Shown here piece by piece: positions 1 to 64,000 of a DNA stretch of 64,000 nt (positions within the stretch are counted from its first letter, which is position 1; each line of letters begins with the position of its first letter). The notes beneath the pieces were generated by a model. The model did no database searches and had not been told where the DNA came from. It saw only the letters and a program-made list of their open reading frames with translations. The DNA is taken from positions 372,001-436,000 of the forward strand of contig NZ_CANLVF010000004.1 in NCBI RefSeq assembly GCF_947494555.1, given 5' to 3'. The stretch is from an uncultured Roseibium sp. (GTDB taxonomy: Bacteria > Pseudomonadota > Alphaproteobacteria > Rhizobiales > Stappiaceae). Position numbers and translations under genes: made by a program.

Positions 1-30
1 CGAATGCAGAACGCCGACAAAGCTGACAGG

Positions 31-2364
31 CTATTTGCCTTTCATGCCAGCGGCGCTCTTGATTAGTTCGATGTGGCCCACGGCATATCGTTCGACCACC
101 ACCAAGGTTTCTTTACAAGCGAGCTTCAAATCATCGGGTGGCGGTGCTTCGTCATAATAGGTGCCATGACAGAGCGAATTGATCAGCACACTCTTGATAC
201 TCATACCATCTTCGCTGGCAAGAAAGGCTATGAAATCTTGCACGGATTGCGATTTGTCAGGCCTGCAAAAACGACCGACAGCCTCTAGGACGGATCGAAT
301 TGCATTGCCAGTACCGTGGTCTGGATCATTCCCATTCGCGACCTGATAGACATGCTCCAATTGCCGCTCGAATGGAGCAACATACTTTCGCAAGTGTGTG
401 AGCTTGTGCGTTGCACCTTCGTTGTGCAATGAAAACGTCGCTTCTGGCTTCACAACAGCATTTGTCCGAGAGATGTTGAAAAAATAGCTGCTGTGGGTCA
501 GTACAAGCAGATTTGGCCTCAGGTTTTTGTTGCCATCGATCTTGCCGGGATTTGTAGAAACCTCGCCCTGGTCTGAAATATTCAAGTTCTTAAGCGTTTG
601 CGCTATCGAAAACACAAAATCATAGGACATCGAAGTAACTGGGTCATCGAAGACAAGGAATAGCTTCCGGTAGTCGGATACTGCTTCCACTTTTCGGTGC
701 ACGCACGCGACAAAGTAGCAAAACGCAATTGCGGTCTTCTCTCCATCGCTTAGTGTTCGATGCGGCCCTCGTGCCATTTCCTGATCGCCCCGCTTCAACA
801 CGAAACTAGTTCGATCAAACAGGTACTTGTCGGCGAAGAATTCTTTCAGCAGTAACTCGAAAGTGTCCGCTACGCGATCTCGGGCTTTTGTCGAAGGGCT
901 CGACTTTTCGAGTTCGTTCAGCTCCTGTTCCCTATTATGTGCCTCAACACTGAGAGTTCTCAGTGCCTCAATATCGGCCCAGTTTTCTATAGCGAACTCA
1001 CGCTCAAATACGGAGCACGCCTTGCGCTGCAGAGCTTTGCGCTCGTCATCCGCCTTTTCAACCGCCTGGGATAGCTCAGATGCTCTATCGTTATTCCTTT
1101 CTATGACTTTGTTGACTTGGGCGATGCTCTCAGCCAGATCTTCTGAAGGCAAGGCAAGTGCTGCCATAAGCGCTCCTGCCTTCCGCTCTATCGCCGTCTT
1201 TATTGATGAAATCGCAGTTCGTGCTTGGACAAATGCAACTTCACATGAGCCCATTGAGATATCCTTCTTGGATGGCACAAAACGCTTAAGGTCGTCATAA
1301 TGAGACTTCTGTCTCGCAATGTGCCTCTCGGTCTCGTTCAGCTCATCCTCTTTCCTTTCGAGCTTGCGAAGGAAGTCTCGAAGCTCATCTTTGTGCTTCT
1401 CCTCTTCATCGGTGAAGTACTCAATGTAAGCATCGACAATTGCCTTGGGATCGGGAGCGGTGATGCCTTGCTCGCAAAAGGGGCATTCTGTTCGATGCTC
1501 GTCTTGAACAATCTGTGCGCCTTCTTTGTAGAAGCCGTGATGTACATCGATTTTTTTCTTAATGCCCTCTGAAACACTCGAGGGCGATGTCACCTTCTGA
1601 AGCGAACTTTCGAGCGCGCCCAAATCTATATTGTTGGGGGATACGAGTGCCACGGGCTCAGGATAGATAGGCTCCGCTGGTATTGATTTCAGGCTGTCAA
1701 GGTCCTTCAAGATATCGACGAAGCTTTGCTCTGGAGGGTCTGGTTTGTCCCTGTAGCGTTGAAGAAGCTTACCAAAACTTAGTTCAGCGTACTCTTTGAG
1801 GCGCTTGTTGATGCCAGCCTTCTCGCTGAGCTCTTCGAGTTTTTCCTTCTCAAACTTGTTATTAATAGAGGAGAATGCCGCATGCTCCTTGCTTTGCGCA
1901 TCACCAAGTGCGTGTTGTGCATCTTTGAGCTTGATGTTGTCGCTATCGACAGCGATCTCATTTTCGATCTCACCGTCAATCTCATATTTCCGTTCTCTTA
2001 GTTCATCTTGGACGAAGTCTTCGGAGAAAACGTGAAATAGGGTATCAGCGATGGTCGCACCAACAATGTCGCCGGTCTTTTCAAGAGCAAGGGATCCAAG
2101 GGTTTCTGTTCCGCGCGAAAACGAGAAACGCCCTTTGCCATCCGGCGCCTCGTCGGAGACGAGGTAGAATGCTGCCTTGGTAACATCCTCTCGCTGTCCA
2201 TGCAGATCAAGGTAACGAAACGCCCGCGACAGGAATGATTTTCCCGTTCCGTTTCGTGCGAAGATTAGATTCTGAGCATGTTTTGTAAGCTCGCCGTCCA
2301 ACGAGAAAATGGGCCCCAGGTAACGAGCTGAGATAGAAAAACTTGGCGTTGGCGCTGTACTCAT
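31..2364 (-). CDS. AAA_13 family ATPase, RloC-like anticodon nuclease candidate
   Basis: 777 residues. The ATPase head is split: a P-loop ending GTGKS (residues 39-43) at the N terminus, and an ABC-type signature LSDGEK (538-543) plus Walker B LFLVFDD (568-574) near the C terminus. The middle is charged and coiled-coil-like and carries CPFC at 294-297, a CxxC suited to a Rad50-type zinc hook. After the ATPase head come R690 and E694 (spacing 4) and an NSLCH segment with H733. Anticodon nucleases PrrC and RloC use an Arg-Glu-His triad with the same Arg-Glu spacing, and RloC combines it with a zinc-hook coiled coil. I infer an RloC-like, phage-responsive tRNase. It could instead be an AAA_13 protein of other function. 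The gene looks AT-richer than the core genes and stands alone. Confidence 0.65.
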   Translation of the reverse strand: MSTAPTPSFSISARYLGPIFSLDGELTKHAQNLIFARNGTGKSFLSRAFRYLDLHGQREDVTKAAFYLVSDEAPDGKGRFSFSRGTETLGSLALEKTGDIVGATIADTLFHVFSEDFVQDELRERKYEIDGEIENEIAVDSDNIKLKDAQHALGDAQSKEHAAFSSINNKFEKEKLEELSEKAGINKRLKEYAELSFGKLLQRYRDKPDPPEQSFVDILKDLDSLKSIPAEPIYPEPVALVSPNNIDLGALESSLQKVTSPSSVSEGIKKKIDVHHGFYKEGAQIVQDEHRTECPFCEQGITAPDPKAIVDAYIEYFTDEEEKHKDELRDFLRKLERKEDELNETERHIARQKSHYDDLKRFVPSKKDISMGSCEVAFVQARTAISSIKTAIERKAGALMAALALPSEDLAESIAQVNKVIERNNDRASELSQAVEKADDERKALQRKACSVFEREFAIENWADIEALRTLSVEAHNREQELNELEKSSPSTKARDRVADTFELLLKEFFADKYLFDRTSFVLKRGDQEMARGPHRTLSDGEKTAIAFCYFVACVHRKVEAVSDYRKLFLVFDDPVTSMSYDFVFSIAQTLKNLNISDQGEVSTNPGKIDGNKNLRPNLLVLTHSSYFFNISRTNAVVKPEATFSLHNEGATHKLTHLRKYVAPFERQLEHVYQVANGNDPDHGTGNAIRSVLEAVGRFCRPDKSQSVQDFIAFLASEDGMSIKSVLINSLCHGTYYDEAPPPDDLKLACKETLVVVERYAVGHIELIKSAAGMKGK

Positions 2365-2683
2365 AGTGTCTCACCCAAATCGCCTCGAGCCTATCACCAA
2401 CGCATCAATTGATCCAAGGGTTGAATGACTGGATGCAAATACTATCGAGGGTAGTGCCATGAAGCACCAAGCAGACGACCGCTTTCCAGCTGCTGTAGCT
2501 GAATAGTCATACGCGCAAAGAAGATGACCCAGCCCCCTGATCCGGGCCGTTCAAGCGTAGTATCCGTTCTCGTTTTTTTCTGATGTTTTGGGTCGGGTCA
2601 AGGCCTGCTGAGCGGAGCCTTTGCGGAGCGGGATCGATAGTGGCGATACCACGCATTTCCGGCTCCAGCGCCTATGCCGTTAG
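2365..2683. other. Intergenic stretch between the RloC-like gene and the helicase remnant
   Basis: Contains the upstream region of the RloC-like gene, with only a weak purine-rich stretch before its ATG. No convincing ORF, RNA or repeat was seen. Probably decayed island DNA. Confidence 0.4.
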
Positions 2684-3018
2684 CTGATCGCGCCATGGTG
2701 CGGGATCGCGCGCAATCCGCAGGAGGAATGGGAGCTCTTTTCCGAGATGGTTGCGAATACCGACCCAGCACAGAGCAAGGGCATTGCCCTTAACAGCTTC
2801 GCCGGCCGGATCGAAGGTACCAGGCGCTCAGTTTGAGTACGCTGCACAGCGCGCAGGGGCGTGAGTTCGACGCAGTCATCCTCTACGGCATGAACAAGGG
2901 GCCATTCCGAGTCAGCGTGACCGGAAATCGCAAAGTGCGCTACGCGAAGCTCGGCGCCATTCCTGTCGTTCGTTCCGACCGCAGCAAATGCCCGCTTCCC
3001 GCCCGACCAAGACCTTAG
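2684..3018 (+). pseudogene. Frameshifted remnant of a UvrD/Rep-type helicase
   Basis: Two pieces in different frames join into one recognisable helicase segment. The first frame (2684 to about 2832) reads through FSEMVANTDPAQSKG and NSFAGRIEGTRR, then stops at TGA. The second frame (from about 2836) continues with STLHSAQGREFDAVILYGMN, the conserved motif around helicase motif V of UvrD/PcrA proteins. The frame changes near 2832-2836. After about 2901 similarity to the family appears lost and the frame ends at TAG 3016-3018. The ATPase N-terminal motifs are absent, so this is a short internal relic. UvrD-like helicases are common in defence islands (for example Gabija GajB), but which one this was cannot be told. 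Confidence 0.65.
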
Positions 3019-3364
3019 AGAGTGGAGCAAAAAGTCATGGTCTTTGTGTCCAGACTGCTTTCGCGTTCTAAATCGCGAATGTCTGGTTTTGGGAGCTGGC
3101 CCTGAAACGTTGAGCGACGACTTGAGGTGCAAGGACACCATTTGCGAATTCGAGTCTGAGGTCAGGAATGAGCGAAAAACGCGCTTCCCAAAAAGGAAAG
3201 CTGGTAATCAATCGGTCGAACCAAATCCAAATAGCCTTGGACCCCTTGCCAAATTGTGGACAAAGAAAATTGTTTTGCGTGCCGACACGGTGCCGACACA
3301 GCGCAGGTTCCGGCGAGGTTGCGATTTGCATCTATTTTTTAATTGTTTAAAATCAATCAGTTAA
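3019..3364. other. Non-coding stretch between helicase remnant and tRNA-Arg
   Basis: No credible gene. Short open frames here have no recognisable domains. A 10-base direct repeat GTGCCGACAC occurs at 3279-3288 and 3290-3299, about 65 bases from the tRNA 3' end. The last 40 bases are AT-rich. The position next to a tRNA 3' end suits an eroded attachment region, but no second copy of the tRNA end was found in the window. Confidence 0.4.
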
Positions 3365-3441
3365 TGGCGACCCCGACAGGATTCGAACCTGTGACCCTCA
3401 GATTAGGAATCTGATGCTCTATCCTGCTGAGCTACGGGGCC
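3365..3441 (-). tRNA. tRNA-Arg (anticodon CCT)
   Basis: Reading the minus strand gives a 77-base cloverleaf. The seven-base acceptor stem has 5' GGCCCCG against 3' CGGGGTC (one G-U pair), followed by discriminator G and an encoded CCA. The anticodon stem is TCAGA/TCTGA around the loop TTCCTAA, placing CCT at positions 34-36, which decodes AGG. The T arm contains GTTCGAATC. The 3' end points to the accessory DNA at 1-3364, the usual orientation for integration into a tRNA gene. Confidence 0.95.
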
Positions 3442-3747
3442 TTATGCGCTCGATTAGCATGATTTGCGGGACTTTGCGAGCCCAGGCGCGTTGCAGTTGG
3501 TCACTATTAACATCCTGCCGGGTGGCTGCGACAGACATGCGTTTTGCGGCGCATCACGATAACGTTTCACGCTTTTGTCTCGGACTTGCCTTATTCGCTG
3601 CTTAGCAACGGAAGTAACATGCGCAGGCAACTTCGCATCGCTCTTGCGAATCGTGCTCGAAGACTGGTTAAGAGCTGCGCCGGGATTCTGGATCGGTATG
3701 CCGGCAGTCGGAAATTCCTGCGAGTGAATTGGAAGCAAGGGGGATTG

Positions 3748-4680
3748 GTGTTCGACACTTTCAGGCGAAATAAGCGGCAGAATGCCGTTTACGGCGGGTG
3801 TTTCAGCATTCGTCTGGCTGTCCTTGCGCTTTGCGGGGGTTGCGGGCTTGTTGTGTTGACGGGAACGGCTATGGCCGAAAGCCGAACGGCACCGGGCGGC
3901 GGGAACGATCCGTCAAGCGCCGCGCTGTCGTCGTGTGTTTCTGGTGAAACGACAGGTATCGATGTGACATCCACCTCTGAGGCGGGTCTTTTCGTCGACA
4001 CTGACGGACACAGGTATTTCGCAACGGAGATTTCCTCCTCTCATATTGAACCGCGTTCTGCAGACGCGTCGCCCTCCTCCAGCGAAGGTGGCCAAGCGCG
4101 ACTGGTCGCGGTACCGGCGGGAAAGCCAAATCGCTGGGGATTCATCCCTGCCTGGATCATAGACCACACGGACCCGCGGCCACGTCTTTATCAGGCGGAG
4201 CAGCTGTTAACAGGCAATGCGCTGTTTTCGCCCGACATAGCCGCATCCGAGTGTGCTATATCGCTCCGGAGCGCTGAGGCCGTTGCACGGCGAGCCAAAT
4301 CCGGAGCTTGGGGTACAGCGGGTGGTGCGCGCGTTTTTTCAGGGGCCGCGCCAGCTTCGTTCCAGGGCAACGCCGGACGCTATGTCATTGCACGTGGGCG
4401 GATAGTTTCACTTGGAAAAACACGAAGTACCCGCTATCTCAATTTTGGCAGACACTGGAAGACGGATCTGACCGTGACACTCAAATCTTCCGACGAAACG
4501 GCGTTCAACGAGGGGCTTGGCGCCAACGGTTGGCAGATCGACGACCTGACAGGGCTCTTTGTTGAAGTCAGAGGTGTCTTGCAGGAAAAGGACGGACCGC
4601 TGATCGCGCTCCGGCATCCTGGGCAAATACGGGTATTGGAAGGCAAAAGGGCAGGACGTGGCGGCCAAAACAGCAACTGA
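3748..4680 (+). CDS. Secreted SNase-like (thermonuclease-fold) protein
   Basis: 310 residues if the GTG at 3748 is used. I chose it because a purine-rich AAGGGGGA (3738-3745 region) sits just upstream, and the resulting N terminus has basic residues then a hydrophobic signal sequence (about residues 19-43, ending TAMA). The frame stays open farther upstream. The exported part has short blocks resembling staphylococcal-nuclease-type proteins: a DTDGHRYF segment like the start of the OB fold, and an AEAVARRAKSGAW helix late in the domain, followed by a second beta-rich region. The catalytic Arg/Glu residues of true nucleases are not obvious, so activity is doubtful. It overlaps the following M48 peptidase gene by 23 bases, so the two are probably co-translated. 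Confidence 0.6.
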   Translation: MFDTFRRNKRQNAVYGGCFSIRLAVLALCGGCGLVVLTGTAMAESRTAPGGGNDPSSAALSSCVSGETTGIDVTSTSEAGLFVDTDGHRYFATEISSSHIEPRSADASPSSSEGGQARLVAVPAGKPNRWGFIPAWIIDHTDPRPRLYQAEQLLTGNALFSPDIAASECAISLRSAEAVARRAKSGAWGTAGGARVFSGAAPASFQGNAGRYVIARGRIVSLGKTRSTRYLNFGRHWKTDLTVTLKSSDETAFNEGLGANGWQIDDLTGLFVEVRGVLQEKDGPLIALRHPGQIRVLEGKRAGRGGQNSN

Positions 4681-6178
4681 ATTGCGTCGCAATGATCGTT
4701 TGAGACTGGCGGCTGCGATTGCAAAGCAGTCCGCCGTCAGGCGGTTGCGTCTGCTTTTGGCCTGTCTTGTGTCTTTCACAGTCGCCTCATGTCAGCTGCT
4801 CGGCGATGGCACAAGTGTGGGGTCGGTTTCGCCGGGGACCCTGCGGCCGAGCCTGACCAACGACATCGGTGCCCGTGAGCACCCGCGCGTCGTTGCCACA
4901 TATGGCGGCGTCTACAAGGATCCGGGTGCGGAAAGAGCCGTAGCCAGTGTTGTCGGGCGGTTGGTTGCCGCTTCGGACGACCCGTCTCAAAGCTACAAGA
5001 TCACGATATTGAATTCGCCGGCAATCAACGCCTTCGCTTTGCCAGGCGGGTATCTTTACATTACGCGCGGGCTGCTGGCGCTCGCCAATGACACGTCGGA
5101 AGTTGCGGCCGTGCTCGCGCATGAAATGGCTCATGTGACCGCCAATCACGCCATCAAGCGGCAACAGCGGGCGGAAGCCAAGCAGCTTGTTAACAGGATC
5201 CTGACCGACGTGGTGCAGGATTCAGAAGAAGCACGCAAGGCCATCATTTCGTCCCAGCTGTCTTTTGCCCGCTTCAGCCAGGTTCAGGAACTTGAAGCAG
5301 ATGCGATCGGCGTCAGGACGCTTGCCAAAGCGAAGTTCGACCCATATGCGGCTGCACGGTTTCTGAGGTCCATGGCGGCCTATGCGCGTTATCAGTCGGC
5401 GGACAAGACCTCGACAAGCGCGCCGGACTTTCTGTCATCGCACCCCTCGACACCGGAGCGGCTGCAAATTGCGGTGAAATCCGCCCGCCAGATCGGTGCG
5501 CCAGGCATCGGCGAACGGGACCGTGACAGGTATCTTACCCAGATTGACGGAATGCTTTATGGGGATGACCCGCTTGAAGGGTTCGTGCGCGGCCGATCCT
5601 TCCTGCACAAGGCGCTCGGTATCGGTTTCACGGTGCCTGCCGGGTACATTCTGGAGAATTCAACGGAAGCAGTTCTTGCCAGCAACGGAGACGGCACTGC
5701 GATCAGGTTCGACGGTGCGGATGTCAGCGGTTTTTCGAGCCTTGCCGACTATATGAAGTCTGGCTGGATCAACGGGCTGCTACCTGAAAGCGTGCGTGAA
5801 ACCACAATCAACGGACTGCCTGGTGTGACCGGGGCCGCCATTACCCAGGGCTGGTCCTTCAGGATTGCCGTCGTCCGAATTGGACGCACCGGCTACCGGT
5901 TTATCTTCGCAAGCAGGTCGCCCAATCAACGCTTTGATGAGGATTTCCGCCAGACAGCAGACAGTTTCCGGCAACTGACGCCGACTGAACGCGCCCGTCT
6001 GCAATCGCTGCGCCTCAAGGTCGTCAAGACCAAGCCCGGCGACACGCCGCGTAAACTCGCTGTCGGGATGAGCGGCGTCGAGCCATCGAGACGATTGGAG
6101 TTTTTCTCAATCCTCAACGACCTCGACCCGAACAAGACCATTGCGACGGGAACCGCAGTCAAGCTGGTCGTTGAATAG
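4658..6178 (+). CDS. M48 family metalloprotease, predicted lipoprotein
   Basis: 506 residues from GTG 4658, preceded by AGGGCAGGA. The N terminus is unusually long and basic before a hydrophobic stretch and a lipobox-like VASC, with C45 as the likely lipidated cysteine. The M48 domain carries the zinc motif HEMAH (155-159) and the downstream ELEAD (211-215), whose first Glu is the expected third ligand. This pattern matches BepA/LoiP-type periplasmic proteases that act in outer-membrane protein quality control. The C-terminal 60 residues (KPGDTPRKLA to VKLVVE) resemble a LysM-like or SPOR-adjacent tail seen in many alphaproteobacterial members. Substrate is unknown. It is translationally coupled to the SNase-like gene upstream. 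Confidence 0.85.
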   Translation: MAAKTATELRRNDRLRLAAAIAKQSAVRRLRLLLACLVSFTVASCQLLGDGTSVGSVSPGTLRPSLTNDIGAREHPRVVATYGGVYKDPGAERAVASVVGRLVAASDDPSQSYKITILNSPAINAFALPGGYLYITRGLLALANDTSEVAAVLAHEMAHVTANHAIKRQQRAEAKQLVNRILTDVVQDSEEARKAIISSQLSFARFSQVQELEADAIGVRTLAKAKFDPYAAARFLRSMAAYARYQSADKTSTSAPDFLSSHPSTPERLQIAVKSARQIGAPGIGERDRDRYLTQIDGMLYGDDPLEGFVRGRSFLHKALGIGFTVPAGYILENSTEAVLASNGDGTAIRFDGADVSGFSSLADYMKSGWINGLLPESVRETTINGLPGVTGAAITQGWSFRIAVVRIGRTGYRFIFASRSPNQRFDEDFRQTADSFRQLTPTERARLQSLRLKVVKTKPGDTPRKLAVGMSGVEPSRRLEFFSILNDLDPNKTIATGTAVKLVVE

Positions 6179-6231
6179 ATGAAACAAACAGTCTTGCAGG
6201 GCCACTGTCAGCGCTGACGGCACGGTTTGCG

Positions 6232-7095
6232 TCAAGTACTGTAAACGGCCTTGTCGGGCTGTTCGGCAAGGAGGGCGGATCGCAGCTTTTCCATTGCACG
6301 GCTTTCTATCTGGCGAACACGTTCCTTGGAAATTCCGAGCTTTGCACCAAGTGATTCAAGCGTTGCGCCTTCTTCGGAAAGCCGCCTTTCCTTTACGATC
6401 CGCAACTCCCGTTCGCTCAGAACTTTCAGTGCGGACCAGAGCCATTTGCGGCGGCGTTCAGCGTCGATGTTGACGGTCACGATTTCGTCCGGGAGTGGTG
6501 CCTCAGACACAAGGAAGTCCTGCCTGTCCGCACTCGAGCCTTCGCTGTCCGTTACAGGGGCATTGAGCGATGTGTCAGGACCCGACAGGCGCGCAGACAT
6601 CAAAGCGACGTCCGATTGTTTCACGCCAATGGCATCGGCGATCTTGAGATGCAGTTCACTGTCGGTGAGCGGGGTCTGGTTGTTGGACAGCTTTGCGCGC
6701 AGTCGCCTCAGGTTGAAAAACAGGGCTTTTTGCGAGGAAGAGGTGCCGCCACGCACGATCGACCAGTTTCGCAGAATATAGTCCTGGATCGACGCCCTGA
6801 TCCACCAGGTGGCGTAAGTCGAGAACCTGACTTCGCGTTCCGGTTCGAACCTTGCCGCAGCTTCAAGAAGACCAACATGTCCTTCCTGAATGAGATCGCC
6901 AAGGTTCAGTCCGAAATTCCGGAAGCGCGACGCAACCGCAATCACCAGACGCATATGCGACAAGGACAGTTTCTCCAGCGCTTTCTTGTCTCGGTGTTCG
7001 CGCCACTGGACCGCAAGCTCCCGTTCCTCCTCTCGCGTGAGGTAGGGTGCTTTCATTGCCGCCTGAACCAATTGCCGCTTTTCACTTCCGGACAT
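6232..7095 (-). CDS. rpoH: RNA polymerase sigma-32 family factor (RpoH2-like)
   Basis: 287 residues, a usual length for alphaproteobacterial sigma-32. Region 2.2 is seen as GDLIQEGHVGLLEAA (66-80) and regions 2.3-2.4 as FSTYATWWIRASIQ (91-104). The RpoH box appears as QKALFFNLRRL (122-132), which separates this family from RpoD. Region 4.2 has a helix-turn-helix around 244-270 ending RQIESRAMEKLR. Many alphaproteobacteria have two or more RpoH copies. The divergence of the RpoH box and the short N terminus fit an RpoH2-type paralogue, which in rhizobia and Rhodobacter responds to photo-oxidative and other stress. Assignment to copy 2 is inference, since the other copy is not in the window. 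Confidence 0.9.
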   Translation of the reverse strand: MSGSEKRQLVQAAMKAPYLTREEERELAVQWREHRDKKALEKLSLSHMRLVIAVASRFRNFGLNLGDLIQEGHVGLLEAAARFEPEREVRFSTYATWWIRASIQDYILRNWSIVRGGTSSSQKALFFNLRRLRAKLSNNQTPLTDSELHLKIADAIGVKQSDVALMSARLSGPDTSLNAPVTDSEGSSADRQDFLVSEAPLPDEIVTVNIDAERRRKWLWSALKVLSERELRIVKERRLSEEGATLESLGAKLGISKERVRQIESRAMEKLRSALLAEQPDKAVYST

Positions 7096-7253
7096 GACTG
7101 ACGCTCCGATGTGTTATCGGGGAACTACGTACCTAAGCGTAGGTTAGATCACTTCTAAGGTTCATTGGCGCAGATTTTTTGCACTTCTGCGTGATAGTAT
7201 CGCGAGCAATAATCTTTTAGGCACACCGCAGGTTATCAGGCTCCGGCCGGGCA

Positions 7254-7283
7254 CAACAAAAAGGCCCGGCATTCTGCCGGGCC
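7254..7283 (-). terminator. Rho-independent terminator of carD
   Basis: On the minus strand an 8-bp perfect stem, GGCCCGGC (7263-7270) against GCCGGGCC (7276-7283) with a 5-base loop, is followed by TTTTTGTTG. It lies about 37 bases past the carD stop. Confidence 0.85.
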
Positions 7284-7319
7284 CTGATGTTTTTCAGAAC
7301 AGAGATTAAGCGCTTGAAA

Positions 7320-7910
7320 TCAAGCGGCTTCTTCCTTGTCTTCGTCTTCTTCCAGATCGCCTTCGGCTGCAGCGGCAGCCTTTAAGCGGCTCGGTGATTT
7401 CGCAAGGTTCTGTTCGATTTCCTTGACTGCCTCGGTTTCCGAGCATTTGTTCACCGCAGCAATTTCGCGCGCCATTCTGTCGAGGGCGGCTTCATAGAGC
7501 TGGCGCTCGGAATAAGACTGTTCCGGCTGGCTGTCCGACCGGTAGAGGTCGCGCACGACTTCGGAAATGGCGATCAGATCACCGGAGTTGATCTTTGCTT
7601 CATATTCCTGCGCACGGCGGCTCCACATCGTCCGCTTCACGCGCGGACGGCCACGGACAGTTTCCAGCGCCTTCTTGACCGCTGCCGGATCGCCGAGTTT
7701 ACGCATTCCGACAGAAGTGATTTTCGCAACCGGAACACGCAGGGTCATTTTGTCTTGCTCAAAGAGGATGACGAGCAACTCCAAAGAGTGACCCGCAACG
7801 TTCTGCTCTTCAATGGCGGTAATCTGACCGACACCGTGTGCCGGGTAAACGATGTACTCACCCGTTTTGAAACCTTGACGCTGCGCGGTTTTTTTGGTGT
7901 TCGTTGCCAT
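7320..7910 (-). CDS. carD: CarD family transcriptional regulator
   Basis: 196 residues starting at ATG 7910, chosen because AGGAGAAAA lies seven bases upstream; a longer in-frame extension to 7991 lacks such a site. The N-terminal CarD/TRCF RNA-polymerase-interacting domain is seen as GEYIVYPAHGVGQI (about 18-31), followed by a helical C-terminal DNA-binding region with VRGRPRVKRTMWSRRAQEYE. CarD binds the RNA polymerase beta subunit and stabilises open promoter complexes, for example at rRNA promoters. The tail is Ala-rich then acidic (EDEDKEEAA). It is monocistronic, with its own terminator. Confidence 0.93.
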   Translation of the reverse strand: MATNTKKTAQRQGFKTGEYIVYPAHGVGQITAIEEQNVAGHSLELLVILFEQDKMTLRVPVAKITSVGMRKLGDPAAVKKALETVRGRPRVKRTMWSRRAQEYEAKINSGDLIAISEVVRDLYRSDSQPEQSYSERQLYEAALDRMAREIAAVNKCSETEAVKEIEQNLAKSPSRLKAAAAAEGDLEEDEDKEEAA

Positions 7911-8362
7911 ACTTGTATTTTCTCCTGCGCAGTTTTCGATCCGTTCGGACCTGTGTTGGGCCGTGATCAGGCCACCTGTTTTTTGCGACACGAACCCCGC
8001 CGAGCGATCCGATGTGGAACGCCTGTTGATATGCGGCGTGTCAGGGCTGGTCAGTCGACGATTTCCACTATAGAACCTTGTTCAGTCATAAGAGCTGCCG
8101 GGAGCCGACGTATCCGGTTTCGCTGGGATCCGGAAAACGTTTTGAAAACTCCGTTTTGGGGGTTATTCTCGTGGTTGGCGACTGTTCATAATATGTAACA
8201 TACTTTTGTGGAAAATTAAAGCGTTGCGCTTTCGTGGTGCACAATCACCACAAAACAACAGCACATTTTCCAATTTAAGCGACTGAATTTAATGTCGAAA
8301 ATTTGATCGCAGGCGCAATAATTCAGCGTGCGGCAGACTGACGCACGCGTAAAGTGTTCGAA
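7911..8362. other. Intergenic region between carD and fdxA
   Basis: About 450 bases that include the carD promoter region and the fdxA 3' flank. An inverted repeat GTGGTG/CACCAC (8234-8251, 6-base spacer) is the only clear structure. It has no T tract on either strand, so I do not call it a terminator. No coding signal was seen. Confidence 0.4.
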
Positions 8363-8695
8363 TCAAGAAGGCGGATTTGCGGAGAAATACTGCTCAAGTT
8401 TCTTTTCTTTGCCGTCGAATTCTTCGGCTTCCGGAAGTGGATCCTTCTTTTCCGTAATGTTTGGCCACTTTTCCGAATATTCGGCGTTCAGCTCGATCCA
8501 CTTCTCAAGGCCGGGCTCAGTGTCGGGAAGAATGGCTTCCGCCGGACACTCGGGTTCACAGACACCGCAGTCAATACACTCGTCCGGATTGATGACGAGC
8601 ATGTTTTCGCCTTCGTAGAAGCAATCGACAGGGCATACTTCCACGCAGTCGGTGTATTTGCATTTGATGCAGTTGTCTGTGACGACGTAGGTCAT
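8363..8695 (-). CDS. fdxA: 7Fe ferredoxin FdxA
   Basis: 110 residues from ATG 8695; the frame is open upstream, but homologous ferredoxins begin at MTYVV. The N-terminal half carries two cysteine clusters: C9, C17 and CP21 with CVEVCPVDC, and [12 protein letters not shown]. This is the arrangement of a [3Fe-4S] plus [4Fe-4S] dicluster ferredoxin. The acidic C-terminal extension ([20 protein letters not shown]) is typical of alphaproteobacterial FdxA. It is a soluble electron carrier. It lies between carD and the S4-domain gene in the same orientation, with gaps long enough for its own promoter. Confidence 0.93.
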
Positions 8696-8915
8696 CGTTG
8701 TCCTCGCTGTGTACCGGCGCAAGCGCTGAAAACCAGCTGGTCTCGCTCTGTCCGGCACTCGTTTTCGTGCAGCGCGTCCTTCGCCGGCGCACGGTTGGTA
8801 TTTCAGATCGATGTTGCTATCGTTTTTACCTGACACGCGCAAGCGTACAACGTCGCACAATCATCGCTCACAAGAGAAAGTTATTTCCTTTTGGCGTCGC
8901 AAAGCGGAATCCGGT

Positions 8916-9329
8916 TCAGTTATCGCTGCGAAACGCGTCGAGTTTACGCCGGTCGCGCTTTGTCGGCCTGCCTGCGCCCGCCTCCCGCTGACCAGGTCGC
9001 GGCGGTGGCGAGGCCTGCTTAGGCGGCGGTGGCGGTGAAAGGTCCTCATAGAGCTTGCGGGCCTCTTCGTAGGGGCCCCGGCGCTTGCCGAGCGCCGCGA
9101 CTTTCAGCACCAGTACCTTGCGCTCCAGTCCAATGGTCAGAACATCTCCGACCCTTACGGATTTGCTGGACGAGGAGATCTTGTCCTTGTTGACGCGGAT
9201 GTGGCCAGAGGTTGCCAGTTTTTGAGCGAGCGATCTGGACTTCGTGACCCTGGCATACCAGAGCCACTTGTCAACGCGCAGGCTGGCACCGGCGGAGCCA
9301 GATGCCTCTTGTGTATCACCGGCCGGGAT
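8916..9329 (-). CDS. S4-domain RNA-binding protein (Hsp15-like), non-canonical ATC start
   Basis: The coding frame is clear from RVDKWLWYARV through a full S4 fold to a basic and proline-rich tail (about 137 residues). S4 proteins of the HslR/Hsp15 type bind rRNA on stalled 50S subunits. Back to an in-frame TGA at about 9390 there is no ATG, GTG or TTG before the GTG at 9110, which would remove nearly the whole S4 domain. At the end of the helicase gene the sequence reads TAATC, where the common coupled arrangement would be TAATG, with an AAGGA about nine bases upstream. I therefore place the start at ATC 9329-9327, overlapping the helicase stop by one base. A mutated ATG or a sequencing error are alternatives. 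Confidence 0.7.
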   Translation of the reverse strand: MPAGDTQEASGSAGASLRVDKWLWYARVTKSRSLAQKLATSGHIRVNKDKISSSSKSVRVGDVLTIGLERKVLVLKVAALGKRRGPYEEARKLYEDLSPPPPPKQASPPPRPGQREAGAGRPTKRDRRKLDAFRSDN

Positions 9330-12300
9330 TACTTCTTGTCCTTGCTGTCCATGTCCGCTTTCAGTGCCATCAGCGCTGCAAAAGGCGAATTCGGATCAAT
9401 CGGCTTGTCCTTGGGTGCATTGTTGCGCCGGTTTGCACCGTCGAAACCCCTGTTTCCGCCATGCTGTCCACCACGGTTCCGGTTGGGTGCGCCCTTGCCA
9501 CCGCCCTTGCCCTGGCGTTTTTCGCCGAAATTGCCCTTCGGACCCTGGCCTTTGCGCTGGTCACCCCGGCGCTGATCCTGACGCCCTCTGGGACGGCGAT
9601 CGTGGCGGCCCGGGCGCCAGATTTCAATCGTAACCGTTTCCATCTCGGCAGTTTGCGGCGCTTCGGCAGAGGCGTCCTGTGCGGATTCTGACGAGTCTTC
9701 AGCGGACGGAGAAGCAGATTCCGATGCGGTGTCATCGTTCTCCAGATTGTCTGCCGCAGCTGTTTCGGCGCCGGCTTCTTTGTCACCCTGCGCAGTTGCA
9801 GCAGGCGTCTCGGGCGCCGGGGACACGGCAGTTGCGTCCGCATCAGCAGGCGCGGTGCCGGCGGACTGTGCCTCCATAGGCTCAGCACCTGTAGAGGGGT
9901 CGTCTGCCGCACCTTCAACCGACTCCGGAACCGCGGGTGCGGATGGACTATCTGGTTCGGCGGCAGCCTGGGCAGTCTCTTCAACAGGTTCGGAGGTTTT
10001 GTCTCCGGCATCGCTGACGGCACTTTCTCCAACTGCCGCTTCGCCTTCTTCCGATACCGGCTTGACGGTCGCGGGCCGTTGTACTTCCTTGTTCTCGGAA
10101 CGGTATCCGAGTGATTTCAAAACGGCAGAGAAATCCTCTCCGGCGCAGCCGAGCAGGGACGTCATGGCAACGGTCACCATAAAGCCGCCACCCTGTTCGA
10201 TCGCGCCTTCCGGCGGGCTGACTTCGGCGTCAAGCGGTTTCCAGGCGATCAGCGGACGGATCAGATCGGCCAGACGCTCCAGGATATCGACACGAACGGC
10301 GCGCGGGCCGCAAACGCGGAACCCGACAACCTTGTACAGCGCCTTGTCTATGCTCTCGTCCACCGGGATCGACGTGCGTCCCGATGCGGACAATTGCGGC
10401 AGTTCAGCCATGCCGTTCATGTCGAGCGAACCGTGCTTCAGTGCCCAGAGCTGAGCGAGCAGCTGACTGGGAGCCGGCTTCAGCAGTGCCGGAACGAATA
10501 CGGTGTAGGCGCCAAACCGGACGCCATGCTTTCGCAGGGACGCGCGCATGTCCTGGTCTAGCTGGCGGATCTCGTCAGCGGCGTCCTGGCGCTCGAGTAT
10601 TCCAAGGCCTTCCACGATGCGGAAGGCGATGCCGCGGGCAAGTCCTTCAAGACCCTCGCCGGCTTTCAGGTCCACCAGAGGTTTCAAGAGTGTTTCGGTC
10701 TGCGCATTGACCCACAGATCGATCCTCCCCTGCACGGTGTCACGCGCGGGTCCCGTCAGGTGTTCGTCTGCGAGCAGCAAGACTGTCGGTGTCAGTACGT
10801 CTTCACCGGCGACAAGTTTGGCAACCGGTTCGCCGCGCCAACGGATGGCACCTTCCGATGTGAGAACGAAATCGCCATTTTCCGACTTGCCGAGTTTTTC
10901 CGCACGGGACTCGATTTCGGTCGTCAATGCCTTTTGGGCCGCCGCGCGAACTGTTTTTCCATCCGGGCCTTCGGCTGCCGCATCTGGCGCAAACCGGAAG
11001 CCAAGCAGGTTCCCGATGTGCTGACCTTCCACGAGCACATCGCCGCTCGATGTTATTTCTGCTTCCAGCATTGCGTTCTCTCTCAAACGTCGCATCAATA
11101 CACTCGTCCGCCGGTCCACGAAGCGTTGTGTTAGGCGCTCGTGCAGGGCGTCCGACAATTTGTCTTCAATGCCGCGTGTCTCTTCCTGCCAGTGGGCCGG
11201 GTCGGCCAGCCAGTCAGGTCGATTGGCGACATACGTCCATGTCCGGATGTGCGCGATCCGGTTCGCGAGAGTGTCGATATCACCATCTGTGCGGTCTGCG
11301 AAGGCCAATTGACGCTTGAACCAGTCATCGGCAATCCGATTGTCCTGCATCAGATGGCTGTAGATCGTGTTTAACAACTCCGCATGGTTCGCCGGCGCGA
11401 TCTTCCGATAATCGGGGATCTGGCACACATCCCATAACACTTCGATCGCTTTTTCACCCTTTGCCATGCCGGAAATTGCCGGATCGCGCAATAAATGTTC
11501 AAGCGCGTTGATATCCTCACCGGTTGGTGCCCGGGCCAGGCCCTCCTCCTGAGGGACCTTGTCCAGGCTCTGCCGCAGGCTCTGCGCCGATGAAAAATCC
11601 AGGGAACTGTTGCGCCATTGCAGCACTTTCAGGCTGTCAAAGTGATGACTCTCGATCTGTTCGATCAGATTGTCGTCGAGCGGATCCACGCGTCCGGTGA
11701 CACCAAAAGTCCCGTCTTTGGTATGGCGCCCGGCGCGCCCGGCAATCTGTCCCATCTCGGCGGGGGTCAATTGGCGATACTGATAACCGTCGTATTTGCG
11801 GTTTCCGGCAAAGGCGATGTGATGGACGTCCAGATTGAGGCCCATGCCGATCGCATCCGTGGCGACCAGATGATCCACGTCGCCGTTTTGAAAAAGTTCG
11901 ACCTGCGCATTGCGGGTGCGCGGGCTGAGCGACCCGAGAACAACGGCGGCACCGCCGCGCTGTCTCCGGATCAGTTCGGCGATCGAATAGACCTCGTCCG
12001 ATGAAAAGGCGACAACCGCAGACCGGGCCGGAAGGCGCGACACCTTTTTTGATCCGGCATATTCCAGAACAGACATGCGCGGCCGTGTGACCACGTTGAG
12101 GCCCGGCAGAAGTTTTTCAAGGAGCGGCCTTGCGGTGGCGGCACCCAGTAGAAGCGTTTCCGACCGTCCGCGAAGGTTCAGGATCCGGTCCGTGAAGACG
12201 TGTCCCCGATCCAGATTTCCGGCCAGCTGAACTTCATCGATCGCAACAAATTCCGTGTCGAGATCGAGGGGCATGGCCTCGACCGTCGAAACCCAGAAGC

Positions 12301-12550
12301 GCGGTTGTTTCGGAATGATCTTTTCTTCGCCGGTGATCAGCGCGACGCTGTCCGCCCCCGACCGCTCCACTATCCGACCGTAAACCTCTCGTGCGAGCAG
12401 GCGCAGCGGCAGGCCGATAAGCCCAGACGACTGCGCAAGCATGCGTTCTATCGCCAGGTGGGTTTTTCCGGTGTTTGTGGGTCCAAGGACCGCCGTGACA
12501 GTGCGGGACCTGGCCGACGGTGGCAACGGCAAAGTTTGTGGGCGGGGCAT
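9329..12550 (-). CDS. SUV3-like DEAD/DEAH-type RNA helicase with low-complexity tail
   Basis: 1073 residues. The helicase core has Walker A GPTNTGKT (23-30), a DEVQ motif II (105-108), TDAIGMGLNLD (about 231-241) and motif VI QIAGRAGR (268-275). That motif set and order match SUV3, the mitochondrial RNA degradosome helicase, whose bacterial relatives are common in alphaproteobacteria. A SUV3 C-terminal region follows. From about residue 835 the protein becomes Ala/Glu/Pro/Ser-rich and then Arg/Gly/Asn/Gln-rich, ending in a conserved short block (NSPFAALMALKADMD). The tail probably binds RNA or other proteins without a fixed fold. Its gene overlaps the S4 gene by one base, so the two may work together in RNA metabolism. 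Confidence 0.88.
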   Translation of the reverse strand: MPRPQTLPLPPSARSRTVTAVLGPTNTGKTHLAIERMLAQSSGLIGLPLRLLAREVYGRIVERSGADSVALITGEEKIIPKQPRFWVSTVEAMPLDLDTEFVAIDEVQLAGNLDRGHVFTDRILNLRGRSETLLLGAATARPLLEKLLPGLNVVTRPRMSVLEYAGSKKVSRLPARSAVVAFSSDEVYSIAELIRRQRGGAAVVLGSLSPRTRNAQVELFQNGDVDHLVATDAIGMGLNLDVHHIAFAGNRKYDGYQYRQLTPAEMGQIAGRAGRHTKDGTFGVTGRVDPLDDNLIEQIESHHFDSLKVLQWRNSSLDFSSAQSLRQSLDKVPQEEGLARAPTGEDINALEHLLRDPAISGMAKGEKAIEVLWDVCQIPDYRKIAPANHAELLNTIYSHLMQDNRIADDWFKRQLAFADRTDGDIDTLANRIAHIRTWTYVANRPDWLADPAHWQEETRGIEDKLSDALHERLTQRFVDRRTSVLMRRLRENAMLEAEITSSGDVLVEGQHIGNLLGFRFAPDAAAEGPDGKTVRAAAQKALTTEIESRAEKLGKSENGDFVLTSEGAIRWRGEPVAKLVAGEDVLTPTVLLLADEHLTGPARDTVQGRIDLWVNAQTETLLKPLVDLKAGEGLEGLARGIAFRIVEGLGILERQDAADEIRQLDQDMRASLRKHGVRFGAYTVFVPALLKPAPSQLLAQLWALKHGSLDMNGMAELPQLSASGRTSIPVDESIDKALYKVVGFRVCGPRAVRVDILERLADLIRPLIAWKPLDAEVSPPEGAIEQGGGFMVTVAMTSLLGCAGEDFSAVLKSLGYRSENKEVQRPATVKPVSEEGEAAVGESAVSDAGDKTSEPVEETAQAAAEPDSPSAPAVPESVEGAADDPSTGAEPMEAQSAGTAPADADATAVSPAPETPAATAQGDKEAGAETAAADNLENDDTASESASPSAEDSSESAQDASAEAPQTAEMETVTIEIWRPGRHDRRPRGRQDQRRGDQRKGQGPKGNFGEKRQGKGGGKGAPNRNRGGQHGGNRGFDGANRRNNAPKDKPIDPNSPFAALMALKADMDSKDKK

Positions 12551-13343
12551 GGGATTGGTTGTGGTCGGCTTTCGTTTGGCTCTGCGCCTATATCTAGTGC
12601 CGCGTATCTAGCACAGCCCGCCCGCGCATGTCGCCTTTTCTTTTGGCGAAATGTTCCGGATTTCAGTGGCCAAATATTTCTGTGGAGAACGACTCTAGAA
12701 CAAATCGAAACCGAATCGCTGACTCTGCGTGATTCAGGATTTGTTCCCTACAAGATGTGGCGGTTCACCTGATTTGCGCTACGAAATCCTGAATCTGCCC
12801 AAAGGGTTGAGTCGCGTTTCCGATTTGCTCCCAAATTTCGGGATAAAGGTGTCAAGGGTTAATTGGAAATTTATTTTGCCACGCAGCTCAAGCAGAGTGC
12901 CGTTAACTTTCGGACACACCGGGAACGAATGCCGGACGAATCGGTGATTCCGAGAAGTTTTTGTTTTGTTCTGTCAACATATAGGGGGTTGGCATGATTT
13001 CACTGCTAGAAAGATTTGAAGATTTGCCACCGGGTCGAATCCCAAGCCGGAAAACCGGCCATGCTGTCACAAAGTGATACGTGCGGTTAACCATGGCTTC
13101 CCGACGGATTATTGAACAATTCTGGTTGGAATTGCTGCGCCGCAAATTTTTTGTAAACCTAGTTACATGCGCAACTTTCGTGAAATTTCGTTTCATTTTC
13201 CGGGAGTTACCTGTGCAAACGCAAAAAAATTTTCCAAGTTAAAAAAAGGACACCCTTTCTGCCCCTTTTCAAGTTCGTTCGACCAAAGTAGAAATCTTGC
13301 AAAAATCGGCATTGCCCTTGCGCAAAATTAGGGGAGAAGGCGT
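12551..13343. other. Long AT-richer divergent spacer upstream of pyc
   Basis: Nearly 800 bases between the divergent helicase and pyruvate carboxylase genes. It contains a 12-bp perfect inverted repeat (listed separately) and AT-rich blocks close to pyc. Small open frames here have no domain or ribosome-binding support. It is likely to hold both promoters. A small RNA or leader is possible but not shown. Confidence 0.45.
12731..12795. repeat. 12-bp perfect inverted repeat with 41-base spacer
   Basis: GATTCAGGATTT (12731-12742) is matched by AAATCCTGAATC (12784-12795). The arms are too far apart and the flanks lack T tracts for a simple terminator. It lies between two divergent genes, so it may be a paired regulator site or a structured transcript. 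Confidence 0.6.
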
Positions 13344-16300
13344 TTGGCTATAACAAAAATTCTCGTTGCGAACCGGTCGGAGATTGCAATCCGGGTTTTC
13401 CGAGCCGCCAACGAGCTCGGATTGAAGACCGTTGCAATCTATGCCGAGCAGGACAAGCTGGCGCTCCACCGGTTCAAGGCGGACGAAGCCTATCAGGTCG
13501 GCAAGGGCCTCGGCCCGATCGAGGCCTACCTGTCCATCGACGAGATCATTCGTGTAGCCAAACTCGCAGGAGCCGATGCGATCCATCCGGGCTACGGCCT
13601 GCTTTCGGAAAGTCCGGAATTCGTCGATGCCTGCGAAACCGCAGGGATCACGTTCATCGGGCCGCGGTCGGACACAATGCGCCGATTGGGCAACAAGGTC
13701 GCGGCGCGCAACCTTGCCATTGACGCAGGTGTTCCGGTTATGCCGGCGACCGACCCCCTGCCTGATGAACTCGAAGAGATCAAGAAACTGGGCCTCGAGA
13801 TCGGTTATCCGGTGATGCTCAAGGCGTCCTGGGGCGGTGGTGGCCGCGGGATGCGCGTTATCCCGGATGAGGCGACGCTGGAGAAGGAGGTTCTTGCCGC
13901 CAAGCGCGAAGCCAAGGCTGCCTTCGGCAAGGACGAGATCTATCTGGAAAAACTTGTCCAACGGGCGCGCCATGTCGAGGTTCAGATCCTCGGCGACGGC
14001 GAGAACGTTGTCCATCTGTTCGAACGCGACTGTTCCATCCAGCGCCGTCACCAGAAGGTGGTGGAGCGTGCACCGGCCCCATATCTTGACGAGACCAAGC
14101 GACGGGAGCTGTGCGAATACGGCCTCAAAATCGGCCGGGCCGTAAACTATCGCGGTGCCGGCACCGTCGAATTCCTGATGGATGCCTCTACCGGCGCAAT
14201 CTATTTCATCGAGGTCAATCCGCGCGTCCAGGTGGAGCATACGGTGACGGAAGAAGTCACCGGTATCGACATCGTGCAGGCGCAGATTCACATCGCTGAC
14301 GGCGCAAAGATCGGGACACCGGAAAGCGGTGTTCCGGCGCAGGAGGACATCCGCCTGAACGGTCACGCCCTGCAGTGCCGCATCACGACAGAAGACCCGG
14401 AGCAGAACTTCATCCCGGACTACGGCCGCATTACCGCTTACCGCGGAGCGACAGGGTTCGGCATACGACTGGACGGCGGAACAGCCTATTCCGGCGCTGT
14501 TATCACACGGTTCTATGATCCGTTGCTCGAGAAGGTCACGGCGTGGGCTCCGAGCGCGGAGGATGCCCGCAAGCGTATGGATCGCGCTCTGCGTGAATTC
14601 CGGATACGAGGTGTCGCGACCAACCTGATTTTCCTGGAAAACATTATCGATCACGCGGATTTCAGGGCGAACAAATACACCACGCGGTTTATCGACGAGA
14701 CGCCGGCTCTGTTCGAGCAGACAAAACGTCAGGACAGGGCGACCAAGCTGCTTACCTATATCGCTGACGTTTCGGTCAACGGGCATCCTGAAACGAAAAA
14801 CCGGGCGCGGCCGCCGGAAGATGTAGCGGCGCCCGTCATTCCCGTTTTCGGTGACGAAAAGCCGGCAGGCACCCGGCAACTGCTTGACGAACTGGGCCCC
14901 AAGGCATTCGCGGCCTGGATGAAGGATCAAAAGCGCGCCCTGATTACCGATACGACGATGCGTGACGGTCACCAGTCGCTGCTCGCAACGCGCATGCGGA
15001 CTCATGATATCGTCAACATCGCGGACGCTTATGCCACGGGCCTGCCGTCGTTGTTTTCGTTGGAGTGCTGGGGCGGTGCGACCTTCGACGTCGCGATGCG
15101 CTTTCTCACGGAAAGTCCCTGGGAACGCCTGCACCACATTCGCGAGAAGGCCCCTAACATCCTGCTGCAGATGCTGCTGCGCGGCTCCAACGGGGTCGGT
15201 TATACAAACTACCCAGACAACGTCGTCAAATACTTCGTAAAACAGGCTGCGGAAAACGGCATCGATCTTTTCCGCGTCTTCGATTGCCTTAACTGGGTCG
15301 AGAACATGCGGGTTTCCATGGACGCGGTTCAGGAAGCCAACAAGCTGTGCGAAGGCGTGCTTTGCTACACGGGCGACATGCTGGACAGCGCCCGGCCGAA
15401 ATACGATCTCAAATACTACGTCGGTCTTGCCAAGGAGCTGGAGGCGGCGGGCGCGCATATTCTCGGCATCAAGGACATGGCGGGTCTTTTGAAACCCGAA
15501 GCAGCGCGCATTCTGATCAAGACGCTGAAGCAGGAAACCGACCTCCCGATCCATTTTCATACCCATGACACGTCAGGGATCGCTGCCGCCAGCATCCTTG
15601 CGGCGATCGAGGCCGGTGCCGATGCCGTCGATGCGGCCATGGACGCGCTTTCAGGTCTCACCTCGCAGCCGTGTTTGGGGTCCATCGTGGAAGCGCTGCG
15701 GGGAAGCGAGCACGACACCGGGCTGGATGCCAAGACGATCCGGCAGATTTCCTTCTATTGGGAGGCGGTGAGAACACAGTACCGCGCCTTTGAAAGCGAT
15801 CTGCGCTTTGGTGCATCCGAGGTCTACCTGCATGAAATGCCGGGCGGGCAGTTCACCAACCTGAAGGAACAGGCGCGGTCGCTTGGTCTTGAGACCCGCT
15901 GGCACGAGGTTGCCCAGGCCTACGCGGACGTCAACATGATGTTCGGCGATATTGTCAAAGTGACACCGTCGTCGAAGGTCGTCGGCGATATGGCCCTAAT
16001 GATGGTCAGCCAGGGCCTGACGGTTCAGGACGTTGAAGATCCATCCAAGGACGTTGCCTTTCCGGACAGCGTCGTGAAGATGCTTCACGGTGACCTTGGC
16101 CAGTCCCCCGGTGGGTGGCCGGAGGCTCTGCAGAAAAAAGTGCTGAAGGGCGAGGCACCGATCATTGTGCGGCCGGGCTCTCTTCTTGAAGCATCCGATC
16201 TTGAAGCAGAGCGCGATGCTGCCACGGCTGCAACTGGACGCGACATAAGCGATATCGATCTGGCGTCCTACCTCATGTATCCGAAGGTCTTCACCGATTT

Positions 16301-16784
16301 CGACAAGGCGCAACAGCAATACGGGCCAACCTCAGTGTTGCCGACACCGGTCTATTTCTACGGCTTGAACGCGGGCGAAGAGATCTTTGTCGATCTGGAG
16401 CCCGGGAAAACGCTGGTGGTCCGTTGCCAGGCTGTCGGGGAAACGGACGAAAAAGGTGAGAAGAAGGTCTTTTTCGAACTTAACGGCCAGCCAAGAAACG
16501 TCAAGGTGCCCGACAGGGCACATGGTGCAACGGGCGCGGCGGCGATGCGCAAGGCCGAAGACGGCAACGCTGCACATGTCGGCGCGCCGATGCCGGGCGT
16601 CATATCCACCGTTGCCGTTTCATCCGGTCAGGATGTGACTGCAGGCGATGTGCTTGTCTCGATCGAAGCCATGAAAATGGAAACGGCGCTGCATGCCGAG
16701 CGCGACGGCAAAGTGAAAGAAGTTCTGGTCACACCTGGTGCGCAAATTGACGCAAAAGACCTTCTTGTGGTCTTCGAAAGCTGA
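13344..16784 (+). CDS. pyc: Pyruvate carboxylase
   Basis: 1146 residues, full length for the single-chain enzyme. TTG 13344 is taken as the start because AGGGGAGAAGG sits four bases before it and the product begins at the family-typical KILVANRSEIAIR. The biotin carboxylase domain (about 1-455) shows the ATP-grasp KASWGGGGRGMR. The carboxyltransferase domain begins near 537 with DTTMRDGHQSL. The biotinyl domain at the C terminus carries AMKM with K1111 as the biotinylated lysine. It makes oxaloacetate from pyruvate and bicarbonate, feeding the TCA cycle and gluconeogenesis. It is a single gene followed by a hairpin. Confidence 0.97.
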   Translation: MAITKILVANRSEIAIRVFRAANELGLKTVAIYAEQDKLALHRFKADEAYQVGKGLGPIEAYLSIDEIIRVAKLAGADAIHPGYGLLSESPEFVDACETAGITFIGPRSDTMRRLGNKVAARNLAIDAGVPVMPATDPLPDELEEIKKLGLEIGYPVMLKASWGGGGRGMRVIPDEATLEKEVLAAKREAKAAFGKDEIYLEKLVQRARHVEVQILGDGENVVHLFERDCSIQRRHQKVVERAPAPYLDETKRRELCEYGLKIGRAVNYRGAGTVEFLMDASTGAIYFIEVNPRVQVEHTVTEEVTGIDIVQAQIHIADGAKIGTPESGVPAQEDIRLNGHALQCRITTEDPEQNFIPDYGRITAYRGATGFGIRLDGGTAYSGAVITRFYDPLLEKVTAWAPSAEDARKRMDRALREFRIRGVATNLIFLENIIDHADFRANKYTTRFIDETPALFEQTKRQDRATKLLTYIADVSVNGHPETKNRARPPEDVAAPVIPVFGDEKPAGTRQLLDELGPKAFAAWMKDQKRALITDTTMRDGHQSLLATRMRTHDIVNIADAYATGLPSLFSLECWGGATFDVAMRFLTESPWERLHHIREKAPNILLQMLLRGSNGVGYTNYPDNVVKYFVKQAAENGIDLFRVFDCLNWVENMRVSMDAVQEANKLCEGVLCYTGDMLDSARPKYDLKYYVGLAKELEAAGAHILGIKDMAGLLKPEAARILIKTLKQETDLPIHFHTHDTSGIAAASILAAIEAGADAVDAAMDALSGLTSQPCLGSIVEALRGSEHDTGLDAKTIRQISFYWEAVRTQYRAFESDLRFGASEVYLHEMPGGQFTNLKEQARSLGLETRWHEVAQAYADVNMMFGDIVKVTPSSKVVGDMALMMVSQGLTVQDVEDPSKDVAFPDSVVKMLHGDLGQSPGGWPEALQKKVLKGEAPIIVRPGSLLEASDLEAERDAATAATGRDISDIDLASYLMYPKVFTDFDKAQQQYGPTSVLPTPVYFYGLNAGEEIFVDLEPGKTLVVRCQAVGETDEKGEKKVFFELNGQPRNVKVPDRAHGATGAAAMRKAEDGNAAHVGAPMPGVISTVAVSSGQDVTAGDVLVSIEAMKMETALHAERDGKVKEVLVTPGAQIDAKDLLVVFES

Positions 16785-16794
16785 TCGAGAAAAG

Positions 16795-16840
16795 GTGAGC
16801 GGTTCGCACTTTGCTGCGATCCGCTCACTAATACTATGTT
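16795..16840 (+). terminator. Probable terminator after pyc
   Basis: An 8-bp perfect stem, GTGAGCGG (16795-16802) and CCGCTCAC (16821-16828), lies 11 bases after the pyc stop, with a TTTTT run slightly farther on (about 16839). The T tract is displaced, so strength is uncertain. Confidence 0.6.
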
Positions 16841-16972
16841 TTTAGTCGTATAATTCAGCCCAATCACGCGAAATCACGCGTCATCACCGCGCAAGTGAAT
16901 TGTCATCTCTCCCTGATGCCGGAAGCTGATCGAGCCAGGTCTTTTTTAAGACGTTAGCCTAGGGAGAGAACA

Positions 16973-17569
16973 ATGAGGAAGCTACCTGTTTGGCTGGGAG
17001 GTGCAATCGCATCCCTTGTTTTCACGACATCCGCATACGCGGCCTGTGATGTGCAAAAGCCGGGTTACGAGCTCACCGGCGACGAAGCCCAAGCGGTGTA
17101 TGACTGCCTGAAGGCGGATCTGCAGGCAGGATATCAAAAGGGGCAGAAACGCTGGATACCGGAAGCATTTGTCAAGGATTATCCGAATTGGACGAAGGCA
17201 AGCGCTTTTCCCGCAGCGCCCGGATTTCATGGTGGGCGTTTTCTGATGACATATGTGAATTCCATCGGTGCGGATGAATACCTGAAATACAAGCCGGAAG
17301 ACGTCAATGTTCCCGCGGGAACGCAGATTGCAAAGGAATCCTTTGCGGTCAATGACGATGGCAAGGTGAGCAAGGGTCCCCTGTTCCTGATGGAAAAGGT
17401 AGCAGCGGGCAAGTCCCCTGAAACCGGTGACTGGTACTACATGATGGTTGCGCCCAACGGCTCGCCGCAGGCTGTCAACGTGATCACGGCTTGCAGCGAA
17501 TGCCACCTTGAAAACTTTGGTGAACAGGGCGGTCTCGGATACCCGGTTGAGGATGCGCGGATAAAGTAG
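16973..17569 (+). CDS. Cytochrome P460 family protein (c-type haem)
   Basis: 198 residues from ATG 16973, which follows AGGGAGAGAAC. A signal peptide covers about residues 1-23 (ending AYA). The only haem motif is CSECH at 174-178 near the C terminus, as expected for the cytochrome P460/c'-beta fold. Conserved features in between include RFLMTYVN and GPLFLMEKV. Classical P460 oxidises hydroxylamine and c'-beta binds NO; this one may be a periplasmic cytochrome of either type, and the substrate is not predictable. The DUF1254 gene follows in the same orientation after a weak hairpin. Confidence 0.85.
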   Translation: MRKLPVWLGGAIASLVFTTSAYAACDVQKPGYELTGDEAQAVYDCLKADLQAGYQKGQKRWIPEAFVKDYPNWTKASAFPAAPGFHGGRFLMTYVNSIGADEYLKYKPEDVNVPAGTQIAKESFAVNDDGKVSKGPLFLMEKVAAGKSPETGDWYYMMVAPNGSPQAVNVITACSECHLENFGEQGGLGYPVEDARIK

Positions 17570-17595
17570 GCAGCCGGTGTGCCTTACCCTTCAGG

Positions 17596-17622
17596 AGCGG
17601 GATGGATGACACCCCGCTTCTT
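17596..17622 (+). terminator. Weak terminator-like hairpin after the P460 gene
   Basis: AGCGGG (17596-17601) pairs with CCCGCT (17613-17618), followed by a short TCTTG. Only six pairs and a poor T tract. Confidence 0.4.
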
Positions 17623-17720
17623 GAAATTAACGCAGCGTTTATATTGACTTCACCAGTGATTTCGCCAGTCTCGTATCATGCCGCGCAAAGACGCGGTCAG
17701 CTTAGAGGCTGGAGAACATC

Positions 17721-19286
17721 ATGAAAAAATATCTATCGCTGCTCGCACTGCCCTTCCTTTTTCAAAGCCAATTCGGATTTGCCTCCGACAAGACCGTAAC
17801 GCCGCCCGGCTACAACACGCCGATTCCGGAAGACATACTGACGCCGGATGAGGTGGAGACCCGTTTCGGTACGCTGAAATTTGTTGACGGACGCCCCACT
17901 CCGGAAACAAGCGCGCTCATGTTCGACACGCTCGACTTCGTGCGGGGCATGGAAGTTTTCCTGAACTTCATTCCGGCGACGTCGATTGAAGGCATTCGCA
18001 GAGGGATGGCCGATATCGGGGTCGATGCGGTCAACAAATTCGCGGTGTTTGAGGATCTGATGGATTCAAATCCGCTTTTCCTGACGGGCAACACCGATAC
18101 GGTCTACGGTTCTTCGATCCTGGATCTTGAAAGAGACGGGCCGGTCGTGATCGAAGTGCCGAAGGGACAGGGTCCGACAACCGTCAACGATGCCTATTTC
18201 AGGTTCGTCACCGATATGGGAGTCCCGGGCCCCGACAAGGGGGAAGGTGGAAAATACCTCATTCTGCCGCCCGATTATGAAGGTGATCTCGCACCGCCTG
18301 TCGGGGGCTACAAGGCGGAAGTTGACGGTGAAACCTATTTCGTTTCGAAATCAACGAGTTATATCAACTGGTTCATCGCGCGCGGTTTTCTCGTAGACGG
18401 CAAGACGGATACAGCCGTCGAGGCCTATCGAACCGGATTGAGAATCTATCCGCTGCGCGACAAGGCGTCGCCGCCGCCGATGGAATTCATCAATGTCTCC
18501 AAAAAAGTGTTCAATACGATCCATGCAAATACCTTTGAGTTTTACAACGAGCTGAACACTGTCATCCAGAAGGAGCCTGTCTCCACGTTTGACCCCGAGC
18601 TGCGCGGCTTGGCGGCAGCGATCGGAATTGAAAAAGGCAAGGACTTCAGCCCGGACGACCGGATGAGAAAGATCCTCACGGAAGCGGTGGCGGTTGGAAA
18701 TGCCACCGCCAGATCGATCTGGCTGAAGCCGCGTGACAAGGCGGCCTATCTTTACGAAGACAGCGGCTGGTACACCGCGTTCATCGGTGGCAGCTGGCAG
18801 TGGTTGCGCGACGAAGGCAAGGGTGGACGTTACCTTGATGCCAGAACGATGTTTTTCTACATGGCGACGGTCAACACGCCTGCAATGGTGCTGAAGCTTC
18901 CCGGCAAGGGTTCGCAATATGCGCTTAATGTCACCGACAATACCGGGACCTTCCTCGATGGTTCCAGGACCTATTCGCTGACAATACCGGCCGACGTTCC
19001 GGCGAAGGACTTTTGGTCAGTCGTTGTCTACGACCCGCAGACACGTTCTGAATTGCAGACCAGTCAACCGTTCCCGAGCAAGAACAACAAGCGGGACGAA
19101 ATAGTGGCGAATGACGATGGTTCGGTGACGCTTCACTTCGGGCCCGAAGCGCCGCAGGGCAAGGCGCAGAACTGGGTACAGACCGTCGCAAACAAGGGCT
19201 GGTTTGCCATTCTGCGGTTATACGGCCCCGAGAAAGCATGGTTCGAAAAAACCTGGCGGCCGGGGGAAATCATCCCCACCGAGTAA
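17721..19286 (+). CDS. Exported DUF1254/DUF1214 protein
   Basis: 521 residues with a signal peptide of about 21 residues (ends FGFA). The N-terminal half matches the DUF1254 pattern, with TDTVYGSSILDLERDGPVVI and a following FVTDMGVPGPDKGEGG. The C-terminal half matches DUF1214, with FWSVVVYDPQTRSELQ. Members are periplasmic proteins of unknown biochemical role, some annotated near porins or stress genes. The ATG at 17721 follows GGCTGGAGAACATC. It is separate from its neighbours, with a hairpin after the stop. Confidence 0.85.
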   Translation: MKKYLSLLALPFLFQSQFGFASDKTVTPPGYNTPIPEDILTPDEVETRFGTLKFVDGRPTPETSALMFDTLDFVRGMEVFLNFIPATSIEGIRRGMADIGVDAVNKFAVFEDLMDSNPLFLTGNTDTVYGSSILDLERDGPVVIEVPKGQGPTTVNDAYFRFVTDMGVPGPDKGEGGKYLILPPDYEGDLAPPVGGYKAEVDGETYFVSKSTSYINWFIARGFLVDGKTDTAVEAYRTGLRIYPLRDKASPPPMEFINVSKKVFNTIHANTFEFYNELNTVIQKEPVSTFDPELRGLAAAIGIEKGKDFSPDDRMRKILTEAVAVGNATARSIWLKPRDKAAYLYEDSGWYTAFIGGSWQWLRDEGKGGRYLDARTMFFYMATVNTPAMVLKLPGKGSQYALNVTDNTGTFLDGSRTYSLTIPADVPAKDFWSVVVYDPQTRSELQTSQPFPSKNNKRDEIVANDDGSVTLHFGPEAPQGKAQNWVQTVANKGWFAILRLYGPEKAWFEKTWRPGEIIPTE

Positions 19287-19305
19287 CGGTCTCGCCTGAA
19301 AGAAT

Positions 19306-19331
19306 GCGGCGGTGACTCACTCCGCCGCTTT
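19306..19331 (+). terminator. Terminator between convergent DUF1254 and amidotransferase genes
   Basis: A 7-bp stem, GCGGCGG (19306-19312) and CCGCCGC (19322-19328), is followed by TTT on the plus strand. It overlaps the last codons of the convergent amidotransferase gene. Confidence 0.6.
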
Positions 19332-20072
19332 CATATGAGGATTGATCGCGGGGGCCTGTACGGTCCCGATCCAAAGATCGAGAAAATCGTCCAGCCATTT
19401 CCTGACGGCGGGATCGTGGATAAATCGGCCTGCAAAATGATCCCTGCGCTGTTGAGCCCCTGGAAGCTCCATGCGCGGCGCCGCCTTGGTGGTCCATTTG
19501 ACCATCATCTGGTGGGTGAGTTCGGGGTGAAACTGAATGCCGTAGGCAGCAGGGCCGACGCGGATCGCCTGATTGGGATAGGTCGGACCGCTTGCCAGGA
19601 GTTCCGCGCCGTTCGGACAGTCAAAGCCCTCGCGATGCCACTGGTAGACCTTTTTCGGCCAGTCCATGAGAGCCAGGCCTGCTTCGGTCGGCTTCAGAGG
19701 ATAGTAGCCGATCTCCACAAGACTATCGCGGTGCCCGGAAACACTGCCCCCGAGATGTTTGACCATCATCTGCGCACCAAGGCAGATCCCCAGAAACGGT
19801 TTTTCCTCCTGAAGCGGGATCTTGATCCAATCGATTTCCTTGTGAACGAAACCATCGGGGTCGTTCGCGCTCATCGGCCCACCGAATATGACCGCGCCGG
19901 CATGATCCGCCATGGTGTCCGGTAACGTGTCACCGAAGCGTGGCTTGCGGATATCCAGAGTGAAACCGCGCCGCACAAGCTCCAGACCAACGCGGCCCGG
20001 AGAGGACGTCTCCTGGTGCAGGATGATCAGGACTTTCGGACGGCTTCCTGGCGGGTCGGAAAAAAATCTCAT
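19317..20072 (-). CDS. Class I glutamine amidotransferase-like protein
   Basis: 251 residues. The GATase triad is visible: nucleophile C97 in GICLGAQ, and H182 and E184 in FHPE. The protein starts almost directly at the fold (KVLIILHQETSSPG) and lacks a synthetase domain, so it is a stand-alone GMP-synthase-like amidotransferase/peptidase family member. Substrate is unknown; relatives include gamma-glutamyl hydrolases for polyamine or amino acid derivatives. No good ribosome-binding site precedes ATG 20072. A 6-bp inverted repeat CTCATA/TATGAG spans the start codon (20068-20086), which may be an operator or reflect leaderless translation. Confidence 0.8.
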   Translation of the reverse strand: MRFFSDPPGSRPKVLIILHQETSSPGRVGLELVRRGFTLDIRKPRFGDTLPDTMADHAGAVIFGGPMSANDPDGFVHKEIDWIKIPLQEEKPFLGICLGAQMMVKHLGGSVSGHRDSLVEIGYYPLKPTEAGLALMDWPKKVYQWHREGFDCPNGAELLASGPTYPNQAIRVGPAAYGIQFHPELTHQMMVKWTTKAAPRMELPGAQQRRDHFAGRFIHDPAVRKWLDDFLDLWIGTVQAPAINPHMKAAE

Positions 20073-20193
20073 ATGACAAATATGAGGGAGAGGCGTTAAA
20101 AAATCGAGCCCGTAGCAGGCACTGTTGAAAGAAATCGTTGTTTGCGGACAACGTTACCGCGCCGTTGGCTGCTGGCAACGAGCGACAAAGGCT

Positions 20194-20670
20194 TCAGTCG
20201 CGGTCGATGTCTTCCGGCGCCGTCTGGGCAACCTTGTGCCGCAAAGTCATGCGGTCACGGGTCGAAACGCCAAGCAGTTCGGCAACGCGCCAGATGGTAT
20301 TGTCCTCGAATTCGTGAACATGTCCGTCCGCATAGACGATTTCCCACATCATCTCGACGATCGCGAGGCGTTCGGTTTCGTCCGCGGTACGCTTGAGGAC
20401 GGACGTGAAGCCATAAAGGTCGACAGCTTCTTCGTCGCGCTGCTTTGCGGCGGCGATAAGCTCCGTCGTTTCCTTGTCCGACAATTCGTAGTGTTTTTGC
20501 AGGATTTCGCGGAGCTTCTGGCTCTCGCTTTCTTCGATAATGCCGTCAATATCGATCAGGTGAAACAATAGGGCGGCTGCGGCAAGGCGCTTGTCGTCTT
20601 CCGCGAATGTCTTTTTGCCGCTGTCACCGAATGTGATTTCCCGGACAAAGCTTTTCAGCGCACTCAGCAT
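20194..20670 (-). CDS. TerB family tellurite-resistance-like protein
   Basis: 158 residues from ATG 20670, with AGGAAGAA upstream. The all-helical TerB fold is suggested by LAAAALLFHLIDIDGIIEE and MMWEIVYADGHVHEFEDN, the two acidic helical repeats of that family that bind metal ions. The short C-terminal tail is charged. Despite the family name a role in tellurite resistance is not implied, because the ter operon partners are absent. Its upstream region is shared with the divergent iron-linked operon. Confidence 0.85.
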   Translation of the reverse strand: MLSALKSFVREITFGDSGKKTFAEDDKRLAAAALLFHLIDIDGIIEESESQKLREILQKHYELSDKETTELIAAAKQRDEEAVDLYGFTSVLKRTADETERLAIVEMMWEIVYADGHVHEFEDNTIWRVAELLGVSTRDRMTLRHKVAQTAPEDIDRD

Positions 20671-20977
20671 ATGGTGTTCTTCCTGTTTCGGGCATCCCTG
20701 CTTGCCTCATCTAATAGCTATACCATTCCCACTTAAGCATCAAAGAGTTGTTGATGACTTTCTTCGTCACAGGTGGGAATTAAATCCGGCATTTTTTAGT
20801 CAGCTTTTTTGAATAGTTCTAAACTATTGATTTTTCTCTATTTATAACTTGACTTTTAGGTTCATGAAATGGTTTCTGCAAAAGCTGAAAGGCGCTTTTC
20901 TCCTGGCGTCTTTATCTAAATTTCTCCCCAGGCCAATCGAGTTTGACCGCGGGTAATTCAAGATTTGGGATAAACCG
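20671..20977. other. Divergent promoter region between terB-like gene and imelysin operon
   Basis: About 300 AT-rich bases. They contain the Irr-like box at 20807-20823, listed separately, and an AT-rich stretch (20821-20850) that would suit a promoter for the imelysin operon. No ORF is credible here. Confidence 0.5.
20807..20823 (+). promoter_or_regulatory. Irr/ICE-like iron control box
   Basis: TTTTGAATAGTTCTAAA is close to the published Irr box pattern TTTAGAA-NNN-TTCTAAA, differing at one arm position. It lies about 155 bases before the imelysin start. Irr is the haem-responsive iron regulator of Rhizobiales and relatives. Assignment is by consensus only. Confidence 0.6.
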
Positions 20978-22240
20978 ATGAATTCCTTCAAAGCCGGCCT
21001 ACTGGCCGCCACAGCACTGTTTGCGACGCCCGTCATGGCTGACGCTCCGGCTGAAATCCTGTCGACTTATGGTGATATCGCCCAGGCGAATTATGCGGAT
21101 TCGCTTGCAACGGCAAAAACACTCAAAGCGGCAATCGACACGTTCCTGGAGACGCCGACCGAGGCAAATCTTGAAGAAGCCCGCTCCGCATGGATCGAGG
21201 CCCGCAACCCGTATCAGCAGACCGAGGCCTACCGTTTTGGCAATGCGATCGTCGACGATTGGGAAGGCAAGGTAAACGCGTGGCCGCTTGATGAGGGTCT
21301 GATCGATTACGTCGATGCGTCTTACGGCGAAGAATCCGAAGAAAACCCTTTTTATGCGGCGAACCTGATCGCTAATCCGTCCCTCAAAGCGGGCGGTGAA
21401 ACGATAGACGCAAGCGAACTCACGGCGTCGCTGCTGGCTGACCAGCTGCAGGAGGCCGGCGAAGTCGAAGCGAACGTCGTCACGGGTTATCACGCTGTTG
21501 AATTCATGCTCTGGGGACAGGATCTGAACGGAACGGGTCCTGGCGCGGGTGCGCGTCCGGCGACCGATTTCGATCCGGCAAACTGCACAGGTGGCAACTG
21601 CGAGCGCCGCATTCAGTACCTGCGCGCCGTGACCGATCTGCTGATCAGCGACCTGGAAGAGATGGCGGCTGCCTGGCAACCGGGCGGAGCTGCGCGTGAA
21701 GAGCTGGCGGCAAAAGGGGAAAATGGCGGTCTTGCGACCATTCTCACCGGGATGGGCTCGCTGTCTTATGGTGAACTCGCCGGTGAGCGCATCAAGCTCG
21801 GTCTGCTGCTGCACGATCCGGAAGAAGAGCATGATTGCTTCGCCGATAACACGCATATGTCACATCTGAACGACGTGATCGGTATCCGGAACGTTTATTT
21901 CGGGTCCTACGCAAGCCCGCTCGGCAACAATGTGTCGGGAGCTTCGCTCGCCGATCTCGTCGCTGAGAAAGATCCGGCGCTCGCTGAGGAAATGAAGACG
22001 AAGCTCGATGCCACACTCGCGGCCTTCGAGGTGATGAAGGCCCGCGCAGATGGCGGTGAGGCCTACGACCAGATGATCGGTGAAGGCAACGAAGAGGGCA
22101 ACGCCGTTGTTCAGGCCGCTGTCGACGCACTGGTTGATCAGACCGCTTCTATCGAGCGGGTTGTCAAAGTCCTCGGACTGGACGAGATCGCCTTCGAAGG
22201 GTCTGACAGCCTCGACAATCCGGGTACTGTTTTCGAATAA
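20978..22240 (+). CDS. Imelysin family (M75-like) iron-regulated periplasmic protein
   Basis: 420 residues with a signal peptide (about 1-21, ending VMA). The imelysin GxHxxE motif is present as G170, H172, E175 in GYHAVEFMLWGQD. Such proteins (IrpA, ICMP, EfeO-like) bind iron or help deliver it in the periplasm; peptidase activity is doubtful. Two halves of similar helical character fit the duplicated imelysin fold. It is the first gene of a four-gene run with a di-heme oxidoreductase, a second imelysin and a DUF1513 protein, and an Irr-like box stands upstream. I infer a role in iron acquisition under low iron. Confidence 0.9.
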   Translation: MNSFKAGLLAATALFATPVMADAPAEILSTYGDIAQANYADSLATAKTLKAAIDTFLETPTEANLEEARSAWIEARNPYQQTEAYRFGNAIVDDWEGKVNAWPLDEGLIDYVDASYGEESEENPFYAANLIANPSLKAGGETIDASELTASLLADQLQEAGEVEANVVTGYHAVEFMLWGQDLNGTGPGAGARPATDFDPANCTGGNCERRIQYLRAVTDLLISDLEEMAAAWQPGGAAREELAAKGENGGLATILTGMGSLSYGELAGERIKLGLLLHDPEEEHDCFADNTHMSHLNDVIGIRNVYFGSYASPLGNNVSGASLADLVAEKDPALAEEMKTKLDATLAAFEVMKARADGGEAYDQMIGEGNEEGNAVVQAAVDALVDQTASIERVVKVLGLDEIAFEGSDSLDNPGTVFE

Positions 22241-22252
22241 ATCTCCGGTGGC

Positions 22253-22308
22253 GGGCGGCGGCTGAGCCGCCCGGCTCTCGAAGGCCCGCGATTTGGGGCT
22301 CGCGGGCC
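22253..22308 (+). repeat. Two tandem intercistronic hairpins
   Basis: GGGCGGC (22253-22259) pairs with GCCGCCC (22266-22272). GGCCCGCGA (22283-22291) pairs with TCGCGGGCC (22300-22308). No T tract follows. They probably stabilise or partly terminate the transcript between the first imelysin and the di-heme gene. Confidence 0.7.
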
Positions 22309-22326
22309 ACAATCAGGATGCGATTC

Positions 22327-23856
22327 ATGAAACTGGGTCCCCAGTCGCGTTCCTTTTGGAGCGCGCTTTTGTGTTTGGTTCTTGGGGGAACACCATCGCT
22401 TGCCGACGGGCCTCTTTCCCATCGGGATGATTTGAGCGCGCAAGACAAAATGAAGGCAGCCGGCGTCTTGCAACCTCCGGCAGACTTTGAAGCACCGGAA
22501 ACCTTCGAACCCATGCAAGGCGGGGCCGGCACCTCCCGGCGGAGGCCCAACCGAGATGCATTTTCTCATTCGAATGCCAATCTGACTTTTGAAGAGCAGC
22601 ATGATTTCAAGGTCGGCAACGGGCTCTTCAAGAAACTCTGGACATCGTCCCCCTCTTCAACGCGTGCCTCGGACGGTCTGGGTCCACTCTACAATGCGCG
22701 CTCCTGCCAAGGCTGTCACTTGAAGGATGGGCGTGGACGGCCACCGCGGCCGGGCGAAAAAGCTGTCTCGCTGTTCTTGCGTCTGTCGATCCCGCCGCAA
22801 ACCGAGATGCAGCAAAATGCGCTTGCCAACCGGGATATCCAGCGCGTGCCGGAGCCGACTTATGGCGGTCAGTTTCAGGCTTTCGCGGTACAGGGTCTTT
22901 CAGGCGAAGGCCGTTTCGACATTGAGATCGAAGAAATTGAGGTCGCCCTGAATGGCGGCGAAACGGCGGTTCTTCAAAAACCCCACTACAGGATCCGGGA
23001 CCTTGGATTTGGTCCAATGCACCCTGAGACCCTGATCTCGCCACGAGTCGCTCCGCCAATGATCGGGCTCGGACTGCTTCAGGCTATCCATCCGGGTGAC
23101 ATTGAAGCGCTGGCGGATCCGGATGACCTCGATGAAGACGGCATTTCCGGAAAGGTCAGCCGCGTCAAGGACACTGAAACGGGAGAGCTGACTATTGGCC
23201 GGTTCGGATGGAAGGCGACGAACCCGACCATCAGAACACAGACGGCTGGCGCGTTTTCAGGCGATATCGGTATCAGCACGCCGGACAGGCCGGACAACTA
23301 TGGCGACTGTACGCAAGCGCAGACCGAGTGCCGCGTGATGCCGCATGGAGAACAAAGCAACCTCGGTATTTCAGAGGCACCGGACCCGGTCATGGAACTG
23401 GTGACATTCTATTCAGAAAACCTTGCCGTGCCGCTGCGGCGTGATGCAGATGACGCTGACGTTCTGAGGGGCAAGGAAATATTTCATAAAACCGGGTGTA
23501 CCGCCTGTCATCAGCCCAAGTTCGTCACGAGCCGGGATGCGGACAATCCGGCGCACCGATTCCAGCTCATCTGGCCTTACACTGATCTTCTGTTGCATGA
23601 TATGGGCGAAGGCCTGGCCGATCACCGTCCTGTCGGCGACGCCAACGGCCGGGAATGGCGCACGCCGCCGCTTTGGGGCATAGGGCTGACGGAGACCGTG
23701 AACAACCACACGCGGTTTTTGCATGACGGCCGGGCCCGCAATCTTCTGGAAGCTGTGCTTTGGCATGGCGGTGAAGCACAAGAAGCGCGTGACAAGGTCG
23801 TTCAAATGCAGCCTGACGAACTCAGAGCATTGATCACATTCCTGGAGAGCCTGTGA
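22327..23856 (+). CDS. Di-heme oxidoreductase family protein (DUF1111)
   Basis: 509 residues from ATG 22327; an in-frame ATG at 22318 is too close to its AGG. A signal peptide precedes the mature protein (ends SLADG region). Two c-type haem motifs are visible: CQGCH at 127-131 and CTACH at 391-395. This is the two-haem arrangement of the DUF1111 (thiol-oxidoreductase-like) family, related to MauG/CcpA-type peroxidases. Such genes sit regularly between imelysin genes in marine proteobacteria. A redox step on iron or on a metallophore is a reasonable inference but not established. Its stop overlaps the next start by one base. Confidence 0.87.
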   Translation: MKLGPQSRSFWSALLCLVLGGTPSLADGPLSHRDDLSAQDKMKAAGVLQPPADFEAPETFEPMQGGAGTSRRRPNRDAFSHSNANLTFEEQHDFKVGNGLFKKLWTSSPSSTRASDGLGPLYNARSCQGCHLKDGRGRPPRPGEKAVSLFLRLSIPPQTEMQQNALANRDIQRVPEPTYGGQFQAFAVQGLSGEGRFDIEIEEIEVALNGGETAVLQKPHYRIRDLGFGPMHPETLISPRVAPPMIGLGLLQAIHPGDIEALADPDDLDEDGISGKVSRVKDTETGELTIGRFGWKATNPTIRTQTAGAFSGDIGISTPDRPDNYGDCTQAQTECRVMPHGEQSNLGISEAPDPVMELVTFYSENLAVPLRRDADDADVLRGKEIFHKTGCTACHQPKFVTSRDADNPAHRFQLIWPYTDLLLHDMGEGLADHRPVGDANGREWRTPPLWGIGLTETVNNHTRFLHDGRARNLLEAVLWHGGEAQEARDKVVQMQPDELRALITFLESL

Positions 23857-24932
23857 TGAGAAAACTTGTCCTTGGAATTGCCGCACTTGTCGCAATTGTG
23901 CCGCCAGCGTTTGCGGCGGATTTCAACGATGCGCTTGATGGTGTTATCACCGGCTTTATCCGCCCCGCCACAACAGAATTTGCCGAGATTTCCGCGCGGT
24001 TGCCGAGCGCCGTCTCCACCGTGTGCAAGGAGACGAACGAAGCAAATTTGCGTGCATTTGAGAATGCCTATTCCGAGACAATAGAAAGTTTCTCGCGTAT
24101 TCAGTTTTTGCGTTTCGGGCCGCTGCTTGAGGATGACAGGCTCAGCAGACTGGCATTTCTTCCCGATCCGCGGGGCACCGCGCAACGGCAGATCCGCAAG
24201 ATCTATGCGGCGAAGGACGACAGCGTGCTTTCAGCAGAGACCCTTCGCGACAAGAGTGTTGCCGTCCAAAGCCTGACCGCCTTTGATCTGATTGCCTTTG
24301 ACAAAGATACGAACATTGTTTTGGGCGCAGACGGCGAAAACCGCGCGTTTACTTGTGGCTATGCGCTGGCAATTGCCCAAAATGTGGCTGCGATATCTCA
24401 GTCTGTTGCTTCGGAGTGGCGGGATCCGGAGGGATACAGCAGACTGTTATTGAGCGGGGGCGGGGAAAACGCGCGTTTCCGGACGTCTCAGGAGGCGCTT
24501 GAAAGCGTCTTCAACGCGCTGACAACAGGCGTCACCATCGCCAAAGATCAGGATATCCTTCCGGCACTCGGGACATCGGCAGATAAAGCCAAGCCAAGGC
24601 GGTTTCCCTTTTCGCGTTCTGCAAACAGTGTTGTCTATCTGTCCGGGGAACTCGGTGGTCTCAGAGATGCCCTTACCTCGATGAACCTCAAACGACTCAT
24701 GCCTTCCGAGGATCAATGGACACTCGATACGATCGGCTTTGAGTTCAAGAATGCCGGGACCTATCTGAGCGCGTTGACTGTTCCTTTGCGCAATACCTTT
24801 GCTGAGGACGGGAATTACAATCGGGTTGCCGCCCTTTCGATTGTGCTCTCATCGATCCAGGAGCTTATGAGCGAAGGCGTCGCCGGATCCCTGGGCCTTG
24901 CGGGAGGGTTCAATGCACTGGACGGCGACTAA
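23856..24932 (+). CDS. Second imelysin family protein
   Basis: 358 residues from ATG 23856, which overlaps the stop of the di-heme gene (TGATG); a GTG one codon earlier is possible. A signal peptide is evident (LVLGIAALVAIVPPAFA). The fold-level pattern of paired helices, SFSRIQFLRFGPLLEDDRLSR and later SLTAFDLIAF, fits the imelysin superfamily. The GxHxxE motif seen in the first imelysin is not recognisable here, so iron binding may differ. Two imelysins of different length in one operon suggests distinct tasks such as binding and hand-over. Confidence 0.82.
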   Translation: MRKLVLGIAALVAIVPPAFAADFNDALDGVITGFIRPATTEFAEISARLPSAVSTVCKETNEANLRAFENAYSETIESFSRIQFLRFGPLLEDDRLSRLAFLPDPRGTAQRQIRKIYAAKDDSVLSAETLRDKSVAVQSLTAFDLIAFDKDTNIVLGADGENRAFTCGYALAIAQNVAAISQSVASEWRDPEGYSRLLLSGGGENARFRTSQEALESVFNALTTGVTIAKDQDILPALGTSADKAKPRRFPFSRSANSVVYLSGELGGLRDALTSMNLKRLMPSEDQWTLDTIGFEFKNAGTYLSALTVPLRNTFAEDGNYNRVAALSIVLSSIQELMSEGVAGSLGLAGGFNALDGD

Positions 24933-26070
24933 GTGCCGGCAGATATCCCGCCGAGGGTTCTTATCGGCGCTCGGCGGGCTAGCCGCATTGCCGGCGTTCA
25001 CAGGGTCATCGCTTGCAGAAGCCCTTTTGGGGCGCTCCGAGGGTGAAGACGCAACGATCTTTGCGAGCGCGTTTAAGGACGGTAACGGCAATTATGGCAT
25101 CGGCTTGCTCGATGACTATGGCCAGGAACTCGCCAGGATCGGTTTGCCGGGACGCGGTCACGGGATAGCGGTTGCGCCGGACAAGCGCCAGTTTGTGGCG
25201 TTTGCACGCCGTCCGGGGACGTTTACAGTCCTTGTGCGTCCCTTTGAGGAGCAGTACCCGGCGGTGATCGCATCAGAGCCGGGGAGGCATTTTTACGGGC
25301 ATGGCTGTTTTTCAGCCGATGGCCGGTTGCTCTATGCGGTCGAGAACGATTTTGAAAGGGCTCGAGGCGTCATCGGCGTCTATGATCTCAGCGCGCGCCT
25401 TCCAGAGCGTGTCGGTGAGCTGGAGACCTATGGAGTCGGGCCCCATGACATTCTGCTTACCTCTGATGGCCGTGTTCTCGTTGTTGCAAATGGCGGGATC
25501 GAGACGCATCCGGACCAGGGCAGGGCAAAGCTGAATTTGGACACCATGGCACCGTCTGTCGTGTTTCTGGATGCCCAAACCGGTGATCTCGTTGCCAAGC
25601 ATGTTCTGCACAAGTCGCTGCACCAATTGTCGCTACGGCATATGGCGCTGGACAGGAAGGGCCGGGTTTGGGTCGGAGGCCAGTTCGAGGGATCTTCAGT
25701 CCAGTCACCGCCCCTTGTTGCTGTCTTTGCCAGGGACGAAGAGCCGAAGACAACCGATATTCCCGCTGCGCTCGATGGGAAGCTTGAAAACTACATCGGT
25801 TCGGTTGCGGCGAACAGATCCGGGGATGTGATCGCAACGTCCGCCCCACGAGGTGGACAAACGCTGTTCTGGAGCGTTGAAGGCGGCACGTTTCTGGGAG
25901 CACAGGCGATTCCGGACGGCTGCGGTGTCGCACCGGTCGATCAGGGAAGTTTTCTGGTGTCCGACGGCAATGGCGGCCTTTCTTTTGTGAGTGATCCCGA
26001 GGCTCCTTCCGAAATCCTTGCCCGGCCACCGGGTATTTCCTGGGATAATCATATGGTTGCCATGTCCTGA
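24913..26070 (+). CDS. Tat-exported DUF1513 beta-propeller-like protein
   Basis: 385 residues from ATG 24913; GGGAGGG lies six bases upstream, which is better placed than the TTG at 24898. The N terminus has a Tat signal, SRRGFLSALGG, followed by a hydrophobic stretch. The rest has repeated WD-like blade patterns (GHGIAVAPDKRQFVAFARRP; YGHGCFSADGRLLYAVEND; GPHDILLTSDGRVLVVANGG), as in DUF1513. Tat export implies folding, or a cofactor, in the cytoplasm. It overlaps the imelysin gene by 20 bases and completes the cluster. DUF1513 proteins typically accompany imelysin/di-heme genes; their exact role is unknown. Confidence 0.87.
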   Translation: MHWTATKCRQISRRGFLSALGGLAALPAFTGSSLAEALLGRSEGEDATIFASAFKDGNGNYGIGLLDDYGQELARIGLPGRGHGIAVAPDKRQFVAFARRPGTFTVLVRPFEEQYPAVIASEPGRHFYGHGCFSADGRLLYAVENDFERARGVIGVYDLSARLPERVGELETYGVGPHDILLTSDGRVLVVANGGIETHPDQGRAKLNLDTMAPSVVFLDAQTGDLVAKHVLHKSLHQLSLRHMALDRKGRVWVGGQFEGSSVQSPPLVAVFARDEEPKTTDIPAALDGKLENYIGSVAANRSGDVIATSAPRGGQTLFWSVEGGTFLGAQAIPDGCGVAPVDQGSFLVSDGNGGLSFVSDPEAPSEILARPPGISWDNHMVAMS

Positions 26071-26217
26071 AAGAAATGATCTCTCGCGAATGCAGCAACG
26101 CTGGGATTGTCCGGCTGCCGAATTTCCTGCTTTTGTCAAAATCAACGTGCAGTGTAGGTGCGAAAGAGCAATCGTTTGGTCTACATTAGGGCCGATTCGC
26201 GAAGGGAGACGCTCAAT

Positions 26218-29112
26218 ATGCGACGACTTTTGATCGGACTTGGCAGTCTGGTGATCATGCTGGTGACCATTGTTCTGGTCGTGCCGCTGTTCCTGCCCAA
26301 GGACGAGATCAAGCGTCAGGTGGTGGAACAGGTCGATAAGCGGCTTGGTTGGCGGGTCCGTCTTGACGGCCCTGTCTCCCTGTCCCTGTTTCCTGGGTTT
26401 TCGCTGGACGCGCAGGATATCGGTGTTTCCGGCGAGGCCGGTGCCGACGGTATAGAGTTCGCCAAGGCGGAGCGCGTCGTGTTCGGGCTTGCCTGGGGCG
26501 GCCTCCTGTCGGGCAACATTCAGGTGACGGGAATTACGCTCGATCAGCCCGACATATATCTCGAGGTCAGCCCAAACGGCGCAACGAGTTGGGAACCGCG
26601 CCGCGATCTCGGGCTTTCCGGTGACACGGCTTCCGGGACCAGCGAAACCTCTCCCGCTGGCGCAGACACACAGCCGGCACCCTCAGATACAGCGCGCGAT
26701 TCCGGCGGTTATCTCAAGAGCATCGGTGTTGACAGTCTCACCATCAACGGTGGCACGCTCACCTACAAGGATGCAACGCAGGAAAAACCGCTCAAGGTCA
26801 GTGGCCTCGACATGACCCTGTCCGCACCGGATCTTGGCGGTGACGTTGAGCTCACATCCGGCTTTGTTCTCCAGGACATCCCGATTGCCGTCAGCGGAAG
26901 CCTGAGCAACCCGCTCGGCCTGACGTCGGGCGAGCAGGTGCCGCTCAACCTAACGGTCTCAACGGGCGAGAATTCCTTTGAGGTTTCAGGCGAAACAGGT
27001 CTCGAGCCGACCCGTGCGGAACTGTCAATCAATGCGGCCGGGCCTTCCCTCAAGGCGTTGGCGCAACTGGCCGGACAGGAGATTGAAGCCGATCCCGGTG
27101 CTTATTCGCTCGACGCCATAATTTCCGGTTCGGAGGCATCGATTTCCGTGGCCGATCTGCACCTGGTTCTTGGCCAGTTGTCCTTGGGAGGCGCGGCGGA
27201 CGCGGATCTTTCTGGACTGGTGCCTGAAGTTTCCGGGCGTTTGGTGCTGAAGGACGGGTCAATCAAGGACCTCTTGCTGTTGGCCGGGCAGGATCTTCCG
27301 GCAAGCGGCAATCTGAGTGCCGATCTTGCCTTCGAAACGGTCGGCTTAACGGGTACAGAACTCGTGGCGGGCCTCGATATGAACGGATCGATCTCGATTG
27401 CCGACGGCGAAATCGGCGGGCTCGGTCTGGCATCGACCGTCGGTGATCCGGAAGCCGATCGGTTGACCGATCTGGCGGTGGATGTGGATCTCCAGGGACT
27501 GGAGCGCCCCATATCGATGAGCGGTGCGCTCGCCTGGCGTGGCGAGGCCTTCAGCATCACAGGCGAAGCCGACACGGCAAAACTTATGACCGGCAGTTCC
27601 GCACCCGTTTCCGTCGCGCTGAAAGGCAGCCGGGTCAGTGCCGGATTTACCGGCCAGGTCGCGATGACCGGAACCGTCGACGGGGCCGTCAATGTCGATA
27701 CGGCTGATCTACGCGGGCTCATGGGGTGGCTGGGACAGCCGATCGGAGCAGGCGGCGGGCTCAAAACCTTCAAGGCTTCCGGGATATTCGGGCTGCAACC
27801 CGGGGCGATTTCGTTTGAGGAGACACGCTTCACGCTCGATGAAACAAGCGGTGAGGCGAATGGCAAAATTGCCTTCGGAGACAGACCAAGCGTGAACGCG
27901 CGCCTGGCGCTGCGCCAGCTTGTTCTGGACCCATACCTTGGGGACGCGCCGCAGAGCAGAGGCAATAATACCGGAGGCTCCAACAGTACCGGAAGCTCGG
28001 GTGCATCAGGTGGCAGCGGCAACGCTGCGCCGCAGACACCGAAGCAAGCGTGGAGCACGGATCCGATCGATTTTGGCGGTCTTCAGGCGGTCGATGCCGA
28101 TTTCAAGGTTACCGCCGACGAAATCCGCTGGAACGAGATCAAAATCGGCGAGAGCGCGCTCTCCACCACCATCAAAAACGGCGTGTTGACAGCCAATCTG
28201 GAAAAACTGGCCCTTTACGATGGGGCGGGTATGGGCAGCGTCACGCTGAACGGCGGTGTGCAACCGCCGCAGGTTGCCGCTAAATTTTCACTCGCCGGGC
28301 TAAGTGCCTATCCGCTGCTGCGTGATGCTGCCGGTTTCGAGTGGATCGAAGGCCGGGCGGCCATCAATCTTGATGTCACATCAACGGGGGCGTCCCAACA
28401 GCAGCTTGTCCAGGGATTGAACGGAACGGCCGACTACGAATTCGTCGATGGAGCAATTCGCGGGATCAATATCCCGAAGATGGTTCGAGGTCTTTCGGTC
28501 GAGACATTGCTTGGATGGCAGGAAAACCAGTCCGAAAAAACCGACTTCAGTTCTCTCGGAGCCTCTTTCCAGATCGAAAACGGTATTGCCCGTACCGACG
28601 ATCTGGCCATGGTCGGGCCTCTGTTGCGCATGTCTGGCAACGGGACGACGGATCTACCGAACCAAAGCCTGAAATGGCGTGTCGAGCCGAGCATCGTGCC
28701 GACGCTTGAGGGCCAGCCGCCGATGCCGCGCCGGAAGGGCGAGGACAAGAAGATGGCCGGTCTCGGGGTTCCGATTGTCATTGACGGACCGTGGAGCGAT
28801 CCCCGGATCTATCCCGATATCGCCGGTATCCTGAAGGATCCGGAGGCCGCCTACAAGCAGTTGCAGCAGACGGGCGGCGAACTGATTTCCATTTTGAAAG
28901 GCAACAAGGACGCGCCCCAGGAGCTTGTCGAAACGGCAAATGATGTCATTCAGCGCGCGACGGGAGGACGGACGCAGATTGATGTCCAGAAGGTTATCGA
29001 TGGCGATGTCGATGATGAAGAAGTCCTCAAAGCGGTGGAGGAAGGCTTCGGTCTGCCGCCGGGGCTGCTCGGAAGTGTCCTGAAAAAGAAGAAGAACGAC
29101 GACAACAACTGA
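26218..29112 (+). CDS. AsmA family protein
   Basis: 964 residues from ATG 26218, preceded by GAAGGGAGACGC; an in-frame start at 26158 lacks support. An N-terminal membrane anchor (about 3-28) is followed by the AsmA pattern VVEQVDKRLGWRVRLDGPVSLSLFPGFSLDAQ, given here in part. A long beta-rich repetitive body follows, with a Gly/Ser/Asn linker near 580-600 and the conserved C-terminal AsmA region (GINIPKMVRGLS, IDGPWSDPRIYPDI). AsmA-like proteins span the periplasm as bridge-like lipid-transfer proteins and affect outer-membrane lipid make-up. Monocistronic by spacing. Confidence 0.9.
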   Translation: MRRLLIGLGSLVIMLVTIVLVVPLFLPKDEIKRQVVEQVDKRLGWRVRLDGPVSLSLFPGFSLDAQDIGVSGEAGADGIEFAKAERVVFGLAWGGLLSGNIQVTGITLDQPDIYLEVSPNGATSWEPRRDLGLSGDTASGTSETSPAGADTQPAPSDTARDSGGYLKSIGVDSLTINGGTLTYKDATQEKPLKVSGLDMTLSAPDLGGDVELTSGFVLQDIPIAVSGSLSNPLGLTSGEQVPLNLTVSTGENSFEVSGETGLEPTRAELSINAAGPSLKALAQLAGQEIEADPGAYSLDAIISGSEASISVADLHLVLGQLSLGGAADADLSGLVPEVSGRLVLKDGSIKDLLLLAGQDLPASGNLSADLAFETVGLTGTELVAGLDMNGSISIADGEIGGLGLASTVGDPEADRLTDLAVDVDLQGLERPISMSGALAWRGEAFSITGEADTAKLMTGSSAPVSVALKGSRVSAGFTGQVAMTGTVDGAVNVDTADLRGLMGWLGQPIGAGGGLKTFKASGIFGLQPGAISFEETRFTLDETSGEANGKIAFGDRPSVNARLALRQLVLDPYLGDAPQSRGNNTGGSNSTGSSGASGGSGNAAPQTPKQAWSTDPIDFGGLQAVDADFKVTADEIRWNEIKIGESALSTTIKNGVLTANLEKLALYDGAGMGSVTLNGGVQPPQVAAKFSLAGLSAYPLLRDAAGFEWIEGRAAINLDVTSTGASQQQLVQGLNGTADYEFVDGAIRGINIPKMVRGLSVETLLGWQENQSEKTDFSSLGASFQIENGIARTDDLAMVGPLLRMSGNGTTDLPNQSLKWRVEPSIVPTLEGQPPMPRRKGEDKKMAGLGVPIVIDGPWSDPRIYPDIAGILKDPEAAYKQLQQTGGELISILKGNKDAPQELVETANDVIQRATGGRTQIDVQKVIDGDVDDEEVLKAVEEGFGLPPGLLGSVLKKKKNDDNN

Positions 29113-29342
29113 CGACGTTGATCCGCCGCGCGAGACCAAATTTCCCTGTCAAAACAGTATCTTGACAGTTATGTATTAGTCGTGTGGGCAAGCGTGTCAC
29201 GAGGCCCGAACTGGCCGTAACAAACTGGTTCGTTTCCGCAGGTATATGCTTTCGACCTGCGGGATCATCTCAAAATCAAAATGTAATTTAAGGTATGGTA
29301 TTCCTGAAAATACTATCATTCGTTGTTGGCTGGAGCGTCGTC

Positions 29343-31367
29343 ATGCGATTGCGCGATTTCATTTCAAAAAAATACCTGCACGTTTTTGCCCTGGCCTGTG
29401 CCGGCCTCATTGCCGGGCCGGCCGTCGCACAAGTTTCCTGGAGCGCCGAAGCAAGCCTTAAGGTGCACCGCCTTTCGGATCTTTCGTTTTCACCCGATGG
29501 CGCCAGGCTTCTTTACGGGGTTAACAGTGTGGACCTTGGCGAAGACACCTATCCGGTCGAATTTTTCATTTCAGATGCGGACGGAGGCAATACCCGCACA
29601 TTGCTCGAGCCTTCTTCCAACCATTCCGCGGCCCAGTGGGCGCCTGACGGAAACCGGATTGCCTACCTGTCTTCCAGAACCGGGATCAACACTGTCTGGG
29701 TCATTGATCCAAGAGGCGGAAAAAGCGTTCAACTGACCCGTGTTCGGCGTGATATCTCCAGTTTCAAGTGGTCGCCCGACGGCAATGCCATAGCGTTTGT
29801 CATGCCGGATCCCGACTACATCCCCCCGGATGTGCAAGATTCGGACACGTTCGAGAAGAATCATCTTTGGCTGCAAAAGTTGAAGGACGGCAAGCCGGAT
29901 GGCGAGGCGGTCAATCTGACGGTGAACGCCGACTTTTCTGTAAGCGAATGGGGCGGAAACTGGTCCTACGACTGGGCGCCGGACAATCGCAGCATTGCTT
30001 TTGCGCATCAGGAACGTCCCGGTCTGGATTACTGGACGAAAGCACAACTATCGATTGTTGAAATCGGAACCGGGAACATCCGCCGGATCTACGGTGAGGA
30101 TGAAAACTGGAAGTATTTTCCCAGATATTCGCCTGATGGAAAATGGATTGCGTTCATTAACGCACCGGGAGCGTTCAAGTGGTCTTTCCTGTGGGATATC
30201 AAGCTGTTTTCCGTTGGTGGCGGTGACGTTGTCGAACTCCCTGCAAGCAAGAACAGATTGCCGTTTCCATGGGAGTGGGCACCGGACTCACAGAGCCTGT
30301 ACTACATTGAAAATGATCGCGTGACCTATTCGTTTTACGAAATGCCGGTCGACGGATCCGCCTATTCCAAGATATTCGGATCTCCGGAAAACTTGAGCGT
30401 GCCGGGTCTCAACACCTACCTGACTTCTTCCTTTGTGGACGTCAGTGCAGACGGTTCAAGGCTTGCCTTCATCGGTCAGACACACGACCTGCCGCCAGAG
30501 ATATATGTCAGCGATGTGAGTGAGTTCGACCCCGTCAGGGTTACTGGCGTGAACGATGAATTTGCCGGGGTGGGAGACTTAAGGACGGAACTTGTCGAGT
30601 GGACGTCGCTCGACAATACACGTGTGGAAGGGCTTCTAAGTTATCCGGAGAGTTATCGCGAAGGTGAAGTCTACCCATTGGTCGTGCAGATACATGGTGG
30701 CCCGAATGGCGTCGACTTCAATGAATACTTGCCGTTGATGAAGTTCTTTGCGACCGCAGCGTATCTGGAGAAAGGTTATTTTGTCTTGCGCGTCAACTAT
30801 CGTGGCACGCTTGGTTATGGCCGGACGTTCCGAGAGGGTCTGATCGGAAGATTCGGTGGTCCGGACTATCAGGACATCATGACCGGGGTGAACAATGTCA
30901 TTGCACGTGGGCTTGTGGATCCAGAGCAGCTTTTCGTCGTCGGGCAGAGCAACGGCGGCACATTGACGAGCTGGATCATTACGCAAACCGATCGTTTCAA
31001 GTCCGCCTGCCCGATTGCCGGTGAAACAGACTATATCAGCCTTGAGGGCACAAACGGCTATTTTCAGACAAGCTGGTACCTCGGTGGAAGTTTCATAGAC
31101 AATCTGCAGATGTTTCTCGATCGGTCCCCGATCTTTCACGTCAAGAACGTGCGCACACCGGTTCTTATTCAGGGGGGGCTTCTGGACGACAATGTCCCGT
31201 ATACGCAGTTGGAAGAGTTTTATCGTGCCATAAAACGTGCGGGTGCCGAAGCTCAACTGGTCGGATACCCTAAATCCACCCACGACTACTATCCCCCTAA
31301 CCTCTACCTCAGGCTCCTGCGCTCTTGTCTCGACTGGACGGAAAAGCATCGCAAAACAAGCGAGTAA
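29343..31367 (+). CDS. S9 family prolyl-oligopeptidase-type peptidase, exported
   Basis: 674 residues from ATG 29343, selected because GGAG stands eight bases before it and the product then begins with a classic signal peptide (ends AVAQ, residue about 30). The frame extends to 29295. The N-terminal half is a beta-propeller with WD40/TolB-like blades (LSFSPDGARLLYG, AAQWAPDGNRIAYLSS, FKWSPDGNAIAF). The C-terminal alpha/beta hydrolase domain has the nucleophile S536 in GQSNGG, acidic D615/D616 in LLDDN, and H647 in STHDYY. It is likely a periplasmic dipeptidyl- or acylaminoacyl-peptidase; specificity is unknown. Confidence 0.9.
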   Translation: MRLRDFISKKYLHVFALACAGLIAGPAVAQVSWSAEASLKVHRLSDLSFSPDGARLLYGVNSVDLGEDTYPVEFFISDADGGNTRTLLEPSSNHSAAQWAPDGNRIAYLSSRTGINTVWVIDPRGGKSVQLTRVRRDISSFKWSPDGNAIAFVMPDPDYIPPDVQDSDTFEKNHLWLQKLKDGKPDGEAVNLTVNADFSVSEWGGNWSYDWAPDNRSIAFAHQERPGLDYWTKAQLSIVEIGTGNIRRIYGEDENWKYFPRYSPDGKWIAFINAPGAFKWSFLWDIKLFSVGGGDVVELPASKNRLPFPWEWAPDSQSLYYIENDRVTYSFYEMPVDGSAYSKIFGSPENLSVPGLNTYLTSSFVDVSADGSRLAFIGQTHDLPPEIYVSDVSEFDPVRVTGVNDEFAGVGDLRTELVEWTSLDNTRVEGLLSYPESYREGEVYPLVVQIHGGPNGVDFNEYLPLMKFFATAAYLEKGYFVLRVNYRGTLGYGRTFREGLIGRFGGPDYQDIMTGVNNVIARGLVDPEQLFVVGQSNGGTLTSWIITQTDRFKSACPIAGETDYISLEGTNGYFQTSWYLGGSFIDNLQMFLDRSPIFHVKNVRTPVLIQGGLLDDNVPYTQLEEFYRAIKRAGAEAQLVGYPKSTHDYYPPNLYLRLLRSCLDWTEKHRKTSE

Positions 31368-31394
31368 TCGCGTCCGGCCCAATATCAGAAATTT

Positions 31395-32204
31395 TCAAAG
31401 GTTCTGCTGAAGCGCGCCAAGCAGGGGGGCCGGTGCGTCTTCATGAACGAGATGAGCAGCATCCTCGATCGGCGTGAAACTGTCTGCTTTGAGCAATTCC
31501 TGAACTTCGCGGCCTTGTTGTTCCGGGATGAATGTGTCGCGCGTGCCCCAGATCATGTGAACGTCAAAGTCTGTCGGCTTGTAGAGTTGTTGTGCCTGCG
31601 CGATGTTTCGGACGTCCGCCTGCGCGATCTGCCGGTAAAAGGCCGGTTTGCCGATCTCGCCGGACCAGGGTTTGAGGTACATCCTGATTGTGTCTTCGCG
31701 AAGCGGGTAGTGGGCAGCGGCCTGAATGTAGGCTCGAAAAAGGGCTTCATGGGCGTAGTCGGGCAATCCGGCGAATGCCGGTTCGTATTGCGAGACGTGG
31801 GCAAAGAAAGGGGAACCGGATGGCAATACCGCGACAGAATTGATGAGGTGCAGTTTGCCGTATTCGATTCCATTCACAAAATGCCCGCGCAGGGCGGCAA
31901 GACCGCCGAAGTCATGTCCGACGACTTGCGGCCGTTCCAGTTGCCAGTGGCCGATCAGGTGTTCCAGAAGATCGCTTTGTACCGACTCGGTCACGTTTTG
32001 CGCGTCGCTTTTCTCGGACAACCCGGTTCCCAGCATGTCGAAGTAATAGACCTTGCGGTTGTGTGCCAGCCACGGCGCGATCGAGCGCCAGGCTTGTGCC
32101 GACCACGGGAATCCGTGCACGAGCACGATCGGCTCACCTTCACCCATCGATCCCCAGGCCACGGATTGACCGTTGAAGGAAAACCGTTCATTCAAGTGCA
32201 GCAT
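31395..32204 (-). CDS. Alpha/beta hydrolase with Asp nucleophile (haloalkane dehalogenase/epoxide hydrolase-like)
   Basis: 269 residues from ATG 32204, which has GAGG seven bases upstream; an ATG 15 bases earlier lacks one. The oxyanion segment is HGFPWSA (30-36) and the nucleophile elbow is VGHDFGG with D98. Asp at this position points to haloalkane dehalogenases, fluoroacetate dehalogenases or epoxide hydrolases rather than esterases. A later WGTRDTFIPE and a catalytic His in DAAHLVHED complete the triad. It is transcribed divergently from an ArsR-type regulator only 57 bases away, which probably controls it. The natural substrate cannot be told. Confidence 0.83.
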   Translation of the reverse strand: MLHLNERFSFNGQSVAWGSMGEGEPIVLVHGFPWSAQAWRSIAPWLAHNRKVYYFDMLGTGLSEKSDAQNVTESVQSDLLEHLIGHWQLERPQVVGHDFGGLAALRGHFVNGIEYGKLHLINSVAVLPSGSPFFAHVSQYEPAFAGLPDYAHEALFRAYIQAAAHYPLREDTIRMYLKPWSGEIGKPAFYRQIAQADVRNIAQAQQLYKPTDFDVHMIWGTRDTFIPEQQGREVQELLKADSFTPIEDAAHLVHEDAPAPLLGALQQNL

Positions 32205-32260
32205 CGTTTCGCCTCGCATCTAGAGATATACAATTAGCAAAATAGCTATATGACTATAAT
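32205..32260. promoter_or_regulatory. Shared divergent promoter/operator of hydrolase and ArsR regulator
   Basis: A 56-base AT-rich spacer holding an 8-bp palindrome ATAGCTAT (32242-32249), a plausible operator for the winged-helix regulator. No box is known for this regulator. Confidence 0.45.
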
Positions 32261-32581
32261 ATGCCACTCCGCGAAGATCAAATAAAAGCGCTCGCCAACG
32301 AAACCCGGATCGAGATCCTTCGCATTCTCGACCGGCCGATGGAGCATTTTTCCCATCAGGAGTCAGCGGATCCTGAAGAGAGCGGTGTGTGTGTGCAGTT
32401 GATCGCAGAGCATTTCGGTGTCAGCCAGCCGACCATGAGCCGGCATATCGAGCTGTTGAAGCGGGCAGATTTCATATCTGCCAAGCGGCAACAGAAATGG
32501 ACCTACTGTCTGCGGAACGAAGCGGCACTGGCGGATTATGCCAGTTGGCTGAAAGAAAGCTTGAAAATCAGAGATATCTGA
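32261..32581 (+). CDS. ArsR/HTH-type transcriptional regulator
   Basis: 106 residues. The winged helix-turn-helix pattern is clear: IKALANETRIEILRILDR (7-24), then a recognition helix region VSQPTMSRHIELLKRADFI. An acidic loop with a single Cys (GVCVQL) sits between helices. No CxC metal site of metal sensors such as ArsR/SmtB is visible, so it likely senses an organic ligand or redox state. Divergent orientation to the alpha/beta hydrolase suggests that it represses that gene and itself. Confidence 0.85.
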   Translation: MPLREDQIKALANETRIEILRILDRPMEHFSHQESADPEESGVCVQLIAEHFGVSQPTMSRHIELLKRADFISAKRQQKWTYCLRNEAALADYASWLKESLKIRDI

Positions 32582-32590
32582 AGAGAACCC

Positions 32591-32624
32591 GCACCGGGGT
32601 CCAGAAGAGCCCCGGTGCGTTTAT
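32591..32624 (+). terminator. Terminator after the ArsR-type gene
   Basis: A 9-bp perfect stem, GCACCGGGG (32591-32599) and CCCCGGTGC (32610-32618), then GTTTA. It probably serves both convergent genes. Confidence 0.75.
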
Positions 32625-32654
32625 TCCGGCATGAGATCTTGTGCATTTTGATCG

Positions 32655-33488
32655 TTAGTACCAGAAACCTTCGCGGCGCCAGATCGTGAATTGCCCGCGC
32701 ACGGGTGGTGAGGGCGTTCCGCCGTCAATCATGAATTCCCGGCCGCCGTTGATACCCTTGCCATTGGTCTGACGCAGGATCACATATTCGTTGCACTGCG
32801 GCCCGCCACTGGAACTCTGGCACATGTCGATGCGGGCTCGTTTTCCTTCCATCTGTTCCCAGACCCAGTCCACGATTGCGACGTGTCCGCCCCAGACCAT
32901 GAAGTCCAGCGGCTTGACTTCGGTGATGTCGTCGATGTTGATCTTGGCGACATGTTGCGGGTACTTGCGCGGGGAGACGCCGTGATATTTGTCCCACTCG
33001 CCGACCCAGATCAGGAAATTCGCGACAAAGCCGATGCAGTCCATGCCGAAAAAGCGGTCCTGAACCATTTGCTGCAGGGCGGCGCGGTCCGACATCTTGT
33101 CGAAGTAAAGTCTCTTGATCTTTCCCTTCTCCTCGACGTCCTTGGTGCCGTCCTTGTTCGCGCGGCCACAGACTTCGACTTTGTATTTGTCGAGAAGGTC
33201 CTTGTGCTTCAGCATGAAGTTCCAGATCTTGACGAAAGCTTCGTCGTTGCCCTGTCCCTTCAATGCAAGGTCAATCGCCCTGCCTCCAACATGCCGGTTG
33301 AGGTTTTCGCCTACCTCGTTCTTGATCCAGCGGAAATTCTTGTAAAAACTGTGCGCGCTGTCGTTCCCGCCGTTGCCGCGGTCCTTGCAAAGATACTGGT
33401 TGAGCGCAACCGGACCAGCGTTGGTCTGTAACCCCGGTTTGGTGAGCAGATCCACATATTCGTACGGCAGGTTAAATGCTTCGGCCAA
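32655..33488 (-). CDS. Hypothetical protein with NlpC/P60-like Cys-His motifs
   Basis: 277 residues, not confidently recognised. A segment DCIGFVANFL has C151 after an Asp, followed 51 residues later by WGGHVAIVDW with H202. This spacing and the DCxGFV / GHVAIV patterns resemble the cysteine-histidine core of NlpC/P60 (papain-like) hydrolases. There is no signal peptide or membrane segment. The N-terminal 140 residues are charged and helical with no known match; the C-terminal 40 residues are Gly/Pro-rich. It may cleave cell-wall peptides or amides, or act as a toxin-type effector. Neighbours offer no clue; it stands alone between convergent and divergent genes. Confidence 0.6.
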   Translation of the reverse strand: MAEAFNLPYEYVDLLTKPGLQTNAGPVALNQYLCKDRGNGGNDSAHSFYKNFRWIKNEVGENLNRHVGGRAIDLALKGQGNDEAFVKIWNFMLKHKDLLDKYKVEVCGRANKDGTKDVEEKGKIKRLYFDKMSDRAALQQMVQDRFFGMDCIGFVANFLIWVGEWDKYHGVSPRKYPQHVAKINIDDITEVKPLDFMVWGGHVAIVDWVWEQMEGKRARIDMCQSSSGGPQCNEYVILRQTNGKGINGGREFMIDGGTPSPPVRGQFTIWRREGFWY

Positions 33489-33848
33489 ATTAGTTCTCCA
33501 TCAATTGTTGTAGCGACCGGCACGGGTCCGGTCAGCGCGTACGACCCACCTTGCCTGAAATACAGGCTGTGAGACTGGCCGCAGCGCAGGGCAGAAAAAT
33601 TGCCCCTGGTAAAATCAGTACGGTCAACCGATCAAGGCTAACACATTTCCAGGGCCAGCCTTAGAGGCATCGATGCACGAAGATGTTGCGCGAATGCAGA
33701 TAGGCAGCTTCGCGGCTTTGGACGTGCGGAACCGCGTTCGCTGAACTGACTGAAAACCTAGACTGCGACACTTTATGGCGAACACGGCAACTGACGTCAG
33801 AAGTGTGTTGTGTTTTGATCGGAAGCGTCACCAGGAACAGGTAACCGA
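33489..33848. other. Intergenic region upstream of the NlpC-like and ChbG-like genes
   Basis: About 360 bases between divergent genes. No repeat, RNA fold or credible small gene was seen. It should carry the promoters of both. Confidence 0.4.
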
Positions 33849-34640
33849 ATGCCGGAAAAAACGAGATTGCTCATACGCGTGGACGATGCGGGCTCCTGCC
33901 GGGCGTCGAACCTTGGATGCCTGCGTGCCTGTACAGAGGGGCCGGCGCGGAGCACCGAGGTCATGATGCCGTGCGCCTGGGTCCCTCACGCCGCCGTGCT
34001 ATTCAACGCACGCACCGATGTCGATATTGGCATCCACCTGACCTTGACCAGCGAATGGAACGCAGTGAAATGGCGCCCTCTGACAGACGCGGAAAGCCTC
34101 GTCGATGAGGCGGGGTACTTTCTGCCGTTGCTGACGCCGAGGGCGGGAGACCATCGGCCCAGTCTGGTCGACAGACGCTGGTCGCTCGACGAGATCGTAC
34201 GTGAATTCCGGGCGCAAATCGAACTGGGCGTGAAGCTGTTTTCAAATGCCTCCCACATCAGCTCGCACATGATACGGCATTTTTCAGATTTCGACCCACG
34301 CCTTGGCGAGGCTATTTCCGAATTGTGCGAAGAGTTCGGACTGATCGACGATCCTTTCGGACACGGCCTTCCAAGGTTCGCTCCCTATCCGGCCTTTCCC
34401 CGGGACAGCCGCTTCCGGGCCAAGTCGTTTGTAGACGGCCTGACGGATCTCTCTCCTGGCACCCACATCTTCATTGACCATCCCGGGGTTGATTGTGACG
34501 AACTGGCTGACATCGGCCATCCCGGCTATGAAGACGTGGCTGCGGACAGGGTGTCTTGCCTGGACATGCTGACCTCGCCCGAAGTTGCTGAGGCAATCGA
34601 TCGGTTGGGGGTTGAGCTGATCAGCTACCGCGAGCTCTAG
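33849..34640 (+). CDS. ChbG/HpnK family (YdjC-like) carbohydrate deacetylase
   Basis: 263 residues. The metal-binding core of the family shows RVDDAG (10-15), GIHLTLTSEW (61-70) and a histidine pair SHISSHMIRH (about 134-143), with HPG near residue 216. Members deacetylate chitooligosaccharides or related sugars using a Zn/Mg ion bound by an Asp and two His. The reading frame begins at ATG 33849 after CAGGTAACCGA. The gene converges with phnN, 52 bases away, and appears unrelated to it. Substrate not predictable. Confidence 0.82.
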   Translation: MPEKTRLLIRVDDAGSCRASNLGCLRACTEGPARSTEVMMPCAWVPHAAVLFNARTDVDIGIHLTLTSEWNAVKWRPLTDAESLVDEAGYFLPLLTPRAGDHRPSLVDRRWSLDEIVREFRAQIELGVKLFSNASHISSHMIRHFSDFDPRLGEAISELCEEFGLIDDPFGHGLPRFAPYPAFPRDSRFRAKSFVDGLTDLSPGTHIFIDHPGVDCDELADIGHPGYEDVAADRVSCLDMLTSPEVAEAIDRLGVELISYREL

Positions 34641-34692
34641 CTGGTCGCATCTCGATGGCATGACGCCGCCGGCGCATCGTGCACAGACAATT

Positions 34693-35223
34693 TCAAAGAT
34701 GCAGAGCGCGGACCATCTCGGTTATTCCCTCTTCCACCGTGCCTGTGTTTTCGATCCGGTGAAGGTTCGGGACATCCTGTGGTTCAAGGTCCGCCCGTCT
34801 CAGGCGCTGTTCGATATCGTCTCTGCTTTCCCGTCCCCTGGAAGCCAGACGCTCGGCAAGTACCTCGACCGGTGCCGTGATCAGCAGCACTATGGCTGTC
34901 TGGTATTTTTCGGCCGCGCGTGCCAGGACGCGGCGCGATCCGTTGGCAATCACGGTGCTTCCGGTTCGAATGTGTTCGTCATAGGTCTTCGGGATGACGT
35001 AGCCCAGGCCGTGCGCTTCCCAGGACAAAGCAGTCTCATCCCGCTCGACCAGATTGTCGAACTCTTCCCGGGTAAGCGTTTCATGATCTTCAGCCTCCGG
35101 ATCGGCGCGGCGCGTGATGGCGCGGCGGGCGAAAAGGACATCGGTCCTCTCGGCCAGCTTCAACTGAAGCGCGGACATCAACGTGTCCTTTCCAGCGCCG
35201 CTCGGTCCAACCACGAGCACCAT
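34693..35223 (-). CDS. phnN: Ribose 1,5-bisphosphate phosphokinase PhnN
   Basis: 176 residues from ATG 35223, giving a P-loop GPSGAGKDT at 7-15, the usual place. The open frame continues upstream to a TTG at 35322 that overlaps phnM; the exact start is uncertain, because no strong ribosome-binding site precedes the ATG. The product resembles guanylate kinases (RRAITRRADPEAEDHE, SWEAHGLGYVIP). PhnN phosphorylates ribose 1,5-bisphosphate to PRPP, the last step that returns the C-P lyase sugar phosphate to nucleotide metabolism. It is the terminal gene of the phn operon. Confidence 0.87.
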   Translation of the reverse strand: MVLVVGPSGAGKDTLMSALQLKLAERTDVLFARRAITRRADPEAEDHETLTREEFDNLVERDETALSWEAHGLGYVIPKTYDEHIRTGSTVIANGSRRVLARAAEKYQTAIVLLITAPVEVLAERLASRGRESRDDIEQRLRRADLEPQDVPNLHRIENTGTVEEGITEMVRALHL

Positions 35224-35263
35224 TCTGCCAGGGCCGACTTTATCCGAGGGTGATCCGCCGGCT

Positions 35264-36409
35264 TCAGGCAACGCGCCTGCCCTCGCGCCAGACGCCGCGC
35301 ACGATCGGAACGCTGCCGACAAGTTTTACCTGTATCAGGTCGGCACGCAGACCGGGAGACAGAGTGCCGCGATCGGTCAGCCCGATTGCACGGGCCGGGC
35401 TGGATGTGACCGTGGCGACCGCTCTGGGCAGGTCGATGGTCTCGATTTCGTCTGCAAGCTGGAAAGCCGCCTGGATAAGGGAGGCCGGAACGTAGTCTGA
35501 AGACAGCACGTCGAGATGTCCCGCTTCGGCGAGTTCTTTTGCCGATACGTTTCCGGAGTGCGAGCCGCCGCGTACGACATTGGGGGCCCCCATGAGTACC
35601 GCCATGCCAGCCTCATGGGAGGCTTTCGCCGCCTCGATTGTGGTCGGGAATTCAGCGATTTTCGTGCCCAGTCCGATCGCTTCTTCGACATGGTCGATCG
35701 TCGCGTCGTCGTGGCTTGCAATGGCAATTCCGCGATCTTGTGCGAGTGCCGACAGCTTCCTGCGGTTATCGGGTGCCAGCCCGCCAGCGCGTGCCTGCCG
35801 CCGCCGGATGAACTCGTCCATCTCGGCGTCGGTAAAGCCCTTCTTGCCCTGGTAATAGATCTTGTAGGAATCGAGCGAGACGAACTGCCGTTGGCCTGGC
35901 GTGTGATCCATCAGTGAAATCAGCCGGATGCTCTTGTCGTCCTGGAACACTTCGAAAGCGCCCAGAACATCTGGCGCTGAGACCTCGCAGCGTAGGTGGA
36001 TGAAGTGGTCGGCGCGAAGCCTGTGTTCGCGCTGGCCCGTTTCGATCGCATCGGCGAGCGCACGCATGTCCGCGTAGCTCAGGTCGGCATCTTCATCCAT
36101 CCCGACGCGCAGCGCATCGAAAACGGTGGTGATACCGGCGCACGCAATCTGGGCGTCATGTGCCTGCACCGCCGACACGGTGTTCCAGCGCACTTTCGGG
36201 CGAGGGGCGTAGTGGGTTTCCAGATGGTCTGTGTGCAGCTCAACTAGACCGGGCAGGAGAAAGTCGCCTTCACAGTCGTGGCCCTCGATATTGCTCGGCG
36301 TTTCGATTGCTTCGATCGCGCCAGATGAGTTCACGCTCAAGGAGCCGTCGATAACCTCGTCGGCGAGTATAAGCCTTGCGTTCTTGAAGACTTTCAGATG
36401 CGTGCTCAT
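35264..36409 (-). CDS. phnM: PhnM, alpha-D-ribose 1-methylphosphonate 5-triphosphate diphosphatase
   Basis: 381 residues of the amidohydrolase superfamily. Metal-binding motifs include ELHTDHLETH (about 57-66) and SHDDAT. A C-terminal stretch VTSSPARAIGLTDRGTLSPG matches the family. It removes pyrophosphate from the 5-triphosphate formed by the PhnGHIL step, giving the substrate for PhnJ. Its start overlaps the stop of the DUF1045 gene by four bases (ATGA), which shows translational coupling. Confidence 0.95.
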   Translation of the reverse strand: MSTHLKVFKNARLILADEVIDGSLSVNSSGAIEAIETPSNIEGHDCEGDFLLPGLVELHTDHLETHYAPRPKVRWNTVSAVQAHDAQIACAGITTVFDALRVGMDEDADLSYADMRALADAIETGQREHRLRADHFIHLRCEVSAPDVLGAFEVFQDDKSIRLISLMDHTPGQRQFVSLDSYKIYYQGKKGFTDAEMDEFIRRRQARAGGLAPDNRRKLSALAQDRGIAIASHDDATIDHVEEAIGLGTKIAEFPTTIEAAKASHEAGMAVLMGAPNVVRGGSHSGNVSAKELAEAGHLDVLSSDYVPASLIQAAFQLADEIETIDLPRAVATVTSSPARAIGLTDRGTLSPGLRADLIQVKLVGSVPIVRGVWREGRRVA

Positions 36410-37155
36410 GCATTCTCCTCGGCGGCCGGACGGTCGGCGTGGTCGCCAGCCGGACCCTCGCGTTGCGTCCCTGTTAGCTGAAAAACGGTGTGAACGTCGA
36501 ACGGTGCGCCCCGCTCCGGTTCAACGTAAAGCGCGAAGGACCGGCAGATGTGCGGGCGTCCGGTGACCTCTGCGAAGTGCCGCTCGGCCGCTGCCTTCAT
36601 CCGATCGGCTTCTTCTGCGTTCTCCAGCTTGTTGGAGAGCGTCATGTGGAAGCGGAACTCGTCAAATATGTAAGGGTACCCCCACTCCGTCAGATAGCCG
36701 TCCTGTCTGGCCGTCAGGCCACTCTTGCGGCGACGCTCAATATCCGCTTGAGAAAGAGGCGCGCGAAAATTCTCGAAGCGGCGAACACATGCCGAGGCAA
36801 AGGCAGCCAGCTCCGGTTCATCCGCATTAGGTGTCAGGGCAAGGAATTTGCCGAGCGGATTGACAGTGAAACTTCTGACTTCGAAGGGTGATGCAGTCTG
36901 TGCAAAGTCGCCGCATGCCTGAACAAGGTCCGTTTCGGTGACGTTGGACCGCAAGTGAAACGGCGCCTTGAGCGTGCCGTGAAAGCCGTAGCGGCGCGGG
37001 CTGTCGGTCAGCGCGTGAAGACGCTCCGGATCAACACCCGCCACGTCCGGCTGGGTGAGGGACGTTCCGGTAAAGGGGTCTCTGCCCAGCCAGGTGTTCC
37101 CGAGCTGCATCAGTAAATCGTCCGCATCGGCTGCAAAATAGAGGGCGTAGCGCAT
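36406..37155 (-). CDS. DUF1045 2H-phosphoesterase-like phosphonate metabolism protein
   Basis: 249 residues. Two HxT motifs, H59-G-T61 in GFHGTLKAPF and H170-M-T172 in FRFHMTLSNKL, mark the 2H phosphoesterase fold, whose members open cyclic phosphates. DUF1045 proteins occur almost only in C-P lyase operons. The pathway makes 5-phosphoribosyl 1,2-cyclic phosphate, normally opened by PhnP, which is not in this cluster; DUF1045 may do that step here. This is inference from motif and context. It is coupled to phnM by a four-base overlap and separated from phnL by a structured gap. Confidence 0.9.
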   Translation of the reverse strand: MRYALYFAADADDLLMQLGNTWLGRDPFTGTSLTQPDVAGVDPERLHALTDSPRRYGFHGTLKAPFHLRSNVTETDLVQACGDFAQTASPFEVRSFTVNPLGKFLALTPNADEPELAAFASACVRRFENFRAPLSQADIERRRKSGLTARQDGYLTEWGYPYIFDEFRFHMTLSNKLENAEEADRMKAAAERHFAEVTGRPHICRSFALYVEPERGAPFDVHTVFQLTGTQREGPAGDHADRPAAEENA

Positions 37156-37199
37156 TTCGGTACCAGGGTTCAGTCAAGGGAGGCAGAAAGGCTCTAAAG

Positions 37200-37239
37200 G
37201 CAGGCGGTGACTGTTCTGTGACAGTTTGCTCCCGCCTGC
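37200..37239 (-). terminator. Hairpin between phnL and the DUF1045 gene
   Basis: An 8-bp perfect stem, GCAGGCGG (37200-37207) and CCGCCTGC (37232-37239), with a smaller CTGT/ACAG stem inside. It may be a partial terminator or mRNA-stability element that sets levels of DUF1045-phnM-phnN. There is no long T run. Confidence 0.5.
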
Positions 37240-37262
37240 AACCGTTTCCTTGTCAAATTCGG

Positions 37263-37967
37263 TCAGGCGGCCGCGTCTGCGGCAAATGCGGTCACATCGA
37301 TGATGCGATCGGCGATTTCCTCCCTGACATCCTGATCGTGCAGAATACCGACCATTGCGACACCCTGTTCCTTCTTTTCCTGCACGAGGCGGACGACCAC
37401 GGCCCGATTGGCAGCGTCGAGCGAAGCGGTCGGCTCATCGAGAAGCAGGATCGGATAGTGCGCGATAAATCCGCGGGCAATATTGACCCTTTGCTGCTCA
37501 CCTCCGGAAAAGGTCGCGGGCGGCAGCGTCCACAGCCGTTCAGGAACGTTCAGGCGGGCAAGGAGCGAGCGTGCCTTCTTAACGGCGTTGTCCTCGCTTT
37601 CACCCTGGGCAATCAGCGGCTCCGCCACGACGTCCTCGGCCGAGACGCGCGGGATTGTCCTGAGGAACTGGCTGACATATCCGATTGTGTCCTCACGGAG
37701 CTGCAGGACTTTTCGGGGTTCGGCATCGGCGACGTTGATGATTTCGTCGTCAATGGTGACAAGGATCTGACCCTGATCGCAGCGATAATTGCCGTAGATC
37801 ATTTTCAAAATGGAGCTCTTGCCGGCACCGGACGGGCCGCCCAGAACGACGCATTCCCCGGTGTTTACGGAAAATTCCACCTTGTCGACGACCGGTATGA
37901 TCGTGCCACCCTGAAGATGCATGGTGAAGGACTTGCCGACATTGTTGAGATAAAGACGGACAGGCAT
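37263..37967 (-). CDS. phnL: C-P lyase ABC-type subunit PhnL
   Basis: 234 residues. ABC ATPase motifs are visible: Walker A GGPSGAGKSS (43-52), signature FSGGEQQRVNIARG and Walker B ILLLDEPTASLD. PhnL-specific conserved start LYLNNVGKSFTMHLQGG is present. PhnL, with PhnG, PhnH and PhnI, attaches the phosphonate to ATP ribose to form ribose 1-methylphosphonate 5-triphosphate; it is not a transporter ATPase. It starts 15 bases after the phnK stop. Confidence 0.95.
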   Translation of the reverse strand: MPVRLYLNNVGKSFTMHLQGGTIIPVVDKVEFSVNTGECVVLGGPSGAGKSSILKMIYGNYRCDQGQILVTIDDEIINVADAEPRKVLQLREDTIGYVSQFLRTIPRVSAEDVVAEPLIAQGESEDNAVKKARSLLARLNVPERLWTLPPATFSGGEQQRVNIARGFIAHYPILLLDEPTASLDAANRAVVVRLVQEKKEQGVAMVGILHDQDVREEIADRIIDVTAFAADAAA

Positions 37968-37982
37968 GTTTGGTTGCTCCTC

Positions 37983-38771
37983 TCAGACTTGAAGGATGGA
38001 GGACACAAGAAGCTGTGAGTAGGGCTCGCGCGGATCGTCGAGCACCTGATCGGTCAGACCGGCTTCAATCACATAGCCTTGGCGCATGACCATAATCCGG
38101 TGCGAGAGCAACCGGGCGACAGCAAGGTCATGGGTCACGATCACGACCGACAATCCGAGATCGGATACAAGCCGCCGCAGAAGATCGAGCAGCCGTGCCT
38201 GCACCGACACGTCGAGGCCGCCTGTGGGTTCGTCCATGAACACCAGCCGCGGGTGGGTTACAAGATTGCGCGCGATCTGAAGCCGCTGGCGCATGCCGCC
38301 CGAAAAAGAACGCGGGTCGTCGTCAATCCGGTCGCTTTCAATTTCAACGCGGCCCAGCCAGTCGTCTGCTGTTGAACGGATATTGCCGTAGTGCCGTTGG
38401 CCGACTGCCATCAGCCGCTCGCCCACATTGGCCCCTGCGGACACATTCATGCGCAGGCCGTCTGCGGCATTCTGGTGCACAAAGCCCCAGTCGGTGCGCA
38501 TCAGAAGGCGGCGTTCTGCTTCCGTCAGTTGGTAAAGATTGCGCATTGCGCCGTCGCGCATCCGGTATTCGATGGCACCGGCTGTCGGCGCGAGTCGCGT
38601 CGACAGGCAGTTGAGCAAAGTGGTCTTGCCGGAGCCGCTTTCCCCCACGATGGCGAGCACTTCGCCCGGCCACAGATCGAAGGAGACGTCGAGGCAACCG
38701 ACCCGGTCGCCGTAGTAGCGGGTGACATTGTGAACCTGCAGAAGCGGTTCGTCCGATTGAATCGTGTTCAT
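37983..38771 (-). CDS. phnK: C-P lyase ABC-type subunit PhnK
   Basis: 262 residues with Walker A GESGSGKTT (39-47), signature FSGGMRQRLQIARN and Walker B LVFMDEPTGGLD. It matches PhnK, which binds the PhnGHIJ core complex and is needed for C-P bond cleavage in vivo. Start and stop overlap by four bases with phnJ (ATGA), showing tight coupling. Confidence 0.95.
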   Translation of the reverse strand: MNTIQSDEPLLQVHNVTRYYGDRVGCLDVSFDLWPGEVLAIVGESGSGKTTLLNCLSTRLAPTAGAIEYRMRDGAMRNLYQLTEAERRLLMRTDWGFVHQNAADGLRMNVSAGANVGERLMAVGQRHYGNIRSTADDWLGRVEIESDRIDDDPRSFSGGMRQRLQIARNLVTHPRLVFMDEPTGGLDVSVQARLLDLLRRLVSDLGLSVVIVTHDLAVARLLSHRIMVMRQGYVIEAGLTDQVLDDPREPYSQLLVSSILQV

Positions 38772-39697
38772 CGGGTCGTTTCCCTCTGGTTCTTTTCTGT
38801 AATCTGGGCCGCGGCCGGATTGGCTGCCATTGGCCCGGTGTGACCTTGTGCGCGGCGTTCCTCGCAGTGGTCACTGTCTGAGCAGACGAACATCCGCCCG
38901 CCTCTGTCGTCGAGAATGACCTCGTCGAGATAGACATTTTCCGCGCCGCAGAGTGCGCAAGGCTTGTCGAATTTCTGGACCTCGAAGGGATAGTCTTCAA
39001 AGTCGAGGCTTTTCACCTTCGTATAGGGAGGGATCGCATAGATGCGTTTTTCACGGCCGGCGCCGTATAGCTGCAGCGCAGCCATTTCGTCGATCTTCGG
39101 ATTGTCGAATTTCGGCGTCGGCGAAGGATCCATCACATAGCGGTCATTGACCTTCACCGGATACGCATACGTGGTGGCAATGTGCCCGTTTTTCGCAATG
39201 TCCTCGTAGAGCTTCACATGCATGAGGCCGTAGTCCTCCAAAGCATGCATCTTGCGGGTCTCGGTTTCGCGCGGCTCCAGAAAACGAAGCGGTTCCGGGA
39301 TGGGAACCTGGAACACCAGGATCTGGTCCTCGGTAAGCGTTTTCTCCGGGATGCGGTGCCGCGTCTGGATAACGGTCGCCTCGGAGGTTTCGTAGGTCGT
39401 CCGGACACCTGCCGTTTTTTCGAAAAAGCCGCGTAGGGACACAGCATTCGTCGTATCATCGGAGCCCTGGTCGATCATTTTCAAACAATCGTCCTTTCCG
39501 AGGACCGCGGCCGTTACCTGAACGCCGCCTGTTCCCCAGCCATAGGGCATCGGCATTTCACGAGACGCAAAGGGCACTTGATATCCGGGTATTGCGATCC
39601 CTTTCAGGATCGCCCTGCGGATCATGCGCTTTGTCTGTTCGTCCAGATAGGCGAAATTGTATTCGCCCTGATCGTAGATCTGAGCCGTGTCATTCAT
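38768..39697 (-). CDS. phnJ: Radical SAM C-P lyase PhnJ
   Basis: 309 residues. C247, C250, C272 and C278 keep the spacing (+3, +22, +6) of the E. coli PhnJ residues, three of which bind the [4Fe-4S] cluster and one of which forms a thiyl radical. The glycine-rich PYGWGTGGVQV region near 51-61 and GIAIPGYQVPFASREMPM are conserved. PhnJ cleaves the C-P bond of ribose 1-phosphonate 5-phosphate to give methane or the respective hydrocarbon. All four essential residues are intact, so the enzyme should be active. It overlaps phnI and phnK by four bases each. Confidence 0.96.
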   Translation of the reverse strand: MNDTAQIYDQGEYNFAYLDEQTKRMIRRAILKGIAIPGYQVPFASREMPMPYGWGTGGVQVTAAVLGKDDCLKMIDQGSDDTTNAVSLRGFFEKTAGVRTTYETSEATVIQTRHRIPEKTLTEDQILVFQVPIPEPLRFLEPRETETRKMHALEDYGLMHVKLYEDIAKNGHIATTYAYPVKVNDRYVMDPSPTPKFDNPKIDEMAALQLYGAGREKRIYAIPPYTKVKSLDFEDYPFEVQKFDKPCALCGAENVYLDEVILDDRGGRMFVCSDSDHCEERRAQGHTGPMAANPAAAQITEKNQRETTR

Positions 39698-40818
39698 TCT
39701 GCAGCCTCCTGGGCAGCGGCATCTTCATCCGGGTTCTGGTCACGTTTTTCGAACCACTCAGCGCGCATCCTGCGGACAAGATCGAGTTCGGCCTGGAAGT
39801 CGACATAGTGGGGCAGTTTCAAGTGTTCGACGAAACCGGTCGCCTGGATATTGTCAGAATGCGAGAGGACGAATTCGATGTCCTGGGCCGGCGCAGACTG
39901 TTCTTCGCCAAGCTCCTGCCAGCGCATGGACCGGTCGACCATGGCCATCGACATGGCCTTGCGTTCGACCTGGCCGAAAACGAGGCCGTAGCCGCGTGTA
40001 AAGGTCGGTGCGGCTTTTGAAGACCCCTTGAACTGGTTGACCATCTGGCACTCGGTGACCTTGATTGTCCCGAGCGTTACGGCAAATCCCAGTTCTTCCG
40101 CGAAGAACTCGACTTCCACCTCGCCATAGCGGATTTCACCGGCAAACGGGTGGGTCCGCCCGTAACCGCGCTGGGTGGAGTAGGCAAGTGCGAGCAGGAA
40201 GCCCTCGTCGCCACGCGCAAGGTTCTGGAGGCGTAGGTCGCGATCCGCTGGAAAAGCAAGCGGTTCGCGCGTGAGATCGCCGACAGGGGCGTCAACGTCG
40301 GTGATCGGGTCCGGTTCCATAAGGCCTTCGTCACCGAGCAGGTCGGTCACGCGTGGCATGGCTTCGTCGCGCATCTCTGCCGTTTCAACAGGCAATTCAG
40401 CGCCATCCGATTCCGCGGCGAGTGTGAAGTCGAGCAGCCGGTAGCTGTAGTCGAATGTCGGGCCGAGCACCTGGCCGCCCGGCAGGTCCTTGTAGGTGGC
40501 TGAAATCCGGCGCTCCACCAGCATCCTGGCGGTGTCCACCGGTTGGCTGTATCCGAATCGAGGCAAGGTGGTCCGGTAAGCCCGCATCAGGAATGCGGCC
40601 TCGATCAGGTCACCGCGCGCCTGCTTGATGGCAAGTGCCGCGAGAGTTTCGTCGTATAGCGACCCTTCGCCCATCACGCGGGCGACGGAATGGGACAGCT
40701 GTTCAGCGATCTGCTCCAGCGTCAGCGCGGGCACCGACGTGTCGCCCCGGCGGCGTTTGGCAAGCAGCTTGTGAGCGTTTCGGATGGCTGTTTCGCCACC
40801 TTTGACGGCAACATACAT
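39694..40818 (-). CDS. phnI: C-P lyase subunit PhnI
   Basis: 374 residues, the usual length. Begins MYVAVKGGETAIRNAH, a hallmark of PhnI, and includes GYSQPVDTARMLVERRISATYKDLPGG, partly quoted. PhnI is the nucleosidase-type subunit that carries the transfer of phosphonate to the ATP ribose. The Glu/Ala-rich C terminus is unremarkable. It begins three bases after phnH and overlaps phnJ by four. Confidence 0.95.
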   Translation of the reverse strand: MYVAVKGGETAIRNAHKLLAKRRRGDTSVPALTLEQIAEQLSHSVARVMGEGSLYDETLAALAIKQARGDLIEAAFLMRAYRTTLPRFGYSQPVDTARMLVERRISATYKDLPGGQVLGPTFDYSYRLLDFTLAAESDGAELPVETAEMRDEAMPRVTDLLGDEGLMEPDPITDVDAPVGDLTREPLAFPADRDLRLQNLARGDEGFLLALAYSTQRGYGRTHPFAGEIRYGEVEVEFFAEELGFAVTLGTIKVTECQMVNQFKGSSKAAPTFTRGYGLVFGQVERKAMSMAMVDRSMRWQELGEEQSAPAQDIEFVLSHSDNIQATGFVEHLKLPHYVDFQAELDLVRRMRAEWFEKRDQNPDEDAAAQEAAE

Positions 40819-40821
40819 GGC

Positions 40822-41463
40822 TCAGGCCTCCGTGAGCGTAATGCGGGTGGAGCGGGGCAGCGCCGCGACCTCTGCCGTGCCTGCAAAAATCAGGTCGACA
40901 CCACGCGGAAACTGCCGGTTGTTTGAAACGACCTGATCCCAGAAAACGGGAGGAGTGGGACCAGTGCTGAAGGATGCGGTGTCCTTTATTCCCGGACCGG
41001 CCAGCGTGACAGCCTGAGCCTTGCCGAAGGTTTGTCCGGTGAGGATCACCGTCGTCGACTGATCGGGATACTCGGCGGAGCCCTGGTTGAAGCTCGCTAG
41101 CGGGATCATCGATTGTGGTTCGCTCACAAGCGCAAAGGCGGCTTCTACGGGCTCCGACAGGATCGGCGCGCCCGTGTGAAAGCGTAAAAAGGCCTTCACG
41201 GCTTCGGATTGCATGAGCGGTCGGTCAAGCCAGACAGGGGTGTCGTAGTCGAAGAGTGTCAACGCTATGGCAGCCGCCGCCGGCGTCAGCGGCTCAGGTG
41301 GAACTTCTGAGCACATCACGAGTTTTTGGCGTGTGCCCGGGCGTGCCATGACGCTCATGATCGCTCGAAAACAGGCCTGTGCGTCGTGAACGGGGTCGAG
41401 GAAGCCGGCAGAAAGCGGCGTGCTTCGCCCATTTTGAACGGGTGTTGAAACTGTCGTTTCCAT
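40822..41463 (-). CDS. phnH: C-P lyase subunit PhnH
   Basis: 213 residues. Conserved PhnH blocks include GFLDPVHDAQACFRAIMSVM and the C-terminal PRGVDLIFAGTAEVAALPRST, quoted in part. PhnH is a structural subunit of the PhnGHIJ core complex; no enzymatic residues are known. It overlaps phnG by one base. Confidence 0.95.
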   Translation of the reverse strand: METTVSTPVQNGRSTPLSAGFLDPVHDAQACFRAIMSVMARPGTRQKLVMCSEVPPEPLTPAAAAIALTLFDYDTPVWLDRPLMQSEAVKAFLRFHTGAPILSEPVEAAFALVSEPQSMIPLASFNQGSAEYPDQSTTVILTGQTFGKAQAVTLAGPGIKDTASFSTGPTPPVFWDQVVSNNRQFPRGVDLIFAGTAEVAALPRSTRITLTEA

Positions 41464-41948
41464 CAGTTGTCTCCCCGCACCATCGTGAAGAAGTTGACTT
41501 TCGTCGCTTCGGTTTCCTGTTTCACCGTTTCACCTGCGGCTGCATGAGCCTCGGCAAGCGGTGTGATGATGTCCTGCTCGATCTGCGCGCGCTCTTCGTC
41601 TCGCTGCCAGCGGGCGTCGATCAGAGCGGTGTGAAGGGCTTTTTCCTTGTTGCGTCCGAGGCTGTAGGAGCTCCCGGTTTCGCCAGTTGCAAGACGAACA
41701 ACGCAGCGGGTCACCGTAACTTCGCCGAGATTGAAGGGATTGCCCGTGCCGCCCATGCGACCGCGCACCATGACCAGTCCTGTCTCGGGCTGGCGCACAA
41801 GTTCGTAGTCTGCAGCCTGTAGGGCGTGGAATTTTTCCGCGATGGCATCGGGTGCCGCGGCTGCGAGCGTTGCCATGATTTTTTGGCGTTCAAGTTGGGC
41901 ACCTGCGGTGTGACTGGAGGTGCCGTCGGGAGTGCTGGCTTCGGTCAT
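41463..41948 (-). CDS. phnG: C-P lyase subunit PhnG
   Basis: 161 residues. The conserved features MVRGRMGGTGNPFNLGEVTVTR and YSLGRNKEKALHTALIDA, quoted in part, identify PhnG. It is the first gene of the minus-strand operon, divergent from phnF, and its promoter lies in the shared spacer with the PhnF-type operator. It is part of the phosphonate-activating complex. Confidence 0.95.
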   Translation of the reverse strand: MTEASTPDGTSSHTAGAQLERQKIMATLAAAAPDAIAEKFHALQAADYELVRQPETGLVMVRGRMGGTGNPFNLGEVTVTRCVVRLATGETGSSYSLGRNKEKALHTALIDARWQRDEERAQIEQDIITPLAEAHAAAGETVKQETEATKVNFFTMVRGDN

Positions 41949-42019
41949 AAGTCGCGCCTTCGGTTTGGCGGTAACTGGAGAGAATGTCGAAAACGCATTT
42001 TCTCTACCGCTGAATTGTC

Positions 42020-42037
42020 TATTTGTCTATACAAATA
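42020..42037. promoter_or_regulatory. PhnF operator candidate between phnG and phnF
   Basis: TATTTGTCTATACAAATA has perfect 6-bp arms with a 6-base centre, and it contains GTCTATAC (42025-42032), which fits the GTnTAnAC box of the HutC subfamily of GntR regulators. Its place, 42 bases before the phnF ATG, suits repression of both directions. Confidence 0.75.
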
Positions 42038-42078
42038 ATCCAGTTGACTCTTTGGTACTGAAAATTGATGACGAGCGC

Positions 42079-42819
42079 ATGACGAAAAACACCATTCTCG
42101 ACCGCAGCGCAGGCATTGCCGTCTGGCGCCAGATCATGGAAACGCTGAAGGCGGAAATTGTCAGCGGCAGATTTGAGGAAGGAAGCCGTCTGCCACCGGA
42201 ATCGGAGCTTGCCACCCGCTTTGGTGTGAACCGCCACACGGTGCGGCGGGCCATCGCAGCGCTGACGGCGGAAGGTGTCCTCAGAGCAGATCAGGGCCGC
42301 GGCACTTTTGTTGCTTCAGCGCCCCTCAGTTATCCGATTGGGCCGCGAACACGGTTTTCGGAAATCGTTTCCGGGCAGGACAGATCGCCGAGCGGGCGGC
42401 TGATCGGTTCAGCGCTGGAAGAGGCCGATGCACTGCTTGCGCAACAGCTTGAACTTCCGCTTGGAACCATGCTCATCCGGCTTGAAACGCTGCGCGTTGC
42501 GGACGGTATTCCGATGATCGTCGGTACCGGCTGGTTCGAACAGTCGCGGGTACCGAATTTCGTTGCCGACTATGCTGAAAGCGGGTCGATCACCAAGGCC
42601 CTGCAAAAGGCCGGGATTGATGACTACCGGCGCAAGGAGTCACGCATAACCGCGGAGCTGGTGGATGCCAGGGATGCGCAGCAGCTTGGTATCCCGCTGG
42701 GCCAGCCGGTCATGGTGGTGGAAAGCGTCAATCTCGACATGTCCGGCAGGCCGATACAGTACACACGAGCAAGGGCCGCTGCAGACCGGATCCAGCTTGT
42801 GGTGAACGGGGAAATCTGA
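42079..42819 (+). CDS. phnF: PhnF family GntR (HutC-type) regulator
   Basis: 246 residues from ATG 42079; an in-frame upstream extension would cross the operator and is rejected. The N-terminal winged helix (IVSGRFEEGSRLPPESELA, VNRHTVRRAIAALTAEGVL) is GntR-type. The C-terminal UTRA ligand domain begins near 90 (YPIGPRTRFSEIVSGQ). PhnF regulators control C-P lyase genes in response to phosphonate or phosphate-starvation signals. It is divergent from phnG with the HutC-type box between them, so autorepression is likely. Confidence 0.93.
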   Translation: MTKNTILDRSAGIAVWRQIMETLKAEIVSGRFEEGSRLPPESELATRFGVNRHTVRRAIAALTAEGVLRADQGRGTFVASAPLSYPIGPRTRFSEIVSGQDRSPSGRLIGSALEEADALLAQQLELPLGTMLIRLETLRVADGIPMIVGTGWFEQSRVPNFVADYAESGSITKALQKAGIDDYRRKESRITAELVDARDAQQLGIPLGQPVMVVESVNLDMSGRPIQYTRARAAADRIQLVVNGEI

Positions 42820-42922
42820 CGGCAGTCATCCTTTAGTGCATATGCGGGTCAGCGAGCATCGCCCGCTCCAGCTTACCGGCTTGCAGAAAAATTCGCGTCC
42901 GAAGCCGAACGTCAAGGCTCCG

Positions 42923-43765
42923 CTAGACAGGCTCGACCCTGGCACTGGAGACAAGTTGCTGGCGTGCCGCCTCAAGATATGTGGCGCTGACCGGAAGGTC
43001 CCGACCGTCTTCGAGCACAGCGCGGTATCCCCTGTCGCGTCTCTCAATCGCTTTCAGAAACTGTTGCGCCACCCAATGAGAGCGATGCACACGCACGCCG
43101 GGATATCCTTCAAGAAGGTCGATGGCATCACTCAAGCGCATGAGGATCAATGCCTTTCCCGTCGTTAGCGTGACCTCTGCATAGTGATCCTGCATTGAAA
43201 TCGACACGACAGACCCATGACGCACATTGTGAGGCAGACGTGACATCAGGGGCACAGAAGCTGCCTCCAACTGTTCAGGCGCTGGCGCAGCTGGCGCGGC
43301 ATCGGTGGCTTCCGAAACTAAATCATCAGTTGCTTTGCGTTTTTCCAGCCGGTTGCCGAACAGAGCAGGCCAGAGAACGAATTCGGTCAAAAGAAGCAAG
43401 ATCGAGAAAATCGTGACCTGCACATAAAGAAGCGGATAGGGCGTCGTAATCTCGAGCTTGTCGCCAACCATTCCATAGAGAACGGATATGTAGCCCGCCG
43501 CCGGCAGCGCGGCCAGCGCGATCCCTAGGACAAATCGCGGGAAGGAAGGAATTCTGCCTGCCAGACGGCTGAAATAGAAAACATGCAGGATCGGCACGAC
43601 GATCAGCGCACAACCTAGAATATCCAGGCTCCAGAAAACCGCACGCTGCCACAAGGTCATGGTCTCGTACGTTCCGAACGGGCCCACGCCTATGGCGATA
43701 AAGGTTATGCCAAAATAGAGAAAAAGCTTCCTTTCGGGATCAAAAACTACGTCAATTTCACGCAT
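42923..43765 (-). CDS. Membrane-bound LytTR DNA-binding regulator
   Basis: 280 residues from ATG 43765; the longer frame to 43918 has no support. Four hydrophobic segments (FLYFGITFIAIGVGPFG, ILGCALIVVPILHVFYF, FVLGIALAALPAAGYISVLY, VTIFSILLLLTEFVLWPALF) place most of the N terminus in the membrane. A linker rich in Ala/Glu leads to a LytTR domain (about 180-275: VSISMQDHYAEVTL, GVRVHRSHWVAQ). LytTR proteins are usually receivers of two-component systems; this one senses through its own membrane part. Target genes are unknown; nearby genes are candidates. Confidence 0.85.
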   Translation of the reverse strand: MREIDVVFDPERKLFLYFGITFIAIGVGPFGTYETMTLWQRAVFWSLDILGCALIVVPILHVFYFSRLAGRIPSFPRFVLGIALAALPAAGYISVLYGMVGDKLEITTPYPLLYVQVTIFSILLLLTEFVLWPALFGNRLEKRKATDDLVSEATDAAPAAPAPEQLEAASVPLMSRLPHNVRHGSVVSISMQDHYAEVTLTTGKALILMRLSDAIDLLEGYPGVRVHRSHWVAQQFLKAIERRDRGYRAVLEDGRDLPVSATYLEAARQQLVSSARVEPV

Positions 43766-44157
43766 CGCGAATTGGTCTCTGCGAATTAAATCAAAATTTC
43801 TCAACGGTTTCACGCAGCCGCCGTTCCGTAAGCACGAACTTTCTGGATTAGTCGTCTGCGCTTGTTCCAATCGGAGAAGATTGATGCGCGCCGGACCAAA
43901 AATCAAGCGCCGGGGCAAATCGATTTCGATCGGGCAGGAGCCTGGGTGGTCATGTCAAGGGGTGTCGAAATTGAAGTTCCAGCAACTTTTGCGTTTGCAG
44001 GGGTTCCCCGCGCATGAAACCCCTTTCGAACACGTGACATGGAAACGGGATCACCTTGGACAGCGAGCGAGAGGATCGGTCTCGGCACACTCCTCAAATT
44101 CAAAATGACAGCTGGTTTCTTTAGCTGATTTCCAAAACAGAATGTGAGAATCGCATC
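43766..44157. other. Intergenic region between LytTR and VPLPA-CTERM genes
   Basis: About 390 bases. It should hold the LytTR promoter (minus) and the promoter of the surface protein (plus). A partial inverted match around GGGGTT/AACCCC (44006-44040) may be an mRNA structure. No gene is supported. Confidence 0.4.
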
Positions 44158-44814
44158 ATGAAAAAACACATATTTCTAGCACTGGCAGCGCTGATATTTC
44201 CGACATCTCTGTTCGCGGCAACAATGACGCTGAACACAGTCGATGATGGCTGGGTACGGACATTTGGAGGCGACACCGTGAACACCGGCGACACCACGAT
44301 TTCGGTGTCGCAATCGGGTGCAAACATCTTCAATGGCATATTCGAATTCAATCTCGCGGGAATTGACGATAACGCGACAATCAATTCGGTCGCGTTTGAA
44401 TGGACCAATACCCGGTTCATTTCCAACCTCGGAGCCAACGCAGAAGTAGACCTGTTTGCCTATTTGGGGGACGGCTCCGTCACGATTTCGGACTTCAATG
44501 CTGCCGGTGATCAGGTTGCGGATACCAGCGTTTCAACGGGTGGATCGCCGGGCGACGTCAACACGATCGCCTTCACAGATCTGACCATGTTCACATCGGC
44601 TCTGCTGGGCGATCTGTTGAGTGTCAGGTTCGAAACCGACAGCTTTGCCTCGTTCCAGATCGCGTCCCTGGAGAACCAGGACTGGGCTGCCGGTAGGCTG
44701 ATTGTCGACTACACACCAGGCCAGGTTTCGGCAGTACCGCTTCCGGCCAGCGGACTGCTTCTATTGGGTGCACTTGGCGGCGTCGCTGGTCTTCGCCGCC
44801 GCAATAAGACCTGA
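44158..44814 (+). CDS. VPLPA-CTERM exosortase-sorted surface protein
   Basis: 218 residues. Signal peptide at 1-20 (ends FA), then a beta-rich body with only Thr/Asn/Asp/Gly-rich strands, and a C-terminal sorting signal: VPLPASG at 193-199, a hydrophobic stretch at 200-211 and RRR at 213-215. This is the PEP-CTERM-like VPLPA sorting signal that exosortases process. The protein is likely exported and processed at the inner membrane, then released or linked to the surface or matrix. No exosortase gene is in this window. Its terminator follows. Confidence 0.93.
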   Translation: MKKHIFLALAALIFPTSLFAATMTLNTVDDGWVRTFGGDTVNTGDTTISVSQSGANIFNGIFEFNLAGIDDNATINSVAFEWTNTRFISNLGANAEVDLFAYLGDGSVTISDFNAAGDQVADTSVSTGGSPGDVNTIAFTDLTMFTSALLGDLLSVRFETDSFASFQIASLENQDWAAGRLIVDYTPGQVSAVPLPASGLLLLGALGGVAGLRRRNKT

Positions 44815-44838
44815 TCCCGATCCTGGTCGATGCACTCA

Positions 44839-44872
44839 GCGCCCGTTCTTCCCACAGAGCGGGCGCATTTGT
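44839..44872 (+). terminator. Terminator after the VPLPA-CTERM gene
   Basis: A 7-bp stem, GCGCCCG (44839-44845) with CGGGCGC (44860-44866), followed by ATTTGTC. Confidence 0.65.
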
Positions 44873-44925
44873 CTGGAATGTTGATTTTCCAGGTAGGGCA
44901 GAGTCGGCGCTGTGGTGTCTCGGAT

Positions 44926-45390
44926 CTAGAAGGACAGCGGCGCGTTGTCGGTGACTTCCTTCATCACGAAAAAGGTACGCGTCTGACGGACGCCTGGTAG
45001 TGCAATCAGTTTTTCGCCGTGCAGCTTGTTGAAATCCGCCATGTCCTTCACCCTGATTTTCAGAAGGTAGTCGAAGTCGCCGGCTACCAGGTGGCAATCC
45101 AGCACGAAATTCAAGGCCTGAACGGCGTCTTCGAATTCGGCAAAGCTTTGCGGCGTAGAGCGATCCAGAACGACGCCGACAATGACAAGCGCTGCCCGAT
45201 CCACCCTTTCCGGATTGACCATGGCACGCACTGATCCGATGACATCTTCATCGAACAGGCGCTGTGTACGCCGGTGACATGTTGCCGGACTGACGTTCAC
45301 GCGTTCTGCAAGCTCGGCATTTGATAGCCTTCCGTCTTCCTGCAGGAGCTTCACGATTTTCCGGTCTGTTCTGTCCAGACTTTGAGGCAT
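44926..45390 (-). CDS. Lrp/AsnC family regulator (AcdR-like)
   Basis: 154 residues from ATG 45390 (MPQSLDRTDRKIV); a frame start five codons earlier exists. The N-terminal HTH is seen as LQEDGRLSNAELAERVNVSPATCHRR, quoted in part, and the C-terminal RAM domain as VLDCHLVAGDFDYLLKIRV with a small-molecule site. It is divergent from acdS, the layout of AcdR (LrpL) that activates ACC deaminase in rhizobia and Pseudomonas. The role as AcdR is inferred from this context. Confidence 0.88.
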   Translation of the reverse strand: MPQSLDRTDRKIVKLLQEDGRLSNAELAERVNVSPATCHRRTQRLFDEDVIGSVRAMVNPERVDRAALVIVGVVLDRSTPQSFAEFEDAVQALNFVLDCHLVAGDFDYLLKIRVKDMADFNKLHGEKLIALPGVRQTRTFFVMKEVTDNAPLSF

Positions 45391-45546
45391 GAGAGATTCT
45401 CTCAATAATTTGAAATTTTTCGGATGAATATCATAATTTCTCCGGAAATTGTTGAATGTTTCATAGTTTCATTCGGCAGAATAGAAAGCACCTTCGGCAA
45501 ATTTTCTGTCAGTCTTGGCCCGTCTCAAACAACAAGGCATGCACTC

Positions 45547-46563
45547 ATGAATCTCGACCGTTTTGAACGCTATCCGTTGACCTTTGGGCCGACACCGATT
45601 GAACACCTGCCGCGCCTGACGGATGCTCTTGGTGGAGAGGTTCAGATTTATGCCAAACGAGAGGACTGCAACTCCGGTCTGGCCTTTGGCGGCAACAAGC
45701 TTCGCAAACTGGAATACATCATTCCCGACGCCATTGCCTCCGGTGCCGACACTCTTGTTTCAATCGGTGGCGTGCAGTCGAACCACACACGAATGGTCGC
45801 CGCGGCCGCGGCGAAAATCGGCATGAAATGTGTTGTGGTGCAGGAGAAATGGGTGCCGCACTTTGATGCTGTTTATGACCGTGTCGGCAATATCCTCCTG
45901 ACACGGCTGATGGGGGCCGATTCCCGGCTTGTCGACGACGGCTTCGATATCGGCATCCGCAAGAGCTGGGAAGATGCCATGCAATCGGTCCGCGACGCTG
46001 GCGGAACGCCCTACGGTATTCCGGCCGGGGCTTCCGTTCACAAGTTTGGCGGGCTTGGGTATGTGCGGTTTGCCGAAGAGGTGAAAGCCCAGGAAGCTGA
46101 GCTTGGGTTCCAGTTCGATTACATCATCGTGTGTGTCGTCACCGGCTCCACCCAGGCCGGTATGATCGTCGGCTTTGCCGCACAGGACAGGGCTGAGCGG
46201 GTAATCGGGATCGATGCGTCAGGAACGCTCGATCAGACGCGTGAGCAGGTAAGGGAGATCGTCGACAACACCGCTGATCTTGTCGGATTGGGCCGCCCGG
46301 TTTCAGATGCGGAAATCGTCATCAACCCCGACTACGCCTATCCGGCTTATGGTGTTCCTTCGGATGAAACCAATGATGCGATCCGGCTTGCTGCAAGGAC
46401 GGAAGCGATGATCACGGATCCCGTCTATGAGGGCAAATCGATGCAAGGGATGATCGATCTTGTCAGGAAAGGCGAGATACCGGCGGGCTCAAAGGTTCTT
46501 TATGCCCATCTGGGCGGTGCGCCTGCGCTGAATGGCTACAGCTACTACTACAAGGATGGGTGA
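45547..46563 (+). CDS. acdS: 1-aminocyclopropane-1-carboxylate deaminase AcdS
   Basis: 338 residues from ATG 45547, which gives the standard N terminus [23 protein letters not shown]-binding K51 lies in [10 protein letters not shown]. All residues used to separate ACC deaminase from D-cysteine desulfhydrase are present at the reference positions: S78, Y268, Y294, E295 and L322. It opens ACC, the ethylene precursor of plants and algae, to ammonia and 2-oxobutanoate. It lies in the cytoplasm. A divergent Lrp regulator and a following BCCT transporter form its context. The open frame upstream to 45424 is not used. Confidence 0.96.
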
Positions 46564-46628
46564 TTGCTCGATCAAGAGCCTGAGGACATTGCTGTCTGAA
46601 CCGCGCTTCCTTGCGGGGAAGAGAATTT

Positions 46629-46659
46629 GGCAGCGGACGGGTAACCGTCCGCTGCCTTT
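46629..46659. terminator. Strong bidirectional terminator between acdS and the BCCT gene
   Basis: A 12-bp perfect stem, GGCAGCGGACGG (46629-46640) and CCGTCCGCTGCC (46645-46656) with a 4-base loop, followed by TTT on the plus strand and by AAATTC on the minus strand. Confidence 0.88.
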
Positions 46660-46665
46660 GGCAAT

Positions 46666-48276
46666 TTACATCTTGGCGCGTTCAGCTCTGAGCGCGAGCC
46701 ACAGGCAATAGCACATCACCAGCACGACAATCGTGAACGGTATGCCGGTCGAGACTGCCGCCCCTTGGAGGGCCGAAAGCCCACCGCCGAGCAGCAGCGC
46801 GATGGCAACCAGTCCTTCCAGCGTGCACCAGAAGATGCGCTGGATGACAGGCGCATCCATCTTGCCACCTGCCGTGATCGTGTCGATCACCAGCGAACCG
46901 GAGTCCGACGACGTCACGAAGAAGATGATGATCAGCAGCAGCGAGATCGGTGCGACGATCTGGTAGAACGGCAGTTCCTTCAGGAAGCCGAAGAGGGCTC
47001 CTTCGGGCTTGTACGCGTCGATGACCGTCGCGCGGACGCCTTCTGCGCCACCTGCATTCAGCATGTCGATTGCTGCGCCGCCGAAGGTCGACATCCAGAG
47101 GGCGCAGACTGCCGTTGGCGCGATCAATGCGCAGAGCACGAACTCGCGCACTGTCCGGCCTTTGGAGATACGAGCGATAAACATGCCGACGAAGGGCGAC
47201 CAGGCGATCCACCATGCCCAGTAGAATGTCGTCCATCCGTGGAAGAAACTCGTATCTTCTCGCCCGAAGGGATTAGACAGCGCGGGTAACATCAAAATGT
47301 AGTCTGTCATGACGGAGAAGTAGCGCGAGATTGCGACGCCGACCCCGGTCACAAGGATTACGAAGATGAACAGCCCGACGGCCATGATCATGTTGATTTC
47401 CGACAGTCTCTTGACGCCCGCATCCATGCCGAGAAGAACCGAACCCAGAGCGATTGCGGTAATGAAGATGATGAGCAGAACTGTCACCGTCGGAGTTGGC
47501 TCGATGCCGAAGACTTCGTAAAGACCAGCGGCTACCTGTTGTGCGCCAAGACCCAGTGAGGTGGTCAGACCGAACAAGGTCGCGAAAACGGCAAGTGTAT
47601 CGATGGCGTGGCCCCACCATCCCCAGACACGTTCGCCGAGCAGGGGATAGAATGCGGACCGCAGGGTCAGCGGCAGACCGAGATTGTAGGCGAATATCGC
47701 AAGCGACAGTCCGACCGCAGCGTAAATCGCCCAGCCCTCAAGACCCCAGTGGTGAATGGTTCCCACCACGCCAACATACTCGTTTCCGGGCTGCGTGATG
47801 TCGACGCCAAGCGGACTTGCACCACCGCTTTCGGCGAAGTTGTAGTAGACCGGCTCAAGCACGCCGAAGAACAGCAGCCCGATGCCGATGCCGGCGGCGA
47901 ACATCATCGCGATCCAGCCGGCATAGGAATAGTCAGGCTTGGCATCCTTTCCGCCGATCCGCACGGATCCGACCGGCAGAACGATCAGCGCCAGGCAGAA
48001 AAGCGTGATTGCATTGACCGACAGGACAAGGAACCAGTCGAACGTGCTGGTCAGCCAAGGCCGGAGCCAGCCGAAGAACGCGGCGGCGGCTTCCTGATTG
48101 GCGAGCGAGATTAGTACGAATGCCGCGATCAAGATACTCGAGATCAGAAAGACGGGATTGTGCAGATCCAGACCAAATGGGCGAATATTGTCCTGTCCGA
48201 GTTCATACTCGGTTTCGAAATCCCAGACCCGGGGATCCGGATCCAGCATTTTCTTGGTTTCCGACGAGTCAGACAT
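46666..48276 (-). CDS. BCCT family transporter
   Basis: 536 residues from ATG 48276, which has a perfect AGGAGGGG before it. About 12 transmembrane segments are spread through the protein. BCCT features include the aromatic WTTFYWAWWIAWSPFVGMF, quoted in part, and GISKGRTVREF-like loop RISKGRTVREF. BCCT carriers take up betaine, carnitine, choline or DMSP by Na+ or H+ symport. It converges on acdS behind the shared terminator, so it is not its operon partner. The substrate is not resolved; glycine betaine or DMSP is plausible in a marine organism. Confidence 0.9.
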   Translation of the reverse strand: MSDSSETKKMLDPDPRVWDFETEYELGQDNIRPFGLDLHNPVFLISSILIAAFVLISLANQEAAAAFFGWLRPWLTSTFDWFLVLSVNAITLFCLALIVLPVGSVRIGGKDAKPDYSYAGWIAMMFAAGIGIGLLFFGVLEPVYYNFAESGGASPLGVDITQPGNEYVGVVGTIHHWGLEGWAIYAAVGLSLAIFAYNLGLPLTLRSAFYPLLGERVWGWWGHAIDTLAVFATLFGLTTSLGLGAQQVAAGLYEVFGIEPTPTVTVLLIIFITAIALGSVLLGMDAGVKRLSEINMIMAVGLFIFVILVTGVGVAISRYFSVMTDYILMLPALSNPFGREDTSFFHGWTTFYWAWWIAWSPFVGMFIARISKGRTVREFVLCALIAPTAVCALWMSTFGGAAIDMLNAGGAEGVRATVIDAYKPEGALFGFLKELPFYQIVAPISLLLIIIFFVTSSDSGSLVIDTITAGGKMDAPVIQRIFWCTLEGLVAIALLLGGGLSALQGAAVSTGIPFTIVVLVMCYCLWLALRAERAKM

Positions 48277-48540
48277 ATCCCCTCCTGTCCGTTGCTGTTC
48301 CCCGTCCATTAGCGTTGCATAGGAAAGGGACGAGTGTCCAATGATTGTGCGAATAAATGTCGCATTGAATCGGTCGAATACGTCACAGGGTATCGCAGGC
48401 CCGACTCTTGCCACTTGCCTGACGTGACAAAGCGGAACCGATCAACAACTACTGATGCGCCACATTGCGAGGGGTCTACAAGTCGGATCTCTTCTTTTCG
48501 AAATTCCTTGAATTTATCACGGCTGGAAGGGGTCGATCGG

Positions 48541-49305
48541 ATGAAAAGACGAGTTTTTGTGTCAGGCGGTGCTGCCGGTATCGGTCGCGCCATGGCAGAG
48601 CGGTTTTTAACTGACGGTGCTGAAATCGCGATCTGCGACGCTGATGCGTCTGCCGTATCAGACTTCCAGAAAACCCACCCAAAGGCGCTGTGCGGCGTCG
48701 CGGACGTGACCAGCGAAGCGGAGATGCAGGCGTTCCTTGGCCAAGTGGAAAGCCAATGGGGCGGAGTGGATGTCGTTTGCGCGAATGCAGGCACGGGAGG
48801 GCCGGCCGGTGCGATCGAAACGCTGGACTATGGTGAATGGCAGCGGTGTGTCGCGACGAATGTCCATGGCACCTTCCTGACCTGCCGCTGGGCTGCCCGG
48901 GTGATGAAAGCCGAGGGGGCGGGCCTGATTGCAATGACGTCCTCGACTGCAGGCATCATGGGATACCCGATGCGTTCGCCCTATGCGGCGGCAAAATGGG
49001 CCATCGTCGGTCTGATGAAGACGCTTGCCATGGAACTCGGGCCGCATGGCATTCGTGTCAACGCAATCTGTCCCGGCGCGGTAGAAGGTCCCCGGATGGA
49101 TCGCATCGTCGCAAAGGAAGCCGTCGCGCGCGGGCTCAGCGAGGAAGACGTCCGTGCCCTCTATGTCGAGGGTGTCTCCATGAAAACCTGGGTCAGCGCA
49201 GAGGACGTTGCAAACATGGTTCATTTCCTTGCATCCGACGCGGGACGAAGGATTTCCGGACAAGTCCTTGCGGTTGACGGTCATACCGAAACGCTTGCTC
49301 CGTGA
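48541..49305 (+). CDS. SDR family NAD(P)-dependent oxidoreductase
   Basis: 254 residues from ATG 48541, preceded by AAGGGG. Nucleotide-binding GGAAGIG (8-14), NAG (about 79-81) and the catalytic S/Y/K set with YAAAK are visible, together with the C-terminal GQVLAVDGHTE of the family. The cofactor loop with D at the end of strand 2 (ICDADAS) favours NAD. Substrate is unknown. It is followed, after 113 bases, by a DUF5996 gene. Confidence 0.9.
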   Translation: MKRRVFVSGGAAGIGRAMAERFLTDGAEIAICDADASAVSDFQKTHPKALCGVADVTSEAEMQAFLGQVESQWGGVDVVCANAGTGGPAGAIETLDYGEWQRCVATNVHGTFLTCRWAARVMKAEGAGLIAMTSSTAGIMGYPMRSPYAAAKWAIVGLMKTLAMELGPHGIRVNAICPGAVEGPRMDRIVAKEAVARGLSEEDVRALYVEGVSMKTWVSAEDVANMVHFLASDAGRRISGQVLAVDGHTETLAP

Positions 49306-49418
49306 ACTGGAAGCATCATGATGCTCTGCGAAAGCTTTTCCGCGGCCTGCACCCGCCTAGATATCCGTTGCAGGTCCCAGCAAAGCTCTTCTCGCCATGA
49401 TTTGACGGAGGCGAACAC

Positions 49419-50315
49419 ATGATTACACTGCCGCCACTTCCCTATGATGAATGGTCCGACACCAAGGACACGCTCCATCTTTTCCTGCAGATTATCGGGA
49501 AGATCCGCCTCAAGTCGCACCCGAAGCTGAACCACTGGTGGCATGTTACGCTGTACCCGCATGTCTGCGGGCTGACGACAGGCCGTATACCCTTTCGGGA
49601 CGGCGGGTTCGAAATCCTGTTCGACATGATTGATCACCGGGTCAGCGTCTGTCGCAATGACGGTCGTCAAGAGGGGTTTTCCGTTGCAGGGCTGAGTGTT
49701 GCAGAATTCTACACGGCGCTGTTTTCCCTGCTCGGCGACCTGGGCATCACGGTGAGCATCCTGGCTGTTCCCTATGACAACAAATCCAAGGTGCCCTTTC
49801 CGCAAGACACTGCGCCACGCCGCTACGATGAGGTCGCCGTCTTCCGGTTCTGGCAGGCACTTTGTTCGATATCAGGGGTCTTCGAGACTTATCGGACGAG
49901 TTTCGCTGGCAAGCAAACACCTGTGCACCTCTACTGGCATTCTTTTGATCTGGTTGTCACCCGTTTCTCAGGCCGCGCTCACCCGTTGGAAGGAGGCACG
50001 CAATCGGACAGGGAGGCCTATTCTCACGAAGTGATTTCGATCGGTTTCTGGCCTGGAGATGACACCTTTCCGGAAGCCGCATTTTACGGTTACGCCTACC
50101 CCGAGCCGTCTGGAATGAACCAGGTACCGTTGCGGCCCGGATCCGCGCTCTGGGCGGAAAAGAACGGCGGCGCCCTTGCAATCCTCAAGTATGAGGACGC
50201 CCGGACTGCAATGGATCCGGCCGATGCAATCCGTTCGTTTCTCGACAGTCTTTATGACGGCGCATCGGAAAAGGCGAACTGGCCTGTCAGCGACCTGAGG
50301 CATGCGCATGCATGA
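49419..50315 (+). CDS. DUF5996 family protein
   Basis: 298 residues. The sequence WHVTLYPHVCGLTTGRIP and the C-terminal FWPGDDTFPEAAFYGYAYPEP are typical of this bacterial family of unknown function. It has no signal peptide, membrane segment or obvious catalytic motif. The ATG at 49419 follows GACGGAGGCG. It stands apart from the neighbouring SDR and isochorismatase-like genes and its role cannot be inferred. Confidence 0.82.
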   Translation: MITLPPLPYDEWSDTKDTLHLFLQIIGKIRLKSHPKLNHWWHVTLYPHVCGLTTGRIPFRDGGFEILFDMIDHRVSVCRNDGRQEGFSVAGLSVAEFYTALFSLLGDLGITVSILAVPYDNKSKVPFPQDTAPRRYDEVAVFRFWQALCSISGVFETYRTSFAGKQTPVHLYWHSFDLVVTRFSGRAHPLEGGTQSDREAYSHEVISIGFWPGDDTFPEAAFYGYAYPEPSGMNQVPLRPGSALWAEKNGGALAILKYEDARTAMDPADAIRSFLDSLYDGASEKANWPVSDLRHAHA

Positions 50316-50385
50316 GCGGCGGTAAGGCATGTGCTTTGCCGGTTTCGAAGCTGGTTTGACCAAAGCGTGGTAGCCAGTTCGGAGT

Positions 50386-51039
50386 TTAGCCGCCGGGGTT
50401 GTTGTCCTGTGTTGTCTCTCTTTCATTCATCATCGCAGCAATGATGTCCGACGAAGTTTGACGTGCGCCGGTCTGAAGGTATTCCATGGCGCGCAGCGCT
50501 GCCGTGTGGGCCTCCAGACTGGATCCTGCGACGCAATCCTCTATCACCCGGCAGAAGTAATCCGACTGGTGTCCGTCTACGAACGTGTAGTGGACGCAGA
50601 CATCCGTGAGACCGCCGCACAAAAGGAGCGTCTCGACCTTCAAGCCACGAAGCAGAATTTCAAGATCAGTCCCGAAAAAGGCCGAGTAGCGGCGCTTCGG
50701 AACGAGGTAATCCCCTTTGCGAAATCCCATTTCTTCCTTGGCCACATCGGTTCGCGGATCGCCTTCCAGACAATGAATGTCCTCGTCGCCATCAAGCTCC
50801 CGGCCAAAGTCGATTCCATCCGCCCTGTGGATTTCCTGAATGAATATCACCGGCGTCCCGGCCTCGTGCGCTGCCTCCACAAGACCGGCGCATGCCAGCA
50901 TCCGCTCTCTGTAGCCGGGCATGTTGTCGATCGAGCGAACGGTGCTGTCATCGATGAAGGTGCTTTTTTGAACGTCTATCACCAGGAGAGCGGGTCTGCC
51001 TTCGATGAGCTTTCTTGCAGGTTTTTCTGAATTAGCCAT
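50386..51039 (-). CDS. Isochorismatase-like cysteine hydrolase
   Basis: 217 residues from ATG 51039 (GAGGTCG upstream; the frame extends to 51387 without support). The triad D22 (VIDVQ), K115 and C148 (CGGLTDVCVH) marks the isochorismatase-like hydrolase superfamily. Related enzymes cleave amides such as nicotinamide, biuret or N-carbamoylsarcosine. A His-rich loop and the usual cis-peptide region (LTDVC) are intact, so activity is expected. It is divergent from the LacI regulator of the carbohydrate locus but probably separate. Confidence 0.85.
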   Translation of the reverse strand: MANSEKPARKLIEGRPALLVIDVQKSTFIDDSTVRSIDNMPGYRERMLACAGLVEAAHEAGTPVIFIQEIHRADGIDFGRELDGDEDIHCLEGDPRTDVAKEEMGFRKGDYLVPKRRYSAFFGTDLEILLRGLKVETLLLCGGLTDVCVHYTFVDGHQSDYFCRVIEDCVAGSSLEAHTAALRAMEYLQTGARQTSSDIIAAMMNERETTQDNNPGG

Positions 51040-51377
51040 ATCGACCTCGTTCACGGGTCGTCCCGGCCAGCCATTTCGCGTTGGGCCGTCCCAACAAGCA
51101 GATCCCGGCGTTTTATCTGAAGTTGCCGGTTCTTGCAAAAATCCTCCGCGGTGGCGTCGGCATTCAGGCATAGCCCGGAAACGAGCCCCTACCGCTTCTC
51201 GAGAGACTTGGAGATCCGGTGCGTCACGACACTCTTTCAAAAGGTCGGGCACGCGCTTGTAATGCCCTAAACGTCTGACAAAAAGGGATTTTCTTGGACA
51301 AGTTGGCAATCGCGGCACATTTTGATTGACGTATGTCAGAAAGAAGCGCCAATTTGGCGATCCGCGGGAGGTAATGA
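51040..51377. other. Divergent spacer between isochorismatase-like and LacI genes
   Basis: About 340 bases containing a TGAC-N4-GTCA operator at 51327-51338, listed separately, and promoter space for both genes. No coding signal. Confidence 0.5.
51327..51338. promoter_or_regulatory. LacI-type operator upstream of the regulator gene
   Basis: TGACGTATGTCA has TGAC/GTCA arms, like the fully palindromic site before the ABC operon at 52536-52553. It stands about 40 bases before the regulator's start, suitable for autoregulation. Confidence 0.65.
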
Positions 51378-52403
51378 GTGAAGCCAACTGTCCATGACAT
51401 AGCGCGCGAAGCCGGTGTCAGCCTTTCGACCGTCGATCGCGTCTTGAACGGGCGGGCGGACGTGCGGCCGAAAAACGCTGAACGGGTCAAGGACGCGGTG
51501 AGGCGGCTCGGCTATGTGCGTGACACGAATGCGGCGAACCTGGCAAAGAAAAGGCGTTACAAGTTTACTTTTGTCCTGCCGGAAGGGCCGAACCATTTTG
51601 TCGACACCGTTGCGAGTGCCGTTCGCGAGGCTACTGATGCGCAGGTGACTGACCGGGCTGATGTCGACATAATATATGTGAACGCGGCTGATCCGCATGC
51701 GGTTGTCAAGCGCCTGAAGTCCCTGGATCTCGGGCGGCTTGACGGCGTTGCGATCATGGCGCCGGAAACACCGCAGGTGCGAGATGCGATTGCGCACATC
51801 AAAAGCGCCGGTGCCTATGTGGTCGCCCTTGTGTCCGATCTGCCTAATTCCCGATGCGATCACTTTGTTGGAATTGACAATTTCTCGGCTGGCCAAACGG
51901 CGGGAGCTCTTCTTGGACGCTTCCTGCGCAAAGAAACGGGCTGCATTCTGGTGGCGACGAACTCGATGGTGTCCCGCGACAGTATCGAGCGGCGCTTTGG
52001 ACTTGATGAAGTCCTGTCGAGAGACTTTCCAAGGCTCAAGGCTTTGCCGACTATCGAGTTTCACGACGATCCGGATCGAATAAGGGAAACGCTTCAAAGG
52101 AGCATTGCCGCCCATGGCGATCTGAAGGCTGTTTATTCCATGGGCTCGGGGAATGCCATCATGCTGGATGCTCTAAGGCAATCAGCGCCCGATCGCGATC
52201 TTGTTGTTGTTGCACATGACCTTACTTCCGTCACGCGCCAGGCTTTGCTGGATGGCGAAGTGGACGCCATCATCGTGCAGAACGTGGGACATCTTGCCAG
52301 GAGCGCTCTTAGAATCCTTCGCGCCAAGTGCGATGACGCTGGAATCTATGAGGCGCAGGAGCAGATCCGCATTGAAATCATCATGCGCGAAAACCTTTAC
52401 TAG
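51378..52403 (+). CDS. LacI family transcriptional regulator
   Basis: 341 residues from GTG 51378 (GGGAGGTAATGA upstream). The LacI-type HTH is VHDIAREAGVSLSTVDRVLNGR (5-26, quoted in part) with hinge ANLAKKRRY, then a two-lobed periplasmic-binding-protein-like sensor domain (FTFVLPEGPNHFVDTV; GVAIMAPETPQVRDAI). It probably represses the downstream transporter and kinase genes, since matching TGAC/GTCA operators occur before it and before the operon. The inducer is likely a sugar or sugar acid imported by the transporter. Confidence 0.92.
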   Translation: MKPTVHDIAREAGVSLSTVDRVLNGRADVRPKNAERVKDAVRRLGYVRDTNAANLAKKRRYKFTFVLPEGPNHFVDTVASAVREATDAQVTDRADVDIIYVNAADPHAVVKRLKSLDLGRLDGVAIMAPETPQVRDAIAHIKSAGAYVVALVSDLPNSRCDHFVGIDNFSAGQTAGALLGRFLRKETGCILVATNSMVSRDSIERRFGLDEVLSRDFPRLKALPTIEFHDDPDRIRETLQRSIAAHGDLKAVYSMGSGNAIMLDALRQSAPDRDLVVVAHDLTSVTRQALLDGEVDAIIVQNVGHLARSALRILRAKCDDAGIYEAQEQIRIEIIMRENLY

Positions 52404-52510
52404 TCAGGTTCGACTGCTACGCGTATCGCGTGCCTTTCTAAAAACATCAAAAATTCAATGTTTTAAGCACCTTTTGCCGTGACGAACAGGCCGTTTTGAC
52501 GAAAAAGAAA

Positions 52511-52522
52511 GACGTATGTCAG
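52511..52522. promoter_or_regulatory. Half operator upstream of the ABC operon
   Basis: GACGTATGTCAG repeats the core of the regulator-gene operator. With the palindrome at 52536-52553 it makes a two-site arrangement about 26 bases apart, a spacing near helical repeats that allows cooperative binding. Confidence 0.55.
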
Positions 52523-52535
52523 TTTTTTGATTGAC

Positions 52536-52553
52536 TTGACATACGTATGTCAA
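52536..52553. promoter_or_regulatory. Perfect LacI-type palindrome before the ABC operon
   Basis: TTGACATACGTATGTCAA is an 18-bp perfect palindrome with a central CG, the standard shape of LacI-family operators. It overlaps TTGAC-type -35 elements and lies about 80 bases before the binding-protein start, so it should repress by blocking RNA polymerase. Confidence 0.8.
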
Positions 52554-52630
52554 ATACGGTGAGCGCGCACTTGGAGGAGTGCCTCCGCCCGGCGCTCGCC
52601 GGGAGCGACCATATCGGGAGGAAATTAGCG

Positions 52631-53950
52631 ATGAAAACTGCGAAACTTCTCGCGGCGACCGCTTTCGTGGCGGCAAGCGGGCTCAACGTGTCTCAGGCGC
52701 AGGCAGAAGACCTGACACTGTGTTGGGCCGCATGGGATCCGGCAAACGCCCTTGTTGAACTTTCCAAGGAATTTGAAGCCCAGTCAGGGCACACAATGAA
52801 ATTTGAATTCGTGCCGTGGCCGAATTTTGCGGACCGGATGCTGAACGAACTGAATTCGGGCGGCAAGCTCTGTGACCTTCTCATCGGCGACAGCCAGTGG
52901 ATCGGGGGCGGAGCGGAAAACGGCCACTATGTGAAGCTGAACGATTTCTTCGACAAGGAAGGCATCAGCATGGACGATTTCGCGCCAGCGACCGTCTATG
53001 CCTATTCAACATGGCCCAAGGGAACGCCGAACTACTACGCGCTGCCTGCAATGGGCGATGCGAATGGCTGGTTCTACCGCAAGGACTGGTTTGCGAAACC
53101 GGAAATCCAGGAAGCCTTCAAGGCCGAACACGGCCGCGATCTGACACCGCCGAAAACCCAGATGGAACTGCTGCAAGTTGCGAAGTTCTTCCAGGGCCGC
53201 GAAATCGATGGCCAGAAGCGTTACGGTGCAGCCATCTTCACCGAGCGCGGATCGGAAGGCATCACCATGGGTGCGACAAGCGCCATGTATCCGTTCGGTT
53301 TCAAGTATGAGATGACGCCCGGCAAATACGACATGGAAGGCGCGGTGAACTCGCCGGACGCGGTCGCCGGGCTTGAGTTCTACAAGGAACTCTACAAAAC
53401 CTCGACGCCCCCAGGCTACACCGACAGTTACATGGAACAGTCGCTCGACGCCTTCAAGTCGGGTCAGGTGGCAATGGCCATGAACTGGTTCGCCTTCTTC
53501 CCGGGTCTTTATGCGGATCCGGATACCGGCGGGGACAAGATCGGGTTCTTCGTCAATCCGGGGCAGTTGAAGGAAGCTTCCACGCTCGGCGGACAAGGCA
53601 TTTCCGTTGTTGCCTATTCCGACAAGCAGGACGCGGCGCTCGAATACATCAAGTGGTTCGCGCAGCCTTCCGTTCAGAAGAAGTGGTGGGATCTCGGCGG
53701 CTATTCCTGTCACGTCAGCGTTCTGAACGATCCGAACTTTGCGGACAGTGCTCCGTTTGCAGCCGACTTCCTGCTCGCCATGGACGGCGTCATGGATTTC
53801 TGGCAGGAGCCGGCCTATGCCGAGCTGCTTCTGGCGATGCAAAAACGGCTGCATGACTATGTCGTGGCCGATCAGGGAACGGCAAAAGAAGCTCTCGACA
53901 AGCTCATCGAAGACTGGACCGAGACCTTCGAGGACGAGGGCAAGCTGTAA
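52631..53950 (+). CDS. ABC transporter sugar-binding protein
   Basis: 439 residues from ATG 52631 (GGGAGGAAATTAGCG upstream). Signal peptide at 1-25 (QAQA). Family 1 extracellular solute-binding protein pattern: LTLCWAAWDPANALVELSKEFEAQ, quoted in part, then domain segments DANGWFYRKDWF and GGQGISVVAYSDKQDAALEYIKWF. It captures a carbohydrate or polyol for the downstream permeases. The specificity is not read from sequence; the kinase in the operon suggests a C3-C4 ketose or polyol. Confidence 0.92.
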   Translation: MKTAKLLAATAFVAASGLNVSQAQAEDLTLCWAAWDPANALVELSKEFEAQSGHTMKFEFVPWPNFADRMLNELNSGGKLCDLLIGDSQWIGGGAENGHYVKLNDFFDKEGISMDDFAPATVYAYSTWPKGTPNYYALPAMGDANGWFYRKDWFAKPEIQEAFKAEHGRDLTPPKTQMELLQVAKFFQGREIDGQKRYGAAIFTERGSEGITMGATSAMYPFGFKYEMTPGKYDMEGAVNSPDAVAGLEFYKELYKTSTPPGYTDSYMEQSLDAFKSGQVAMAMNWFAFFPGLYADPDTGGDKIGFFVNPGQLKEASTLGGQGISVVAYSDKQDAALEYIKWFAQPSVQKKWWDLGGYSCHVSVLNDPNFADSAPFAADFLLAMDGVMDFWQEPAYAELLLAMQKRLHDYVVADQGTAKEALDKLIEDWTETFEDEGKL

Positions 53951-54081
53951 CGTACTCGGACTGCCGGGCAAGCGGGTTCAAACCAGCTTGTCCGGCCCGA
54001 AACCGGGCGGGTGCGAATGCGCAGTGAATGCCCAAACGTACCCCGCCTGGTTCTCCGGACTATTCTTCGAACAGGCAACAG

Positions 54082-55029
54082 ATGTCAGACACTTCTATCG
54101 ACCGCGTGGCGAAAGCGACGCCGCCCTCCGTTGCGGCCAAAATTCGCGGCTTGAGCGACCGGGCCATCGCCTGGATTTTCGTTCTGCCGACGATTTTCCT
54201 GCTGCTGGCGGTGAATATCTTTCCGCTCATCTGGACCATAAATCTGAGCTTCACGAACTTTCGTGCCAACCGTCCCAACCGGGAGGTCGATTATATCGGA
54301 CTGCGCAACTACGAGCGCATTCTGACGGATGAAGATATCTGGCTGACAATGCAGGCGACGGCGCATTTTCTGTTCTGGACGATCCTGTTGCAGGTGCTGA
54401 TCGGGTTCACGCTGGCCTGGCTGATCAACCGGAAATTCAAGGGCAATGATCTCTGGACGACGCTGATCGTCCTGCCGATGATGTTGTCACCGGCGGTGGT
54501 CGGCAATTTCTGGACGTTTCTCTATCAGCCTCAGATCGGTCTCTTCAACTACGGCATTTCGTTCCTGACCGGCATCGACCCGTCTTCGTTCCAGATGATC
54601 GGGGATGTGAAACTGGCGCCCTGGTCGATCGTTATCGTCGACACCTGGATGTGGACGCCGTTCGTGATGCTGATCTGCCTGGCGGGGCTGAGGTCCATCC
54701 CCGACTATATCTACGAGGCGGCCGAAATCGACAGGGCGAGCCAATGGCGGCAGTTTTGGACGATCACCATACCGATGGTGCTGCCGTTCCTGATGCTGGC
54801 GGTCCTTTTCAGGGGCATTGAGAACTTCAAGATGTTCGATCTTGTCGTGCAACTGACCGGTGGCGGGCCCGGGTCGGTGACCGAACTCACGTCCATCAAT
54901 CTGAAACGTGAAGCCTTCGAGAAGTGGCGCACCGGATATGCGTCCGCCTACGCGATCATCCTGTTCGTGACGGTGTTCGGCCTTGCGTCAATCTATGTGA
55001 AAGCCCTCAACAAGGTGAAGGAAAGATGA
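54082..55029 (+). CDS. ABC transporter permease 1 (sugar)
   Basis: 315 residues from ATG 54082 (GAACAGGCAACAG upstream). Six transmembrane segments of the MalF/UgpA class and the EAA loop EAAEIDRASQWRQFWTITIP (quoted in part) are visible. It forms the inner-membrane channel with the second permease. Its stop overlaps the next start by four bases. Confidence 0.92.
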   Translation: MSDTSIDRVAKATPPSVAAKIRGLSDRAIAWIFVLPTIFLLLAVNIFPLIWTINLSFTNFRANRPNREVDYIGLRNYERILTDEDIWLTMQATAHFLFWTILLQVLIGFTLAWLINRKFKGNDLWTTLIVLPMMLSPAVVGNFWTFLYQPQIGLFNYGISFLTGIDPSSFQMIGDVKLAPWSIVIVDTWMWTPFVMLICLAGLRSIPDYIYEAAEIDRASQWRQFWTITIPMVLPFLMLAVLFRGIENFKMFDLVVQLTGGGPGSVTELTSINLKREAFEKWRTGYASAYAIILFVTVFGLASIYVKALNKVKER

Positions 55030-55967
55030 GCAGCTATTCCATTACCGAACCTTCGCCACTGCAAAAGTGGCTCGCGGGCACTCTCGTCGTCTTCTATGCG
55101 GTTATCACGCTGCTCCCGCTCGTCTGGATCCTGACGACCGGTTTCAAGTCGCCCGTTGACGCGATCGCGTATCCGCCAAAGATCCTGTTCGAGCCTTCGC
55201 TCGAAGGCTACGTGAACCTCTTCACGACGCGAACGCGCGTTTCCCCGGAGGCTCTGCAGGCCTTGCCGCCGCCGTCGAGCTGGTATGAAGAAATCGTGCG
55301 CAACCGCGACATGGTGATTGCCGGTCCCTCGCGCTACGGAGAGCGGTTCCTGAACTCCGTCATTATCGGCTTCGGGTCGACTTTCCTCTCGGTTTTTCTG
55401 GGAACGCTGGCCGCCTATGCGTTCTCGCGGTTCAAAGTGCCTTTGAAGGACGATCTCCTGTTCTTCATACTGTCGACAAGGATGATGCCGCCGATTGCCG
55501 TTGCGATCCCGATTTTCCTGATGTTCCGTACACTCGGGCTCTCCGATACGCATCTGGGCATGATCCTGCTTTATACGGCGGTCAACATTTCGCTCGCGGT
55601 TTGGTTGCTCAAGGGGTTCATGGACGAAATACCGCGCGAATATGAAGAAGCCGCGCTGATCGACGGCTACACGCGGTTTCAGGCTTTCTACAAAGTGGTC
55701 CTGCCACAGGCGGCGACCGGCATTGCATCGACGGCCATCTTCTGCCTGATCTTCTCGTGGAACGAATATGCCTTCGCAGTCCTCTTGACCTCGGGAACGG
55801 CACAAACCGCACCGCCCTTCATTCCGACGATCATCGGAGTTGGCGGCCAGGACTGGCCGGCGGTTGCAGCGGGTGCGACGCTGTTCCTCGTGCCGGTCAT
55901 GGTGTTCACAATCCTGCTTCGCAAGCATCTGCTGCGCGGCATCACCTTTGGAGCAGTGCGCAAATGA
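55026..55967 (+). CDS. ABC transporter permease 2 (sugar)
   Basis: 313 residues from ATG 55026, coupled to permease 1 by ATGA. The MalG/UgpE-type EAA loop is EEAALIDGYTRFQAFYKVVLP, quoted in part. A longer than usual first periplasmic loop (residues about 50-110, with LFTTRTRVSPEALQALPPPS) is notable and also occurs in transporters of this class. It pairs with permease 1. Its stop overlaps the small membrane protein's start by four bases. Confidence 0.92.
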   Translation: MSSYSITEPSPLQKWLAGTLVVFYAVITLLPLVWILTTGFKSPVDAIAYPPKILFEPSLEGYVNLFTTRTRVSPEALQALPPPSSWYEEIVRNRDMVIAGPSRYGERFLNSVIIGFGSTFLSVFLGTLAAYAFSRFKVPLKDDLLFFILSTRMMPPIAVAIPIFLMFRTLGLSDTHLGMILLYTAVNISLAVWLLKGFMDEIPREYEEAALIDGYTRFQAFYKVVLPQAATGIASTAIFCLIFSWNEYAFAVLLTSGTAQTAPPFIPTIIGVGGQDWPAVAAGATLFLVPVMVFTILLRKHLLRGITFGAVRK

Positions 55968-56152
55968 GCGACTTCCTTCACGGATTGACACGGTTCCGGC
56001 GCGGCTCCTGGGAGTTGCTGGCCTCTGTTCTGATTGCCGTTGGCGTCGTCATGCTGATGCAGCCGCTGGTGCTGTGGGCATACACTTATTCCTTCATTGT
56101 CACGCTGACGGGCACGGTGATGTTCATCGTCGTCAGCCATTTTCCGGACTAG
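55964..56152 (+). CDS. Small membrane protein of the ABC operon (62 residues)
   Basis: 62 residues from ATG 55964, overlapping permease 2 by four bases (ATGA). A short basic N terminus (LHGLTRFRRGSWE) precedes two hydrophobic segments (LLASVLIAVGVVMLMQPLVL; SFIVTLTGTVMFIVVSHF). Small two-span proteins at this operon position are known in glycerol/polyol-type ABC operons (for example GlpU-like), but this sequence is not assigned to that family here. It is likely a transporter accessory subunit. Confidence 0.8.
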   Translation: MSDFLHGLTRFRRGSWELLASVLIAVGVVMLMQPLVLWAYTYSFIVTLTGTVMFIVVSHFPD

Positions 56153-56156
56153 CATC

Positions 56157-57254
56157 ATGGCCGAAATTGTCATCAAGAACCTGAGGAAGGAATTCGGCGA
56201 TTTCACCGCCGTGCAGTCGTCCTCCTTCAAGATCGAGGACGGCGAATTTTTCATGCTGCTCGGGCCGTCGGGATGCGGCAAGACCACGACGCTGCGCATG
56301 ATTGCCGGTCTTGAACTGCCGACATCCGGTGAGATCTACATCGACAAGGAGGAAGTAGGACAAAAGCCGGCCCGGCAGCGCGATATCGCCTTCGTGTTTC
56401 AGATGTTCGCGCTCTATCCGCACATGAATGTCCGGCGGAACATAAGCTATCCCCTGGTCAGCCAGGGAATGTCGAAAAAGCATGTCCGGGACAAAGTTGC
56501 CGAGGTCTCCCGTATTCTCGGGATCGAAGATATTCTCGACCGCCCCGTCAGTGGACTTTCCGGTGGCGACCGGCAACGCGTTGCACTTGGCCGGGCGATT
56601 GTGCGCGAACCGAAGGCCTTCATGATGGATGAACCGCTTGGAGCGCTGGACGCCGAATTCCGCGAGCATATGGCGGAGGAGCTGCGCGCGCTGCACGACC
56701 GTATGGGCGCCACCACCGTTTACGTTACGCATGATCAGCTTGAAGCGATGCAGATGGGTGACAAGATCGTCGTTATGAACCACGGGGTGATCGAACAGTT
56801 CGGAACGCCGCAGGATATCTACGACAAACCGGCGACGATGTTCGTCGCCGACTTTATCGGGTCGCCTTCCATGAATTTCCTCCGGTTCCATGGTGAAGTC
56901 CATGCGGGGGCTTCCAGCGTGAGCATGCATCACGTCGATCTTGCGGTGCCGACCGTTCGAGAGCCATTCCAGGGTGACTTGGTCTACGGCATCCGGCCGG
57001 AGCACATCCGGCTTCGGGATGATGGGGGTAATCGGGGCGAAGTGGTCGCCGCCGAGTATCTTGGAACCACGCAGATCGTCACTGTGAAGACGGCCGGGGG
57101 TGACCTCAAGGCCAGGATCGCGTCGGATCAGCCGGCAACACCAGGCGAAACCGTCAGCCTCGACTTCAATGGGGCGACCGCGACGCTGTTCGACAATCAG
57201 ACCGGGCGCGCTTTGCGGTCCGACCTTAACGAGGGAGTGCTCTCCCATGTCTGA
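56157..57254 (+). CDS. ABC transporter ATPase 1 (MalK-like)
   Basis: 365 residues. Walker A GPSGCGKTT (36-44), signature LSGGDRQRVALGRA, Walker B FMMDEPLGALD and the H-loop VTHDQ are intact. The C-terminal TOBE-like regulatory domain (from about 240) is typical of the MalK/UgpC group. It has its own ATG three bases after the small gene and overlaps the next ATPase by eight bases. Confidence 0.93.
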   Translation: MAEIVIKNLRKEFGDFTAVQSSSFKIEDGEFFMLLGPSGCGKTTTLRMIAGLELPTSGEIYIDKEEVGQKPARQRDIAFVFQMFALYPHMNVRRNISYPLVSQGMSKKHVRDKVAEVSRILGIEDILDRPVSGLSGGDRQRVALGRAIVREPKAFMMDEPLGALDAEFREHMAEELRALHDRMGATTVYVTHDQLEAMQMGDKIVVMNHGVIEQFGTPQDIYDKPATMFVADFIGSPSMNFLRFHGEVHAGASSVSMHHVDLAVPTVREPFQGDLVYGIRPEHIRLRDDGGNRGEVVAAEYLGTTQIVTVKTAGGDLKARIASDQPATPGETVSLDFNGATATLFDNQTGRALRSDLNEGVLSHV

Positions 57255-58242
57255 AGTGCGTTTGTCCAACTTGTCGAAGGCGTTTGGCGACACGGTCGCG
57301 GTCGATGATGTGAGCATGACCATTCCCAACGGGGCTTTCGTGACGCTTCTCGGACCGACGGGTGCCGGCAAGACGACAATCCTGCGTCTCATTTCCGGCC
57401 TCGAGCAGCCCGACGGAGGCGACGTCTTCATCGGTGGCCGCTCTGTTGCCGATGAAACGCCAGCGCAACGCAACGTTGCGATGGTGTTCCAGCAATATTC
57501 GCTCTATCCACATATGAGCGTGCGCGAAAACCTCGCATTTCCCCTGCGCTCACCGTTGTTGAAGACGCCTGCGGAGGAGATCGAACACAAGGTTTCGGAA
57601 GTCGCGAAAGTCCTGCGCATTTCGCACAAGCTGAACAACAAGGCGACCGAGTTGTCGGGTGGTGAGATGCAGCGCGTCTCGATCGGCCGCGCGCTTGTGC
57701 GCGATCCAACCATCTACCTGATGGACGAACCCTTGAGTTCGCTTGACGCCAAGCTGCGTTCCGACCTGCGTGTCGAACTCAAGCGCATTCAGGAAAATCT
57801 GGGGGCGACGCTGCTCTATGTGACCCATGACCAGATCGAGGCCATGACCATGTCGACCCATGTCGGCGTTCTGGATAACGGCAAGCTGGTGCAATTCGGT
57901 ACGCCGCGTGAGATCTATGAAAATCCAGTCAACCTCTATGTAGCCGGCCGGCTCGGCCAGCCCCGGATCAATGTGCTGCCTGCGGAAATGTTTGCCGGTG
58001 CACCCGCGGGCGCTACCAAGATCGGTTTGCGGCCGGAACATATCCAGCAGGGCGAGGGCAAGGGATCGACCGTCAAACGGATCGAACATCTTGGAGATCA
58101 GATTCGCCTCCATCTGACACTGGAAGGCCACAACGTGGTCACGCTATCGGACCCGCATGCCGGTCTGGAACCGGGCGACACCGTCGCCATTCAACCCCGC
58201 AATCCGCTGTTCTTTGATGCAAGCGGCATTCGTATCACCTGA
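57247..58242 (+). CDS. ABC transporter ATPase 2 (MalK-like)
   Basis: 331 residues from ATG 57247. Walker A GPTGAGKTT (36-44), signature LSGGEMQRVSIGRA, Walker B YLMDEPLSSLD and VTHDQ are intact. The TOBE part is shorter than in ATPase 1. Two different complete ATPases in one operon imply a heterodimeric ATPase pair, as in the glycerol transporter of Rhizobium (GlpST). The overlap of eight bases with ATPase 1 fits co-translation. Confidence 0.93.
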   Translation: MSEVRLSNLSKAFGDTVAVDDVSMTIPNGAFVTLLGPTGAGKTTILRLISGLEQPDGGDVFIGGRSVADETPAQRNVAMVFQQYSLYPHMSVRENLAFPLRSPLLKTPAEEIEHKVSEVAKVLRISHKLNNKATELSGGEMQRVSIGRALVRDPTIYLMDEPLSSLDAKLRSDLRVELKRIQENLGATLLYVTHDQIEAMTMSTHVGVLDNGKLVQFGTPREIYENPVNLYVAGRLGQPRINVLPAEMFAGAPAGATKIGLRPEHIQQGEGKGSTVKRIEHLGDQIRLHLTLEGHNVVTLSDPHAGLEPGDTVAIQPRNPLFFDASGIRIT

Positions 58243-58253
58243 GGAGAGGGAAC

Positions 58254-59888
58254 ATGAAGCAGTTCATCAACTCAAAGGAAACGCTGGTCACGGAAGCCAT
58301 CGACGGGGAATTGCGAACGGCCGGCGGCCGTCTCGCCCGGCTGGATGGATATCCGCACATCAAGGTCGTGGTGCGCACCGACTGGGACAAGTCGAAAGTG
58401 GCATTGGTTTCCGGTGGCGGGTCCGGTCATGAACCGAGCCACGCGGGTTTTGTGGGGCAGGGAATGCTGACAGCCGCCGTCTGCGGGGAGGTCTTCGCAT
58501 CGCCCTCGGTCGATGCTGTTCTGGCCGGCATCCTGGCTGTGACGGGAAAAGCCGGTTGCCTGGTCATCGTGAAGAACTATACCGGTGACCGGTTGAATTT
58601 CGGACTTGCTGTGGAACGCGCGCGCGCCTTCGGCCTCAAGGTCAACATGGTCATTGTCGACGATGATGTCGCGTTGCCCGATCTGCCTCAGGCGCGCGGC
58701 GTTGCGGGCACGCTTTTCGTGCACAAGATTGCAGGCGCGCTCGCGGACCAGGGCGCCGACCTTGAAACAGTCTCCGAGGCGGCGGGCCGCGTCATCGCAG
58801 GCGCGGTCTCGATTGGCATGTCGTTGGACACATGCACGATCCCCGGGTCTCCCAAGGAAGACAGGATCAGGCCCGGCATGGCGGAACTCGGGCTTGGGAT
58901 TCATGGTGAAGCGGGTGTCGAGCAGGTCACGTTCTCCAATGCAAAAACGGCGATGGCAATGGTTGTCGACCGGCTCGAACCGACCCTTGCTCCCGGACCC
59001 CATGTGGCGCTGTTGAACAATCTTGGCGGCACCACGCCGCTGGAAATGTCGGTTCTGGCAGAGGAGCTTACGCATTCACGCATCGGAGGGCAGATCCGTT
59101 GGTTGGTCGGTCCGGCGGCGATGATGACTTCACTCGACATGCACGGGTTTTCAGTGTCGCTGCTTCCCGTCAGCAAGACGGAGGAAGCGCTGTTGCAGGC
59201 GCCCGTCGCGCCCTGGGTCTGGCCAGGCTGTCTCGCACTCGGGCCGGTGTCGATATTGCCGCTCCCGGATGGCCTGTCGCCGATTCAACCCCTGCCCTCT
59301 AAGAACGACGCGACGCGCGAATTCATCGAGCGATGCTGCAACATCCTGATTTCCGCGGAAGTTGATCTCAATGCGCTGGACGCGAAGTCGGGCGATGGCG
59401 ACACCGGAAGCACTCTGGCAACGGCCGCGCGGGCCCTCATCAAAGCCCTCGACCGCATGCCGCTCGCGGATCTAACGCAGCTATATCGGGCAATCGGACT
59501 GGAATTGAGCCAGACCATGGGTGGATCTTCCGGCGTGCTCCTTGCGATTTTCTTTGCAGCAGCCGGGGATGCCTCCTCCAGCGGGCGAGACTCTATCGGG
59601 GCGCTCAAGGCGGGTCTTGATCGGGTGATGCAGGTTGGCGGCGCCCAGCCTGGGGACCGGACCATGATCGACGCGCTAATGCCCGCGCTAAATGCGCTGG
59701 ACGGCGGTATCGGGGCGGCCGCGAGTGCAGCACGGCAGGGCGCTGACGCGACCTCCAGGATCACCCGTGCACGCGCGGGCCGGGCAAGTTATGTGTCCGA
59801 AGCGAACCTCTCGGGTCACAACGATCCCGGCGCGGAAGCCGTCGCACGGCTTCTGGAACAGCTTGCCCAGGAGCCTGCACTATCGTGA
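58254..59888 (+). CDS. ATP-dependent dihydroxyacetone kinase family protein (DhaK-DhaL fusion)
   Basis: 544 residues, the full length of single-chain kinases. The DhaK part (about 1-330) has GGGSGHEPSHAGFVG and H217 in GIHGEAG, the His that binds the ketone covalently. The DhaL part (about 350-540) has the metal-binding SGDGDTGS and GGSSGVLLAIF. It begins at ATG 58254 after GAGGAGAGG. The family includes kinases for dihydroxyacetone and for C4 ketoses such as erythrulose. With the transporter and LacI regulator it defines a catabolic locus; the exact sugar is not determined. Confidence 0.92.
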   Translation: MKQFINSKETLVTEAIDGELRTAGGRLARLDGYPHIKVVVRTDWDKSKVALVSGGGSGHEPSHAGFVGQGMLTAAVCGEVFASPSVDAVLAGILAVTGKAGCLVIVKNYTGDRLNFGLAVERARAFGLKVNMVIVDDDVALPDLPQARGVAGTLFVHKIAGALADQGADLETVSEAAGRVIAGAVSIGMSLDTCTIPGSPKEDRIRPGMAELGLGIHGEAGVEQVTFSNAKTAMAMVVDRLEPTLAPGPHVALLNNLGGTTPLEMSVLAEELTHSRIGGQIRWLVGPAAMMTSLDMHGFSVSLLPVSKTEEALLQAPVAPWVWPGCLALGPVSILPLPDGLSPIQPLPSKNDATREFIERCCNILISAEVDLNALDAKSGDGDTGSTLATAARALIKALDRMPLADLTQLYRAIGLELSQTMGGSSGVLLAIFFAAAGDASSSGRDSIGALKAGLDRVMQVGGAQPGDRTMIDALMPALNALDGGIGAAASAARQGADATSRITRARAGRASYVSEANLSGHNDPGAEAVARLLEQLAQEPALS

Positions 59889-59959
59889 CAATGGAACCCG
59901 CTACAACGGCCTTTTCGTTTGCGGAATGATCGGTACTTAGTTGCGCGGGTTGCCCGAAG

Positions 59960-60433
59960 TCAGCTTATCCGGGCCTTTAAGTAAGCAGCGAGACGTTGAG
60001 CGGGGGTACCTTCCCCGCTCAGGATCGTTGATTTCCAGGTGTCTGTTTCAAAGCTGACAATGTCCATTTCCCAGAGGCAGCCGATGACCTCTTCTGCACC
60101 GTTTCCGAACTCGGTCGGCGTATGCAAGGGCGCGCGCATCTGATCGATTTTCGAAAGAACGCTGCCCCATTGCCAGTAGAAGACAGGCGCAACGACGGCG
60201 ACCTGAGCGAAGTGCACGATCTGAAAGCCGATGCCGTGCGCGCGAATTGGATCTTCCAACCCGCCGGGCGGGGGAAGCCTTTTTAACGCTTCTGCGCCCG
60301 CCGCGGCCGCAACCGCCGGATCAAATGACTTTCCCTCCGACAGGATTGCGTATTGCTTCAGGTGCCAGCCGTCCGTTTCCAGAACCGGCAATGAACGGAT
60401 ATCTCTGGGCTGGAACCGGCTAAGGTGCTCCAT
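59960..60433 (-). CDS. Hypothetical protein
   Basis: 157 residues, not recognised. Starts MEHLSRFQPRDIRSLPVLE and contains LKQYAILSEGKSFD and GIGFQIVHFAQVAVVAPVFYWQWGSVL, quoted in part. It is soluble, without signal peptide, and has a mixed composition with three Trp. Its codon use looks like the surrounding genes and a homologue family is likely. It is convergent with the kinase operon and gives no functional clue. Confidence 0.65.
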   Translation of the reverse strand: MEHLSRFQPRDIRSLPVLETDGWHLKQYAILSEGKSFDPAVAAAAGAEALKRLPPPGGLEDPIRAHGIGFQIVHFAQVAVVAPVFYWQWGSVLSKIDQMRAPLHTPTEFGNGAEEVIGCLWEMDIVSFETDTWKSTILSGEGTPAQRLAAYLKARIS

Positions 60434-60677
60434 CTGCTCGTCTCTTCAGCTCTTCGCAGTCATTTGACAGAATGAACTCTTCTTCCAGCCGCCGGACAAG
60501 TCAAATATTTCCCAGTGGTGTGTTTTCCTCTCCGCCACGTCTTTTTTGTTGTCTGAAGATTGTACTGCTGGCATCCGGTTATCTGCTGGATCACGGAGCC
60601 TTAAGACATCCGCATTAGTATCAGGCAACGTTTGCAATCCGATTTTTGTTGCTGACCTGAAAAGCTGGGAGCAGACA

Positions 60678-61412
60678 ATGCGTAAGATAGGACTGATTGC
60701 GGGTTTCGCAGGGGTTTGCGGTATCGCGCTGGTGGTGTTTTGGCCGCGTGGACAGGAAGAGCAGGCCTATTTACCGGCGCCAGTCGAAGGCGCTTATGTG
60801 CAGCTGGCTTTCGAAGGCTCGCTCGATACGCTCGGTGCTTTAAACGTGTCCGCACAGTCGCGCGATGGTGATGCCGTCTTTTCGCCAGGTCCGACAGGCA
60901 GTGCCTACTTTGCGCAAGGCGATGGCCGCTATCTGGAGCTTGCGACACCGGACCTGGACATTCTTTCTAAGCGGATTGACATATCATTCGACGTCAAGGC
61001 CGAGAAGTGGACGAACCCATACGAAAAAAGCGCTCCTGTGAAGACCATTGCGGTCGTTAGTGGCAAAAGCGGTGATCGTATCCGTCACGTCATTTTTAAT
61101 CTTTCCGGAGATGACCGGCCGGCCCTGAGCGTTTCGGTGGAGGACGAAACCGGTTCAAAGGACCGGCTTGTCTCCGAACGCGGCGCTCTCACGACGGACT
61201 GGCACCGTATCAGGCTGGTCGTCGACCAGGCCGAGGACAGTACCCAGCTCTATCTGGACGGCGAACTGGTTGCCAAATCCGCCGTCATCCCGTCGATTGT
61301 TTCTCACGGCGTCGATCGTGTGAAGATCGGCACCTGGTATCGCCAGAACCAGGCGTTTCGCGGTCACGTGGACAATTTCGTCATCCGCGATGCGACGCGC
61401 GAAACGGGTTGA
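60678..61412 (+). CDS. LamG-like (concanavalin-fold) anchored protein
   Basis: 244 residues from ATG 60678 (GGGAGCAGACA upstream). A hydrophobic segment at 4-23 without a clear cleavage site suggests a membrane anchor. The body resembles a LamG/concanavalin-like lectin sandwich (VQLAFEGSLDTLGALNV, TDWHRIRLVVDQAEDSTQLYLDGELV, FRGHVDNFVIRD), quoted in part. It may bind sugars in the periplasm. It precedes the PhyH gene by 211 bases, with a long inverted repeat between. Confidence 0.8.
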   Translation: MRKIGLIAGFAGVCGIALVVFWPRGQEEQAYLPAPVEGAYVQLAFEGSLDTLGALNVSAQSRDGDAVFSPGPTGSAYFAQGDGRYLELATPDLDILSKRIDISFDVKAEKWTNPYEKSAPVKTIAVVSGKSGDRIRHVIFNLSGDDRPALSVSVEDETGSKDRLVSERGALTTDWHRIRLVVDQAEDSTQLYLDGELVAKSAVIPSIVSHGVDRVKIGTWYRQNQAFRGHVDNFVIRDATRETG

Positions 61413-61433
61413 GCGTTACGCAGACGCGACGGT

Positions 61434-61503
61434 CTGACAGGGAGCGCTTGCGGTAACACCTGGACATGCTGGAGTTTCGTGCGGCAGCGCTCCCGACTGT
61501 CAG
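61434..61503. repeat. Bulged 15-bp inverted repeat
   Basis: Left arm CTGACAG-GGAGCGCT (61434-61448), right arm AGCGCTCC-CGA-CTGTCAG (61486-61503), with a 3-base bulge and a 37-base loop. No T run follows, so it is not a standard terminator. Confidence 0.6.
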
Positions 61504-61623
61504 AAGCCGATAAAGCGGCCCGTCGCTCACGTCACTTGCGACGCTGAAAACCTGCAGCTCTCCTCGCGCAGAAATTGACACCTCCGTCTGGCGGTCCCAG
61601 ACTGCAAGGCAGGAGGAAAATGC

Positions 61624-62511
61624 ATGCCCGAGGTTCTCAGCCAAAGCCAGATCGCGTTCTACCGCGACAACGGATACCTGGTGCTTGAACGCCGCCTGCC
61701 GGACACTGTCATTGACGATATTCGCGCTGAAATCAGCCGGTTTGAGGATGAAGCGCGTGGCATGACGGCGTCAAACGACCGGCTCGACCTGGAGGACAGT
61801 CATTCACCCGACCAGCCGCGTCTGCGGCGCATCAAGCTGCCGCACAAGATCAGCGATGTCATGCGCGCGCTGATGTATTCCGATCATATTCTTGCGCCGG
61901 CGCGGGACCTGATCGGTCCCGATCTCAGGCTGCACACGACAAAACTCAATATGAAATCGGCTGGCTATGGCGCTGCGGTTGAGTGGCATCAGGACTACGC
62001 CTTTTATCCGCACACCAACGACGACATCCTTGCCATCGGTGTCATCATCGATGACATGGAAAGCAAAAACGGGCCGCTGATGGTCTATCCGGGCAGCCAT
62101 AAGGGGCCTGTTCACGACCATCACGTGAATGGTGTGTTTGCGGGCGCATTCAATCCGCAGGAAGTCGGGTTAAACCCTTCCGACGCTGTTGAACTGAAGG
62201 GGCCGGCGGGGTCGATATCCATTCATCACGGGCGTATCATTCACGGGTCGGCCCTGAACACATCTGACCGCTCGCGCCGTATTCTCTTTTACGAAATGAT
62301 GGCTGCCGATGCTTTTCCCATCATGGGTTCGATGACGAAGTGGGACGGTCTTGAAGACTACAACACGCGCATGCTGTGCGGAGAGCCGACGCTCACGCCG
62401 CGGCTCAAGGACATCCCGATCAGGATCCCGCAACCGCAGCCCGACACGCCGATATCGATCTACGAAATCCAGAAAGGCCTGAAAAAGCGTGCCTTTGAAA
62501 CCTCCACCTGA
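61624..62511 (+). CDS. Phytanoyl-CoA dioxygenase (PhyH) family protein
   Basis: 295 residues. The 2-oxoglutarate/Fe(II) facial triad is visible: H122 and D124 in EWHQDY, and H207 in IIHGSALNTSDRSRR with the 2OG-binding Arg following. The PhyH start LSQSQIAFYRDNGYLVLERRLP, quoted in part, is typical. It hydroxylates an unknown substrate, possibly a fatty acid, compatible solute or amino acid derivative. Nothing nearby indicates which. The start at ATG 61624 follows GGAGGAAAATGC. Confidence 0.9.
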   Translation: MPEVLSQSQIAFYRDNGYLVLERRLPDTVIDDIRAEISRFEDEARGMTASNDRLDLEDSHSPDQPRLRRIKLPHKISDVMRALMYSDHILAPARDLIGPDLRLHTTKLNMKSAGYGAAVEWHQDYAFYPHTNDDILAIGVIIDDMESKNGPLMVYPGSHKGPVHDHHVNGVFAGAFNPQEVGLNPSDAVELKGPAGSISIHHGRIIHGSALNTSDRSRRILFYEMMAADAFPIMGSMTKWDGLEDYNTRMLCGEPTLTPRLKDIPIRIPQPQPDTPISIYEIQKGLKKRAFETST

Positions 62512-62525
62512 CGGTCCCGATCGTC

Positions 62526-64000
62526 CTAGACCCAGAACCGGTGTGTTTCGCGCGTGGCGTCCCAGTAGCCTTTGGCATGCTGCCACATGGTGTGGCACTG
62601 GGCCTCGTGCCACCCGATGACAAAGCCAATCGCCTGTGTCGCCGCGAGTGCGTTCTTGCCGCTGACTTTCGCTTTTTCAGGAAGCGTTTCTGCCATGGCG
62701 ACATCGTTGAGATAGCCGAAAATGTCCTGCAGCTTCTTCATCCGCTTCAGGAACGGTTTCACAGTGTCTGCGGGATAAAGGCTGCCGTAAAACTCAATGC
62801 CGTAGCGCATCTTCTTCATTGCCTTGCGCATGTCGTGGCGTTCGGGGATCGTCAGCTTTTCAAGTCGTTTGCCGTAACCGAGAACCTTCTTCCACTGTTT
62901 TGCCAGCGCCTTGCCTGAATGAATTTCGATCGGTTTCGCCAGAAGAGCGGTCTGGTCGAAATTTTCGGGATCAAGCCAGCCGCGCGTTTCCGTATAGGCG
63001 GCGAGATCGAGTAGAAAGGCATTGACCTCTGCGGACCTGAGATGGGTCAGAACCGCACCGCGTGTGTCTTCTCCGCGGGACGCGTTAAGCGTTTCCAAAA
63101 GCGCGTCGAATGACAGGCTTGCCGGGGCTTTTTCGATCAGCGGCTCCACAATCTCGTCAATAAGAACGTCGAGGTCGCGCATCGAGCCGACTTCGCTGGC
63201 GATGGTCCTCGCCATGCGGTCGAGCGGTGCCACCGTTGCCGGGTTCAAAACAGGTTTGAAAAGACGGAAGGCGCTGCGCAATCGCCGCAACCCAACGCGC
63301 AGCTGATGAGGACCTTCCGGGTCTTCCGAACCAAGGACGACGACACGGTTTTCCGAAATCTGCTTCAAGCAAGACCGGAGCACGTCGCGAAACGCCAGTT
63401 CGACGCTCGTGCCGGGTGTGAACCTGATCGCTTCTGCAAAACAGGGCTTTGGCGTTTCTGCAGTTTGTCCTTCGGCAAACAGGTAACCCCGCTCCGCCTT
63501 GCTGTAAGGCGAAAATCGGAACGGAACATCGTTCAGAAGGGTTATTGCCGCGTCGTAAATCGCCGCGCTTGGCCCGGATTTGAGTTCCATCTCAAGTTCG
63601 ACCAGAGGCTGGCCGCCTTCACCGGCGAGAATGTTGCCGGTGTCGAATGCCAGTTCGATCTCGGCGCCGTCGCTTTCGCGCGTCAGGACGCGGGTCGTGC
63701 GTTTCATGATTGTTTCAAAGCACTCCGAAAGCGGGGCATCCGCAATAACCTCGGAGAGGGTCTTGCTGACCTTCGGATCTTCGATGACCGAAAAATCGAG
63801 CGCTCTGCCTTTGACCGGGTGTTCGGCTTCCACCGGAGACGACAGGCCGCCGACAACACCGGTGCCGATCTTGACCGTCTGCACCCAGCTGCGCCCGGAT
63901 TTTCGCACCCTGAGCGAAATCCTGGCTTTTCGAAGCGCCTGATCCGGCGTGTCGAAATAGATCGATTGCAGGGTTTTGGTCACGGCGCGACCGGCGGAAA
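62526..64000 (-). CDS. CYTH-CHAD domain protein, 5' end outside the window
   Basis: The stop is at 62526 and the frame remains open to base 64000, so the start lies beyond the window; a GTG at 63983 is too short at the N terminus, since SIYFDTPD is preceded by more sequence in relatives. A CYTH (triphosphate tunnel) domain covers the first part (RVRKSGRSWVQTVKIG, ELEMELKSGPSAAIYDAAI), and a CHAD domain of conserved histidines follows from about 190 (GPHQLRVGLRRLRSAFRLF; RHDMRKAMKKMRYGIEFYG), quoted in part. Such proteins bind polyphosphate. Likely linked to phosphate storage. Confidence 0.9.
   Translation of the reverse strand, partial: SAGRAVTKTLQSIYFDTPDQALRKARISLRVRKSGRSWVQTVKIGTGVVGGLSSPVEAEHPVKGRALDFSVIEDPKVSKTLSEVIADAPLSECFETIMKRTTRVLTRESDGAEIELAFDTGNILAGEGGQPLVELEMELKSGPSAAIYDAAITLLNDVPFRFSPYSKAERGYLFAEGQTAETPKPCFAEAIRFTPGTSVELAFRDVLRSCLKQISENRVVVLGSEDPEGPHQLRVGLRRLRSAFRLFKPVLNPATVAPLDRMARTIASEVGSMRDLDVLIDEIVEPLIEKAPASLSFDALLETLNASRGEDTRGAVLTHLRSAEVNAFLLDLAAYTETRGWLDPENFDQTALLAKPIEIHSGKALAKQWKKVLGYGKRLEKLTIPERHDMRKAMKKMRYGIEFYGSLYPADTVKPFLKRMKKLQDIFGYLNDVAMAETLPEKAKVSGKNALAATQAIGFVIGWHEAQCHTMWQHAKGYWDATRETHRFWV

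Follow-up and report, generated by a model that had tools for sequence, protein, structure and literature searches.

The window analysed here is a stretch of 64,000 nucleotides (positions 372,001 to 436,000 of contig NZ_CANLVF010000004.1) from an uncultured Roseibium sp., and it carries at its left edge an rloC-like gene followed by a tRNA-Arg gene. The features of the locus are as follows; coordinates are those of the window unless another sequence is named.

31-2364, minus strand: rloC-like gene encoding 777 aa, with an ATG start, stop included (AAA_13, 161 bits; PDC-S06, 420 bits)
2236-2259, minus strand: Walker A motif ARNGTGKS, residues 36-43
1474-1485, minus strand: zinc-hook motif CPFC, residues 294-297, flanked by long predicted helical stretches
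736-753, minus strand: ABC signature LSDGEK, residues 538-543
643-660, minus strand: Walker B motif FLVFDD, residues 569-574
493-495, minus strand: switch histidine H624 (in THS), invariant in the family alignment
34-375, minus strand: HEPN-like nuclease domain, about residues 664-777, placed by alignment, predicted fold and fold matches
295-297, minus strand: R690, predicted catalytic (R in 35 of 35 C-terminal domains)
283-285, minus strand: E694, predicted catalytic (E in 33 and D in 2 of 35 C-terminal domains)
166-168, minus strand: H733, predicted catalytic (H in 35 of 35 C-terminal domains)
3365-3441, minus strand: tRNA-Arg gene (anticodon CCT), the island integration site; flank homology to congeners starts at about its 3' end
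3364-3409, no strand assigned: 46-bp island-end repeat (tRNA 3' end), with its partner outside the window at G000:C4:339091-339136
L026:13296-14501 and 14498-17902, left of the window on G000:C4, both plus strand: SbcD/SbcC-like (YhaO/YhaN-type) pair

When re-read from the sequence, the open reading frame, the CPFC motif and residues R690, E694 and H733 all lie where the preliminary description had placed them. Its proposal of a Rad50-like split ABC ATPase head also agrees with what is found, since the Walker A, signature, Walker B and switch histidine motifs are all present and are split along the chain, as in RloC proteins. CPFC is the single CxxC of the protein; shuffled sequences contain a CxxC at residues ~250-340 in 1.1% of cases, and both C294 and C297 are conserved without exception in the family alignment (21 rows, 3 of them partial). 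The coiled-coil insert that carries CPFC is a predicted zinc hook of the RloC type. Database matches cover nearly the whole chain: Pfam AAA_13 matches residues 31-733 (161 bits), the PADLOC model PDC-S06 matches residues 8-770 (420 bits), and the PADLOC PrrC model matches residues 513-741 (49.7 bits). PDC-S06, which thereby spans the full length, is a candidate label that appears in a table of predicted systems (PMC11514479). NCBIfam gave no match to the protein at E 1, and a sequence search of solved structures returned weak matches only (best E 0.04), mostly to coiled coils.

In published work, RloC is characterized by the signature R-X3-E-X36-52-H, often with a Ser preceding the His, by a CxxC hook, and by a length of 658-897 aa (PMC2610378). 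In the Geobacillus protein, tRNA cutting is reported there to require R692, E696 and H737, and the hook mutant C291G to be overactive (PMC2610378). The RloC proteins of Geobacillus kaustophilus and Acinetobacter baylyi likewise have an ABC head interrupted by a coiled coil bearing a CxxC hook, they share the C-terminal R-X3-E-X36-52-H with the window protein, and the lengths are similar (777 versus 804 aa in G. kaustophilus). Unlike the Ser that is often found in RloC, a Cys directly precedes the catalytic His of the 777-aa protein; across the family, this residue is Cys in 12 of 21 rows and Ser in the other 9. The preliminary description had taken the Arg-to-His distance as a possible mark of a divergent type. 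This idea was rejected: the spacing in the 777-aa protein is R-X3-E-X38-H, and because E-X38-H is covered by the range published for RloC, X36-52 (PMC2610378), the hint of divergence is unneeded; the PrrC used here has X35. Within the 21 family rows, the spacing is X38 or, in one relative, X37.

Taken by itself the bare triad motif is weak evidence, because R-X3-E-X36-52-H arises by chance in 18% of shuffled versions of the C-terminal 173 aa and in 78% of shuffled whole proteins. The triad is, however, identical across the family alignment, and this conservation establishes the motif as real. In that alignment of 21 sequences (3 partial), R690, E694, N729 and H733 are invariant together with C294 and C297, and the signature and Walker B region is largely invariant as well. 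When the comparison is widened to 35 C-terminal domains (the family, distant RloC-like proteins from plasmids, viral contigs and other genomes, and one PrrC that is linked to hsd genes), R690 and H733 are the only invariant columns. (It should be noted that a simple motif script mis-sited the triad in 5 of 34 proteins, those of L002, L012, L058, L062 and L064, and that the counts given here are recounted from the alignment.) The RloC-like AAA_13 proteins at L161:8435-10726, L162:8310-10601 and L164:8625-10922 have Asp in place of the catalytic Glu, and their hooks read CLLC or CLYC.

Structure prediction answers only in part whether the three residues come together. In the model of the isolated domain, R690 and E694 share one helix and H733 forms the end of another; the loop that holds H733 (residues 728-739) has a pLDDT below 50 both in this model and in the full-length one. 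The top-ranked solved folds for the isolated domain are mostly HEPN, with Csm6 and Las1 among the matches and with none below E 0.001 (Foldseek), so that the C-terminal domain, as modelled, weakly resembles the HEPN ribonucleases. The HEPN superfamily is characterized by an alpha-helical fold in which a catalytic His and Arg are conserved.

PrrC is a protein of about 400 aa that lacks the hook insert and is located in a type I hsd operon. Such a PrrC was found in another genome (421 bits with the PADLOC model), where its 409-aa gene product is encoded between HsdM and Methylase_S genes. From residue 513 of the 777-aa protein on, the ATPase and nuclease motifs of the two proteins are collinear and the R, E and H are matched (BLASTP E 1e-10, a single pair; profile probability 96.4%). 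The family assignment made in the preliminary description is supported: hook, split ATPase and C-terminal triad are present, conserved and collinear with the hsd-linked PrrC. The two proteins differ in length and in the hook; in a panel of 34 proteins, a single CxxC occurs in each of the 33 that are not PrrC and none in PrrC. They also differ in setting, since this PrrC sits between hsdM and hsdS, whereas a search for HSDR_N gave no match in the genome that carries the window. RloC is usually unlinked to restriction-modification genes.

The gene lies on a mobile island inserted at the tRNA-Arg gene, which confirms the earlier impression of island DNA. The two copies of the 46-bp repeat of the tRNA 3' end are direct, on the same strand, 36 kb apart and identical at 45 of 46 positions, and the position of the far copy (C4:339091-339136) gives an island of ~36.3 kb. 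When window positions 2365-4700, with the open reading frame excluded, were compared with 30 congeneric genomes besides the window's own, congener homology started within ~20 bases of the tRNA 3' end in the matches listed for the tRNA region; the exceptions on the island side, among the matches listed, are a few short matches to a repeat at ~2525-2629 and to 2949-3008. In three relatives, G024, G020 and G013, 15-36 bp of the DNA found left of the far copy abuts the tRNA end, the arrangement to be expected where this island is missing, with other DNA further on. Just within the far end of the island is a tyrosine integrase that has an arm-binding domain, and the cargo includes a serine recombinase, RepB/ParB proteins, a CHC2/Toprim primase-like gene, a second integrase, a HIRAN gene, McrBC-like genes, the SbcD/SbcC-like pair and an FRG-domain gene. 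The GC content of the rloC-like gene is 49.3%, versus 57.4% for window positions 3365-64000. The McrBC-like restriction genes (L026:6155-8005 and 8010-9080, both plus strand, with a MrcB_N domain) are ~10 kb from rloC within the same island. Left of the island, two weaker copies of the tRNA-Arg 3' end (G000:C4:337406-337444 and 334657-334691) suggest older insertions stacked at the same site.

The rloC-like gene is rare and patchy and is carried on islands and plasmids. A genome scan yielded 24 related loci, apparently mostly alphaproteobacterial. Matches occur in 9 of 151 genomes (own included), with just one other that is close (37% identity); strong matches occur in 4 of 385 genomes of the class and in 2 of 397 of the order, the own genome being counted in each. 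Seven plasmid records cover at least 80% of the RloC query, phage records gave two weak partial matches, and IMG/VR gave seven distant loci with best segments of 21-38%. Further searches for members of the clade in sets of 25, 4, 25 and 397 genomes gained one new locus. Two of the relatives are in two pieces, at L067:8001-10326 (Roseobacter denitrificans pTB1) and in Paracoccus binzhouensis (L013/L023).

Taken together, these observations make it most likely that 31-2364 encodes an anticodon nuclease of the RloC type. The reading builds on the domain order, the motifs and their conservation, the homology to PrrC, the HEPN-resembling predicted fold and the tRNA-inserted island; DNA-end sensing, tRNA cutting, excision of the wobble nucleotide and phage defence are what we infer from published work on RloC, an enzyme that linear DNA and ATP activate and that its zinc hook restrains. 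By analogy, the Rad50-like ATPase head, together with the coiled coil that folds back at the CPFC hook, would sense DNA ends, and ATP turnover on linear DNA would release the C-terminal HEPN-type ribonuclease. R690, E694 and H733 would then cut the anticodon loop of tRNA, probably excising the wobble nucleotide, and the resulting stop in translation would limit a phage that had damaged the DNA of the cell or had beaten restriction.

A further possibility, which would add to this reading rather than replace it, is that RloC is one half of a partnership with an SbcD/SbcC-like (Mre11/Rad50-like) nuclease that makes or trims the ends that RloC reads (Mre11 is named in describing Rad50 in PMC3874168). 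The window's rloC differs from those of G. kaustophilus and A. baylyi in having SbcD/SbcC-like genes nearby. An SbcD-like phosphoesterase and an SbcC/Rad50-like ATPase adjoin rloC in 8 of 30 loci (the window, L003, L005, L058, L066, L067, L084 and L085), with the nearer gene at most 1.7 kb away; one further locus, L158, is without the pair, giving 8 of 31 overall. The pair is found in 0 of 20 hsdR loci and in 0 of 20 random 20-kb stretches (hsdR was chosen as the control because the McrBC family, in 4 of 142 genomes, was too rare), which gives a Fisher P of 6e-4 for 8/30 versus 0/40, or of 0.005 with related loci merged to 5/23. At least three diverged groups can be told apart among the pairs, which occur to one side or the other of rloC and in both orientations; L084 and L085 are two of five loci added to the set later (L083-L086 and L158). 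Among eight other RloC/PrrC-like loci (L159-L166), three have the pair (L161, L162 and L165), and it is absent from two PrrC loci, from six plasmid loci (3-kb flanks) and from seven viral contigs.

Several results stand against such a partnership, and we regard it as unlikely. Twenty-two of the 30 loci are without the pair, although several of these are short, which lowers the count. The P of 0.02 for 4 of 26 loci outside the four from which the idea was founded (the window, L058, L066 and L067) includes L003 and L005, two loci that belonged to the set beforehand and are relatives of L066 and L067. In the reverse direction, 20 of the 46 listed places with YhaN-like ATPases in genomes of the order gave one clear and one weak AAA_13 neighbour. 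Close relatives of the window's own pair, whose neighbours were checked in 7 of 20 fully covering plasmid records (14 of the 20 near-identical in score) and in L199 and L200, adjoin a GajA/UvrD-type pair, which we take to be Gabija-like (L199, L219), HipA (L220, L225), AbiE (L224), DUF4297 anti-phage-associated genes (L221-L223) and an AAA_13 gene (L200). The SbcD type of L066 is on 119 plasmid records, compared with the 7 on which the RloC query reaches at least 80% coverage. Since these relatives adjoin other defence systems, the link with rloC may be general to defence islands, and the pair seems to be a general companion to defence systems. A literature search found no published report of an RloC-SbcD/SbcC neighbourhood, which is not proof of absence. 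A tentative extension, to which we give a low probability, is that RloC of this alphaproteobacterial clade and a neighbouring, interchangeable pair form a two-stage defence, in which the pair would attack or process DNA ends and RloC would read the same ends and shut down translation, the pair being a DNA-end module shared by several defence systems.

An FRG-domain gene (L026:17959-19302, minus strand, a match below the Pfam cut-off) separates the SbcC-like gene from rloC and has the same strand as rloC; it is not supported as a partner, since among 22 loci no cluster of at least three held any window gene besides rloC. A fixed operon partner was rejected, the best neighbour cluster covering at most 4 of the 22 loci (later plasmid and genome loci lie outside this set). 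Pfam and PADLOC tallies of 112 neighbours gave at most three members for each of the 25 commonest families and by themselves no SbcD/SbcC pattern. At L085, which also has the SbcD/SbcC-like pair, a type I HsdR gene (14685-17825, minus strand) lies ~3.6 kb from the rloC relative. At L012, a gene for an 888-aa protein with AAA_13 and SMC_N matches (3527-6193, plus strand) lies upstream of the rloC relative, so that two SMC-like ATPases adjoin.

It is very unlikely, in our estimate, that the protein, as an ABC-HEPN ribonuclease, shares this build but cuts a substrate other than the tRNA anticodon, such as mRNA or rRNA. HEPN ribonucleases are described as differing in target (PMC3710099), the fold matches of the isolated domain include Csm6 and Las1, and the clade of the window protein departs from more distant RloC-like proteins just past the catalytic His; however, PrrC and RloC, the characterized relatives with the same triad and head, are both reported to cut tRNA anticodons (PMC2610378). 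That the gene encodes a DNA-repair protein of the Rad50 kind whose C-terminus is dead or not a nuclease is highly improbable: the head resembles those of Rad50 and SMC, and the split head, coiled coil and CxxC hook are common to Rad50/SbcC and the window protein, but Rad50 and SbcC as described in PMC2610378 are without the C-terminal nuclease region that the window protein has, conservation within the C-terminus is strongest at the triad, and the gene is rare and on islands and plasmids.

An RloC-type anticodon nuclease thus remains the preferred reading. RloC is an already known kind of bacterial self-sacrifice tRNA nuclease that responds to broken DNA, to which the window gene very probably adds a member, and with it a well-conserved, mostly alphaproteobacterial clade joins a family of which few members have been studied. 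In the RloC/PrrC sample examined, no position is fixed apart from two of the three catalytic residues. Should the recurrence of SbcD/SbcC-like neighbours prove meaningful, it would connect the processing of DNA ends with tRNA-cutting defence in a way open to testing, and such a link, if true, would bear on how RloC is triggered during infection.
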